DNA of 48,769 bases. Origin: Lishizhenia tianjinensis. Lineage in GTDB: Bacteria; Bacteroidota; Bacteroidia; Flavobacteriales_D; Crocinitomicaceae. Numbering within the stretch: the first letter of the stretch is position 1; each line of letters opens with the position of its first letter. This document shows, piece by piece, positions 1-48,769 of the stretch. The position numbers were made by a program, and so were the translations under genes. The notes beneath the pieces are model-generated. The model saw only the letters and a program-made list of their open reading frames with translations. It did no database searches and had not been told where the DNA came from. The stretch is from positions 1 through 48,769 of the forward strand of contig CAMBBW010000003.1 in assembly GCA_945863425.1 (NCBI GenBank), given 5' to 3'.

Positions 1-20
1 GCGCTTAATTGTTTAATTCT

Positions 21-28
21 TACATTTG
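21..28 (+). promoter_or_regulatory. -7 promoter element for dnaX
   Basis: TACATTTG is an exact match to the Bacteroidota -7 consensus TAnnTTTG and lies only 5 nt before the dnaX ATG at 34. The matching -33 element would lie at or beyond the left edge of the window. If this is the promoter, the mRNA starts at or within a few bases of the ATG, so dnaX would be leaderless or nearly so. This is inference from consensus only. Confidence 0.5.
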
Positions 29-33
29 TTTCT

Positions 34-1149
34 ATGAGTGATTTTGTTGTTTCTGCACGCAAATACAGGCCTCAAACCTTTGATACGGTTGTAGGGCAGC
101 GAACGATTACAGAAACGTTGAAGAATGCAATTAAAAGCGGTCACTTAGCTCAAGCATTTTTATTTTGTGGTTCAAGAGGAGTTGGAAAAACTACTACAGC
201 ACGTATCCTTGCTAAAACATTAAATTGCTTCAATAGAACCGAACAAATAGAAGCCTGTGATTCCTGTGATTCTTGTATGTCCTTTAATACTGGCGCATCA
301 TTGAATATTTATGAATTGGATGCAGCTTCAAATAATTCAGTAGATGATATTCGAAGTTTAATTGATCAAGTTCGAATTGCCCCCCAATTAGGTGATCATA
401 AAGTCTATATTATCGATGAGGTTCACATGTTGTCTCCTTCTGCCTTCAATGCGTTTCTTAAGACATTGGAAGAACCACCAAAGCATGCTATTTTCATTCT
501 TGCAACAACTGAAAAGCATAAAATAATTCCAACTATTTTATCTCGCTGTCAAATATTTGATTTTCAACGGATAAAGGTCAAAGATATCGCTCAACATCTG
601 GGGGTTATTGCAACAAAGGAATTAGTTACCGCTGATCCGGAAGCATTATTTTTAATCGCACAGAAAGCAGACGGTGCTTTACGTGACGCTCTTTCGATTT
701 TTGATCAAATTGTTACCTTTTCAGGTAATAACATCACTTATCAAGATGTTGTAACGAATCTAAACATACTTGATTACGAGTATTACTTTAAATTCATATC
801 ATTCTATCTTCAGGAGGATATTCCTTCAGCACTTTTGCTATTTAATGAAATTGTAGATAAAGGATTTGACAATCATAATTTCTTAGTAGGAATGTCAGAA
901 CATTTCAGAAATTTATTGTTGTGTAAAGATGAGCGCTCAGTTCCATTACTTGAGGTTGGTGATATTGTCGAGCAACGATTTGTTGCACAATCAAAAGAAC
1001 TAAAGCAAGCATTTATACTTCGAGCACTATCAGTATTGAATAAGGCAGATGTTGAATTTAAATCGGCCAAAAACCAGCGACTTTTAGTGGAAGTTTGCTT
1101 AATGCAGTTATGTTCTTTGCAAAGCGAGGGTGAAAAAAAAAATCCTTAA
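34..1149 (+). CDS. dnaX: DNA polymerase III subunit gamma (short product of dnaX)
   Basis: This is the clamp-loader ATPase of the replicative polymerase. Visible features are a Walker A motif (GSRGVGKT, residues 46-53), zinc-binding cysteines C65, C75, C78 and C81, a DEVHMLS Walker B region followed by the LEEPP motif, and an SRC arginine-finger motif. These cover AAA+ domains I-II and the domain III collar. The frame closes at a TAA (1147-1149) just 4 nt after a run of ten A (1133-1142), giving 371 aa, about the size of a gamma subunit. The rest of a tau protein continues without interruption in the -1 frame (next entry). The ATG at 34 is well placed after the -7 box. The alternative explanation is a homopolymer-length sequencing error that splits one tau gene. 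Confidence 0.95.
   Translation: MSDFVVSARKYRPQTFDTVVGQRTITETLKNAIKSGHLAQAFLFCGSRGVGKTTTARILAKTLNCFNRTEQIEACDSCDSCMSFNTGASLNIYELDAASNNSVDDIRSLIDQVRIAPQLGDHKVYIIDEVHMLSPSAFNAFLKTLEEPPKHAIFILATTEKHKIIPTILSRCQIFDFQRIKVKDIAQHLGVIATKELVTADPEALFLIAQKADGALRDALSIFDQIVTFSGNNITYQDVVTNLNILDYEYYFKFISFYLQEDIPSALLLFNEIVDKGFDNHNFLVGMSEHFRNLLLCKDERSVPLLEVGDIVEQRFVAQSKELKQAFILRALSVLNKADVEFKSAKNQRLLVEVCLMQLCSLQSEGEKKNP
1133..1142 (+). promoter_or_regulatory. A10 slippery run in dnaX (gamma/tau recoding site)
   Basis: Ten consecutive A (codons GAA AAA AAA AAT in frame 0) precede the frame-0 stop by 4 nt. The -1 frame is closed by TGA at 1131-1133 immediately before the run and then stays open to 1757. A purine-rich GCGAGGG lies just upstream. 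The nearest downstream hairpin (TCGGT/ACCGA, 1177-1198) is weak and about 35 nt away, too far to act as a classical ribosomal stimulator. That makes transcriptional slippage, as in Thermus dnaX, the likelier mechanism if the site is genuine. A run of this length is also a common place for an assembly error. Confidence 0.65.
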
Positions 1150-1757
1150 CGGAATCAGTTGATATTTTACCTTTTGTCGGTCAATCTCTAAGAACCGAAA
1201 AATCAGTTGCTCCCAAAGTTATTCCCGAAATTAAACCCCAATCAATTTCAATTAAGCAAGCTCAAAAAACTCCTGTTAATTTTGAAAAACCAACAGGCAA
1301 TTACGCGAGCCCACATCCATCTATTAAGGAATTGCTGAATCCAATAAAAGTGGAGCAAATAAATAGTAATTTAGAGAATGCCCCGCGCGAAATATTCAGT
1401 GAAGACCAATTGAAAATGGTATGGAAACAATACAGTTTTATTGTTAAAGAACAAGGTTTGGAAACATTTTATAATGCTTTAATAAAACGTAATCCGATAA
1501 AACAAAGCGACGAAGTCTATGTCATAAGTTTAGACAATGAAATTCAAAGAGATTACATACTTTCCCATATTGACCCTTTCCTCTTGCATTTGCGACAACA
1601 CCTTAAAAATTACTCAATCAAAATAGAACTTCAAGTACTTGAACAATCCGAGGAAGAAAAATTCTTAACGAGTAAACAAAAATTTGAATTAATGGCGCGT
1701 AAAAACCCCAATTTACATGTCTTCAAAAGCATGTTCAATTTGGATATTGAATACTAA
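1134..1757 (+). CDS. dnaX: DnaX tau C-terminal extension, read in the -1 frame
   Basis: Reading the -1 frame from the A10 run gives an uninterrupted stretch beginning KKKSLTESVDILPF and ending FNLDIEY. A proline/lysine/glutamine-rich linker (about 1143-1320) is followed by a compact C-terminal domain (about 1330-1757) of the type found at the end of Bacteroidota DnaX tau. No ATG occurs in this frame until inside the C-terminal domain (about 1416), so separate translation initiation is unlikely. With a single -1 shift the full product would be 574 aa. In the family, the tau extension contacts the polymerase and the helicase. The stop codon lies 2 nt from the convergent TauE/SafE gene. Confidence 0.8.
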   Translation, partial: KKKSLTESVDILPFVGQSLRTEKSVAPKVIPEIKPQSISIKQAQKTPVNFEKPTGNYASPHPSIKELLNPIKVEQINSNLENAPREIFSEDQLKMVWKQYSFIVKEQGLETFYNALIKRNPIKQSDEVYVISLDNEIQRDYILSHIDPFLLHLRQHLKNYSIKIELQVLEQSEEEKFLTSKQKFELMARKNPNLHVFKSMFNLDIEY

Positions 1758-1759
1758 AT

Positions 1760-2548
1760 TTAGGAAAGAATTTCCTTAAAGAGTATTGCTAATCCCATTA
1801 CTAATAAAAACCAACCGAAACCTTTTTTTAATTTTCCGCCCTCAATTCTTTTTGAAAGTAGCGTTCCGATAACAATCCCTAAAATTGAAAGCACACTTAT
1901 TTTCAGCAAAAGAAGCTGATCAAAACTTGCAAAATCTTTTACGGCATAAAGACCAATAATCGCATTAAAAACAATGATTATCAAGGAGGAACCGACCGCC
2001 TTTTTCATTGGAATCTCGCAAACTAAAACCAAAACAGGAATTATTAAAAACCCACCCCCAACACCTACTAATCCAGTCAAAAAACCAATTAATATTCCAT
2101 GTGAAGTTAATTGAATAACCGAAACTTTTTTATGCGTTTTAGCTTCTTTTTTTCGAATCATAGCAAATGCGGCAACAATAAGTAAGAGTGAAAAAAAGAC
2201 CAATAAAAGTTGATCACTATTAACTCTATAATTTTCACTTACATAAACCTGATCAGGTATGAGTGGAACTAGGAAATACTTTGTAATGTAAACGACTATT
2301 ACAGATGGAATTCCCATTTGAACGATTGCGGGAATATAAAATTCTTTATTTTTAATATACGGAATTGCACCCAGAAGACTTGAGACACCTACAATCAACA
2401 AGGAATAGGTGGAGGCTAAAAATGGATTTACATGAAAAAAATATACTAATAATGGTACAGTTAGAATACTTCCACCGCCTCCCATGAGTCCAAGAGAAAT
2501 ACCAATTAGTACTGCTAAAAAAAGTCCGACAATCTCCAAATCATCCAT
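1760..2548 (-). CDS. sulfite exporter TauE/SafE family membrane protein
   Basis: A 262-aa, very hydrophobic protein with two related halves. Each half carries a glycine-rich signature: GLMGGGGSILTVPLL near residue 20 and GLVGVGGGFLIIPVL near residue 160. This duplicated arrangement of about eight membrane helices is characteristic of TauE/SafE (DUF81) permeases, which are thought to export sulfite or organosulfur anions. The substrate cannot be read from the sequence. The gene is convergent with dnaX with 2 nt between stops, and 46 nt separate its start from the secreted thioredoxin-fold gene upstream. It starts at an ATG, and 262 aa is a usual family length. Confidence 0.88.
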   Translation of the reverse strand: MDDLEIVGLFLAVLIGISLGLMGGGGSILTVPLLVYFFHVNPFLASTYSLLIVGVSSLLGAIPYIKNKEFYIPAIVQMGIPSVIVVYITKYFLVPLIPDQVYVSENYRVNSDQLLLVFFSLLLIVAAFAMIRKKEAKTHKKVSVIQLTSHGILIGFLTGLVGVGGGFLIIPVLVLVCEIPMKKAVGSSLIIIVFNAIIGLYAVKDFASFDQLLLLKISVLSILGIVIGTLLSKRIEGGKLKKGFGWFLLVMGLAILFKEILS

Positions 2549-2594
2549 TTATTTGTAAAGCTCTAAATAATAAATTGAATTTACGTTACAAATG

Positions 2595-4019
2595 TTACTT
2601 GCGTCTTCGTTCTCCTGAAATTATTTTTTTAATCTGAAAAAAATAAGGTTCTATTGTATCGTAGTCACTATTTGGTATTGGCTTTAATGCAGGATTAGCA
2701 ACAATATAACCTGCGGCATCAATTAAAATGTAGGAAGAAAACGAATTAATTTTACATTTTTGAATGAACTCATCTTTTTCTGATAATTCAACTACTGACC
2801 AAGGAAAATTGATGTTTGAAATTTTAGTGCCGTCTGATTGAACAACAATAGTAACAAATTGAATATAGTCCTTATATTTTTCATAGAGATTTAAAAGTGG
2901 CTGAATTTCCCTACTGGATTCGGCAAAAGATGGATCATAAAAATGAAAATACACGTGCTTACCTTCTAACTTTTGATTGGTTAATGTATCCTTATTATTA
3001 TCACACTTTAAAGAAAAATCAATAAATCGAGTTCCAGGTGTCAAATCTGTTATTCTATCAATAACATTCCCGGCTATCTGACGGTGTTTTTGAAATTTCG
3101 AATATTGTCTTATGCTATCCAGCATTAAAATTAGATTGGTTTTTGGATACCTTTTTTCATAGAATTGATCATAACAAAGCTTGATTAAACTCAATTCCCT
3201 AATTTGAATATTTTTTAATTCTGGCTCCTCTCCCAAGGCAACCATCGCAAGTGAAGGACTTCGATAAGCAACAGCCTCATATAGTTTATCTTTAACACCA
3301 TTCGATAAAAAACTAGTCAAATTGCCATAATATAAATTGAAATAATTCATGTACGCCTCATTGTTGTAATAAATTGGGTATTTCACCAAATTTTGGACAT
3401 ATTTTTGTTGCCTCGTTTGTGCAGATACAGTTTCTAAATCATCCATTTCCGCAAAGGTAAACTTAACATGATATCGAAAAAACAAGGATGTATCCATACC
3501 ATATAGGTCAATTGCTCGTTTTTTCATTTTTTTATATCGCGTATCATATTCAGTCTGTTTGATTTTTTTCAAATGATAAAATTGTGATAATTCATTGTCT
3601 ATCCATTGTTGGAAGCCCAAGATCTTATAATTTATATCTGTAGAGTCTAAGCGATAAAAAGTTAAATTCACTTGATTTCCTTGGGGGCTTTTAGTGTCTT
3701 TTTCATTCAATTCAGGAAAGGTGACGAGGTAATTTCCACCCGGCTGTACATAGATCCATGAATAATTTTTCTTAGCGCGAAGAATTAATTTTTGAGTATA
3801 TAAACGTGGGATTTTAAACTCAAAAAAACCAACTGAATCCACAGTAGATTTCAAAATACACTTTTCTTTTCCTGAAATATAATCTTCAATGGTATATAAT
3901 GCAATTTCTTCATTTATATAAAAGCTTCCGACACCTCTAATTTGAATAGAATCACTTTTAACCTGTGAATAAACAGGGGAAATAGAAATCAAAAGTAAAA
4001 TTAAATTAAGAAACTTCAT
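2595..4019 (-). CDS. secreted thioredoxin-fold (TlpA-like) protein lacking CxxC
   Basis: A 474-aa protein with an N-terminal signal peptide (MKFLNLILLLISISPVYSQ). An N-terminal beta-rich region (about 25-115, resembling the DUF4369-type head of Bacteroidota TlpA proteins) is followed by a helical middle and a C-terminal thioredoxin-like domain (about 330-465). In TlpA oxidoreductases the first strand leads into WCxxC. Here the equivalent stretch reads HFYDPSFAESSREI and has no cysteine, so a redox role is unlikely and a binding or structural role more plausible. It lies 24 nt upstream of nothing on its own strand except the TauE gene and 24 nt downstream of coaD, so it may be read through from the coaD operon. 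The fold assignment is by pattern only. Confidence 0.6.
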   Translation of the reverse strand: MKFLNLILLLISISPVYSQVKSDSIQIRGVGSFYINEEIALYTIEDYISGKEKCILKSTVDSVGFFEFKIPRLYTQKLILRAKKNYSWIYVQPGGNYLVTFPELNEKDTKSPQGNQVNLTFYRLDSTDINYKILGFQQWIDNELSQFYHLKKIKQTEYDTRYKKMKKRAIDLYGMDTSLFFRYHVKFTFAEMDDLETVSAQTRQQKYVQNLVKYPIYYNNEAYMNYFNLYYGNLTSFLSNGVKDKLYEAVAYRSPSLAMVALGEEPELKNIQIRELSLIKLCYDQFYEKRYPKTNLILMLDSIRQYSKFQKHRQIAGNVIDRITDLTPGTRFIDFSLKCDNNKDTLTNQKLEGKHVYFHFYDPSFAESSREIQPLLNLYEKYKDYIQFVTIVVQSDGTKISNINFPWSVVELSEKDEFIQKCKINSFSSYILIDAAGYIVANPALKPIPNSDYDTIEPYFFQIKKIISGERRRK

Positions 4020-4043
4020 TTAGCACATTCAACTATATATCAT

Positions 4044-4493
4044 TTAAACTAAGATCATAGGATTTGTTACAAAGGCAGAAATATCTCCCCCGTTGAGAAA
4101 AATCTCTCGCACAATAGATGAATTCACTGGAGCATATTCTATTTCCGTTAAAAAGAAAATAGTTTCAACGGGATACAATACATGATTCATTTGTGCAATT
4201 GACTTTTCAAATTCAAAATCTTTCACATCACGCAATCCACGTATAATGTGATCACTTCCAATTCTCTTGCATAGATCAACGGTCAATCCTTCAAATGTTA
4301 TTACTTGAAACTTACTGCTAAAAAGTGATTCAATGTGTTGTATTCGCTTATCCAATGCAAATAGAGGTTGTTTTTTGGTATTGATTCCTATTGCAATAAT
4401 AACCTCATCAAAAACCTTTAGGGCTTTCACCACAACTGATTCATGTCCTTTTGTAAATGGATCAAAAGATCCTGGAAAAACTGCAACTTTCAT
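4044..4493 (-). CDS. coaD: pantetheine-phosphate adenylyltransferase (CoaD)
   Basis: CoaD transfers AMP from ATP to 4'-phosphopantetheine, the penultimate step of coenzyme A synthesis, in the cytosol. The nucleotidyltransferase signature is clear: GSFDPFTKGH at residues 8-17 (T/HxGH motif), RGLRD in the middle and NSSIVRE near the end (ISSTxxR-type motif). The length of 149 aa is slightly short of the usual 155-165. The start codon overlaps the rsmD stop by 4 nt (ATGA), so the two genes are translationally coupled. The rsmD-coaD pairing is widespread in bacteria. It is one of two CoA-related genes here, the other being panB. Confidence 0.96.
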   Translation of the reverse strand: MKVAVFPGSFDPFTKGHESVVVKALKVFDEVIIAIGINTKKQPLFALDKRIQHIESLFSSKFQVITFEGLTVDLCKRIGSDHIIRGLRDVKDFEFEKSIAQMNHVLYPVETIFFLTEIEYAPVNSSIVREIFLNGGDISAFVTNPMILV

Positions 4494-5032
4494 ATTTCGC
4501 GTTTAAAAAAACTAAAACTTACATTTCCATAATTACGGAAAAACTGAAAACACGGTTGCATTGAAAAGTCTTTTTGCTTACTATGTTCCAAAATAAAAAA
4601 ACCATCCTTCACAACCACCTTATTTTCAAGAGCAAGTTGAATAAGAGTTTCATAATTTTTGTAATCATATGGAGGATCAGCAAAAACTAGATCAAACTCG
4701 GTTTTACTTCTTTGTATAAACGTTAAAATATCTAGTTTCATTGTTCGAATGCGTTTTTCTGCACCCATCGTTGCTGCATTTTTTTGAACAAATTTCAAAC
4801 AATTCGTATGTGTATCAACACAAGTAATGAAGCTTGCCCCACGGGAAATGAATTCCAAGGCAATATTTCCCGTCCCTGAACATAAATCAAGAACATTTAA
4901 ATTATCCAATTCAATTTGATTTTCTAACACATTAAACAATCCTTCTTTGGCATAATCTGTCGTTGGGCGTGAAGGAAAACTGGAAGGAACAGAAACTCTT
5001 CTTCCCTTAAACTCACCACCGACTATACGCAT
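4490..5032 (-). CDS. rsmD: 16S rRNA (guanine(966)-N2)-methyltransferase RsmD
   Basis: A 180-aa SAM-dependent methyltransferase. It opens with MRIVGGEFKGRRV, typical of RsmD, and contains the SAM-binding motif LDLCSGTGNIALE (about 48-60) and the catalytic motif FADPPYD (about 117-123; the DPPY form of N-methyltransferases). It modifies 16S rRNA during small-subunit assembly. It overlaps coaD by 4 nt downstream, and its start lies inside the last codons of the DUF3822 gene (10-nt overlap), so all three appear to be one transcript. Confidence 0.94.
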   Translation of the reverse strand: MRIVGGEFKGRRVSVPSSFPSRPTTDYAKEGLFNVLENQIELDNLNVLDLCSGTGNIALEFISRGASFITCVDTHTNCLKFVQKNAATMGAEKRIRTMKLDILTFIQRSKTEFDLVFADPPYDYKNYETLIQLALENKVVVKDGFFILEHSKQKDFSMQPCFQFFRNYGNVSFSFFKREI

Positions 5033-5793
5033 AAATTGAATGAATTAATAGTTAATTCTGAATTTTTTACCCAATTAACACTATTTGCTAAATGCAATTG
5101 TTCAATCGTTGTAATTATCTGGTCAGAAATCATATTAGCGTTTCTGTTAAATTCAAAAACTTCTACTATTCCTTTTTTGTCTAACAAATTCATTTTTTGC
5201 ATAGAAAAAGAAATGTGATAAATTATATCTTCCATCTCGTTAAATGAATTCTGTAAAAACAATATTGGTTTATCCATTGAAAAAACAATGAAATCAAAAT
5301 GTGATTCAGTAATGGCTAAAATCCCATGAAATTTAACACTTGTATTTTTTGCGGTTAAATAATTTAGCCAGGCAGTTGAACTATGAATAATTTTGGATCC
5401 TGGAAATTTAGTGACAAAAAGTGACTTTATCCACAAAGGAATTGTGAACAAGGATACTGTTCCGAGAAGATGGTTTCTGTTATAATCAGAATCATTCTTA
5501 GAATAATTCTTACCGAAATTCAACTCAAATAATTTATCAAAATCGGAATTAGAGAACAAATTAGAAGGGACTAATACTACATCCCTACTTGACCAAAGAA
5601 CCAACGCATTAGAATAGTTTAGTAAGGAAATCCCTTCTTTTACAAGAAAATCAACAATGATCTCTTTTTTTAATAATTCAGCCTTGGATGATAAGTCTAA
5701 CGACCATGAAGAAAGAATGCTGTTCGATGATAAATAATGTACAGAAAACCGAGAATCGGATACTTCAAAAAGAAGATTATTCATATTATTCAT
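5023..5793 (-). CDS. DUF3822 family protein
   Basis: A protein of about 256 aa with no recognised catalytic motif. Position and style match the DUF3822 proteins that Bacteroidota keep directly upstream of rsmD and coaD; this family is thought to have an actin/ASKHA-like fold of unknown function. I place the start at ATG 5793, overlapping the preceding stop by 8 nt. ATG 5784, 1 nt after that stop, is equally possible. The upstream in-frame TTG at 5808 is unlikely because it lies well inside the previous gene. The assignment rests on context plus overall appearance, not on a motif. Confidence 0.68.
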   Translation of the reverse strand: MNNMNNLLFEVSDSRFSVHYLSSNSILSSWSLDLSSKAELLKKEIIVDFLVKEGISLLNYSNALVLWSSRDVVLVPSNLFSNSDFDKLFELNFGKNYSKNDSDYNRNHLLGTVSLFTIPLWIKSLFVTKFPGSKIIHSSTAWLNYLTAKNTSVKFHGILAITESHFDFIVFSMDKPILFLQNSFNEMEDIIYHISFSMQKMNLLDKKGIVEVFEFNRNANMISDQIITTIEQLHLANSVNWVKNSELTINSFNLCV

Positions 5794-6682
5794 CTTCCCA
5801 AGAACCAACTGGAGTTGATTCAGGAATATCTAATTTTCCAACAAAAATGAATTCGTTTTTCTTACCTTGAACATCTGCATAAGGCAGTTTTCCGGAAATT
5901 CGCATTGCTGGAACTTCCTCCCTACCTTTCAATGCTGTACCAATTTCAAACTTCCATTTTTCTTTTCCACCAGACAATGGAATATAGAACAATGAATCAG
6001 CACTAAATTTAGCGAAACCCGATTTGATTCTACTTTCATTATAAGATTTGTTCCAGATAAATTTCGATCCTAATAGTGATGTTTTAAGCGTGTCATATTT
6101 AAAAGATTTCAAATCTGAAGGACAAATTGAAGATTTCGATAATTTGTATGCCTCCACCAAATTCATGTTGTAGTCAATTGGACGATTGTCACTATACAAG
6201 AAATCTCTTTCTGCTGTGGTTAGTTTTCTCGAAGGAATAATTCCCGCTGTTGCTATTGAATCAACTGTTGCTGTTTTTAGAAAATTCATCAATTCTTCCG
6301 GAGAACTCGCATATTTTTTATTGAGTTTCACATATTCCATTTGAATTGTGCGTAAATCGCTTAAATTAGCAATTGCCAAGCTTTTACATTTTTTATAATT
6401 ACTATTATACACTTCAGTATCTCTAACACTTTTGTATGAAAGATACAATAACACAAGGCTAATTAAACCAGAAACGGCACCAGTTATAACAAACAAATTT
6501 TTAGACAAACCACCCCAAGAATATAAAAAGCTTAAAACAGCAGCTACTAGTAACAGTAAAGATGATAAATTAAAAACTGCATTTTGGTCTGTTTTAATTC
6601 CAAAATAGAACATACCCAATCCAGTTATTAAGAATAAAACAGGAATTGAGAATTTTTTTAATAAAAGCCCTAAATTTGACAT
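5786..6682 (-). CDS. inner-membrane protein with pilin-like periplasmic region, function unknown
   Basis: A 298-aa protein. Three hydrophobic helices (about 12-28, 36-55 and 61-82) precede a soluble region of about 210 aa. A segment around 110-135 (IQMEYVKLNKKYASSPEELMNFL) resembles the pseudopilin-like pattern seen in several Bacteroidota inner-membrane proteins (AYxxxxGKYAxxxxxLxxF). No catalytic residues are apparent. It is the first gene of the operon leading to DUF3822, rsmD and coaD, with a promoter candidate at 6707-6762. I do not recognise a named family. Confidence 0.6.
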   Translation of the reverse strand: MSNLGLLLKKFSIPVLFLITGLGMFYFGIKTDQNAVFNLSSLLLLVAAVLSFLYSWGGLSKNLFVITGAVSGLISLVLLYLSYKSVRDTEVYNSNYKKCKSLAIANLSDLRTIQMEYVKLNKKYASSPEELMNFLKTATVDSIATAGIIPSRKLTTAERDFLYSDNRPIDYNMNLVEAYKLSKSSICPSDLKSFKYDTLKTSLLGSKFIWNKSYNESRIKSGFAKFSADSLFYIPLSGGKEKWKFEIGTALKGREEVPAMRISGKLPYADVQGKKNEFIFVGKLDIPESTPVGSWEDE

Positions 6683-6706
6683 AAACTCAAAAATTAATAA
6701 TAATTA

Positions 6707-6762
6707 CAAATCTACAATTTTCATAAATACAAATCTAACCATCCTCATTAAAATATTGACAA
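6707..6762 (-). promoter_or_regulatory. promoter region for the membrane protein-DUF3822-rsmD-coaD operon
   Basis: On the minus strand there are two exact TAGATTTG (TAnnTTTG) elements, at 6737-6730 and 6714-6707. A TTG at 6762-6760 sits 22 nt upstream of the first. Either could drive transcription toward the ATG at 6682. The region also lies directly upstream of the divergent helicase gene. Confidence 0.5.
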
Positions 6763-6769
6763 TTTATCC

Positions 6770-8194
6770 ATGTTTATACAAAAAAAAGACCTTTTTAGTT
6801 TCCGAAATCTTTTTGAATACCATTTTTCATTCAACCTAACGGAAGATCAGCAAAAGCTTCTAAATCAAATTGAAGTGTTTATTTCGAGCGATTCAACTAA
6901 AAACATGCAACTAATTTCTGGCTATGCAGGCACCGGGAAAACAAGTTTTATGGGGAGCTTGATCAAAACATTGTCTCAATTAAAGGTGAAAACAATGCTA
7001 TTGGCACCAACGGGAAGAGCGGCAAAGGTACTTTCCAAATATTCTGGTAAAAATGCATTTACTATTCACCGTATTATCTATTCAACGTCAGATAAACTTG
7101 ATGGCGGTTTTCAAATGTCGCTCTCAAAAAACATTTCTAAAAACACCTTGTTTGTAATTGATGAAAGTTCTATGATTCCTGATTTTCCCGTTGATAACAA
7201 AGGAATTGTTGGCCGAAATTTATTGGAAGATTTAATTGAATATGTGTATAACGGAGAAAACTGCAAATTGATTTTTATCGGGGATTCTGGTCAATTACCT
7301 CCTGTTGGTAGCTTGTTTTCTCCTGCATTGGATAAAAACTACATGGCGCATCATTACACTAATCTACAAGTTAATCACACTCATTTAACTCAAGTGATGC
7401 GACAAACATTGGAGTCAGGCATCCTTTTTAACGCAAGTAAACTACGGTCAGATTCAACAGATATTCGACTAATTTTGAAGGATTTCACGGATATTCAAAA
7501 AATAGATGGACTAACCTTACAAGAATTTTTAGAGAAGTCATACGATACTGTTGGAACTGAAGATTCTATTTTGATAACACGTAGTAATAAACGAGCGAAT
7601 GAATTTAATCGGCAAATTCGTTCACGTATTTTGTGGAGAGAGGAAACATTACAATCAAACGACGATTTAATGATTGTTAAGAATAATTATTATTGGGCAC
7701 AAAAACTAAAGGTTGGTTTTCTTGCTAATGGTGAGCTTATACGAGTAGCAAAACTAAAACGAAGAGAAACTCTTTATGGGGTAGAATTTTTACACGCAAC
7801 CATTGATTTATTGGATCAAGAAGAATCAACAATGGATGTTATATTATTTGAAGAATCTCTTTTTTGTGAGGGACCAAATCTAGATAGAGAACGTATAAAA
7901 AGTTTATTTTTCGAAATTGAAAAAGACTACTTACACATTAAATCTAAAACTACTAGATATGCTGAAATAATGAAAAACCCTTATTTCAATGCCTTACAAG
8001 TAAAATATGCCTACGCTGTGACGTGTCATAAATCACAAGGCGGACAATGGAAGCACGTGTACATTGATTTTGGTTATATGACGCCTGAAATGATTGATGA
8101 AGAGTATAAACGATGGTTATATACTGCATTAACTAGATCATCTGAAAAAGTTTTTCTTTTAAATTTTCCCGATTTTTTATTTCACTCTGTCTAA
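6770..8194 (+). CDS. RecD2-like ATP-dependent DNA helicase (superfamily 1)
   Basis: A 474-aa SF1B-type helicase. Visible motifs are Walker A GYAGTGKT (51-58), motif II FVIDESSMIPD, motif III FIGDSGQLPPVGS, and near the C-terminus VTCHKSQGGQW plus YTALTRSSEKV, the UvrD_C_2-type motifs V and VI of RecD/TraA/Pif1 relatives. The length and lack of extra domains fit the small helicase of Bacteroidota annotated as RecD-like or Pif1-like. It probably acts in DNA repair or replication restart with 5'-3' polarity (family knowledge). Its 3' end overlaps the convergent HD gene by 18 nt. The start at ATG 6770 is the only good one before the Walker A. Confidence 0.88.
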   Translation: MFIQKKDLFSFRNLFEYHFSFNLTEDQQKLLNQIEVFISSDSTKNMQLISGYAGTGKTSFMGSLIKTLSQLKVKTMLLAPTGRAAKVLSKYSGKNAFTIHRIIYSTSDKLDGGFQMSLSKNISKNTLFVIDESSMIPDFPVDNKGIVGRNLLEDLIEYVYNGENCKLIFIGDSGQLPPVGSLFSPALDKNYMAHHYTNLQVNHTHLTQVMRQTLESGILFNASKLRSDSTDIRLILKDFTDIQKIDGLTLQEFLEKSYDTVGTEDSILITRSNKRANEFNRQIRSRILWREETLQSNDDLMIVKNNYYWAQKLKVGFLANGELIRVAKLKRRETLYGVEFLHATIDLLDQEESTMDVILFEESLFCEGPNLDRERIKSLFFEIEKDYLHIKSKTTRYAEIMKNPYFNALQVKYAYAVTCHKSQGGQWKHVYIDFGYMTPEMIDEEYKRWLYTALTRSSEKVFLLNFPDFLFHSV

Positions 8195-8830
8195 ATTCCA
8201 CTCATTGTAAAACTCATTTAAGAACTTTTCCATAAATGAATGACGGTCAATAGCCATGTTTTTTGCCGTAACGGTATGCATTCGATCCTTAAGTAGAAAG
8301 AGTTTTTCATAAAAGTGATTTACCGTGTGACTTACAGAGTTCTTATATTCATCCGCAGATTGATGCAGCACAGGGTTTAAATCAGGCACATACAAAGGTC
8401 GATTTTTACTACCTCCAAATGCAAAAGCTCTAGCAATCCCAATGGCCCCAATGGCGTCTAATCGATCCGCATCTTGAACAATCCTAGCTTCTAATGAGTC
8501 TGAAGAATCAGCAACCCTTGCTCCTTTATAAGAAACTTGAGACACTGCTTTTTCAACTTTTCCAGCAAGTTCCGAAGGAGCATTAAAATTCAGAAGAATT
8601 TCTTTAGTAAGTTGACTTCCTTTATTCCAATCACCACCATTGTATTTATGATCAGAAACATCGTGAAGTAATGCCGCCAATTCAATCACTAATAAGTCAC
8701 CACCTTCGGATTGTTGAATTAGTTTAGCTAGTTTCCAAACGCGTTCAATGTGGTACCAATCATGACTCCCTTCATTATCCTTGAATTTTTGATGGATAAA
8801 TTGGGCAACTTTTTCAATTAAATCATTCAT
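8177..8830 (-). CDS. HD-domain phosphohydrolase (YedJ-like)
   Basis: A 217-aa metal-dependent HD-superfamily protein. The motif order is conserved: SHDWYHIERVW (H23, D24, H27), the HD pair in LAALLHDVSD (about 53-62), and a distal aspartate in QDADRLDAIGA (about 121-131). This matches the YedJ/YpgQ family of putative nucleotide or phosphate-ester hydrolases; the substrate is unknown. It is the last gene of the fur-STAS-purA-ostA operon, starting directly after the OstA-like stop, and it overlaps the convergent helicase gene by 18 nt. Confidence 0.88.
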   Translation of the reverse strand: MNDLIEKVAQFIHQKFKDNEGSHDWYHIERVWKLAKLIQQSEGGDLLVIELAALLHDVSDHKYNGGDWNKGSQLTKEILLNFNAPSELAGKVEKAVSQVSYKGARVADSSDSLEARIVQDADRLDAIGAIGIARAFAFGGSKNRPLYVPDLNPVLHQSADEYKNSVSHTVNHFYEKLFLLKDRMHTVTAKNMAIDRHSFMEKFLNEFYNEWNLDRVK

Positions 8831-11972
<3,142 letters not shown>

Positions 11973-11980
11973 AGTTATGA

Positions 11981-12421
11981 TTAATTTGAATTTTTTTCCG
12001 CGTAAAAATAAAGTGAATGATGAAGGATTTTAACCCCAAAAACTTCTTCAATAGTTGCTTTGATTTGCTGAATTCTTGGGTCACAAAACTCCATTACCTC
12101 TCCAGTATCGGTGCAAATAACATGATCGTGCTGTTTTGAACCATGTGATTTCTCAAAATGAGCAATATTTTTTCCAAACTGGTGCTTGCGCACAAGATTA
12201 CACGCAATCAACAATTCAATAGTATTATATAAAGTTGCGCGTGAAACACGGTAATTGTGATTTTTCATATTCACATACAACGATTCAATGTCAAAATGAC
12301 CGGTATGATTATAAATTTCAGTAAGTATTGCAAAGCGCTCGGGGGTTTTCCGATGACCATTCTGCTCTAGATAAGCAGAAAAAATGTTTCGAACATTGAC
12401 TTGTAACTCTGCGATTGGCAT
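11981..12421 (-). CDS. Fur-family metal-dependent transcriptional regulator
   Basis: A 146-aa regulator. The N-terminal winged helix contains [14 protein letters not shown] and the recognition segment [15 protein letters not shown]. The C-terminal dimerisation/metal region has [16 protein letters not shown] (H-rich, HDHVIC motif) and CDPRIQ. Fur, Zur and PerR cannot be distinguished securely; the second zinc CxxC pair of many Fur proteins is absent near the C-terminus, which ends YAEKNSN. ATG 12421 (MPIAELQ) is preferred over the upstream TTG 12433, because the -7 promoter box covers that TTG. It is the first gene of the operon. Confidence 0.88.
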
Positions 12422-12430
12422 ATTCAATAA

Positions 12431-12438
12431 CAAAAATA
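12431..12438 (-). promoter_or_regulatory. -7 promoter element for the fur-STAS-purA operon
   Basis: TATTTTTG on the minus strand is an exact TAnnTTTG. A start about 6 nt downstream would leave only a few bases before ATG 12421, a near-leaderless transcript. A weak TTAG lies about 20 nt upstream in the -33 position. Confidence 0.5.
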
Positions 12439-12508
12439 ACTATTTAGTTGCGACTGAAACTAACGCGATAAAAGAATCTATGAACATTTCATCCACAATT
12501 TAATCCAA

Positions 12509-14773
12509 TTACTTGACTACTTCAATTTCATCGATAAATGTCCATGGAATATGTCCCGCACCAGGCAAACCATTGGGGATTACAGTTAGGGATTTTATTT
12601 TCACCAGAACATTTCTAGTAGGTTTATTTAATTCAATTTGAAAACTCCTTACTTGTTCAGATTGTAAGTAAGAAAATTGAACTGGTCCAGAACAATGCTT
12701 CCACTTTCCCTTACGCAAATAAAACACTTCAATCCATTCTGGAAAATGAATCCACGAATGCTCATCACTTAAAAACGAAACGTTAAGTTGTTTATACTTC
12801 TGTCTTTTAAGAAGGTCAATTTCAATATCAATTTCCGTGGTATCAAATCCTATCCATTCGTTTCTTTTCCATGGAAGTGAACCATGTTGACCATCCACGA
12901 GGGTTAGGCTTCCACTATTGTAACTCGCGCTAGGCTGGGTAATGTACTTAACCGGAGCCCCTAAAGAACTGGTTGCCTGTATATTAAATTGAGTGGTTGA
13001 AGAATCATTTTTTGATCTCACGTAATAGGTATAGTTTATTTGGTCTTTTTCACTTCGGTTGATTTCTATGCATTCATCTTGTAAAACATTAAAATTCATT
13101 TTTGAAATCTTGTTATTTTTAATTTCTGAGGATTCAACTTCATAAATTTCCCCTTGATCATTCGACTTAATGTTAAATTGAACACCTTTTTTTGATTTTT
13201 CCCATTCAATTTTAGGAGAGAATATAGTTTTTGCGTAATGAACTTTCATTTTTTTCAAAAACGGTAAATGTTTATCCATCAGCACATTTTTAAACGCGTT
13301 AAAACTTGGTTTTTCTAAACACCAAAGCGCTTGACTCAGAGCCAGCGCTCTTGGGTAAACCATGTATTCAACCTTATCAAAATCAGAAATATATTCTGTC
13401 CAAACATTGGCTTGACCACCAAGAATATAAGGCTCATATTTTTTATTCAATTGATTTGGAATTGGATTAAACTCATATACCTTTTCTAATGGCGTAAATC
13501 CTCCAATTGCTATGGGTTCATTACTACCTTTTCCTTGATAATGATCAAAGTAACAATGCGAACCAGGCGTCATAACAACCTCATGCTCTTGGCTTGCGGC
13601 TTCCACTCCGCCTTCAAATCCTCGCCAAGACATAACGGCAGCATTGGAAGACAGTCCTCCTTCCAAAATTTCGTCCCAACCAATAAGCTTTCGACCTTTT
13701 TCTGTTAAATATTTATCCATTCGTTGTATAAAATAACTTTGTAATTGATGTTCATTTTTTAGGTTATTCTCGTGCATTACCTTTTGGCAATTAGTACATT
13801 TTTCCCATCGTGTTTTTGGAGCTTCATCTCCACCTACATGAATGTATTTACCCGGAAAAAGTAAGATGACTTCATCCAGGATTTTTTGTAAAAAGAGAAT
13901 TGTTTCTTCTTTTGAACAAAAGATATCGTCAAAAACACCCCACAAGCCTTCTACTCCTTGCTGAATTCCTGTGCATGAATATTCAGGATATGCGGCCAAT
14001 GCGGCACGACTATGCCCAGGCATTTCAATTTCCGGAACAATTGTAACAAATTTTGAATTGGCATAAGCGACCACTTCCTTTATTTGTTCTTGTGTATAAT
14101 ACCCTCCGTATTTATGGCGCGTGTACGTTCTCGGTTTAGTAGAATAATGATTGTTCATCGTACTGTCTCTCCATCCACCAATCTCGGTTAATTTCGGGAA
14201 ATTCTTTATTTCAATTCTCCAACCTTGATCATCTGTTAAATGCCAATGAAAAGTATTAAACTTATATAAAGACATTAAATCAATGTATTTTTTAACCTCT
14301 TCAACAGTGAAAAAATGACGAGAAACATCTAAATGAAGTCCCCGCCAAGAAAATTTAGGGTAATCTTTTACAAAACATTTTTTAAGTTTAAAACCTGAAG
14401 AGGTAGTCTCAATCAACTGCATCAAAGAAATAAATGCATAATAACAGGACACATCACTTGAGAAGGAAATGACAATCTCATTTGAAACATTTATTGAATA
14501 GGAATCCTGTTTAACATTTTCTAATTTTTTGAACGAAATCTTTGGCCCACTTGAAAAATTTGAAAATTGAATACCATGGTAAATCGCAGCTAAATGGGTG
14601 ATTTGTTCCTGTAAATTAGTTGACAAACCAATAAAATTCACTAAAAGATCTCCATCAAAATTCAGCGATTCATTGAGTTCTTGATACACTACTGGAGCTG
14701 GAATTATCGGAGAAACCTGAGCAATATTCAGATTCATAATTACTAGAAAAAAAAGAAAAAAAATGCACTTCAT
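12509..14773 (-). CDS. beta-N-acetylhexosaminidase, glycoside hydrolase family 20
   Basis: A 754-aa secreted enzyme. Signal peptide (1-18), GH20b-type N-terminal domain (about 20-140), catalytic TIM barrel (about 142-490) and a C-terminal beta-sandwich region (about 640-754, resembling an F5/8-type carbohydrate-binding module). The catalytic pair is D316-E317 in IHVGGDEAPKTRW. Substrate-assisted barrel motifs RGLHLDVSRHFF and FHWHLTDDQGWRIEI are intact. It releases terminal GlcNAc/GalNAc from chitin oligomers, glycans or peptidoglycan fragments. It stands alone, separated from the upstream TonB-like gene by a strong terminator. Confidence 0.95.
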   Translation of the reverse strand: MKCIFFLFFLVIMNLNIAQVSPIIPAPVVYQELNESLNFDGDLLVNFIGLSTNLQEQITHLAAIYHGIQFSNFSSGPKISFKKLENVKQDSYSINVSNEIVISFSSDVSCYYAFISLMQLIETTSSGFKLKKCFVKDYPKFSWRGLHLDVSRHFFTVEEVKKYIDLMSLYKFNTFHWHLTDDQGWRIEIKNFPKLTEIGGWRDSTMNNHYSTKPRTYTRHKYGGYYTQEQIKEVVAYANSKFVTIVPEIEMPGHSRAALAAYPEYSCTGIQQGVEGLWGVFDDIFCSKEETILFLQKILDEVILLFPGKYIHVGGDEAPKTRWEKCTNCQKVMHENNLKNEHQLQSYFIQRMDKYLTEKGRKLIGWDEILEGGLSSNAAVMSWRGFEGGVEAASQEHEVVMTPGSHCYFDHYQGKGSNEPIAIGGFTPLEKVYEFNPIPNQLNKKYEPYILGGQANVWTEYISDFDKVEYMVYPRALALSQALWCLEKPSFNAFKNVLMDKHLPFLKKMKVHYAKTIFSPKIEWEKSKKGVQFNIKSNDQGEIYEVESSEIKNNKISKMNFNVLQDECIEINRSEKDQINYTYYVRSKNDSSTTQFNIQATSSLGAPVKYITQPSASYNSGSLTLVDGQHGSLPWKRNEWIGFDTTEIDIEIDLLKRQKYKQLNVSFLSDEHSWIHFPEWIEVFYLRKGKWKHCSGPVQFSYLQSEQVRSFQIELNKPTRNVLVKIKSLTVIPNGLPGAGHIPWTFIDEIEVVK

Positions 14774-14802
14774 TGACGTTACTAAATATAATTTTCAAAA
14801 AC

Positions 14803-14831
14803 AAAAAAAGCCACCTTAATAAGGTGGCTTT
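14803..14831 (-). terminator. rho-independent terminator after the TonB-like gene
   Basis: A perfect 11-bp stem AAAGCCACCTT/AAGGTGGCTTT with a 3-nt loop. On the minus strand it is followed by T7 and GTTTTTG. It lies 18 nt after the stop of the TonB-like gene and before the GH20 gene. This is the strongest terminator in the window. Confidence 0.92.
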
Positions 14832-14848
14832 ACAAATATCAACTAAAA

Positions 14849-15682
14849 TTAATTACTAATTTTAAAATTAAATGGAAGGCGACATATTACTCGTTTCGGT
14901 TCACCACTCACTTCACCTGGTGCCCATTTTGGCATTTTGTTAAGTACTCGAGTAGCTTCTTTTACGAATTCATCACAACCTGTTCTATTCGTTTCAACTT
15001 GAATGTTAGAGATACTTCCATCTTTTTCAACACAGAATTTCATGAATACACGACCTTGAGCATCCATGTCCATACAAATTTCGGGAAATTTAACATTTTC
15101 TCCTAAAAACTTCTGTAATTCTTTTTCTCCACCTGGGAAAGTAGCTTCAACATCAGGAAATTCAACAGGTGCTTCTTGTTCAGGACAACCATCATTGGAT
15201 GCAGGACCATATTCTTCAGGACATAAATCAACGTCATTTAAAACACCATCCTTATCTAGGTCATTATCTACTGGACAGCCACCATTTGAAGCAGGACCCG
15301 GAATTTCAGGACATTTATCATCCATGTCACAAACACCATCCACATCAAAATCGGACTGACAACCAGACCCTCCACCTTCTGTTGGTTTTTTGGTCTCATC
15401 AGTTGTTTTAATTTCACCATCTGAAGGTGCCGCAGAAGCTGCTGGCGCAATTACCGGTGAGGGCGGTGCAGGAGGGGGCGGAGGGGGCGGAGTATTATTC
15501 GCTTCCTCTTCCTTTGCGTCTTTTTTATCTGATTTAGCAATATCGCTTGATTTATCTTCACCTGAAGCTGTTTGGTACGAAAACGAAGCCAAAACAATTG
15601 TAGCGATGAATAAAAAACCAGCATAAATCAAAGGCATTCTTAACTTCTCTAAATCTGCCTCGGTACTTTTTTTACTTTCCAT
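14849..15682 (-). CDS. TonB-like energy transducer with thrombospondin type 3 repeats
   Basis: A 277-aa protein. Domain order: short cytoplasmic N-terminus, one membrane helix (16-35), acidic/lysine linker, proline stretch (65-76), two thrombospondin type 3-like calcium repeats (about 108-168: [15 protein letters not shown] and [15 protein letters not shown]) and a TonB C-terminal domain (178-277, with [27 protein letters not shown] and RLPFNF). TonB proteins couple the proton gradient to outer-membrane receptors. No ExbB/ExbD genes are adjacent. TSP3 repeats usually sit in OmpA-type outer-membrane proteins, so their presence here is unusual. The alternating Asp and Cys-Pro pattern suggests a rigid calcium-stabilised spacer. 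Confidence 0.85.
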
Positions 15683-15774
15683 AATTTAATTTTTTAAATC
15701 GCTTTGCAAATTACATTCCAAAATTAAAACTATCTTTTTACAAATAGTTTATTCTATGCAAAACTTTTAAACAT

Positions 15775-16152
15775 TTAACCAATTAAGGCTTCATATTCAC
15801 CCGCTGAAAGCAATGAATCTACTTGACTATGATCCGTTAAACGAACTTTTACCATCCAACCTGCTTCATACGGGTCTGAATTAACCAATTCAGGGTCAGA
15901 TTCCAATGCTTCGTTCAATTCAAGAATTTCACCTGAAACAGGCATAAACAAATCAGAAACTGTTTTTACAGCTTCTACCGAACCAAAAACCTCTTCTTGA
16001 TTTAGTGTTTCACCGATTGTTTCAATTTCAACGTACACGATGTCACCTAATTCATGTTGCGCGAAATCAGTAATACCGACAACAGCTATATCACCTTCAA
16101 CACGCACCCACTCGTGGTCTTTCGTGTATTTCAAATTTTGTGGAATATTCAT
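15775..16152 (-). CDS. gcvH: glycine cleavage system H protein
   Basis: A 125-aa lipoyl carrier of the glycine cleavage complex, beginning [20 protein letters not shown]. The lipoyl-lysine lies in the [12 protein letters not shown] segment (ESVKA-type motif). ATG 16152 is chosen over the longer open frame to 16293 because H proteins begin just before the KYTKDHEW segment and because a TAATTTTG promoter element sits at 16168-16175, inside the longer frame. The other glycine cleavage genes (gcvP, gcvT) are not in the window. Confidence 0.96.
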
Positions 16153-16167
16153 CTCAATTATTTTTGA

Positions 16168-16175
16168 CAAAATTA
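16168..16175 (-). promoter_or_regulatory. -7 promoter element for gcvH
   Basis: TAATTTTG on the minus strand is an exact TAnnTTTG, 15 nt before the gcvH ATG. No clear TTTG -33 element is seen at the usual spacing. Confidence 0.4.
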
Positions 16176-16244
16176 AAAGAAAAATTGAAATATAAATCGC
16201 ATTTTTATTTGAAGTTAAAAAATCAAATTGATTAACTTCGCCAA

Positions 16245-17330
16245 ATGATAACATCTGACCAACAAAAAGACCTAAGCAATCGGATTCAAGCAATCTACAA
16301 TTACCTTAAAATTGATGAAAAGGAAGTTGAGTTGCGTGAAAAAGATTTAAAGACACAAGATCCAGGATTTTGGGATGATGCAAAAAAAGCAGAAGGACAA
16401 ATGAAGGAAATCCGAAGCTTAAAATTTTGGATTGAAAGTTACAGAACATTAAAACAAGCATTGGATGATATTGAGGTCCTTGTTGAATTTCACAAGGAAG
16501 ATTCAAGCTTAGAAACTGAAATATCCGAACAATTTAAGTTGTTACTGGATAAAGTTGAAGCGACAGAGCTAAAAAACATGTTGTCTGGCGAAGAAGATCG
16601 TTTGAGTGGTGTCTTGCAAATCACTTCCGGTGCAGGTGGGACAGAAAGTTGTGATTGGGCATCCATGTTAATGCGTATGTACATCATGTGGGGACAAAAA
16701 AACGGATACAAAGTTTCTGAGCTCAATTATCAAGAAGGAGATGTAGCTGGAATAAAAACTGTCACCTTGGAATTTGAGGGCGATTTTGCTTTTGGTTATT
16801 TAAAAGGAGAAAATGGAGTGCATCGATTGGTTCGTATTTCCCCCTTTGATTCCAATGCCAAACGACACACATCCTTTGTTTCAGTTTATGTATATCCATT
16901 AGTAGACGATCAAATTGAGATAAATATCAATCCTGCAGACATTTCATTTGAAACATTTCGTTCGGGAGGTGCTGGTGGACAAAACGTAAACAAGGTAGAA
17001 ACCGCAGTTCGATTGAGACACGCCCCTTCAGGAATCATTATTGAAAACTCAGAATCCCGTTCTCAGTTGGCAAATAAAGAAAAAGCAATGCAATTATTGC
17101 GGTCACAACTTTATGAACTTGTGCTACGTGAGCGGATGGAAAAAAGAAATGAAATTGAGGCAAATAAGAAAAAAATTGAATGGGGCTCACAAATAAGAAA
17201 TTATGTAATGCATCCTTATAAGCTTGTGAAAGATGTTAGAACAGGCCATGAGTCAACCAACGTTGATGCTGTAATGGATGGGGATTTAAATGAATTTCTT
17301 AAATCTTATTTAATGACTTACGGTAGTTAA
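16245..17330 (+). CDS. prfB: peptide chain release factor 2
   Basis: A 361-aa release factor for UGA and UAA stop codons. The codon-recognition tripeptide SPF (199-201 in VRISPFDSN) marks RF2. The GGQ motif (244-246 in [13 protein letters not shown]) triggers peptidyl-tRNA hydrolysis. The frame is continuous: at the place where many bacteria carry the autoregulatory CUU UGA C frameshift, the sequence reads CTT AAA ATT, so the usual frameshift control is absent. It is divergent from gcvH. Confidence 0.97.
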
Positions 17331-17365
17331 AATTAGTTTGTTTACCTTCGTTGAAAGTAATTTCT

Positions 17366-18505
17366 ATGCGCGTTTATTTAGATAATGCTGCCGGCACACC
17401 GATAGCTTCAGAAGTAATTGAAGCGATGACTTCAGTAATGAAAAATGATTTTGGTAATCCGTCTTCGACTCATTTTTATGGCCGACAAGTAAAAGCCTTA
17501 CTAGAAACATCCAGACGCTCCATTGCTAAGCATCTGAACTGTTCTTCTTCAGAAATAATATTTACTTCTGGAGGAACAGAAGCAGATAACATGGCATTAG
17601 TTGCTTCGGTGAAAAATCTTGGAGTAAAACGAATTATCAGTACCACCATTGAGCATCATGCAGTTGGTCATAGTATCGAGTCACTTGAAAAAAGTCATTC
17701 TGTTCAATTTGAAAAAGTACAAATCGATGAAAAAGGACATGTAGATTTAATTCATTTGGAAAAATTGTTAACTCAAAACATCCCGACTTTGGTTTCATTG
17801 ATGCATGCAAATAATGAAATTGCGACGTTATTACCGTTGAAAAAAGTTTCAGATATTTGTCGCAAATATGGCGCTTTTTTCCATTCAGACACTGTTCAAA
17901 CAATGGGGCATTACTCTTTTGATTTACAAGATATTGACATAGATTTCATCACCTGCGCGGCACATAAGTTGCATGGGCCAAAAGGAATTGGCTTTTTGTA
18001 CGTGAATAAAAAAATCAAAGTGGAATCACTCATCCATGGTGGCGCCCAGGAGCGTGGTCTACGTGGAGGAACCGAAAATATATATGGGATTGTTGGACTA
18101 TCAAAAGCAATGGATCTTGCCTATGAAGATGTATTGGGGCATCACGCTCATGTTCAATCTTTAAAATCATATATGATTGACTCATTATTATCCGCATTTC
18201 CAACAATTACTTTTCATGGCGAAACAGATCCTGAAAAATCATTATACACCGTTCTAAACGTTTGCTTTCCAAAAACAGACAAAGGAGGAATGCTTCTTTT
18301 TACCCTAGATTTGAAAGGAGTGGCAGTTAGTGGCGGTAGTGCATGTTCCTCTGGAGCAAACAAAGGATCACATGTTTTGGAAGGAATACAAGCAGATATG
18401 ACGCGGCCAAATGCTCGATTTTCATTTTCAAGGTATACTACAAAAGAGGAAATAGATTATGCTTTAGAACAAGTAAAAAGTGTTTTTGAAATTAATTTGC
18501 GATAA
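17366..18505 (+). CDS. cysteine desulfurase (IscS/NifS-like)
   Basis: A 379-aa PLP enzyme that removes sulfur from cysteine for Fe-S clusters and thio-modifications. Visible are the N-terminal YLDNAAGTP, the SGGTEADN cofactor region, the PLP lysine K201 in AAHKLHGPKG and the catalytic cysteine C327 in GGSACSSGA, the short-loop group I form. ATG 17366 (MRVYLDN) is the natural start; a TTG 15 nt upstream would add an atypical leader. No iscU or suf genes are adjacent. It is followed after 3 nt by the glycosyltransferase gene. Confidence 0.95.
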   Translation: MRVYLDNAAGTPIASEVIEAMTSVMKNDFGNPSSTHFYGRQVKALLETSRRSIAKHLNCSSSEIIFTSGGTEADNMALVASVKNLGVKRIISTTIEHHAVGHSIESLEKSHSVQFEKVQIDEKGHVDLIHLEKLLTQNIPTLVSLMHANNEIATLLPLKKVSDICRKYGAFFHSDTVQTMGHYSFDLQDIDIDFITCAAHKLHGPKGIGFLYVNKKIKVESLIHGGAQERGLRGGTENIYGIVGLSKAMDLAYEDVLGHHAHVQSLKSYMIDSLLSAFPTITFHGETDPEKSLYTVLNVCFPKTDKGGMLLFTLDLKGVAVSGGSACSSGANKGSHVLEGIQADMTRPNARFSFSRYTTKEEIDYALEQVKSVFEINLR

Positions 18506-18508
18506 CAC

Positions 18509-19687
18509 ATGGAGACAAATCGTTTGAAGATTTTATCTATATGTTCATGGTATCCAAATGATTTTAATTCAACATTAGGGAATTTCGTTAAAAAACATGC
18601 TGAGGCTATTTCACGATACAATGATGTTGTCTGTCTTGCAGTTTTTTCTTCCCTTGTTGATTCAGACATACGGCTTACTATAACTCAAGGAGAATCATTT
18701 TCCGAAATAGTTGTTTATTATCCAAAAACACAAACCAAATTTCGACTTTGGAACCTTATCAAAAATTATTTTACGCACCGTAAAGCCTTTAAAAAAGGAT
18801 ATAAAGCTGCTCAAACAATAATTGGTAAACCCGATCTGATTCATCTAAATATTACTTATCCACTAGGAATTTGGGCTTTATATTTAAAATTGACTCAAAA
18901 AATCCCTTATGTTGTTACTGAAAATGCAACTGGATTGCATGTCGGAACAAACCATTCTTATCCTAAAACGATTTTATTCTTGTGCAAGATAATTCTTAAA
19001 CGAGCATCGATTTTACTTCCTGTAAGTGCGGATTTGAAATCATACATGAAAAAATTAAGTCCAAAATCAAACTTTGCACTTATTTCAAATGTTGTCGATG
19101 AGACGATTTTCAACTACCGAGAGAATTCATCAATCATACAAAAAAAATCATTTATTCATATTTCAACGTGTCTTGACGTCCACAAGAATATTACTGGAAT
19201 GCTTTATACCATTGATCGAATTGCAAAATACCGTCAAGATTTCGACTTAAAAATCGTAAGTGATGGAGAGGTAGAATACGCCAAAGAACTCATTCAAAAA
19301 TTCGGACTAGATGGAATTGTGTCATTTTACCCCACCATGTCAACTCAACAAATCGCAGATACGATTAGCCAAAGTTCTGCATTATTATTATTTAGTAATT
19401 ATGAGAATTTCCCTTGTGTAATTGCGGAAACATTAATGATGGGGAAACCAGTGATATCAACCAATGTGAATGGAATTCCAGAACACGTCCATACTTTTAA
19501 TGGTATCTTGGTGTCTAAAGGAGATGAGCAAGAACTTGAAAAGGCAATTTGTATGTTTTTGGACGATGAAATTATTTTTAGCCCCAAGGATATTCATGAT
19601 TACGCATTTAATCATTTCAGTTATCAAGAGGTTGGTAGACAATTTGATCATCAGTACCGGAATTTGTTCAAATCAAAAAACAACTAA
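18509..19687 (+). CDS. glycosyltransferase, GT-B fold (family 4 type)
   Basis: A 392-aa glycosyltransferase. The N-terminal Rossmann half begins LSICSWYPNDFNSTLGNFVKK, an acceptor-side pattern common in family 4 enzymes. The C-terminal half contains the sugar-nucleotide site motif around 300-325 (SNYENFPCVIAETLMMGKPVI), with the EX7E-type glutamates partly present. It likely adds a sugar to a lipid-linked surface glycan. It is followed, with a TAATG overlap, by a flippase gene and then a methyltransferase gene. Confidence 0.9.
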   Translation: METNRLKILSICSWYPNDFNSTLGNFVKKHAEAISRYNDVVCLAVFSSLVDSDIRLTITQGESFSEIVVYYPKTQTKFRLWNLIKNYFTHRKAFKKGYKAAQTIIGKPDLIHLNITYPLGIWALYLKLTQKIPYVVTENATGLHVGTNHSYPKTILFLCKIILKRASILLPVSADLKSYMKKLSPKSNFALISNVVDETIFNYRENSSIIQKKSFIHISTCLDVHKNITGMLYTIDRIAKYRQDFDLKIVSDGEVEYAKELIQKFGLDGIVSFYPTMSTQQIADTISQSSALLLFSNYENFPCVIAETLMMGKPVISTNVNGIPEHVHTFNGILVSKGDEQELEKAICMFLDDEIIFSPKDIHDYAFNHFSYQEVGRQFDHQYRNLFKSKNN

Positions 19688-20952
19688 TGTTCAAGGCTAT
19701 AATCGGTAATTTTAGTGTGCGATTTTCTGCAGCTATCTTTAATTTATTAATAGCCATTCTAATTTCACAATACCTCGGTGCTGGAGGAAAAGGGGAACAA
19801 AGTATTATTTTAGCATCAATAACAATTATCCTTTTAGTTGATAATTTAATCGGAGGAGCTTCCATCATTTATTTGGCTCCACGAACCGGGACAAAAAACC
19901 TAATAACAACGTCCTATTGCTGGGCAATTTTTGTAAGTATTGGATGCTATTTAGTTCTAAATTCATTTGCTTGGTTTGACCAAAAACATGTTTTTACCAT
20001 AAGTTTTGTCAGTGGATTAAACTCAATCATTTCGATAAATTCATCAATTTTAGTAGGTAAAGAAAAAATTCACAAAAGCAATTTACTCAGCTTTAGTATT
20101 CCATTTCTTACATTAATGGTGATTATTTTACAAGTCTTCAATCAAGCGAGCCAATCAATTGATCTTTATATTTTAGCCATTTATATTGCTTATGGAACGA
20201 CCTTAATACTTAGTTTCTTTTTAATCAGCAAGGAGTTAACCAAAGAAGATGTGTTTCAACCAAAATTACTTGCAAACACCTTCAAAACCTTATTGTTTTA
20301 TGGATTTCAAAATCAAATCGCTCATATTTTTCAATTGTTAAGTTTTAGGCTCAGTTATTTTTTATTGGAAATTAATCACGGTCAGAAAGCAGTAGGAATT
20401 TACTCCAACGGACTATCAATCATTGAATCAATCTGGTTAATCACGAGTAGTATATCCTTGTATCAATATTCACGAATATCAAATAGTGACGACAAAGAAT
20501 ACTCTTTAAAACTTACGGAAAAGTTAACAAAACTAGGTTTATTGCTCGCATTTATATCCTTGTTTATTGCCCTGTTTATTCCTTCTGAATTTTACATCTG
20601 GTTGTTTGGGAAAGAATTTGGAGAATTAAGCGTTATTATTCGACTGATGGCTCCGGGCATTTGGATTTTTAATTATGCTTTAATTTTAGGTCATTACTTC
20701 TCCGGAGTTGGAAAATATTATGTAAACGCAATTGCTTCAGGATGTGGATTTTTAATAACTATACTTTTATCCTTTTTTATATTCCCAAAAATGACAATCT
20801 ATGATGCAGCACTTACAGCCGTAATTTCATATTTCGCAACATCTTTGGTGGTAATTTATTTTTATTTGAAAGAAGGAGGTAAATTTGTAGTATTTCCATC
20901 AGTAGGAGAAATTAAAGAATTCACGAATCAACTTATCCTAAAACGAGGTTAA
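19687..20952 (+). CDS. polysaccharide flippase (Wzx-like, MOP superfamily)
   Basis: A 421-aa, highly hydrophobic protein with roughly 12 predicted membrane helices and the N-terminal pattern of polysaccharide export flippases (FLIGN-type start, then ILISQYLGAGGKGEQS). It likely flips lipid-linked oligosaccharide across the inner membrane. Its ATG overlaps the glycosyltransferase stop by one base. The specific glycan is unknown. Confidence 0.85.
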   Translation: MFKAIIGNFSVRFSAAIFNLLIAILISQYLGAGGKGEQSIILASITIILLVDNLIGGASIIYLAPRTGTKNLITTSYCWAIFVSIGCYLVLNSFAWFDQKHVFTISFVSGLNSIISINSSILVGKEKIHKSNLLSFSIPFLTLMVIILQVFNQASQSIDLYILAIYIAYGTTLILSFFLISKELTKEDVFQPKLLANTFKTLLFYGFQNQIAHIFQLLSFRLSYFLLEINHGQKAVGIYSNGLSIIESIWLITSSISLYQYSRISNSDDKEYSLKLTEKLTKLGLLLAFISLFIALFIPSEFYIWLFGKEFGELSVIIRLMAPGIWIFNYALILGHYFSGVGKYYVNAIASGCGFLITILLSFFIFPKMTIYDAALTAVISYFATSLVVIYFYLKEGGKFVVFPSVGEIKEFTNQLILKRG

Positions 20953-20959
20953 CAGTATA

Positions 20960-21805
20960 ATGAAAAAAATAAATAAATTAATACGCGGGATTCTATTGTT
21001 AATAAAGAAACCGTACTTGATTAATCAACTGTTAAATTCTGATGAAGTACTGAAATCTATTTTTTCAAAAGAATTTCCAGAAGCAAATGAAACAGCCCAA
21101 ATTTCTTTACAATCAATTCATCATTCAACAAATAAATACCAAATAAATACGTATTCGTTCTTGAGCGGATCCTCATTAATAACTGATTTTATCGTGCTAA
21201 AATTAGCGTGTTTGAGGCTTGAAGCAAAAGATTATCTTGAAATTGGAACATGGAGGGGAGAATCGGTAGCCAATGTTGCTGATATTGTTGAAAATTGTTA
21301 CACCCTAAACTTATCCGATGAAGCATTGAAGAAATTAAATCTTGAAAAAGAATACATTGATTTACATCGTTTTTTTTCTAAATCAAAACCCAATGTTTGC
21401 CATTTATTTGGTGATTCAAGAACGTTTAATTTTGACAGTTTAAATAAAAAATTCGATGTGATTTTCATTGATGGTGATCATCATACAGAGGCAGTAGAAG
21501 CAGATACTAATCGCTTGTTCCCCTGCCTTAAAACCGATAAATCGATTCTTGTTTGGCATGACGCAAAAAGTGATACTGAAAAAATCAGGTATGAAGTTCT
21601 ACTAGGCATATATCGTGGAATGCCAAAAGAAACACATCCTTTTATTTATTTGGTTGAAAATTCACTTTGCGCGATTTATATTCCTGAAAAAATGGAATCA
21701 AAACCGCTAAAAATATACGGTGTGCCTTCGTCCAATTTTGAGCTAACTATCTCCATGAAACCTATTGAAAATGAATTACCTGAAGGAAAAACGGCGCTGC
21801 ATTAA
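20960..21805 (+). CDS. class I SAM-dependent methyltransferase (family 24 type)
   Basis: A 281-aa protein. The SAM-binding motif DYLEIGTWRGES lies near residue 92, an acidic motif IFIDGDHHTEAV near 167, and VWHDAKS near 194, the layout of Methyltransf_24 proteins often found in glycan clusters. It may modify a sugar of the glycan handled by the preceding two genes. Its last 30 nt overlap the convergent GtrA gene. Confidence 0.8.
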   Translation: MKKINKLIRGILLLIKKPYLINQLLNSDEVLKSIFSKEFPEANETAQISLQSIHHSTNKYQINTYSFLSGSSLITDFIVLKLACLRLEAKDYLEIGTWRGESVANVADIVENCYTLNLSDEALKKLNLEKEYIDLHRFFSKSKPNVCHLFGDSRTFNFDSLNKKFDVIFIDGDHHTEAVEADTNRLFPCLKTDKSILVWHDAKSDTEKIRYEVLLGIYRGMPKETHPFIYLVENSLCAIYIPEKMESKPLKIYGVPSSNFELTISMKPIENELPEGKTALH

Positions 21806-22252
21806 GTAACTAAAAACTACCACAATACACGAGGAAAGAACATTGGATATAGAAGGGTAAATATCAAATCCTTCTATCAATAATTTTAGGATTACCCAGT
21901 TTAGTACAGAAGCCAAAACGCCGCTTAGAGCATACCTAAAAAACTGAATCCTCCCTTTTAATTCACTTTCAGTAAAAACGATATATCTCATAAGTAAGAA
22001 ACCTATAAAGAAGGTGATAACTGAACAGCAAAAAGAAGTTAAGGTATAGGCAGAAATCGTGTAAGCTATTTGCTCAAAATAAAAATGTTCCTTTTGAAAA
22101 ACAAATTGATAAATCACAAAAAATAGAATCCAACTTAATAGTAAATTGGAGCCACCACAAGCAGCATAGTAGTAGGTCTTTTTTGTGATAAATCGATTAA
22201 ATAGCGGATAAAAAAAATCCAATACAACACGAATCAAATTTGGAATGGACAT
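21776..22252 (-). CDS. GtrA-like family membrane protein
   Basis: A 158-aa protein with four hydrophobic helices and the C-terminal basic pattern YLMQRRFSFR. The second half (FFRYALSGVLASVLNWVILKLL) and the RYIVF segment match GtrA/DPMS-type proteins, which are linked to polyprenyl-phosphate sugar translocation. It is the last gene after the enoyl-CoA hydratase gene (12-nt gap) and overlaps the convergent methyltransferase gene by 30 nt. Confidence 0.82.
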   Translation of the reverse strand: MSIPNLIRVVLDFFYPLFNRFITKKTYYYAACGGSNLLLSWILFFVIYQFVFQKEHFYFEQIAYTISAYTLTSFCCSVITFFIGFLLMRYIVFTESELKGRIQFFRYALSGVLASVLNWVILKLLIEGFDIYPSISNVLSSCIVVVFSYLMQRRFSFR

Positions 22253-22264
22253 AATAAAGTTGTC

Positions 22265-23035
22265 CTATTTGGCTTTGAATGAATTAATTGCCTGAACGGT
22301 AAAGTCACTTAGAACTAACTTTCCACTCATTGCGGCGCGATCTGCTAACAATTGATCCCAGTTCTCTGTTCCTTCCCAAAAAACTGATTTTAACATTGCC
22401 ATTGCTTCTGGGTTTGATTTCGCTAATTGCTTTGCCAATCGATCAACTTCAGCATCCATTTCATCAATTGAATCGAACACTTCAGTAAACAAGCCTTTTT
22501 TCTTTGCCCAACTGGCAGATCTCCATTCGGTTGCATTTATAGCCAATTCGCTCATTGCAGCCAAACCTATTTTTCTTTCTACGGCCGGACCGACCACAAA
22601 TGGACCAATTCCAACTGCTAATTCTGACAGTTTTACATCGGCATATTTGGTTGCTATACAGTAATCAACAGCAGAAGCCACTCCTACTCCACCCCCAACA
22701 GCTTTTCCTTGAACGCGACAAATAATAAATTTCGGACATTTGCGACAAGCATTTATCACCTGGGCAAAACCAGAAAAAAATGTTTTACCTGTTTCAAAAT
22801 CATGGATTGAAATCAATTCATCAAAGCTTGCTCCGGCGCAAAATGCCTTTTCTCCCATGGATTTTAAAACAATTACTTTAACAGAATCATCATTGCCCAA
22901 TTGACCGATGGTTTGTGCAAGTTGTTTTAAGATTTTACCTGGTAAAGAGTTACTTAATGGATGGCCAAATTCAATTGTACCTATTCCATTTTCTACAACA
23001 TAGGTAACTGAACCTTGATTAATTGCTTCCAACAT
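22265..23035 (-). CDS. enoyl-CoA hydratase/isomerase family protein
   Basis: A 256-aa crotonase-fold enzyme. The first oxyanion-hole segment is KAFCAGASFDEL (about 64-75) and the second is VQGKAVGGGVGVASAVDYCIAT (about 107-128). The usual catalytic glutamates of classical hydratases are not obvious in the ELAVGIGPFVVGPAVERKIG segment, so the reaction (hydratase, isomerase or methylglutaconyl-CoA hydratase-like) is uncertain. It sits 11 nt after the coiled-coil membrane gene. Confidence 0.88.
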   Translation of the reverse strand: MLEAINQGSVTYVVENGIGTIEFGHPLSNSLPGKILKQLAQTIGQLGNDDSVKVIVLKSMGEKAFCAGASFDELISIHDFETGKTFFSGFAQVINACRKCPKFIICRVQGKAVGGGVGVASAVDYCIATKYADVKLSELAVGIGPFVVGPAVERKIGLAAMSELAINATEWRSASWAKKKGLFTEVFDSIDEMDAEVDRLAKQLAKSNPEAMAMLKSVFWEGTENWDQLLADRAAMSGKLVLSDFTVQAINSFKAK

Positions 23036-23046
23036 TGATGTATTTC

Positions 23047-24030
23047 TTATTTTAAGGTAAAACTATCTGAACCAATTAACGTCCCCTCACAAAAAAGACG
23101 AACTTTGTAGGTGCCTTTTGTTGCTTTTTCTCCACGTAAATCATAATAAACACCAACGTCAATACTTTGATTTTCATAATCAAACTCTCGCTTTTCAGAA
23201 TATGGAATAGAACCTTGGTCGGTATCGATTACGTTTGAACTTCTAGACTGCATTGTTTTACCCTCAGGAGTAATTACTTGCATGTAAACAACTTTTTTGC
23301 CGGCGGATGATAGCGGATTCGAACCAATTGTAAACATCGATTTTATTTGAATTGTTTCTTTTGCTTTTGTTGTTTCCTTTGTGCTATTATTTCTCTTTAG
23401 ATCCATTCCACTAGTTGTGAAACTATAGGCTTGTAATTTAGCTCCTTTTTTAACTTTGGCAGTGCTTTCTTCCGCTTCTTTTTTGTACTCATCTCGTTCC
23501 GTTACTGTTGTTGTTAATTTCTCAGAAGTTTCGTCTAAATCTGTTTGAATTTGCTTATTTAATTGGTTCAGCTGATCAATTTCCTTGATATAGCTCTTCA
23601 TGATATCTCGTAAGGTTTCATTTTCTTTTTCCATTTTCAACAATTTGGAATACGTTAAATTACCTTGACTTTTAAGTGAATTTATTTGACCAAGCAGCCC
23701 TTGAATTTTTCCTTTCTCAATATTCAAACTATCGGCTTTTGATTTGTCCATTTTAATCAGTTCATCGTAATTTTTCAACATTTGCGTTAAATTGGACTTC
23801 AAATCATTGGAACGCCCTTCAATATCTACAACAGAACCTATCGATTTATTCACATCGGACAAATCTGATTTCAATTTTAAATTTTCATTTAGTACTGTAT
23901 TCAATTCTTGAATTTTATTCGTGTATTGTTTTGACAAATAGGCTACTCCTCCCAATAAACCAACAATAACGATTATTAGAAAAATATTGATTTTTTTCGA
24001 TTTATCTATTTTATTTATTTCTTCAGACAT
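23047..24030 (-). CDS. membrane-anchored coiled-coil protein, function unknown
   Basis: A 327-aa protein. One membrane helix (about 13-31) is followed by a long coiled coil (about 37-190) rich in K, E, L, S and N heptads, then a C-terminal beta-rich domain of about 120 residues with SMFTIGSNPLSSAGKKVVYMQV and GTYKVRLFCEGTLIGSDSFTL. The organisation suggests a periplasmic stalk with a small beta-sandwich head. I do not recognise the family. It is the first gene of a three-gene unit with the hydratase and GtrA genes. Confidence 0.6.
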   Translation of the reverse strand: MSEEINKIDKSKKINIFLIIVIVGLLGGVAYLSKQYTNKIQELNTVLNENLKLKSDLSDVNKSIGSVVDIEGRSNDLKSNLTQMLKNYDELIKMDKSKADSLNIEKGKIQGLLGQINSLKSQGNLTYSKLLKMEKENETLRDIMKSYIKEIDQLNQLNKQIQTDLDETSEKLTTTVTERDEYKKEAEESTAKVKKGAKLQAYSFTTSGMDLKRNNSTKETTKAKETIQIKSMFTIGSNPLSSAGKKVVYMQVITPEGKTMQSRSSNVIDTDQGSIPYSEKREFDYENQSIDVGVYYDLRGEKATKGTYKVRLFCEGTLIGSDSFTLK

Positions 24031-24132
24031 GGTTGTTTTTTTACAAATTTAATAATCCCTTTCAGTTTCTTTTATTATTCAATAAAATTAGCATTTAAAA
24101 GATGGAAGATGTATTGAATTTTAATAATTCTT

Positions 24133-24792
24133 TTACAATTTTGAAGTGGTTGAACTGGTATTTCCAAAAGAATAAGAACAACCTAATCCAGCACCTATTC
24201 CCCATCCTGTGAACGCAACTTTTCGCGTCTCAACAAATCCTTGTAACATCCAATTGGAAAAATGCCAATAACTAGCTTTCACGCCAAATGAACAGGAATA
24301 TTTCCATTCAGAATAATTCGCTTTTTTGTTCCAAACATAATCAAAACCCAACACATTTGCATATGGAGCAATATCCCCATTGTATCTAAAAGGAATGTGA
24401 TAAGAAACACCATCAGGCAAAATGGTTACAAGAATTCCCATTACTAATCCAAGATATCCTAATCCAAAGACAGAACCGGAGCTATTTCCGTCGTTAGAAG
24501 AGTTAGAAATACCAGACAACAAACCGATTAAAATTAACGGTGGACCTCCCAATGAGCCAATTGATCCATGTATTTGTTTGTAATTATCACTTCTCTTTTG
24601 AAATTCTAAATTGTAAATTAGACCGAATTTATTTTTCATTAAATATTCGCCAGTAATACCATAATTCATATAGAATGCAGTGTCTATAATCCCTGCGCTA
24701 GTTTTAAAGCCTACATATCCCCTTTTACTAATTAATTGACTGTGAACAATCAATGTAAAAAACAATAAAATTGATGTAATTGTTATTTTCAT
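24133..24792 (-). CDS. secreted or outer-membrane protein, function unknown
   Basis: A 219-aa protein with a signal peptide (MKITITSILLFFTLIVHSQ). The body is glycine- and aromatic-rich with amphipathic strands such as WKYSCSFGVKASYWHFSNWML and the terminal FGVGAGLGCSYSFG-like segment, consistent with a small outer-membrane beta-barrel. ATG 24792 is preferred; the open frame extends to 24849 but adds a non-signal leader overlapping the preceding gene. It follows the S1/P1-like gene by 10 nt. Confidence 0.6.
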   Translation of the reverse strand: MKITITSILLFFTLIVHSQLISKRGYVGFKTSAGIIDTAFYMNYGITGEYLMKNKFGLIYNLEFQKRSDNYKQIHGSIGSLGGPPLILIGLLSGISNSSNDGNSSGSVFGLGYLGLVMGILVTILPDGVSYHIPFRYNGDIAPYANVLGFDYVWNKKANYSEWKYSCSFGVKASYWHFSNWMLQGFVETRKVAFTGWGIGAGLGCSYSFGNTSSTTSKL

Positions 24793-24802
24793 AGTTAATG
24801 CC

Positions 24803-25828
24803 CTAATCGCAGATTCTACCTTTATTTTTATCATGATTAAAATGATCATCCAACAATTCTATTTCTTTTAATAATTCAGCAGATGGTGGTTTATTTTGTA
24901 GACTACTCAAATCAGGTTGACCCGCGTCCACCCAGGCAGTGTACCAAATAGATCCAACTGCAAGAATAGCGTCTCGCATTCTCCGTTCAACCATTCCATT
25001 CAATCTATTATGGTATGCATCTGAAAAAGCTGTGGAATATGTCAGTACCGTTGTGTTCCCTCGTTGCTCATAACTGTATTTTTGATCTGAAGGAAATTCT
25101 GCAGTCAGTTCTTTTTCGAAATCGAAAACAGAATCTAATGCCAAGTGAGATGACTTTACAGCATTCCAAGCAAAATCCAATACCCCTTTGATGTATAGAC
25201 TTTTCCCAACAAAATAATCGTAATTTTCAGCGTTTATTTCAACCAATCTACTTTCCCAAAAACCATGAATTCCACGTTGATTTGTTTTGTGACCATTATA
25301 GTTTTCGGTTGTATGCAAGGGGACGTGTGCATCCCCAATGTAATGACCAATTTCAGCTGAATATTTTAGGATTAAATCAACATTTTTTGTTTCAAACGCT
25401 TTTTGCAACCGATATTTCATTGTTTGAATATGCCAAGGAACAATTCCATATGCCTGTAGAGTATCTTCGGTGAATTTTTTTACAGCATCTTCCCACCTTT
25501 TGGGCATCACTTCGAACGGATTATCCTTCCCTTTAATGTAATAATGATCTAAATCTATATAATGTCTTTGAGCCTCTCCCTCTACGGCGTACCTTCGTTT
25601 ATCAGGATCTACAGAATGTTCTGTTAAAAATTCAATATGTTCTTTATAAAAACCAAGCATTTCTGGGGGTAGAGTGAAAACAGCAATCCGATTTATTCGT
25701 TTGTGCCCGTAAAAACCCCATTGTAATTCATTCGGGTTGTTTTTTGGAGTGTTTAAAGACCCCCAAAGTTGCACTAGCAGGGGGATAATAAAGATGATGG
25801 AACCCAAAAAATACTTCTTATTTTTCAT
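24803..25828 (-). CDS. S1/P1 nuclease / zinc phospholipase C-fold protein
   Basis: A 341-aa protein with an N-terminal hydrophobic signal-anchor (6-24). The zinc-site pattern of the family is visible: WGFYGHKRINRIA after the leader, RHYIDLDHYY, and IGHYIGDAHVPLHTTENYNG, supplying the His and Asp ligands of a trinuclear zinc centre. Bacteroidota homologues are labelled either zinc-dependent phospholipase C or S1/P1 nuclease; the sequence does not settle the substrate. It is probably periplasmic. Confidence 0.82.
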   Translation of the reverse strand: MKNKKYFLGSIIFIIPLLVQLWGSLNTPKNNPNELQWGFYGHKRINRIAVFTLPPEMLGFYKEHIEFLTEHSVDPDKRRYAVEGEAQRHYIDLDHYYIKGKDNPFEVMPKRWEDAVKKFTEDTLQAYGIVPWHIQTMKYRLQKAFETKNVDLILKYSAEIGHYIGDAHVPLHTTENYNGHKTNQRGIHGFWESRLVEINAENYDYFVGKSLYIKGVLDFAWNAVKSSHLALDSVFDFEKELTAEFPSDQKYSYEQRGNTTVLTYSTAFSDAYHNRLNGMVERRMRDAILAVGSIWYTAWVDAGQPDLSSLQNKPPSAELLKEIELLDDHFNHDKNKGRICD

Positions 25829-26143
25829 TATCTCAAAACGTATTGAACAACATAAACCAAATGCTTATTAAAGTTAATAATAATAAATGTATAACGAGAA
25901 ACTTAACTTAATAATAATCTATAAGATGAGATTTCTAAGCAAGGCAAAGAGAAACTTATAACCGAATTTACTGAGTTATCTGGTGTATAAAAATAATGAT
26001 GGTCAGAATGAAAAATATATTGCAAACTACTACTTAATGCAAAACATTAGTAACTAAATCTAGAGACACCTCAACCAATTTCAAGGGTTCAATAATATTA
26101 AAGAGTACCGAGTGAAAAACTTGAAAAAAGATTGAATATGGAG
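25829..26143. other. intergenic region without a recognisable gene (315 nt)
   Basis: AT-rich spacer between the S1/P1-like gene (minus, starting at 25828) and the DUF2795 stop. I see no open frame of substance, no tRNA, no strong hairpin with a T tract and no repeat. It should contain the promoter of the S1/P1-like gene; a partial TACGTTTTG lies at 25842-25834 on the minus strand. Confidence 0.5.
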
Positions 26144-26365
26144 TTAATATTCATCTTCATTGAAGAGAAAATCTTCGCGTGACGGATAGTCCGGCCAAAT
26201 TTCTTCGATACATTCATACATATCGCCTTCATCTTCCAAATCTTGAAGATTCTCAACAACTTCTAAAGGAGCTCCAGTTCGAATTGCAAAATCAATTAAC
26301 TCTTCTTTTGTTGCTGGCCATGGTGCATCTTCTAAATATGATGCTAGTTCTAAAGTCCAATACAT
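26144..26365 (-). CDS. DUF2795 domain-containing small protein
   Basis: A 73-aa acidic protein beginning MYWTLELASYLEDAPWPATKEEL and containing AIRTGAPLEVVENLQ and IEEIWPDYPSREDFLFNEDEY, nearly the standard Bacteroidota DUF2795 sequence. Function unknown; it is cytoplasmic. The frame is open to 26491, but a good promoter (TTG-N18-TATTTTTG, 26396-26424) lies inside that extension, so the short form from ATG 26365 is the real gene. It appears monocistronic. Confidence 0.93.
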   Translation of the reverse strand: MYWTLELASYLEDAPWPATKEELIDFAIRTGAPLEVVENLQDLEDEGDMYECIEEIWPDYPSREDFLFNEDEY

Positions 26366-26395
26366 AATGTGAAATTTATAGCCGTTTTTTGGGTG

Positions 26396-26424
26396 CAAAA
26401 ATAGTTTTTTTTCTGAACTTTCAA
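26396..26424 (-). promoter_or_regulatory. promoter of the DUF2795 gene
   Basis: On the minus strand, TTG (26424-26422), 18-nt spacer, TATTTTTG (26403-26396). This matches the Bacteroidota -33/-7 arrangement and predicts a leader of about 25 nt before ATG 26365. Confidence 0.65.
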
Positions 26425-26593
26425 TAAAAAAATCACAGTAGTTTTTAACAATTCTCCATTTTAACCTAAAATCAACAAAAAAATGAATCATAAATCCATA
26501 AAAGCGGTTTAATTCATAAAAAACTGTTATCTATTCACATTTTTCTTGGCAACTTTACGGTGCGTTAATTGTTAATCTATTAAACTGATTTCG

Positions 26594-27646
26594 ATGGAGC
26601 AAAAACCCTTCCTAATTGCTGGTCCCTGTAGTGCAGAAACAGAGAAACAAGTGTTGGATACTGCAAAAAGCCTGAAAGAGCTCCAACCCGACTATTTCCG
26701 AGCAGGAATTTGGAAACCAAGAACCCGACCTGGAGAGTTTGAAGGAGCCGGAAATGCAGGATTATTGTGGCTACAGAAAGTACAATCAGAGGTTGGATTG
26801 AAAGTAGCGACAGAGGTTGCAAAACCAGAACATGTTGAGGCCGCATTAAAAGCCGGTATTGACATGTTATGGATTGGTGCACGAACAACAACAAATCCAT
26901 TTTCTGTTCAAGAATTAGCTGAATCACTTACGGGTGTTGATGTTCCAATAATGGTTAAAAATCCTGTTAATCCAGATTTAAAATTGTGGATTGGAGCAAT
27001 AGAACGCATGCAAAAATGCAATGTACGTTCAATTTCCGCCATTCATAGGGGGTTTTCTGTATATGAAAAAATTCGTTTTCGTAATAATCCGAATTGGCAA
27101 ATTCCAATTGATCTCAAACACGAAATGCCTGAATTGCAATTAATTTGTGACCCGTCACATATTGGTGGAAGGACAGCAATTTTATTCGAAATCGCTCAAA
27201 AAGCAATGGATTTAAAATTTGAGGGACTCATGTTGGAGACCCACATTTCCCCTTCTGAGGCATGGACGGATGCGAAACAACAAATAACTGCCGTGCAATT
27301 AGTTGATCTGCTACAAAAATTAAAAATTCGGAATCATAAGGAAATCGAAGAAGCTGAGATAATTTCCTTTCGATCAAGTTTAAGTGTAATAGACGATTCG
27401 ATTATTCAATTATTGCATGAGCGAATGAAAGTTTCCGCCACCATTGGGAATTATAAAAAAACACATAATTTGGCCGTATTACAATCTAATCAATGGGAAG
27501 AAAGCCTTCGAAAAAATGTACAAAAAGCTATGATTTCGGAACTATCAGAGGAATTTTCCACCACGCTATTTAAGTTGATTCATCAAGAATCCATACATAT
27601 TCAATCAACTATTTTAAATAGTTTAGATCAACATGAGAACGATTAA
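26594..27646 (+). CDS. bifunctional DAHP synthase / chorismate mutase (AroQ type)
   Basis: A 350-aa fusion. The type I-beta DAHP synthase domain (about 1-260) starts at IAGPCSAET and includes WKPRTRPGEFEG and LICDPSHIGG. The chorismate mutase AroQ domain (about 262-345) contains FRSSLSVIDDSIIQLLHERM. It joins erythrose 4-phosphate with PEP at the entry of the shikimate pathway and converts chorismate to prephenate at the branch to Phe and Tyr. It overlaps the start of aroA by 14 nt. The short N-terminus has no ferredoxin-like regulatory domain, unlike the second DAHP synthase at 32694-33692; the mutase domain probably supplies feedback control. Confidence 0.94.
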   Translation: MEQKPFLIAGPCSAETEKQVLDTAKSLKELQPDYFRAGIWKPRTRPGEFEGAGNAGLLWLQKVQSEVGLKVATEVAKPEHVEAALKAGIDMLWIGARTTTNPFSVQELAESLTGVDVPIMVKNPVNPDLKLWIGAIERMQKCNVRSISAIHRGFSVYEKIRFRNNPNWQIPIDLKHEMPELQLICDPSHIGGRTAILFEIAQKAMDLKFEGLMLETHISPSEAWTDAKQQITAVQLVDLLQKLKIRNHKEIEEAEIISFRSSLSVIDDSIIQLLHERMKVSATIGNYKKTHNLAVLQSNQWEESLRKNVQKAMISELSEEFSTTLFKLIHQESIHIQSTILNSLDQHEND

Positions 27647-28862
27647 ACCCTTCAAGTATACCGGACAGATTCGAGTCAATTCATCCAAAAGTCATGTTCA
27701 ACGACTTCTTGCACTTTCGCTTTTATCAAATAACAGAACTATTTTAAAGGGGTATCAATCATGCGAAGACAACGAAGCTTGTTTATCCGTTATTCAACAA
27801 TTAGGAGCAGAAGTGACTGGAAATGAAAGATTAACAATTCAACCACCCATTAGAAAAAAGAAAGAATCAGTTAACTTATCGGTTAATGAATCCGGATTAT
27901 GCCTTCGGATGTTTGCATTTATATCGACATTATTTGGAGAGAAAATAACACTCTCTGGTTCAGGCACTTTATTGAATAGACCGCTTATTTTTCTTGAAAA
28001 CGACTTAAAAAATAGTGGCCTAAACATTAAAAACTCCAATTTTCCGTTGGAATTTTCGGGAGAAATAAACGGAGGTAGTATTCATTTGGATGGATCCGAA
28101 AGCTCTCAAATGCTCACAGGGCTTTTAATAGCAAGTCCTTTACTACCAACAGACACCACTATTTTTGTTTCCAATTTAACCAGCAAACCCTATATAGACT
28201 TAACCATTCAGTTAATGCAAGAATTTGGCGTTTCTATTGTGAATGACGGTTACAAAACATTTATGATAAAAGGAAATCAGCACTATATTGGTCGTGAAAT
28301 AGATATTGAAGGAGACTGGAGCGGTGCAGCAAATCACGTAATCGGAGCGGCGATTTCTGGTGAAATTAAATTAAGTGGATTAAAAATAGATTCAAATCAA
28401 GCAGATAAGATTTGTTTGGATATTGTGAAATTATTTGGGGCATCAGTCACATGGAAAAAAGGAGATTTAATTATCGAAAAAGCACGTTCTACCAATCCTT
28501 TTAATGTAGATTTAACGGATAATCCTGATTTATTTCCCATTTTAGCAATTTTAGCTTGTGCAGCAACAGGCACATCTGTTTTCACAGGAACAGATAGGCT
28601 TTTACACAAAGAATCGAATCGATTGAAAACCGTGGAAGAAATGCTTTCCGTTTTCGGTGTTTCTTATTCAACAAGAGAAGATACGATTGAAATTCATGGA
28701 AAAGGCCAGATCGATGGAGGCCTTATCAACACGTATAATGATCATCGAATTGCAATGGCAGCAACGGTAGCAGCATGCATTTCAACGAACGACATACTAC
28801 TTACTAGTCCTCATTGCATTGATAAATCCTACCCTAAATTTTTTAGTGATTTGGAGCAATAA
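27633..28862 (+). CDS. aroA: 3-phosphoshikimate 1-carboxyvinyltransferase (EPSP synthase)
   Basis: A 409-aa enzyme that transfers enolpyruvyl from PEP to shikimate 3-phosphate. Motifs: KSHVQRLLALSLLS at the N-terminus, NESGLCLRMF (SGTTxR equivalent), LTDNPDLFPILAILAC (catalytic DxFP region) and NDHRIAMAATVAA near the C-terminus. It is a little shorter than the usual 425-440 aa. It overlaps the upstream DAHP synthase/mutase gene by 14 nt and the convergent MFS gene by 20 nt. Confidence 0.94.
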   Translation: MRTIKPFKYTGQIRVNSSKSHVQRLLALSLLSNNRTILKGYQSCEDNEACLSVIQQLGAEVTGNERLTIQPPIRKKKESVNLSVNESGLCLRMFAFISTLFGEKITLSGSGTLLNRPLIFLENDLKNSGLNIKNSNFPLEFSGEINGGSIHLDGSESSQMLTGLLIASPLLPTDTTIFVSNLTSKPYIDLTIQLMQEFGVSIVNDGYKTFMIKGNQHYIGREIDIEGDWSGAANHVIGAAISGEIKLSGLKIDSNQADKICLDIVKLFGASVTWKKGDLIIEKARSTNPFNVDLTDNPDLFPILAILACAATGTSVFTGTDRLLHKESNRLKTVEEMLSVFGVSYSTREDTIEIHGKGQIDGGLINTYNDHRIAMAATVAACISTNDILLTSPHCIDKSYPKFFSDLEQ

Positions 28863-30174
28863 TTCGTTCTTCTTTTGGAACAAAGAATAAAAAAATCAAT
28901 CCAAAGACAAAAAACATTGCAACGGAAATAATGGAAAATCGAATATCATCGAATAAAAATTCCATCAAAGCAAAGAAAGCAGTACCGATTACCATTCCTA
29001 TTTTTTCAGCGACATCATAAAATGAAAAATAACTTGCATGATCTGTTGTTTCCGGTAAATACTTGGAATAAGTTGAACGCGCAATTGCCTGAACACCACC
29101 CATTACCAAACCAACAAAAGCAGCAAGCGTATAAAATTCATTCGGCGTTCGAATAAAAAAAGCAAAAACACAGATGATAATCCAAATGGAAACACTTCCA
29201 ATTAATGCATTGATATTTCCTGTTTTTCGAGCGATTATTGATGTTATTTTAGCTCCTAAGGCTCCAACCAGTTGAATAAGCAAAATTGCTATAATTAATC
29301 CTGACTTATTACTGTTTTCTGGCCACTCAATTTCTTTACTAGCAAATACAGTTGCCATAAGCATAACAGTTTGTACACCGGTATTAAAAAAGAAGAATGA
29401 AACCAAAAATCGTTTCAAACGAACTGTTTGCCTAAACTCTAAAAACACCTTTTTTAACTCTCTAAATCCTTTCCATATGTAGTCTTTTTCAGGTTTTTTG
29501 CCATACACATTATTAGGTAAAACGCGGTAAGTTATTTGAGCAAAACCAATCCACCAAACCGCAACCAACAAAAAACTAACTTTGGTGTAACTGTTGTCTA
29601 TACCCATTATCAGTGCAAGACAAATTACAAGTAACAATGTAGCTCCAATGTATCCGGCAATAAAACCACTAGCCGAAACACGATCATGATCTCTTGGTTC
29701 AGCAATCTCGGGTAAAAAGGCATTATAAAAAACCAAGCTATTCCAAAATCCTATCGTTCCGAAGAAAATGGACAACATCCCCAGTTCAATTTGATTTGGG
29801 TCAAAAAAATAGAGTGAAGCGCACGAAAGCGAGCCTAAATAACAGAAGAACTTCATGAATTTCTTTTTTGAACCTGTATAATCTGCAATACCAGACAATA
29901 ATGGCGAAAGAAAACTGACACACAAGAAACCCAAGGACAACACTAAAGAATAGATTACACTAGGGGAAACCTGATAGCCAAAAAAATCTACAGTAACCTT
30001 ACCGGGATCCACCTTATCTGCCGACACGCCAATGCTCTTAGCATAAACCGCTCGCGTACTGGCCTCATAAAAAATCGGAAAAATAGCAGAAGACACGACT
30101 AAATTATACACTGAATTCGCCCAATCATAGGTTACCCACCCGCGGATGATTTTTTTATCCCCTTTTACTATCAT
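28843..30174 (-). CDS. MFS transporter, UMF1/Atg22-like
   Basis: A 443-aa protein with about 12 membrane helices. It starts with RGWVTYDWANSVYNLVVSSAIFP, the hallmark N-terminus of the UMF1 (Atg22-like) subgroup, and contains GFWNSLVFYNAFLPEIA and GGVQAIARSTYSKYLPE. Substrate unknown. It is the last gene of the eight-gene panB operon, 37 nt after the pentapeptide gene, and overlaps aroA by 20 nt. Confidence 0.9.
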   Translation of the reverse strand: MIVKGDKKIIRGWVTYDWANSVYNLVVSSAIFPIFYEASTRAVYAKSIGVSADKVDPGKVTVDFFGYQVSPSVIYSLVLSLGFLCVSFLSPLLSGIADYTGSKKKFMKFFCYLGSLSCASLYFFDPNQIELGMLSIFFGTIGFWNSLVFYNAFLPEIAEPRDHDRVSASGFIAGYIGATLLLVICLALIMGIDNSYTKVSFLLVAVWWIGFAQITYRVLPNNVYGKKPEKDYIWKGFRELKKVFLEFRQTVRLKRFLVSFFFFNTGVQTVMLMATVFASKEIEWPENSNKSGLIIAILLIQLVGALGAKITSIIARKTGNINALIGSVSIWIIICVFAFFIRTPNEFYTLAAFVGLVMGGVQAIARSTYSKYLPETTDHASYFSFYDVAEKIGMVIGTAFFALMEFLFDDIRFSIISVAMFFVFGLIFLFFVPKEERIIAPNH

Positions 30175-30211
30175 GGAATAAATGTAAAAAATAAAAGTGG
30201 ATTTGTAAGCC

Positions 30212-30772
30212 TTATTTAATTACCAAGTCAAATTGACTCAATAAACCGGGCAAACCTACCAATGAAAATTTAGCTTTTTTCACCCTATTTGTTGAAGGGT
30301 CAATTTGAAAATAGCTGGCTGTTGAAAAATTAGCCTTTTCTAGATTTGTTTTTTCAAATAGTGCTAGCTGTAGGTTAGATCCATCAAAATCACATAAAGT
30401 TAAATCGGCTTGAGTGAAATCTACTTCCTGTAAATCGCACAACTGAAAAAGCGTATTTTTCAAGGCTAATTTATAAAAAGAAGCATGATTTAAATTGCAA
30501 TTAGTGAAAGAAAGTTCTAGGGAAAAAGGATTTGAATTTTCAAAAAGAACTCCCATTATTTTGCATCCATCAAATTTCACTGATTGAAAGGATGTATTTG
30601 TAACTTGAATCAAACTTAAGTTACAGTCCTTAAATGTACAATCAATAAATTTATAATTCGCCCACTTTTCTCCGCTAAAATCGCATTCTACAAAGGAGCA
30701 ATCTTCATACTGACCCAGAATGATTTCACTTTTTTCACATCGAAAAAACGATTTATCTAAAATCTGAACCAT
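30212..30772 (-). CDS. pentapeptide-repeat protein
   Basis: A 186-aa protein made of about 20 degenerate pentapeptide repeats (A(D/N)LXX style), for example CDFSGEKWANYKFIDCTFKDCNL and ADLTLCDFDGSNLQLALFEKTNLEKANF. It should form a right-handed beta-helix. Cysteines recur within the repeats. The role cannot be inferred; some relatives bind gyrase (Qnr/MfpA), but this one lacks an obvious dimerisation tail. It starts 5 nt after the dehydrogenase-like gene. Confidence 0.88.
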   Translation of the reverse strand: MVQILDKSFFRCEKSEIILGQYEDCSFVECDFSGEKWANYKFIDCTFKDCNLSLIQVTNTSFQSVKFDGCKIMGVLFENSNPFSLELSFTNCNLNHASFYKLALKNTLFQLCDLQEVDFTQADLTLCDFDGSNLQLALFEKTNLEKANFSTASYFQIDPSTNRVKKAKFSLVGLPGLLSQFDLVIK

Positions 30773-30777
30773 CTGCC

Positions 30778-32001
30778 TTAATCAAGTATTCCATCTGCAT
30801 ATTCTTGCAAATACGAAAATCCCTCTGTTAATTCGCCAGATGAATTTGTTTCAGAAGCTCTCTCCATAATTGCGTATGGATCTTCTCTGAGTAAGGCTGG
30901 AAGAACATGTTTAATTAATTCATTTCCGAAATCTTCAGAGGCATCTTTGGGTAATTCACACGGTAGATTATCAACAGCCATCACAGCAATTGCTCCCATT
31001 TCTTTGAAATTTACCTCGTTTCCTGTCAAAGGATCATATCCAAAAATTGGATCATTAATTTTACTTGGCCGAAGCGTACAAGCAATCGGACCAGCAATGT
31101 CGCATGAAATATCAGCAACTACCGATAATTTTCTATTCGGCTGATTTAAATCGTCTTGGGACAAAATAATAGGTGATTTATTACTCCAAAAATGACAGGG
31201 AATATACATGTCTACTTTTGAAACGAACCGAGAAAGGATAGATTTATATTTTTCTGGATTTGAATAAAATTCTTTTTTATCAAACATCCTTCCGTCAATT
31301 GACGCATAATAATCCTCAAGTTCCAAATGAGCGAAAACAGGCTCATTGAATTCCATGGATAGAATTTCATCTGGCGTAACTTCTTTAATCGGTAGCAAAT
31401 CCATTATTTCGCGAGCGCCATGTCCTACTCTACCAAAGCCAGTTAGAATACATTTAAAATTTGAAGGAAAGCTAACTTTTTTTAATTCTTTCTCCACCTC
31501 AATTCTATTTGCACACTGATTTGCTGGATTCATTTTGTAAGAATCATGTTTCAAGCCCCAAGTTAAAAACCCATTGTACGTCCCAACGATTCCAGCATAG
31601 CGACCAAATCCAATTAATCGTTTGTTGTTTTTATCCTTAATAACCTCATAATCAATTAGTCTTATTTTGTTATCCAAAACGGCCCTTAATATTTGTTGAT
31701 TATACGCTTGCTTTTTGATCGTGTGAGAAAAGAATAAAAAGATTTTATTGGGAACTAGATCCGAAACATTTACTTCTTTAACACCAATAATTATGTCACA
31801 TTCTTTGATTGAATCGACGAGCATAATTCCCTCTGCTGCATATTCTTCATCCGAAAAAGTACGAATTGGACTTCGTTGAACTTGAATTTTAACATCGGGA
31901 TACACAATTTCAATTGCACGGCATTGTTTTGGCGTTAATGCCACCCGAAAATCAGGCGGAACTTTTCCCTCTTTAATAATGCCTATTGTGGTGGTTTTCA
32001 T
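30778..32001 (-). CDS. saccharopine / alanine dehydrogenase-like NAD(P)-dependent oxidoreductase
   Basis: A 407-aa protein. The N-terminal domain (IGIIKEGKVPPDFRVALTP) matches the AlaDh/PNT N-terminal family, and a Rossmann motif ILTGFGRVGHGAREI lies near residue 195. The C-terminal part contains VVADISCDIAGPIACTLRPS. Overall organisation resembles lysine-forming saccharopine dehydrogenase (LYS1-type) rather than alanine dehydrogenase. The substrate is not established. It is co-transcribed with the KdsC-like and DAHP synthase genes (13-nt gap). Confidence 0.8.
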   Translation of the reverse strand: MKTTTIGIIKEGKVPPDFRVALTPKQCRAIEIVYPDVKIQVQRSPIRTFSDEEYAAEGIMLVDSIKECDIIIGVKEVNVSDLVPNKIFLFFSHTIKKQAYNQQILRAVLDNKIRLIDYEVIKDKNNKRLIGFGRYAGIVGTYNGFLTWGLKHDSYKMNPANQCANRIEVEKELKKVSFPSNFKCILTGFGRVGHGAREIMDLLPIKEVTPDEILSMEFNEPVFAHLELEDYYASIDGRMFDKKEFYSNPEKYKSILSRFVSKVDMYIPCHFWSNKSPIILSQDDLNQPNRKLSVVADISCDIAGPIACTLRPSKINDPIFGYDPLTGNEVNFKEMGAIAVMAVDNLPCELPKDASEDFGNELIKHVLPALLREDPYAIMERASETNSSGELTEGFSYLQEYADGILD

Positions 32002-32014
32002 GTTTGTGTTAATA

Positions 32015-32692
32015 TTAAGAAATCGGAGATTCTATCAAATAATTATCAATGAAGTTTCGAACACAGCCATCTCCACCTTTGTTGGATAAAATGATGTCTA
32101 CTTCGGTTTTTATGGCATTAACTGCATTGACTGGACAAGCAGAAAAACCAACTTTTCGAATGCACTCAAGGTCATTTACATCATCCCCCAAATAAGCGAC
32201 TTGATTGAGATCGATAGCCAATTCAGAACACCAATTCGATAACACTTCTAATTTTTTATCTTGACCTACATAACACAAGGAAACACCTAACATCTCAGCC
32301 CTTTTCTGAACCATCAAGTGAGTAAAACCAGATGACAAAAAGGCAACTTGAACATTGGTTTGTTGTAATCGCATAATTCCCAAACCATCTTTTGTATTGA
32401 ATTTTTTAATTTGATCACCATTTTCTGTGAAGTACATTCCGCCGTCGGTTAAAACACCATCCACATCCAACACTAACAACTTGATGTTTTTCGCCTTTTT
32501 TTTCCATTGTCCCTCTTTAAAAAGAGGTTTGAAAAGCAAAGACAATAAATCTACCTCATATTCTTCGCAGACTGCTTCTAAATCAAAAACGGTAAGCTCA
32601 TGAACATCTTCAACATCTAAATCACTCAGGAAATCTTGAAAATCAATTCCAAATTTGGAGCATAAGCCCTTAATATTTTGTTCTAATTGCAT
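32015..32692 (-). CDS. KdsC-like HAD phosphatase with N-terminal helical extension
   Basis: A 225-aa protein. The HAD nucleophile motif VLDVDGVLTDGG (D76, D78), FLSSG motif II and YLGDDVNDLECI motif IV match the KdsC/NeuA-C phosphatase group, which dephosphorylates 3-deoxy-octulosonate 8-phosphate or sialic-acid-type 9-phosphates. KdsC proteins are usually 160-190 aa; here about 60 acidic helical residues precede the catalytic domain. It lies one base after the DAHP synthase gene. Confidence 0.85.
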   Translation of the reverse strand: MQLEQNIKGLCSKFGIDFQDFLSDLDVEDVHELTVFDLEAVCEEYEVDLLSLLFKPLFKEGQWKKKAKNIKLLVLDVDGVLTDGGMYFTENGDQIKKFNTKDGLGIMRLQQTNVQVAFLSSGFTHLMVQKRAEMLGVSLCYVGQDKKLEVLSNWCSELAIDLNQVAYLGDDVNDLECIRKVGFSACPVNAVNAIKTEVDIILSNKGGDGCVRNFIDNYLIESPIS

Positions 32693-32693
32693 G

Positions 32694-33692
32694 TTATACT
32701 ATTTTATATCCAACGCTTTCAGCAACTGGACGTAAGGAATTTAATAATTCTGTAAATTGTTGATAATCCAATTGTTGTGAGGCATCTGATTTTGCTGTTT
32801 TTGGAGTGGGATGCGTCTCAATCAACAATCCGTCAATTCCCATTGCAACACAAGCACGAGCCAATACTGGAACACCATATGCATACCCCATAGCATGGGA
32901 AGGATCCAGAACAATCGGCAAGTTTGTATATTCCTGCAACCAAGCAACACCGCATAAATCTAACGTGAATCGTGTTCCAGTTTCGAATGTTCGTAATCCA
33001 CGCTCGCACAAAATCACATTTTCATTCCCGCCAGATAAAACAAACTCCGCGGCTTGCACAAATTCTTGAAGGGTAGTTCCAAAACCACGTTTAATTAATA
33101 CAGGCTTGGAAGTTTTTGCACATGCACGCAATATACCTTGGTCATACATTGCCTTTGCTCCAACTTGGATCACATCCGTATATTCAATAATTTCGGCAAT
33201 ATGGGTAGCATCTCTCGCTTCGGTAATTACATTCAGACCAAACTCTTCACGCATTTTCGCTAATAATTTCAAGCCATCCAAGCCCATTCCTTGAAAGGAA
33301 TACGGACTCGTTCGTGGTTTATAACACCCTCCTCGTAGCGTTGTTAATCCTAAACCAACCAGCAATTCAGCTGAACTTCGGATTTGATCTTCCGATTCAA
33401 CACTGCAAGGACCTCCGATTAACAATGTATTCTTTGTATCCCCACCAATTGTTACATTAGACAAACTAATTTTACGCTTGTTCGAATTGAATGCTTTTGA
33501 CGCTAATTGTATGTCATTTGCAAAAACCCAAAATTTATCTACGTGGTGTTCTATGGACGAAGGAACCTCTTTTACATTCGATCCAGTAATCAACAAGATT
33601 TCCCTGTCCATACGAATGCAAAACGCTTGATTTTCAACCGCTAACTGATTAGCTTGTTCGGCGGAAACTGTATTTTTTAATTGAAGAATCAT
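32694..33692 (-). CDS. 3-deoxy-7-phosphoheptulonate synthase with N-terminal ferredoxin-like domain
   Basis: A 332-aa type I-beta DAHP synthase. Residues 1-80 form a ferredoxin-like/ACT-like regulatory domain as in Thermotoga-type enzymes. The catalytic domain has GGPCSVES (93-100), KPRTSPYSFQG (125-135), VLIKRGF and VLDPSHAMGY. KPRTS identifies a DAHP rather than a KDO-8-phosphate synthase (which has KANRS). It is the second DAHP synthase of the window and overlaps the RPE-CBS gene by 4 nt, implying co-expression. Confidence 0.93.
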   Translation of the reverse strand: MILQLKNTVSAEQANQLAVENQAFCIRMDREILLITGSNVKEVPSSIEHHVDKFWVFANDIQLASKAFNSNKRKISLSNVTIGGDTKNTLLIGGPCSVESEDQIRSSAELLVGLGLTTLRGGCYKPRTSPYSFQGMGLDGLKLLAKMREEFGLNVITEARDATHIAEIIEYTDVIQVGAKAMYDQGILRACAKTSKPVLIKRGFGTTLQEFVQAAEFVLSGGNENVILCERGLRTFETGTRFTLDLCGVAWLQEYTNLPIVLDPSHAMGYAYGVPVLARACVAMGIDGLLIETHPTPKTAKSDASQQLDYQQFTELLNSLRPVAESVGYKIV

Positions 33693-34693
33693 AATTCTGC
33701 TTTAATGAGGTTGACAAAGTTAACAATTCCAACTGCTTTTCCGTCTGAATTTACTACCGGTAAGTACATCACCGGAAACACACACCTCTTAATCAATTGA
33801 AGCATTTCAACGACTGTTTGATTAGACTGAATTACTAATGGACTCTCGTTCATCATTATAGCTGGTGATAGTTCCTTTAAATTGTTTAGGCATTTGAGTA
33901 ATCCTTTCCGAATATCTGCACTCGAAATTAATCCAACTAATTTATTCGTTGAATCAACAACGAGGCAAAATCCCAAATTCCCATTTTCAATGATTTCTAA
34001 CACTGCTCTGATGTTGTTTTCAGAACTATCAATAATTGGACATTCCTCAATTGGCGTCATAAAATCACCCACTTGAAATTGAGAGGCAATTTCCCTGCTT
34101 TGTAAATTAAAAAGAGCATGCCCAATACTTGGCTCATTGAATAAATAGGATCCAGAAACAGAACAACTCACCCCCATATTTCGTAAAATGAATGAAACTT
34201 CTCCATTCACTCCACCATCTACATGAATGGATTTGGAAGGATATTCTTTTCTGAATCGTCTTATCTTATCAAAATTAACTTTATCAAACAAACCTCCACT
34301 TTGCCCTGGAGTTGTTGCCATTATCAGAATAAAATCAAAATCAGTATAGTTCTCAAAAATCGAAATGGGTGTATTTGTAGTTACAGCAATGCCTTTTTTT
34401 CCGGAAATCTCTTTCGGAATAGTGAGTTTAGTAGTTAAATTTTCAAATTGAAAAGTCACATATTCAACCGGATTTTGAATGAGTAAATCAAAATATTTTT
34501 CAGGCGAAGAGGTGATAATGTGCAAATCGATTGGAATGGAGCACCAATTTCTAATTTTGATAATGTCATTAAAAACAGTTAAATCATCGTTGCAATCAAT
34601 ATGTAATAAATCCACTTGATGATTGTTCAAATCTAAAATCACTTGCTCTAGAGCACGTTTTTTGTCGCTATAAATGGATGCGGATATTTTCAT
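33689..34693 (-). CDS. ribulose-phosphate 3-epimerase-like domain fused to a CBS pair
   Basis: A 334-aa fusion. Residues 1-190 resemble the ribulose-5-phosphate 3-epimerase barrel; all four metal ligands are present (H31, D33, H58, D159), but the MDG loop is CNDD and the usual NPGFGG loop is TPGQSGG. Residues about 205-334 hold two CBS motifs (FMTPIEECPIID, LVVDSTNKLVGLISSADIRKG, then SNQTVVEMLQLIK and LPVVNSDGKAVGIVNFVN), which usually sense adenine nucleotides. Altered loops suggest a different substrate or a regulatory role. It overlaps its neighbours by 4 nt on both sides. Confidence 0.78.
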   Translation of the reverse strand: MKISASIYSDKKRALEQVILDLNNHQVDLLHIDCNDDLTVFNDIIKIRNWCSIPIDLHIITSSPEKYFDLLIQNPVEYVTFQFENLTTKLTIPKEISGKKGIAVTTNTPISIFENYTDFDFILIMATTPGQSGGLFDKVNFDKIRRFRKEYPSKSIHVDGGVNGEVSFILRNMGVSCSVSGSYLFNEPSIGHALFNLQSREIASQFQVGDFMTPIEECPIIDSSENNIRAVLEIIENGNLGFCLVVDSTNKLVGLISSADIRKGLLKCLNNLKELSPAIMMNESPLVIQSNQTVVEMLQLIKRCVFPVMYLPVVNSDGKAVGIVNFVNLIKAEL

Positions 34694-35808
34694 TTGAGCT
34701 TAAAAAAGAAATTACCTTCTTCATCAAAATTGGCATTGGATTGAGGGAAATCAGTTAATGTTAATTGTTTTATTTCGTTTAATGCGGCAAGACTTTTATC
34801 GAAAATCGGGCCACCTTCTCCGATTTGTTTAATAGAAACTATCTTTCCTTCTACAAATGATCCATCGCGTTTTAATTTCAATTGAAAAAGAGGCGCAATT
34901 CCCGCATTTCCTTTTAAGCTAAATCTGCCATAGGTGCAAAAATTACCCATAGAATAAGTGATGAATTTCCCTTTATATTGATCGATTGCACGAGATACAT
35001 GAGGTCCATGCCCCAAAATAACATCAGCCCCAGCATCAATCGCTTTGCGAGCGAACTCAGTTACATTCCCCCTATTTTCACCTAAAAAGAGTTCAGTTTT
35101 TTTAGGGACATGAGTTGCACTTGGTCCCTCAGCACCACCATGAAAAGAAACGATAACAATGTCGCAGGTTTTATCTAACTCTTTAATTGTATTGGTTAAC
35201 AAGGTATAATCCGTCAAGGATAAGCATCCATTATTTGGGGCAAAAGCGGTAAATCCAATTTTCAATCCTTTTATTGTCATTATTCCTGTCGGACACGTAG
35301 TTTGACCAGCAAAACAAAATCCTCTTTCTGCTAGTGCCCGAACGGTATTCTTACGACCTGTTGTACCAAAATCGCCCACGTGATTATTTGCGATGGATAA
35401 CATATTAAATCCGGCCTCTTTCAATTGATCTAAAAAATATTCCGGTTGCCTGAAAGCATAACATTTAGAAGGATCGTTGCACGACTTCACTTCACCACCA
35501 CTATTGAGCACTGTTCCTTCCAGATTTCCGAAAACAATGTCACCCATTTTGAAATACTCCATCATTGGAGCCATCAATTTCAATTCTTTTGGAGGTAGGT
35601 AACTTTCACTTGGGTAATTTGTTCCCATCATGATATCACCCACCGCAACGAGGGTTATTGTTTCATCATCTTCTGAAACGAATTTTTTCTTTATCGCGTT
35701 TTTTGAAGGAACTGATTCACCTGAATTTGTTGTGTCCCCCTTAAATTGAACGGCATAAATACCAATAGAAATCAATAATCCAATGAAAAGATAAAGAAAT
35801 GTACGCAT
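34690..35808 (-). CDS. CapA-family (PGA_cap) metallophosphatase-like protein
   Basis: A 372-aa protein with an N-terminal signal-anchor (MRTFLYLFIGLLISIGIYAV). The calcineurin-like pattern of CapA proteins is visible: VAVGDIMMGTNYP, GNLEGTV, SIANNHVGDFG and GHGPHVSRAI followed by ITYSMGNF. The family is associated with poly-gamma-glutamate capsule synthesis, but no capBC genes are present. ATG 35808, 10 nt after the panB stop, is preferred over ATG 35838, which lies within panB. Confidence 0.87.
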   Translation of the reverse strand: MRTFLYLFIGLLISIGIYAVQFKGDTTNSGESVPSKNAIKKKFVSEDDETITLVAVGDIMMGTNYPSESYLPPKELKLMAPMMEYFKMGDIVFGNLEGTVLNSGGEVKSCNDPSKCYAFRQPEYFLDQLKEAGFNMLSIANNHVGDFGTTGRKNTVRALAERGFCFAGQTTCPTGIMTIKGLKIGFTAFAPNNGCLSLTDYTLLTNTIKELDKTCDIVIVSFHGGAEGPSATHVPKKTELFLGENRGNVTEFARKAIDAGADVILGHGPHVSRAIDQYKGKFITYSMGNFCTYGRFSLKGNAGIAPLFQLKLKRDGSFVEGKIVSIKQIGEGGPIFDKSLAALNEIKQLTLTDFPQSNANFDEEGNFFFKLK

Positions 35809-35818
35809 AAAAAAGATT

Positions 35819-36634
35819 TTAATATTGTTCGGATTCATTTGGAAAATCTACTGCTTTAACATCCGAAATGTATTGTTTAAATGAATTAAGCATTTGCTCG
35901 TGTAAGTTATTGTATTTTCTCAAAAATCGCGGATTAAATTCATTATTAATTCCTAGCATATCATGAACAACTAATACCTGGCCATCGACGCCATGACCAG
36001 CACCAATACCAATAATTGGAATTTGAACAGTTTCGGCAACTTTTGTCGCTAAATTAGCTGGAATTTTTTCCAAAACTATCGAAAAACAGCCTGCTTCTTC
36101 AAGTAATTTGGCATCACGCATGAGTTGAGCCGCTTCCTCTTCCTCTTTAGCTCGAACTACATAGGTTCCAAATTTATAAATTGACTGTGGTGTTAAACCT
36201 AAGTGACCCATTACGGGAATTCCCGCGGTTAAAATCCGTTTTACAGATTCTATTATTTCACTTCCACCTTCCATTTTAACCGCATGTGCCCCAGCCTCTT
36301 TCATGATACGAATGGCACTCGATAATGCTTCTTTGGAATTTCCTTGATAGCTACCAAATGGCAAATCCACCACCACTAGGGACCTACTTACCGCACGAAC
36401 GACAGATCCAGCATGATAAATCATTTGTTCCAATGTAATTGGAAGCGTTGTTTCATGCCCTGCCATTACATTGGATGCAGAATCACCAACAAGAATAACA
36501 TCGACTCCTGCTTCGTCTATTATTCTAGCCATCGAAAAATCATAACCCGTTAACATGGATATTTTCTCCTTCCGGTTTTTCATCTCCTGCAACGTATGCG
36601 TGGTGACTTTTTTTACGGTTTGATACGTTGACAT
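35819..36634 (-). CDS. panB: 3-methyl-2-oxobutanoate hydroxymethyltransferase (PanB)
   Basis: A 271-aa enzyme making ketopantoate from alpha-ketoisovalerate and methylene-tetrahydrofolate, the first step toward pantothenate and CoA. Motifs: [45 protein letters not shown] and [18 protein letters not shown]. It is the first gene of the eight-gene minus-strand operon ending at the MFS gene, with a TAGATTTG box at 36655-36662. panC and panD are not in the window. Confidence 0.96.
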
Positions 36635-36654
36635 AATATGTGAATTAGGTGAAA

Positions 36655-36662
36655 CAAATCTA
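36655..36662 (-). promoter_or_regulatory. -7 promoter element for the panB operon
   Basis: TAGATTTG on the minus strand, an exact TAnnTTTG, 20 nt before the panB ATG. A clear TTG at -33 is not seen. Confidence 0.45.
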
Positions 36663-36698
36663 CGAATGTTTACTGACTCTTCGAGGACTCCTTATGGG

Positions 36699-38261
36699 TT
36701 AAAATTGAAAATATATAAATGGCTGAATATCGGATGAACGAAATTGCACCACTAAAATGATGATTAATACCAATAACACAGCTTTCAGAACCAAAGGTGT
36801 GCGTGCTACTAGTTTCTCTATCGATAATTCCCATGAAATTGGAGTGAAATGAAATAGAAAGCCAATTAGCATCATAGCTAAAACAACAGGATAGCCTAGA
36901 ATAAAATCAAGAATTATGTTTCCGTTGAAATGAAATGCAATCTGGGTTAAAACTTGGCCCACAACATTCATGGTGTCCGCACGGAAAAATATCCAACAAA
37001 AACAAACAAAATGGAATGTGAGAAGCCAACTTAAAAGATTCAAACTCTTCAGGGCAAAGATATTTTTAATTTGAAATTTAAATAGCGAGGTGAATAACTT
37101 ATGAATTATTAGCGCAAGACCATGGAGAGCACCCCAAATCACAAAACGAATCGCTGCACCATGCCATAAGCCTCCCAACAACATTGTGAGAAACAAATTA
37201 ACATAGGTACGTATCTTACCTTTCCGATTTCCTCCAAGAGAAATATACAAATAATCGCGCAACCAGCTTGATAGTGAAATGTGCCAACGCCGCCAGAATT
37301 CTGTAATATTTATGGATTTGTAAGGTGCGTCAAAATTGATATTGAAATGATAACCAAGTAATAATGCAATACCTATTGCCATATCCGAATATCCCGAGAA
37401 ATCACAATAAATCTGAAGTGCATACCCATATACTCCAACCAAATTTTCTAATCCAGAATATAACGTTGGATTATCAAAAATACGATCAACGTAATTAATA
37501 CTGATGTAATCTGCAATAATTGCTTTTTTAATTAATCCAATAATAATCAAGAAAATACCGCGACCAATCATTTCTTTGGTTACAACTACTTTTTTAAATA
37601 TTTGAGGAATAAAATCTGAGGCACGAACAATTGGTCCTGCCACTAGCTGTGGAAAAAATGAAACAAAAAATGCATAATCTAAAGGACTATTAAGTGGCTT
37701 CAGATTTTTACGGAAAACATCCAGCGTATAACTCAACGATTGAAATGTAAAAAAAGAAACTCCAACTGGAAGAAAAATATCGAATGGATCAAATTTTTGG
37801 TCTGTTAAAGTGGTAAAGATTTCATAGAAAAAATTAGTGTATTTGAAATACAATAAAATCCCCAAATTAAAGCTAAGACTTAATACCAGTAAAGAATTTC
37901 GAATAACCTTAACCATTCTGTCTGTTAATGAAATATGAATCCGAGCTTTACCTAATGAAATACCCACCTCATTTTCTGTCTTGTAAATTGCTTTTGCCAA
38001 AACAAAATCCACCAAGGTTGTTAGCACCAGTAATAGAAAATATATCCCACTGGATTTGTAATAAAAATAAAGCGAAAAGCACGTTACAAAAAGAATTTTG
38101 GCTCGCTGGTGTTTCTGAATGAGCGCAAAAACCAACAAAAATGCCATAAATAGAAAAAGAAATAATCCAGAACTAAATATTAAGGGTTCTTTTGGGTTGT
38201 ATAAAAACACATTCCAAAACCTACTAAGGTCAAAATCAAACATCTTTGTTAGCTCACTCAT
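36699..38261 (-). CDS. MBOAT-family O-acyltransferase (AlgI-like)
   Basis: A 520-aa membrane protein with about 10-12 helices. AlgI signatures: PVGVSFFTFQSLSYTLDV, YCDFSGYSDMAIGIALLLGY, ITEFWRRWHISLSSWLRDYLYISLGGNR and LGGLWHGAAIRFVIWG with the catalytic histidine near residue 360. It transfers acyl (usually acetyl) groups to an extracytoplasmic glycan. The start overlaps the SGNH gene stop by 4 nt (ATGA), so the two act together, like AlgI with AlgJ/X or DltB with DltD. Confidence 0.94.
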   Translation of the reverse strand: MSELTKMFDFDLSRFWNVFLYNPKEPLIFSSGLFLFLFMAFLLVFALIQKHQRAKILFVTCFSLYFYYKSSGIYFLLLVLTTLVDFVLAKAIYKTENEVGISLGKARIHISLTDRMVKVIRNSLLVLSLSFNLGILLYFKYTNFFYEIFTTLTDQKFDPFDIFLPVGVSFFTFQSLSYTLDVFRKNLKPLNSPLDYAFFVSFFPQLVAGPIVRASDFIPQIFKKVVVTKEMIGRGIFLIIIGLIKKAIIADYISINYVDRIFDNPTLYSGLENLVGVYGYALQIYCDFSGYSDMAIGIALLLGYHFNINFDAPYKSINITEFWRRWHISLSSWLRDYLYISLGGNRKGKIRTYVNLFLTMLLGGLWHGAAIRFVIWGALHGLALIIHKLFTSLFKFQIKNIFALKSLNLLSWLLTFHFVCFCWIFFRADTMNVVGQVLTQIAFHFNGNIILDFILGYPVVLAMMLIGFLFHFTPISWELSIEKLVARTPLVLKAVLLVLIIILVVQFRSSDIQPFIYFQF

Positions 38262-39592
38262 TGATTTTTCCTTTTTACATGGTTCGAAAAATGATGCAAA
38301 AACGTTTTTGTAAAAATTGATGCTAACTTTTCACCCCCAGCAAAAGTAAGGTGAGTATAATCCTTATTTGCCAACGCTGGTTTGTTGTTAACGAAAGAAA
38401 TCATACTGTTTTCACCGCCCATTCCAGAAAACAAATCCCAAAATGCAACGCCACTCTTTTTTGCTATTTCTCTTTGAGCTTCTATCATTAATGGAATAGT
38501 TGGCATTGTCTGATATTCGCCATCCTTTTTAACGCTACGATCAGGAATTCCAAGAATTAAAATACTTGCATCTGGGCATGCCAGCTTGATACGCGCTATT
38601 AATTCAACCATTGATTTTACATACCAATCAAGTTTTGTGGTTTTAGGTCCCAAAACATTTAATCCAAATTGCAAAACAATTAATTTGTAATCACGCAGTT
38701 TGTTGAATTCATTCCAATTTTGAGCACTTATCTTGGATAAAGCAATTCCTGAATTACTTTTCATTCCAAAATTATCTACAATAACTCCTTTTGAATCTTC
38801 GAAACTTGCCCCATAATATTTTGTATCATTTGCAGAAGGAAGAGAAAAGGTAATGGAATTTGTGCTACCCCCAGCTAATTTTGCTGATTGAATTTGATTA
38901 GAAGACCTAGTGGAAATTTTTCCAGATTCACCATTCATTCGGTACAGCACATTTGAGCTTGAATTGGTTGAATAATATAATTGAATATTTTGCAGCCCTT
39001 GTAATTTATTATTTCCTGAAATACCGGAGTAAGTTACATTTCCTTGTCCATTTGATTTAAAATAGTATCCACCTGCAGCAAAACCTTCTCCCCCTTTATT
39101 TTCAATAATGTCGTAGGAATCTATTCCAGAAAATGAATGTCGAATCGTTTGACGAAACCCTGCTGTTTCAGAGGCTATTGGAACAAATCCGACACCCGAA
39201 CCCCCAAATTTTTCTTGCAAAATCTTACGTACTTCAGCAGTAAAAATATCCCCATCAATGAATGAATCTCCAAAAAAGGCCATTCTGGTTAATTTATTCT
39301 TATCTGAAAGGGCCTCAAAGATTGCATTCAATGCTTTTTTGTCCTTCGAATAATCCTCAATACAGGTATAACCGGGAGGGCACTTGTCTACAAACTCTTT
39401 TGAAATGCTTTTGACTTTTGAAAGTTCGGATTTCTTTTTAGGTTTGATATCTTTTAAAAAATCAACTTTTTTAAATTCATAACCATAAACTGTAAAATCA
39501 GGAAGCAGAAAAGCGGCAACAGAAAGTATTAATACACAAGAAATTAAAATCACTACATGATTTAAATAGCTCTTTTCTTGATTTACATCCAT
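38258..39592 (-). CDS. SGNH-hydrolase-like partner of the MBOAT protein
   Basis: A 444-aa protein. One membrane anchor (about 11-31) precedes a large periplasmic part. Block I FFGDSFIDGD gives the nucleophile S110; the C-terminal DYTHLTFAGG provides D411 and H414. It likely moves the acyl group from MBOAT onto the polysaccharide. No alginate or teichoic-acid genes are nearby, so the acceptor is unknown. It is the first gene of the two-gene operon. Confidence 0.87.
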   Translation of the reverse strand: MDVNQEKSYLNHVVILISCVLILSVAAFLLPDFTVYGYEFKKVDFLKDIKPKKKSELSKVKSISKEFVDKCPPGYTCIEDYSKDKKALNAIFEALSDKNKLTRMAFFGDSFIDGDIFTAEVRKILQEKFGGSGVGFVPIASETAGFRQTIRHSFSGIDSYDIIENKGGEGFAAGGYYFKSNGQGNVTYSGISGNNKLQGLQNIQLYYSTNSSSNVLYRMNGESGKISTRSSNQIQSAKLAGGSTNSITFSLPSANDTKYYGASFEDSKGVIVDNFGMKSNSGIALSKISAQNWNEFNKLRDYKLIVLQFGLNVLGPKTTKLDWYVKSMVELIARIKLACPDASILILGIPDRSVKKDGEYQTMPTIPLMIEAQREIAKKSGVAFWDLFSGMGGENSMISFVNNKPALANKDYTHLTFAGGEKLASIFTKTFLHHFSNHVKRKNQ

Positions 39593-39612
39593 ACTTTTTT
39601 GAAATCGGGATG

Positions 39613-39620
39613 CAAAGCTA
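39613..39620 (-). promoter_or_regulatory. -7 promoter element for the SGNH-MBOAT operon
   Basis: TAGCTTTG on the minus strand, an exact TAnnTTTG, 20 nt before the SGNH gene ATG at 39592. Confidence 0.45.
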
Positions 39621-39674
39621 AGCTATTTTTAACAAAAAAAAGAATTATTTACGATAGTTGAATTTTGGATGGTT

Positions 39675-40934
39675 TTATTCCTCTTTCTCCCATTGACCAA
39701 CTACTGAGGTAGCAATTGAATTACCAAGAACGTTAGTTGCACTTCTAAACATATCACAAAAATGGTCGATAGGTAAGATTAATGCAATTCCTTCAATGGG
39801 AATATTAAACATACCACACGTTGCTGCTACCACCACTAAACTTGCACGTGGCACACCCGCAATTCCTTTACTCGTTAGCATGAGAACGAGCAGCATAGAC
39901 ATTTGAGTCCCAAAATCCAATGGGACACCATATGCTTGCGCAATAAAAATACTCGCAAAGGTCATATACATCATGCTACCGTCTAGATTGAAGGAATAAC
40001 CCAATGGGAGCATGAAAGAAACAATTTTGTCTTTAATTCCAAATCGCTCTAATTCTTCCGTCAACTTAGGAAAAACCGCTTCGCTACTGGTGGTTCCAAA
40101 TGCGATAATGAGTGGACTAACAATTCTTTTTAACAAAGTAAAAATGCGTCCTTTCAAGAATAAAAATCCAATTAACAAAAGCACCAACCATAAGGAACTT
40201 ATCCCCACCAAAAACGACCCAAAAAACTTAGTGTATGTAATTATAAGTTCACTCAAATCACGCACGGCAAAGACTCCTGCAATTGCTCCAAAAACACCAA
40301 TGGGGGCGAATTTCATGACGTATCCAACCATTTTCAATATAATGTGTGATGTTTTATCCAATGCATTGACCACCGGTTTTGAATTTTCACCAATAGATGC
40401 TGCGGCTAGCCCAAAAAAGATGGAAAAAATAACAATTTGAAGAATTTCATTGGCCGCCATTGCTTCAAAGATACTTTTAGGAAAGATGTGTTCCACAAAA
40501 TTCTGGGCTGAAAACGAGTGTGTTTTTTCAGTAACCTCATTTACGGATTTAACATCAACATCCGATAAATTCAACCCAACACCTGGCTTCAATACATTCA
40601 CCCACAACATACCAATACACAACGAAATAAAAGACGCCGTGAAAAACCAAGCAAGCGCCTTGCCTCCAATTCTCCCAACCGATTTTACATCTCCTAATTT
40701 TGCAATGCCAACCACCAGAGTAGTGAAAACCAATGGAGCAATTAACATTTGAACTAACCGAATAAAAATGGTTGCTAATATTTTAATTGTTGAGCTAAAA
40801 CTTTTGGCTGTTGCCATGTCGGTATAATGAAAAATACTAACTCCTAATATAGCTCCAAGTACCATTGCAATAATGATTTGCGTGGTTAAATTCCGAAAAA
40901 AAGAGGGCTTATTTGGTATGTGTTGGTGCTGCAT
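39675..40934 (-). CDS. dicarboxylate/amino acid:cation symporter (DAACS, GltP-like)
   Basis: A 419-aa member of the glutamate/aspartate transporter family. Motifs: AFGTTSSEAVFPKL (SSSxxTLP-equivalent hairpin), GYSFNLDGSMMYMTFASIFIAQ in helix 7 (NLDGT-type cation site) and SKGIAGVPRASLVVV in the second hairpin. It imports C4-dicarboxylates or acidic amino acids with H+ or Na+. It has its own upstream region shared with the divergent parE gene. Confidence 0.94.
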   Translation of the reverse strand: MQHQHIPNKPSFFRNLTTQIIIAMVLGAILGVSIFHYTDMATAKSFSSTIKILATIFIRLVQMLIAPLVFTTLVVGIAKLGDVKSVGRIGGKALAWFFTASFISLCIGMLWVNVLKPGVGLNLSDVDVKSVNEVTEKTHSFSAQNFVEHIFPKSIFEAMAANEILQIVIFSIFFGLAAASIGENSKPVVNALDKTSHIILKMVGYVMKFAPIGVFGAIAGVFAVRDLSELIITYTKFFGSFLVGISSLWLVLLLIGFLFLKGRIFTLLKRIVSPLIIAFGTTSSEAVFPKLTEELERFGIKDKIVSFMLPLGYSFNLDGSMMYMTFASIFIAQAYGVPLDFGTQMSMLLVLMLTSKGIAGVPRASLVVVAATCGMFNIPIEGIALILPIDHFCDMFRSATNVLGNSIATSVVGQWEKEE

Positions 40935-41056
40935 ATAATTACAATTTGTTGGGTGAAATTAATAAAATTTACGGTAGAAAATCATCCTTTTCTTTTTCAA
41001 CCGCTAATCGTTTATAAATGATTCAATTAGTAACCCTATTGCAAGAGGATAAAGTT

Positions 41057-41064
41057 TATTTTTG
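41057..41064 (+). promoter_or_regulatory. -7 promoter element for parE-parC
   Basis: TATTTTTG, an exact TAnnTTTG, 30 nt before the parE ATG. A TTG at 41039-41041 is only 15 nt upstream, closer than usual. Confidence 0.4.
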
Positions 41065-41093
41065 TTATTATCGCAATTTGTATTCAAAAAATT

Positions 41094-42989
41094 ATGTCAG
41101 AAACTCAATATACCGAAGATAACATTCGCTCGCTTGACTGGAAAGAACACATCCGACTGCGACCTGGAATGTATATTGGAAAACTTGGAGATGGTGCAGC
41201 AGCGGACGATGGTGTTTATATTCTTGTGAAAGAAGTTATAGATAATTGCATTGATGAATTTGTCATGGGCAATGGTAAACGAATCGATGTCAAAGTAAAA
41301 GACGGTAAGGTTTGTGTACGTGATTACGGCCGTGGCATTCCACTTGGAAAAGTGGTTGAGGTTGTTTCGAAAATGAATACAGGAGGAAAATACGATTCAA
41401 AGGCGTTTAAAAAATCGGTGGGATTAAATGGTGTAGGAACCAAAGCCGTGAATGCACTGTCTTCCTACTTTATGGTGTATTCTGTGCGTGATGGTGAAAA
41501 AAAACAGGCGGTATTCCAACGGGGAGAATTAACCGAAGACCTTGCGATTACAACGACAGATGAAGGAAACGGAACCTATGTTGAGTTTACGCCAGATGAA
41601 ATTATTTTCAAAAAATACACCTATAAAACTCCTTATTTAGACAAAATGATGTGGAACTACTGTTACTTGAACAGAGGACTGAGCATCTATTATAACGGTG
41701 AAAAATTCCAATCAAAAGATGGATTAAAAGACTTATTGGAAAACAACATGGACGGCGATCCTCTTTATCCAATCATTCATTTGGAAGGGGAAGATATTGA
41801 AGTTGCTTTTACACATGGAAAAACGTACGGCGAAGATTATTATTCTTTTGTGAATGGTCAACATACCACACAAGGAGGAACTCATCAAAGTGCTTTCAGA
41901 GAATCTGTTGCAAAAGTTATTCGTGACTTCTACAATAAAAACTATGAGGCTTCTGATATACGTCAATCAATTGTGGCAGCGATAGCTGTGAAAGTGGTTG
42001 AACCCGTATTTGAATCGCAAACTAAAACCAAATTAGGTTCGCAAGAAATTGAACCAGGAGGTAAATCGATGCGCGCGTTTATTAATGACTTCTTAAAAGA
42101 AAATCTAGACAACTACCTCCATCGAAATACAGAAACATCCGAAACGATTGAAAAGAAAATCAGACAATCTGAGCGCGAACGAAAAGAACTTGCTGGAATT
42201 CGAAAAATAGCCAAAGAACGATCTAAAAAAGCGAATCTACACAATAAAAAATTACGCGATTGTAGAACCCATTTAACCGATATTAAAGATGAAAAACGCG
42301 AAGAAACAACCCTTTTTATTACTGAAGGAGATTCAGCGAGTGGCTCGATAACTAAATCGCGTGACGTTAGTACGCAAGCTGTATTTTCATTGAGGGGTAA
42401 GCCTTTAAATTGTTATGGCTTAACAAAAAAAGTTGTTTACGAAAATGAAGAATTCAACCTCATCCAAGCAGCTTTAGACATTGAAGAAGAGATGGATAAT
42501 TTACGCTACAACCGAATTGTAATTGCAACCGATGCCGATGTAGATGGCATGCATATTCGAATGTTATTATTAACCTTCTTCCTTCAATTTTTTCCAGATT
42601 TGGTCAAAAGAAATCATGTTTACGTACTTCAAACACCGTTATTTAGGGTGCGAAACAAAAAGAAAACTATTTATTGTTATAGCGACGATGAAAGAAGGTC
42701 AGCCATGGACGAATTAGGGAAAAATCCTGAGATTACTCGATTTAAAGGATTGGGTGAAATTTCGCCAGACGAATTCAAACATTTTATTGGAGAAGACATC
42801 CGTTTAGAACCTGTAATATTAAGTAAAGAATCATCGATTGATTCCATCTTGTCTTATTTCATGGGGAAAAATACACCTGAAAGACAAGAGTTTATCATTG
42901 ATAATCTCCGTGTGGTGAAAGACCTCGCAGAAAATCCCGCAAAACAAACCGAATCTTCGGATTCTGAAGATTTAAATATAGCATCTTAA
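41094..42989 (+). CDS. parE: DNA topoisomerase IV subunit B
   Basis: A 631-aa GHKL ATPase/TOPRIM subunit. ATP-site motifs: [19 protein letters not shown] and [20 protein letters not shown] motifs: EGDSASGS and [16 protein letters not shown]. The length without the long GyrB insertion and the direct pairing with the A subunit point to topoisomerase IV, which decatenates chromosomes; gyrase cannot be fully excluded without a tree. Followed after 3 nt by parC. Confidence 0.9.
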
Positions 42990-42992
42990 GAC

Positions 42993-45686
42993 ATGGCAGA
43001 AGACGAAATTGAACCAATTGGAAATAAAGATGAAAATTCTTCAAATCCTTTTGAAAACAAGCAATTAGACGAAAAAATTGTACCTGTTTCAGGGCTTTAC
43101 CAAAATTGGTTTCTGGATTATGCCAGCTACGTTATTCTTGAAAGAGCCGTTCCTGCAATTCACGATGGTCTAAAACCTGTACAACGTCGAATCCTTCATT
43201 CCATGCGCGAATTAGAGGATGGCAGATACAACAAGGTTGCCAACGTTATTGGAAACACAATGAAATACCATCCACATGGTGACGCATCCATTGGAGATGC
43301 CATGGTTCAATTGGGACAAAAGGAATTACTTATCGATTGCCAAGGAAACTGGGGGAATACAATAACGGGAGATGGAGCCGCCGCAGCTCGATACATTGAA
43401 GCAAGACTTTCCAAATTTGCATTACATGTTGTTTTTAATCCAAAAACTACTAGTTGGTTAGCCAGTTATGATGGAAGAAACAGAGAGCCTGAGAACCTTC
43501 CAGTAAAATTCCCACTGCTTTTGGCTCAAGGAGCTGAGGGTATTGCTGTTGGAATGGCTTGTAAATTCTTACCACACAATTTTATAGAATTAATCGAACA
43601 ATCTATCAACCATTTACGCGGAAAAAAAGTAGAGATTTTGCCTGACTTCATGAATGGTGGTATGGCAGATTTTTCGAATTACAACGATGGATTGAGGGGT
43701 GGAAAAGTGCGCGTGAGGGCTAAAATTAAAAAAGTAGACAACAAAACATTAACGATTAATGAAATTCCTTTTGGAACAACAACAGGTTCATTGATTGAGT
43801 CCATAATAAAAGCGAACGATAAAGGACAAATAAAACTCCGTAAAATAGAGGACAACACCTCATCCGAAGCAGAAATAATTATTCATTTGGCTCCAGGAGT
43901 TTCACCAGATAAAACGATAGACGCATTATACGCATTTTCAGACTGTGAGGTGTCAATTTCTCCAAACTCAACGATTATTGTAGGTGACAGACCACAGTTT
44001 TTAGGGGTTACTGAAATATTGAAATTCAACACGGATAATACCGTACGTTTACTTCGGTTGGAATTAGAAATTCGATTAGATGAGCTTGAGCGCCAATGGC
44101 ATTTTTCTACCCTTGAAAAATTGTTCATCAATCATGAAATGTATATTGATTTTAAGCACTATTCAGACAAAGAAACCTTATACGAGTATTTATACAAGCG
44201 ATTTGAACCCTTCCTAAAGAGCCTTATTCGTGAAATAACAGACGAAGACTTGCATAAATTAACGCAGATTCCAATGATTCGTATCACACGATTTGATGGA
44301 AGTAAGGCGGATGATCTCCTATTGAAAATAGAAGAGGAAATGGAACAAGTGAAGCACCACATGGATAATATCATTGAATACTCTATTGAATATTTTAAAG
44401 ATTTAAAAAAACGATTTGGTGCAGGAAGAGAACGAAAAACAGAAATAAAAGTCTTTGATACCATCAGCGCTTCCAAAGTGATCATTGCAAATCGGAAATT
44501 ATATGTGGATTATGAGGAAGGATTTATTGGTCATGGCTTGAAAAAAACGGAGTCCATTTCTGATTGTTCAGATATTGATGATATTATTATTTTCTTCGCC
44601 TCTGGAAAAATGATGGTAACAAAAATTACAGACAAGAAATTTGTTGGCAAGGGTATCGTTCATGTTGCCGTCTGGAAAAAAGGTGACACGCGCACCATTT
44701 ATCACTTATTCTATCAAGATGGCATTGGTGGAGCAACCATGATGAAACGTTTTTATGTCAACTCCATCACTAGAGATTCAGAATACGATTTAACCCGAGG
44801 TACAAAAGGATCCAAAATGCTTTATTTTTCGGTACATCCAAATGGTGAGCGCGAGGTGGTTACTGTATTACTTAGGCCAAGGCCGCATTTAAAACGTTTG
44901 CGTTACGATATCGATTTGGGTGCATTGTTAATCAAAGGGCGAAATTCTGCTGGAAATCGAGTTACGAAAGAAATTATCCAGAAAATCCTGCAAAAAGAAG
45001 TCGGAGGATCAACATTGGCTGCTCGAAAAATCTGGTATGACCCAATTGTCGGCCGTTTGAATGATGAAGAGCGTGGGAAGTTCTTGGGAGATTTTAAAGG
45101 AGAAGATAAAATTCTGACTCTTTACAAAAATGGAGAATACCGCTTGAGTACTTTTGACCTAGCGTCTCATTTTGATGAAGACATGACATACATTGAAAAA
45201 TGGCATCCGCGCAGACCAATTACGGCAGTATATTATGATGGCGAAAAAGAATTGCATTTTGTGAAGCGTTTTCTGTGTGAGGTAACCACCGATAAACGTG
45301 TTTTATTTATTAATGAAAGTGAGGGTTCATTTTTAGACGTTGCAACAACCGCATTCGAGCCTGAGGTTCGCATTATTTATAATAAGCTTTTAAAAGAAAC
45401 TAAGAATTTACCTGATAATATCGTTCCACTTACCGATTTTATCGATGTAAAAGGAATGAAAGCCCAAGGGAATCAATTAACAAAATTGAAAGTGAAGGAA
45501 ATTGTGCTAACCCATCCAATTGAAGGAAAAAACCCTTGGCCAGAAGAATCTAAAAACGAGGAAGGCAGCGAAGAACTTTCATTGGAAGCTCTTTCCGAAG
45601 ATGGTGAAGCTCCAACAATGGAATGGGACGTAACGCCAGGAGAAGAAGATCAACCAAGCTTGTTTGAGGAAGGAACTGAAGAATAA
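42993..45686 (+). CDS. parC: DNA topoisomerase IV subunit A
   Basis: An 897-aa DNA-breaking subunit. The catalytic region contains RAVPAIHDGLKPVQRRILHSM, KVANVIGNTMKYHPHGDASIGDAM and the active-site tyrosine in AAARYIEARLS. A winged-helix/tower region and a partly degenerate C-terminal beta-pinwheel follow, then a strongly acidic tail (about 845-897, rich in E/D). No clear GyrA box (QRRGGKG) is visible, supporting ParC. The length exceeds E. coli ParC (about 750) because of the Bacteroidota-type extended C-terminus. Confidence 0.9.
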   Translation: MAEDEIEPIGNKDENSSNPFENKQLDEKIVPVSGLYQNWFLDYASYVILERAVPAIHDGLKPVQRRILHSMRELEDGRYNKVANVIGNTMKYHPHGDASIGDAMVQLGQKELLIDCQGNWGNTITGDGAAAARYIEARLSKFALHVVFNPKTTSWLASYDGRNREPENLPVKFPLLLAQGAEGIAVGMACKFLPHNFIELIEQSINHLRGKKVEILPDFMNGGMADFSNYNDGLRGGKVRVRAKIKKVDNKTLTINEIPFGTTTGSLIESIIKANDKGQIKLRKIEDNTSSEAEIIIHLAPGVSPDKTIDALYAFSDCEVSISPNSTIIVGDRPQFLGVTEILKFNTDNTVRLLRLELEIRLDELERQWHFSTLEKLFINHEMYIDFKHYSDKETLYEYLYKRFEPFLKSLIREITDEDLHKLTQIPMIRITRFDGSKADDLLLKIEEEMEQVKHHMDNIIEYSIEYFKDLKKRFGAGRERKTEIKVFDTISASKVIIANRKLYVDYEEGFIGHGLKKTESISDCSDIDDIIIFFASGKMMVTKITDKKFVGKGIVHVAVWKKGDTRTIYHLFYQDGIGGATMMKRFYVNSITRDSEYDLTRGTKGSKMLYFSVHPNGEREVVTVLLRPRPHLKRLRYDIDLGALLIKGRNSAGNRVTKEIIQKILQKEVGGSTLAARKIWYDPIVGRLNDEERGKFLGDFKGEDKILTLYKNGEYRLSTFDLASHFDEDMTYIEKWHPRRPITAVYYDGEKELHFVKRFLCEVTTDKRVLFINESEGSFLDVATTAFEPEVRIIYNKLLKETKNLPDNIVPLTDFIDVKGMKAQGNQLTKLKVKEIVLTHPIEGKNPWPEESKNEEGSEELSLEALSEDGEAPTMEWDVTPGEEDQPSLFEEGTEE

Positions 45687-45693
45687 TAAAATT

Positions 45694-46371
45694 ATGGCAC
45701 TGGAAATTTTGTATGAAGACAACCACGTTATTGTTGTAAATAAAAAATCTTCTGATATCGTTCAAGGCGATAAAACGGGAGACACTACCCTACCCGATGT
45801 CATTAAAAGTTATTTAAAAGAGAAATACAACAAACCGGGAAATGTCTTTTGCGGGGTGGTTCATCGCTTGGATAGACCCACAAGCGGCGCCGTAATTTTC
45901 GCTAGAACCAGTAAAGCACTCGAAAGATTAAATAAGCAATTCAGAGAAAAGGAAACAGATAAGATTTATTGGGCAATAGTGGATAAAAAACCTGAGGCCA
46001 CTTCTGGTAAACTAATTCATTTTTTGCGGAAGAACGAAAATCAAAATAAATCCTACGTTACCAATGAAACCAGCGCTGGATCAAAACAAGCAATTTTGAA
46101 TTATGCATTTCTTCGTTCATCAGATAAATTTCATTTACTGGAAATACAATTAGAAACAGGGAGACATCATCAAATTCGTGTGCAACTTTCTACGATCAAT
46201 TGCCATATCAAAGGAGATTTAAAATATGGAGCAAAACGATCCAATGAAGACGGTTCAATTTGTTTGCATGCCCGAAAAATTAGTTTCAACCATCCTACCT
46301 CTAAGGAATTAATTGAAGTAACTGCTCCTGTGCCACATGATGCCCTTTGGCAGTTTTTTGAGGGAAAATAA
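45694..46371 (+). CDS. RluA-family pseudouridine synthase
   Basis: A 225-aa RNA-modifying enzyme. The catalytic motif is VVHRLDRPTSGAVIFA (HRLD, catalytic Asp), with the RluA motif LETGRHHQIRVQLS near 155-168. It has no S4 domain. The target uridine cannot be specified. ATG 45694 is chosen; the upstream in-frame TTG (45664) lies inside parC. It starts 8 nt after parC and ends against the hairpin at 46371. Confidence 0.93.
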   Translation: MALEILYEDNHVIVVNKKSSDIVQGDKTGDTTLPDVIKSYLKEKYNKPGNVFCGVVHRLDRPTSGAVIFARTSKALERLNKQFREKETDKIYWAIVDKKPEATSGKLIHFLRKNENQNKSYVTNETSAGSKQAILNYAFLRSSDKFHLLEIQLETGRHHQIRVQLSTINCHIKGDLKYGAKRSNEDGSICLHARKISFNHPTSKELIEVTAPVPHDALWQFFEGK

Positions 46372-46402
46372 AAGTCCCGTTACTCGTTTGTAACAGGACT
46401 TT
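46371..46402 (-). terminator. hairpin terminator after array gene A1, convergent with rluA-like gene
   Basis: A 12-bp stem with one C/A mismatch (AAAGTCC-C-GTTAC / GTAAC-A-GGACTTT) and a 6-nt loop. On the minus strand a TTTTATTTT tract follows, so it terminates A1. The plus-strand side carries only CGTTT, so it may be a weaker terminator for the pseudouridine synthase gene. The same hairpin recurs at 47511 and 48658. Confidence 0.85.
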
Positions 46403-46455
46403 CGTTTGGATAACTAACTAAACTAAACCTTAAAAATTGTTTTACCTATAATTTA

Positions 46456-46794
46456 TTACTTATTTACTACTAATGTTTCAATGGCTATAACGGTTTCACC
46501 AGCCATGAATGAAATCTCATACGTTCCATTTATCAATCCATTCAAATGAAGAGATGTTGCATCCATTACCGGAATTGATGGCATCACCTGTCCGTTTGTT
46601 GAATTGATTTGAATTGCTGTAATTGCATAATCAGACCAAGACAAAGTGGCGAAACCTGGTTTCATTTCATTTACTACAACCGATACTTTTTTAGGATCTT
46701 TCGGATCTTCGTTGTGAGCGAAAGTAAAAGAAGCAGAAGCTAACATCATTACTACTAATGCGAATTTTGCTGTGGATTGGGCGATTGATTTCAT
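46456..46794 (-). CDS. array protein A1: small secreted protein with sorting-tail-like domain
   Basis: A 112-aa protein. Signal peptide about 1-26 (cleavage likely after TFA), then HNEDPKDPKK and one beta-sandwich domain (about 36-112). The region IQINSTNGQVM...LHLNGLINGTYEISF...LVVNK resembles a type IX secretion C-terminal sorting domain (GQ turn, LxGLxxGxY, terminal Lys) or a DUF3244 protein, but there is no cargo domain. It has no cysteine in the mature part, so it is not a lipoprotein. It is nearly identical to A2 (108 of 112 residues). Function unknown. Confidence 0.8.
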   Translation of the reverse strand: MKSIAQSTAKFALVVMMLASASFTFAHNEDPKDPKKVSVVVNEMKPGFATLSWSDYAITAIQINSTNGQVMPSIPVMDATSLHLNGLINGTYEISFMAGETVIAIETLVVNK

Positions 46795-46824
46795 AATTTA
46801 TTTTTTTCGTGTTGTTTTCTGAGA

Positions 46825-46854
46825 CAAAGATTGTTCAGTTGCAACGAATTACAA
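46825..46854 (-). promoter_or_regulatory. promoter of A1
   Basis: On the minus strand, TTG (46854-46852), 19-nt spacer, AATCTTTG (46832-46825). This matches the Bacteroidota TTTG/TAnnTTTG pattern at 7 of 8 positions in the -7 element. Predicted leader about 24 nt. Confidence 0.6.
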
Positions 46855-46887
46855 TAAAAATATAGAATGAGCTTAGTAAAATACTGA

Positions 46888-46942
46888 TACGTACGGAGCA
46901 TGCACTACGTAGTTCCCGTATTGACCTACGTAGTTGTACGTA
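46888..46942 (-). promoter_or_regulatory. cluster of four TACGTA palindromic boxes upstream of A1
   Basis: TACGTA occurs at 46888-46893, 46906-46911, 46927-46932 and 46937-46942. Two of these are within the identical decamer CTACGTAGTT (46905-46914 and 46926-46935), spaced exactly 21 bp, two helical turns. The cluster lies 34-88 nt upstream of the -33 element, a typical position for an activator. It may be the operator of a dimeric regulator. Confidence 0.6.
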
Positions 46943-47043
46943 GAAAAGTCAGATTTGTACCAATAAATCAAAAGAAATGCTAAATGGAATGTCGAAATGA
47001 AAATAGAGAGCTGGCGTGACTAGTTTATTCGTCTGATTAAAAC

Positions 47044-47076
47044 AAAAAAATCTGACCACAATTATGCAATCAGATT
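47044..47076 (-). terminator. hairpin terminator after array gene B1
   Basis: Stem AATCTGA/TCAGATT (7 bp) with a 14-nt loop. On the minus strand it is followed by TTTTTGTT. It lies 31 nt beyond the B1 stop. The same stem recurs after B2. Confidence 0.7.
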
Positions 47077-47106
47077 CAAAAGTAAAAACCAGTTGGTTAA
47101 ATTCCT

Positions 47107-47436
47107 TTATTTTATAATCGTTAAATTTTCAGTTGCCACTATTTTATCACCAATTAAAAATAATATTTCATAGCTGCCTTCAATCAACCCATTTAAATGT
47201 AGTGTTGTCGCATCCATTACTGGTATAGAGGGCATTTCTTGTCCGTTGGTTGAATTAATCTGAATAGCTGTTATTTCGTTATCCACCCAAGATAAAGTGG
47301 CATAACCTGGCTTTAAATTGTCTACAACCACAGTTACTCGTTTAGGATCTTTTGGATCTTCATTATGTGCAAAAGATACAGCTGCAAAAGAAGAAAATAG
47401 TGCTATAAAAGCAATTTTAATAAAAGTTTGGCTCAT
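47107..47436 (-). CDS. array protein B1: small secreted protein with sorting-tail-like domain
   Basis: A 109-aa paralogue of A1 with a different signal peptide (MSQTFIKIAFIALFSSFAAVSFA) but the same HNEDPKDPK segment and domain layout. The C-terminal part differs from the A type (TLHLNGLIEGSYEILF, ending TIIK). About 85 of 109 residues match B2. Its upstream region is short (74 nt to the next hairpin) and lacks TACGTA boxes, so it is regulated differently from A or by read-through. Confidence 0.8.
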   Translation of the reverse strand: MSQTFIKIAFIALFSSFAAVSFAHNEDPKDPKRVTVVVDNLKPGYATLSWVDNEITAIQINSTNGQEMPSIPVMDATTLHLNGLIEGSYEILFLIGDKIVATENLTIIK

Positions 47437-47510
47437 AATTAGTTAGTTAGTTATCCAAAATTCAATTGGGTTTACCTTACTTACCTTAAAAAGGTTTCAT
47501 TTAAAGCAAA

Positions 47511-47542
47511 AAAGTCCCGTTACTCGTTTGTAACAGGACTTT
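47511..47542 (-). terminator. hairpin terminator after array gene A2
   Basis: Same stem-loop as at 46371. On the minus strand it is followed by TTTTTTGCTTT, a better T tract. It separates A2 from B1. Confidence 0.85.
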
Positions 47543-47595
47543 CGTTTTGATAACTAACTAAACTAAACCTTAAAAATTGTTTTACCTATAATTTA

Positions 47596-47934
47596 TTATT
47601 TATTTACTACTAATGTTTCGATGGCTACAACAGTCTCACCTGCCATGAATGAAATCTCATACGTTCCATTAACCAATCCATTCAAATGAAGCGATGTAGC
47701 ATCCATTACCGGAATTGATGGCATCACTTGTCCGTTCGTTGAATTGATTTGAATCGTCGTGATTGCATAGTCAGACCAAGATAAAGTGGCGAAACCTGGT
47801 TTCATTTCATTTACCACAACCGATACTTTTTTCGGATCTTTCGGATCTTCGTTGTGAGCAAAAGTGAAAGAAGCCGAAGCTAACATCATCACTACTAAAG
47901 CGAATTTTACTGTGGACTGGGCGATTGATTTCAT
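47596..47934 (-). CDS. array protein A2: small secreted protein with sorting-tail-like domain
   Basis: A 112-aa protein differing from A1 at only four residues (A9V, A60T, and two I-to-V changes, LINGT to LVNGT and TVIAI to TVVAI). Signal peptide, HNEDPKDPKK segment and sorting-tail-like domain are the same. Such conservative changes suggest recent duplication or homogenisation with selection to keep the protein. Confidence 0.8.
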   Translation of the reverse strand: MKSIAQSTVKFALVVMMLASASFTFAHNEDPKDPKKVSVVVNEMKPGFATLSWSDYAITTIQINSTNGQVMPSIPVMDATSLHLNGLVNGTYEISFMAGETVVAIETLVVNK

Positions 47935-47965
47935 AATTTATTTTTTTTCGTGTTGTTTTCTGAGA

Positions 47966-47995
47966 CAAAGATTGTTCAGTTGCAACGAATTACAA
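47966..47995 (-). promoter_or_regulatory. promoter of A2
   Basis: TTG (47995-47993), 19-nt spacer, AATCTTTG (47973-47966) on the minus strand, identical to the A1 promoter. Confidence 0.6.
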
Positions 47996-48028
47996 TAAAA
48001 ATATAGAATGAGCTGAGTAAAATACTGA

Positions 48029-48083
48029 TACGTACGGAGCATGCACTACGTAGTTCCCGTATTGACCTAAGTAGTTGTACGTA
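48029..48083 (-). promoter_or_regulatory. TACGTA box cluster upstream of A2
   Basis: TACGTA at 48029-48034, 48047-48052 and 48078-48083. The third box of the A1 set is changed to TAAGTA (48068-48073). Spacing is otherwise the same as upstream of A1. Confidence 0.6.
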
Positions 48084-48187
48084 GAAAAGTCAGATTTGCA
48101 CTAATAAATCAAAAGAAATGCTAAATGGAATTTAGAAATTAATTTAGATATCTTGAGTGACTAATGACATTGTCGTCATGTTAAAGC

Positions 48188-48221
48188 AAAAAAAATCTGA
48201 CTGCACCATTATAATCAGATT
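48188..48221 (-). terminator. hairpin terminator after array gene B2
   Basis: Stem AATCTGA (48194-48200) / TCAGATT (48215-48221) with a 14-nt loop. On the minus strand it is followed by T7 then TGC. Same stem as after B1. Confidence 0.7.
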
Positions 48222-48253
48222 AATAAGTAAAAACCCCCTTCGGTTGAAGTACT

Positions 48254-48583
48254 TTATTTATTCACTATGAGATTTTCAATTGCAATCACTTTATCCCCAA
48301 TTAAAAATGAAATTTCATACGTTCCATTTATCAATCCATTTAAATGAAGAGATGTAGTATCCATCACCGGAATTGATGGAATAACCTGTACGTTGCTTGA
48401 ATTAATCTGAATAGCTGTTATTTCGGTATCCACCCAAGATAAAGTGGCATAACCTGGCTTTAAATTGTCTACAACCACAGTTACTCGTTTAGGATCTTTT
48501 GGATCTTCATTATGTGCAAAAGATACCGACGAAAAAGAAAACAGCATTGCTATGCAAGCAATTTTAATAAAATTATGACTCAT
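48254..48583 (-). CDS. array protein B2: small secreted protein, A/B mosaic
   Basis: A 109-aa paralogue with a B-type signal peptide and middle (RVTVVVDNLKPGYATLSWVD) but an A-like C-terminal part (SLHLNGLINGTYEISF, AIENLIVNK). The A-like stretch corresponds to about 48308-48394, where the DNA also follows A1 rather than B1, suggesting gene conversion. The turn motif is altered to SSNVQVIP, losing the G of NGQ. Confidence 0.8.
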   Translation of the reverse strand: MSHNFIKIACIAMLFSFSSVSFAHNEDPKDPKRVTVVVDNLKPGYATLSWVDTEITAIQINSSNVQVIPSIPVMDTTSLHLNGLINGTYEISFLIGDKVIAIENLIVNK

Positions 48584-48657
48584 AATTAGTTAGTCATCCA
48601 AAATTCAATTGCGTTTACTAAACTAACTTCAAGAATTTTTAATTTACCCAAAAATTA

Positions 48658-48689
48658 AAAGTCCCGTTACTCTTTTGTAACAGGACTTC
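48658..48689 (-). terminator. hairpin terminator after array gene A3 (partial)
   Basis: The same GTCC-C-GTTAC / GTAAC-A-GGAC stem with loop TCTTTT instead of TCGTTT. On the minus strand it is followed by TTTTAATTTTT. It marks the start of a third A cassette. Confidence 0.8.
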
Positions 48690-48741
48690 TACTTGGATAA
48701 CTAACTAAACTAAACCTTAAAATTGTTTTACTTATAATTTA

Positions 48742-48769
48742 TTACTTATTTACTACTAATGTTTCTATG
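48742..48769 (-). CDS. array protein A3, C-terminal end only (cut by window edge)
   Basis: The last eight codons and stop read IETLVVNK, identical to A1 and A2, with the same flanking sequence. The gene continues beyond the right edge of the window, so the array has at least five members. Confidence 0.75.

Follow-up and report, generated by a model that had tools for sequence, protein, structure and literature searches.

The C-terminal sorting domains of the type IX secretion system (T9SS) are known as cargo addresses. In the passages of PMC10994853 that deal with it, one conserved lysine near the C-terminus of the sorting domain is reported to contact PorV, while the bonds made by this residue vary and its main role may lie elsewhere. 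A small CTD-containing protein, Fjoh_0547 of Flavobacterium johnsoniae (112 aa), is described as a protein whose secretion persists in sprA and porV mutants, in a passage of PMC7712824 that mentions neither arrays nor a family. The preliminary description of the locus studied here had held that no system of this form was described, which was too strong in view of Fjoh_0547. No description of a free-standing sorting-domain family or array was found in the literature searched, which included a term search of the review PMC10202324.

The window, that is, the whole stretch of Lishizhenia tianjinensis DNA analysed here (48,769 nt), is an entire contig (C3), and its last part carries a row of short genes on the minus strand. 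Four of them are intact: gene A1 (46456..46794) encodes a 112-aa protein with a signal peptide, an HNEDPKDPKK linker and a free-standing sorting-domain-like domain; B1 (47107..47436) encodes 109 aa with the same architecture and 61% identity to A1; A2 (47596..47934) encodes 112 aa with 96% identity to A1; and B2 (48254..48583) encodes 109 aa with 78% identity to B1 and a dN/dS of 0.30. At least five genes in a row had been proposed, and the fifth, A3 (48742..48769, minus strand), proved to be a stump of the final eight codons and the stop codon (48742-48744), the remainder lying past the contig end. Over its final 119 nt the contig matches exactly the 3′ end and terminator region found for one further A gene, on contig C113, which is perhaps the same gene as the truncated A3. 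The contig ends observed would fit a total of six A/B genes with an AsmA-like gene among them, bounded by an rluD-like gene on one side and a gene for 126 aa on the other. The order is an alternating A-B-A-B-A unit rather than five equal copies, with DNA identities of 91-92% among A genes and 84% between B1 and B2.

The HNEDPKDPK segment, said to be invariant, is indeed present in five of five sequences (the four whole genes and the C113 copy), but only within the array; family members outside it have short, often acidic linkers that differ in sequence. The terminal lysine was found in all four whole genes, and the NGQ turn in three of them, since B2 has NVQ instead. A simple hydropathy scan, used in place of a dedicated predictor, agreed with a signal peptide in each array protein and detected a hydrophobic N-terminal segment in 54 of the 54 members of the wider family, and a simple scan of the same 54 found no lipobox. 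Between the signal peptide and the domain there is only a short linker and no passenger.

The view that these proteins consist of a sorting domain without a passenger was borne out by profile-profile homology and by TIGR04183 and PF18962 matches across the family. The alignment by hhalign of the family with 32 cargo sorting domains from the same genome gave a probability of 97.3 and an E value of 2.7e-11 over 74 columns. With an HMM built from 39 own sorting domains, 53 of 54 family members scored higher than any reported shuffle (at best 11.2 bits, with 5260 reported out of 5400; reversed sequences reach 11.3 bits), the sole exception being a B gene of genome G029 at 9.5 bits. TIGR04183 matched 18 of 24 family members, including those of the window, at E values up to 1, and PF18962 matched 11 of 24. 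Among the four window proteins A2 scored highest with TIGR04183 (E 0.0091, 16.0 bits), and none passed the curated cut-off of 23 bits, which was reached by 6 of the 15 relatives scanned singly. The member L036 lies above the curated cut-offs of both models, and the member L068, also above that of TIGR04183, has YPNL where cargo has YPNP and ends in TKKL; by its sequence L068 is intermediate between cargo sorting domains and the free-standing ones (solos). Membership in DUF3244 (PF11589), the other assignment suggested at first, was rejected: none of the four window proteins matched over the gathering score, and 1 of 24 family members matched at an E value of 0.035. None of the papers listed by a literature search used the term DUF3244. 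A search of PDB sequences with the family profile gave two weak matches only.

Residue-level comparison separates the family from cargo domains at some positions and joins the two at others, and the counts over 54 members are not independent because the members are related. The PNP motif of the first strand (middle N, S or I allowed) is present in 39/39 cargo domains and 0/54 family members, while an MPxxP segment, placed where cargo sorting domains vary, occurs in 49/54 family members and 2/39 cargo domains. The strongest conservation in the family runs through the domain from MPxxP to GxY and is not in the linker. Each of the L, G and Y of the L..G.Y core is kept in 9/9 array genes and 45/45 other solos, and the glycine between strands beta3 and beta4 in 8/9 and 31/45, respectively. 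A basic column near the C-terminus is K or R in 45/45 other members and 32/39 cargo domains, whereas it is Glu in 9/9 array genes. Going by its position within the last strand, we take this column to be the near-invariant lysine that is reported to contact PorV.

An AlphaFold model of an array protein (mean pLDDT 79) had FN3 and other Ig-like domains as its nearest solved structures, and no T9SS sorting domain was among the matches listed, an absence that is no proof. Since a cargo sorting-domain model from the same genome, made identically, does retrieve T9SS sorting domains, the array fold would be either drifted or wrongly modelled. A match to an unrelated Ig or FN3 fold had been named as the result that would speak against a sorting domain; the model is FN3-like, but the sequence profiles tie the domain to sorting domains and, in our judgement, are more specific here than the fold match. 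A plain FN3 domain was rejected, as the similar model fold has no Pfam FN3 sequence match. No Pfam FN3 model was found among the families listed to E 1 for 24 members, or to E 10 for the four window proteins, a range in which the HMMER filters drop most matches above 0.1.

In all, 54 distinct sequences of the free-standing family were collected, and members were found in 36 of the 81 genomes of the genus. At E values up to 1e-12 no member was found in the other 45 genomes (some of them incomplete), although T9SS sorting domains are present in 81 of 81, and the solo family is therefore accessory. A link between its presence and that of the T9SS itself was dropped, there being no contrast when all 81 genomes have sorting domains. 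The host genome has a T9SS, with SprA at 2338 bits and three PorV-family loci over the cut-off. When 199 genomes of the order were scanned with the family profile, with at most 23 candidates scored per genome, the free-standing members among the matches listed scored 125-158 bits and all belonged to this genus; the next-best listed matches reached at most 44 bits, within open frames of 261-1526 aa.

In a phylogenetic tree, 18 solos formed one clade (98/97), nested in a clade (95/97) with the seven subtilase/SprB sorting domains and a single cargo domain of another kind, C110, which has a long branch and no box of the kind described below upstream. The solos adjoin a SprB-only protein of 264 aa from the same genome (83/82; domains by Pfam), a sister placement that is modestly supported in a tree of only 82 columns. 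The array genes form one clade (100/99). Because of this, and because the basic column is Glu throughout the array and K or R elsewhere, the array appears to be a derived branch of the solo family.

The upstream regions gave further information on origin. Four TACGTA boxes stand upstream of A1 (46888..46942, minus strand; 148, 138, 117 and 99 nt before the gene), and three with a degenerate fourth upstream of A2 (48029..48083, minus strand; 149, 118 and 100 nt). The upstream regions of the 54 family members contain 69 such boxes, where shuffles have 4.8 on average and 11 at most, and a pair exactly 10 nt apart was found in 15 of 54 regions against a shuffle mean of 0.003; 20 of the 54 solos have no box. 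Boxes occur upstream in all three architectures, subtilase-SprB, SprB-only and free-standing domain; one subtilase gene, for instance, has them at 150/140/118 nt, and A1 at 148/138/117. They also precede genes without obvious relation to secretion. A general T9SS-cargo promoter was ruled out, as just 3 of 32 cargo genes of this genome have a box upstream. A literature search for the motif led no further than one listed paper, on inositol lipids. Judged from sequence, tree and promoter, stepwise loss of the passenger would be the best-supported origin of the solos.

Next to the start codons of A1 (46795..46840) and A2 (47935..47981), both on the minus strand, alignment of the upstream regions revealed a conserved block, near-invariant across six aligned A genes from three genomes, which is probably core promoter and leader. 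Individual promoters had been proposed for all genes; the block agrees with this for the six A genes compared, but a promoter was looked for and none identified for the B genes, and sigma-70 pattern matches were at chance level (8 found, 11.0 expected). To our knowledge, sigma-70-type promoters are not expected in Bacteroidota. Terminator-like hairpins follow A1 (46370..46403), B1 (47048..47077), A2 (47510..47543) and A3 (48656..48691), all on the minus strand, four against 1.3 expected, and none was called after B2. In a comparison with Rfam the A leaders matched 6A RNA at E 0.1, which lies under the gathering score, and this element was rejected.

The A genes overall have near-identical proteins and dN/dS values of 0.02-0.08. 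Amplification with intact reading frames under selection, as proposed, agrees with the A paralogues of this genome, and as their dS is 0.35-0.46 with a dN/dS of 0.04-0.06, the frames are kept by selection and not by youth. The same dS rules out recent gene conversion or duplication behind the identity of the A proteins. Older exchange between copies may have occurred: the C113 gene and a G029 gene with the same neighbour differ by a dS of 0.51, while A2 differs by 0.23 from that G029 gene and by 0.20 from an L055 gene that also has that neighbour. Several A copies encode almost the same protein and have a common conserved control region, which suggests that selection on the array acted on dosage.

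The reading that we prefer, and hold on balance to be probable for origin and working jointly, is that the array is a derived branch, multiplied in copy number, of a genus-level family of free-standing T9SS type A sorting domains. The ancestor would have been a secreted subtilase that also carried SprB repeats and ended in a sorting domain. Its catalytic part would have been lost first and the SprB repeats afterwards, leaving the sorting domain with its promoter, its signal peptide and a linker of some 10 residues. The solo proteins would reach the periplasm by Sec, where the single-copy members, with their basic residue, probably remain clients of the T9SS and are exported as domains without cargo, and the array members, with Glu, probably no longer take the T9SS route in the ordinary way. 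The array proteins would be abundant in the envelope or at the surface and co-produced with the related subtilase and SprB proteins, most likely binding the shuttle, sortase or cargo once bound by their parent. A more specific version is speculative, and we give its three parts together only a slim chance: a freed protease tag that kept its operator became a dosage-controlled regulator in trans, with several genes in this genome; the free tags bind shuttle, sortase or sister cargo and so set the surface level of co-regulated secreted proteins; and the change from basic residue to Glu made a former client a modulator that is not exported.

Other explanations account for part of these data. Possible, though we would not expect it, is domestication of the domain as a stable beta-sandwich that binds a ligand of its own in the periplasm or at the surface, its kinship with sorting domains being history only. 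The MPxxP segment in a region variable among cargo, the FN3-like model, the patchy occurrence in the genus and the loss of the basic residue in the array all fit such a change, but the boxes common to subtilase and SprB cargo suggest a continuing link, and the 45 non-array members keep the basic residue. We consider it unlikely that the free domains are decoys that fill shuttle or translocon sites and thereby tune the export of co-regulated proteins. The shared boxes, together with a conserved protein in raised copy number, would suit this role, for which PorA, a CTD protein acting on T9SS regulation, is a precedent in the part of PMC7712824 that concerns it; the array copies, though, do not have the presumed PorV-contact residue, and the role fails if Glu abolishes binding.

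Less likely still is a minimal T9SS cargo, with all members exported by SprA and PorV and then cleaved by the sortase, leaving the linker peptide (HNEDPKDPKK in A) as the surface or released product. The architecture of signal peptide, short linker and sorting domain allows it, as does the basic residue of all non-array members, and HNEDPKDPK is invariant in the array although 39% of positions differ between A1 and B1. Yet the linker is unconserved outside the array and conservation peaks in the domain instead, PNP is lost from every member, and all array genes carry Glu in place of the basic residue. Decaying cargo fragments, in which chance duplication would have multiplied the remaining ends of disrupted genes for secreted proteins, are hardly credible: short frames with a sorting-domain match and no signal peptide seen do exist, but all 54 members have a signal-peptide-like start, and the low dN/dS between A genes and the conserved upstream boxes and control regions contradict decay.

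With a derived branch of sorting domains as the preferred reading, the locus represents a family of addresses without cargo whose origin is traceable to one cargo lineage. Solos with shared boxes and a Glu branch are natural variants for roles of sorting domains beyond export, such as signalling, titrating or anchoring in trans, and they bear on the role of the conserved lysine, left open in the passages of PMC10994853 concerned.

Compared with known systems, the solos are most like T9SS type A domains (TIGR04183/PF18962), especially those of S8 subtilase-SprB cargo in their own genus, with which they share the profile family, L..G.Y and, mostly, the beta3-beta4 glycine, as well as the basic C-terminal residue outside the array and the TACGTA boxes that precede subtilase and SprB genes; they differ in having no passenger, no PNP and an MPxxP segment, and the array in its Glu at the basic column. 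Fjoh_0547 resembles them in small size and CTD, a likeness drawn from its published description. PorA of Porphyromonas gingivalis differs in its 246 aa and in the FimH-like domain before its CTD. The DUF3244 proteins BT_1867 (4g5a) and BT_3571 (3sd2) are likewise short chains (fold-library entries of 99 and 86 residues), but the window proteins have no sequence match to this family over the cut-off; the two structures ranked 7 and 38 for the control cargo model, so that their fold resembles that of a cargo sorting domain.

The right end of contig C3 carries four intact small genes on the minus strand, alternating as A1, B1, A2 and B2 and encoding proteins of 112, 109, 112 and 109 aa, respectively, together with a third A gene, A3, which is cut by the contig end so that only its last eight codons are present. 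The genome is 2.56 Mb in 239 contigs, and the window is the whole of C3. The final 119 nt of C3 (48651–48769) are identical to an interior part of contig C113, which carries one whole A gene (L052, the C113 stretch, 2491–2609). Beyond the shared nucleotides in the 3′ direction, C3 continues into B2, whereas the next gene on C113 is AsmA-like (named by eye; L052 1–2114), so either two separate A genes are involved or different strains are mixed in the assembly; the identity itself reflects either strain mixture or a break in the assembly at a repeat. In a close relative also labelled Lishizhenia tianjinensis, an AsmA-like gene (L055 5592–8780) comes last before the contig end, where a further A-type control region begins (L055 8925–8952), which means that the array probably extends on the far side of that gene. 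Our reading, short of proof, is an array of six genes that encloses the AsmA-like one. In the related genome G029, A–B–A has neighbours of the same kinds, and a Fib_succ_major gene (PF09603, E 7.3e-43; L051 7487–8122) is inserted between A1 and B.

From the family to which these genes belong, 54 distinct sequences (solos) were collected, each built of a signal-peptide-like start, a short linker and a single domain. By a simple scan, the N-terminus was hydrophobic and signal-peptide-like without a lipobox in 54 of 54. All five complete copies in this genome have the linker HNEDPKDPK, and the rest of the family has other linkers. Judged from sequence, the solos carry no passenger, as the preliminary description had proposed for the array. 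Pfam gave no match in the four window proteins, and NCBIfam gave TIGR04183 (T9SS type A sorting domain) below cut-off in two of them. Among 24 family members, the window's included, TIGR04183 was found in 18 (E up to 1; best 1.5e-9) and PF18962 in 11, and 6 of 15 relatives, each scanned singly, passed the TIGR04183 cut-off. Profile–profile comparison of the family with 32 cargo sorting domains of the same genome (those at the ends of larger secreted proteins) gave a probability of 97.3 and an E of 2.7e-11 over 74 columns. With an HMM built from 39 such domains, 53 of 54 members outscored all reported shuffles (best 11.2 bits; reversed-sequence control up to 11.3 bits), the sole exception being the B gene of G029 (9.5 bits). 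When the family profile was run over 199 genomes of the order, with at most 23 candidates scored per genome, members at 125–158 bits came from this genus alone, and below them lay open frames of 261–1526 aa at no more than 44 bits; more distant members inside the genus scored down to 51 bits. The AlphaFold model of the array domain (mean pLDDT 79) resembled FN3 and other Ig-like domains, and T9SS domains were not among the structural matches listed for it, while a control model of a cargo domain from this genome (mean pLDDT 93.8) matched T9SS domains and also two DUF3244 structures (ranks 7 and 38). This counts against a clean sorting-domain reading; kinship of the solos with sorting domains is nevertheless shown by the sequence profiles.

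At least one member was present in 36 of the 81 genus genomes (55 matches, open frames of 88–184 aa, E up to 1e-12), and cargo sorting domains were present in all 81. The neighbours of the solos vary, for example GAPDH- and phosphoglycerate kinase-like genes on either side, or a peroxiredoxin-like gene (names by eye). The family tree has two deep subfamilies (support 100/99, from few columns and with long branches meeting), the second of which (L053 3933–4328, L041, L039, L175, L180 and L181) has a short C-terminal tail, such as ...NNMVIAKN. One gene grouping with Crocinitomicaceae members (L057) comes from a metagenome-assembled genome labelled Chryseobacterium gleum, a label that is probably wrong. 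Three short TIGR04183-matching frames in which no signal peptide was seen (L100, L169 and L170) may be the tail ends of cargo genes that are broken or called from a wrong start.

A tree of only 82 columns combined 18 of the 54 solos with the 39 cargo domains of this genome, five subtilase-type domains from relatives and the protein of 264 aa on contig C100. All 18 fell into one clade (98/97), nested in a clade (95/97) containing all seven subtilase/SprB domains, one of which, that of contig C45, was already among the 39; one cargo domain of another kind, from contig C110, also fell there on a long branch. The C100 domain was the sister of the solos (83/82). According to Pfam, three proteins of 706–714 aa (L221, L235 and L223) are Peptidase_S8–SprB–Por_Secre_tail, the C100 protein is SprB–Por_Secre_tail without S8, and in the C45 protein the initial portion hits Peptidase_S8; the remaining subtilase-type rows, L222 and L224, and also L239, were named by likeness of their starts only. 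By these architectures, this genome carries all three forms, namely subtilase (C45), SprB-only (C100) and bare tags. L068, with YPNL in place of the YPNP of cargo domains, is an intermediate.

The A genes have TACGTA boxes upstream, and the block adjoining the start codon is almost unchanged across six A genes from three genomes. In the 54 solo upstream regions (200 nt from the called start codon, a few shortened by contig ends), at least one box occurred in 34 (shuffle mean 4.6, maximum 11) and at least two in 23 (mean 0.2, maximum 2), with 69 boxes in total (mean 4.8, maximum 11); a pair exactly 10 nt apart occurred in 15, against 0.003 in shuffles. No box preceded any of the three B genes, and most of the second subfamily likewise had none. 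By our tally over the 81 genomes, the two-box pattern occurred 43 times in 29 genomes (seven in one genome; reversed control, 9), and by position 16 of these sites precede solo genes and four precede subtilase-type genes. Spacing matches in individual cases, with 150/140/118 before the L235 subtilase gene and 148/138/117 before A1. Among cargo genes of this genome, 3 of 32 upstream regions had a box, including those of C45 and C100, whose domains score best against the family profile; the third-best, C110, had none. If boxes were dealt at random, the chance of both being boxed is by our arithmetic about 3 in 496. Going by these upstream sequences, solo genes and subtilase/SprB cargo genes have the boxes in common. 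Pairs spaced by 10 nt also precede non-solo genes (L228, L233, L237, L238, L229 and L231), among them, by eye, a divergent DinB-like/heme-NO-binding-like pair, a 346-aa regulator-like gene and several in G244, so a regulon wider than secretion seems likely.

According to PMC10994853, the type A domain surface meeting the translocon is poorly conserved save for a near-invariant lysine close to the C-terminal end; this residue touches PorV, but the bonds vary, and its chief function may therefore be a different one. In the column taken for that lysine, K/R was found in 32 of 39 cargo domains of this genome, 45 of 45 non-array solos and 0 of 9 array genes, all nine having Glu; with the neighbouring column allowed, the counts were 35 of 39 for cargo and still 0 of 9 for the array. 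As the array is one clade (100/99), the Glu change may be a single event, not nine. PMC11285876 reports that RgpB requires its beta3–beta4 motif and that C-terminal residues matter, while 16 earlier point mutations over the RgpB CTD revealed no indispensable side chain; hence the weight of the Glu change should not be overstated.

The A proteins are 95–99% identical, with dS of 0.16–0.51 and dN/dS of 0.02–0.08 (ten pairs, three genomes), a pattern that shows purifying selection. Since dS was 0.16 between the A1 genes of two genomes and 0.39 between A1 and A2 inside each, the duplication probably predates the split of the two genomes, and protein identity has been held by selection. The C113 copy and its positional counterpart in G029 had a dS of 0.51, suggesting exchange or loss of copies at some points. 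Divergence is faster between B1 and B2 (dN/dS 0.30).

We propose that the solo proteins would be exported by Sec, that dosage may be the trait selected, and that single-copy members would be T9SS clients, a status that array members may have lost. The solos may also act in trans when co-regulated cargo is sorted, which is the weakest step. A literature search on free-standing sorting domains returned no description of a family or array. In PMC7712824, Fjoh_0547 is described as a CTD-containing protein of 112 aa that sprA and porV mutants still secrete, and PorA as a protein with a CTD and an effect on the regulation of the T9SS.
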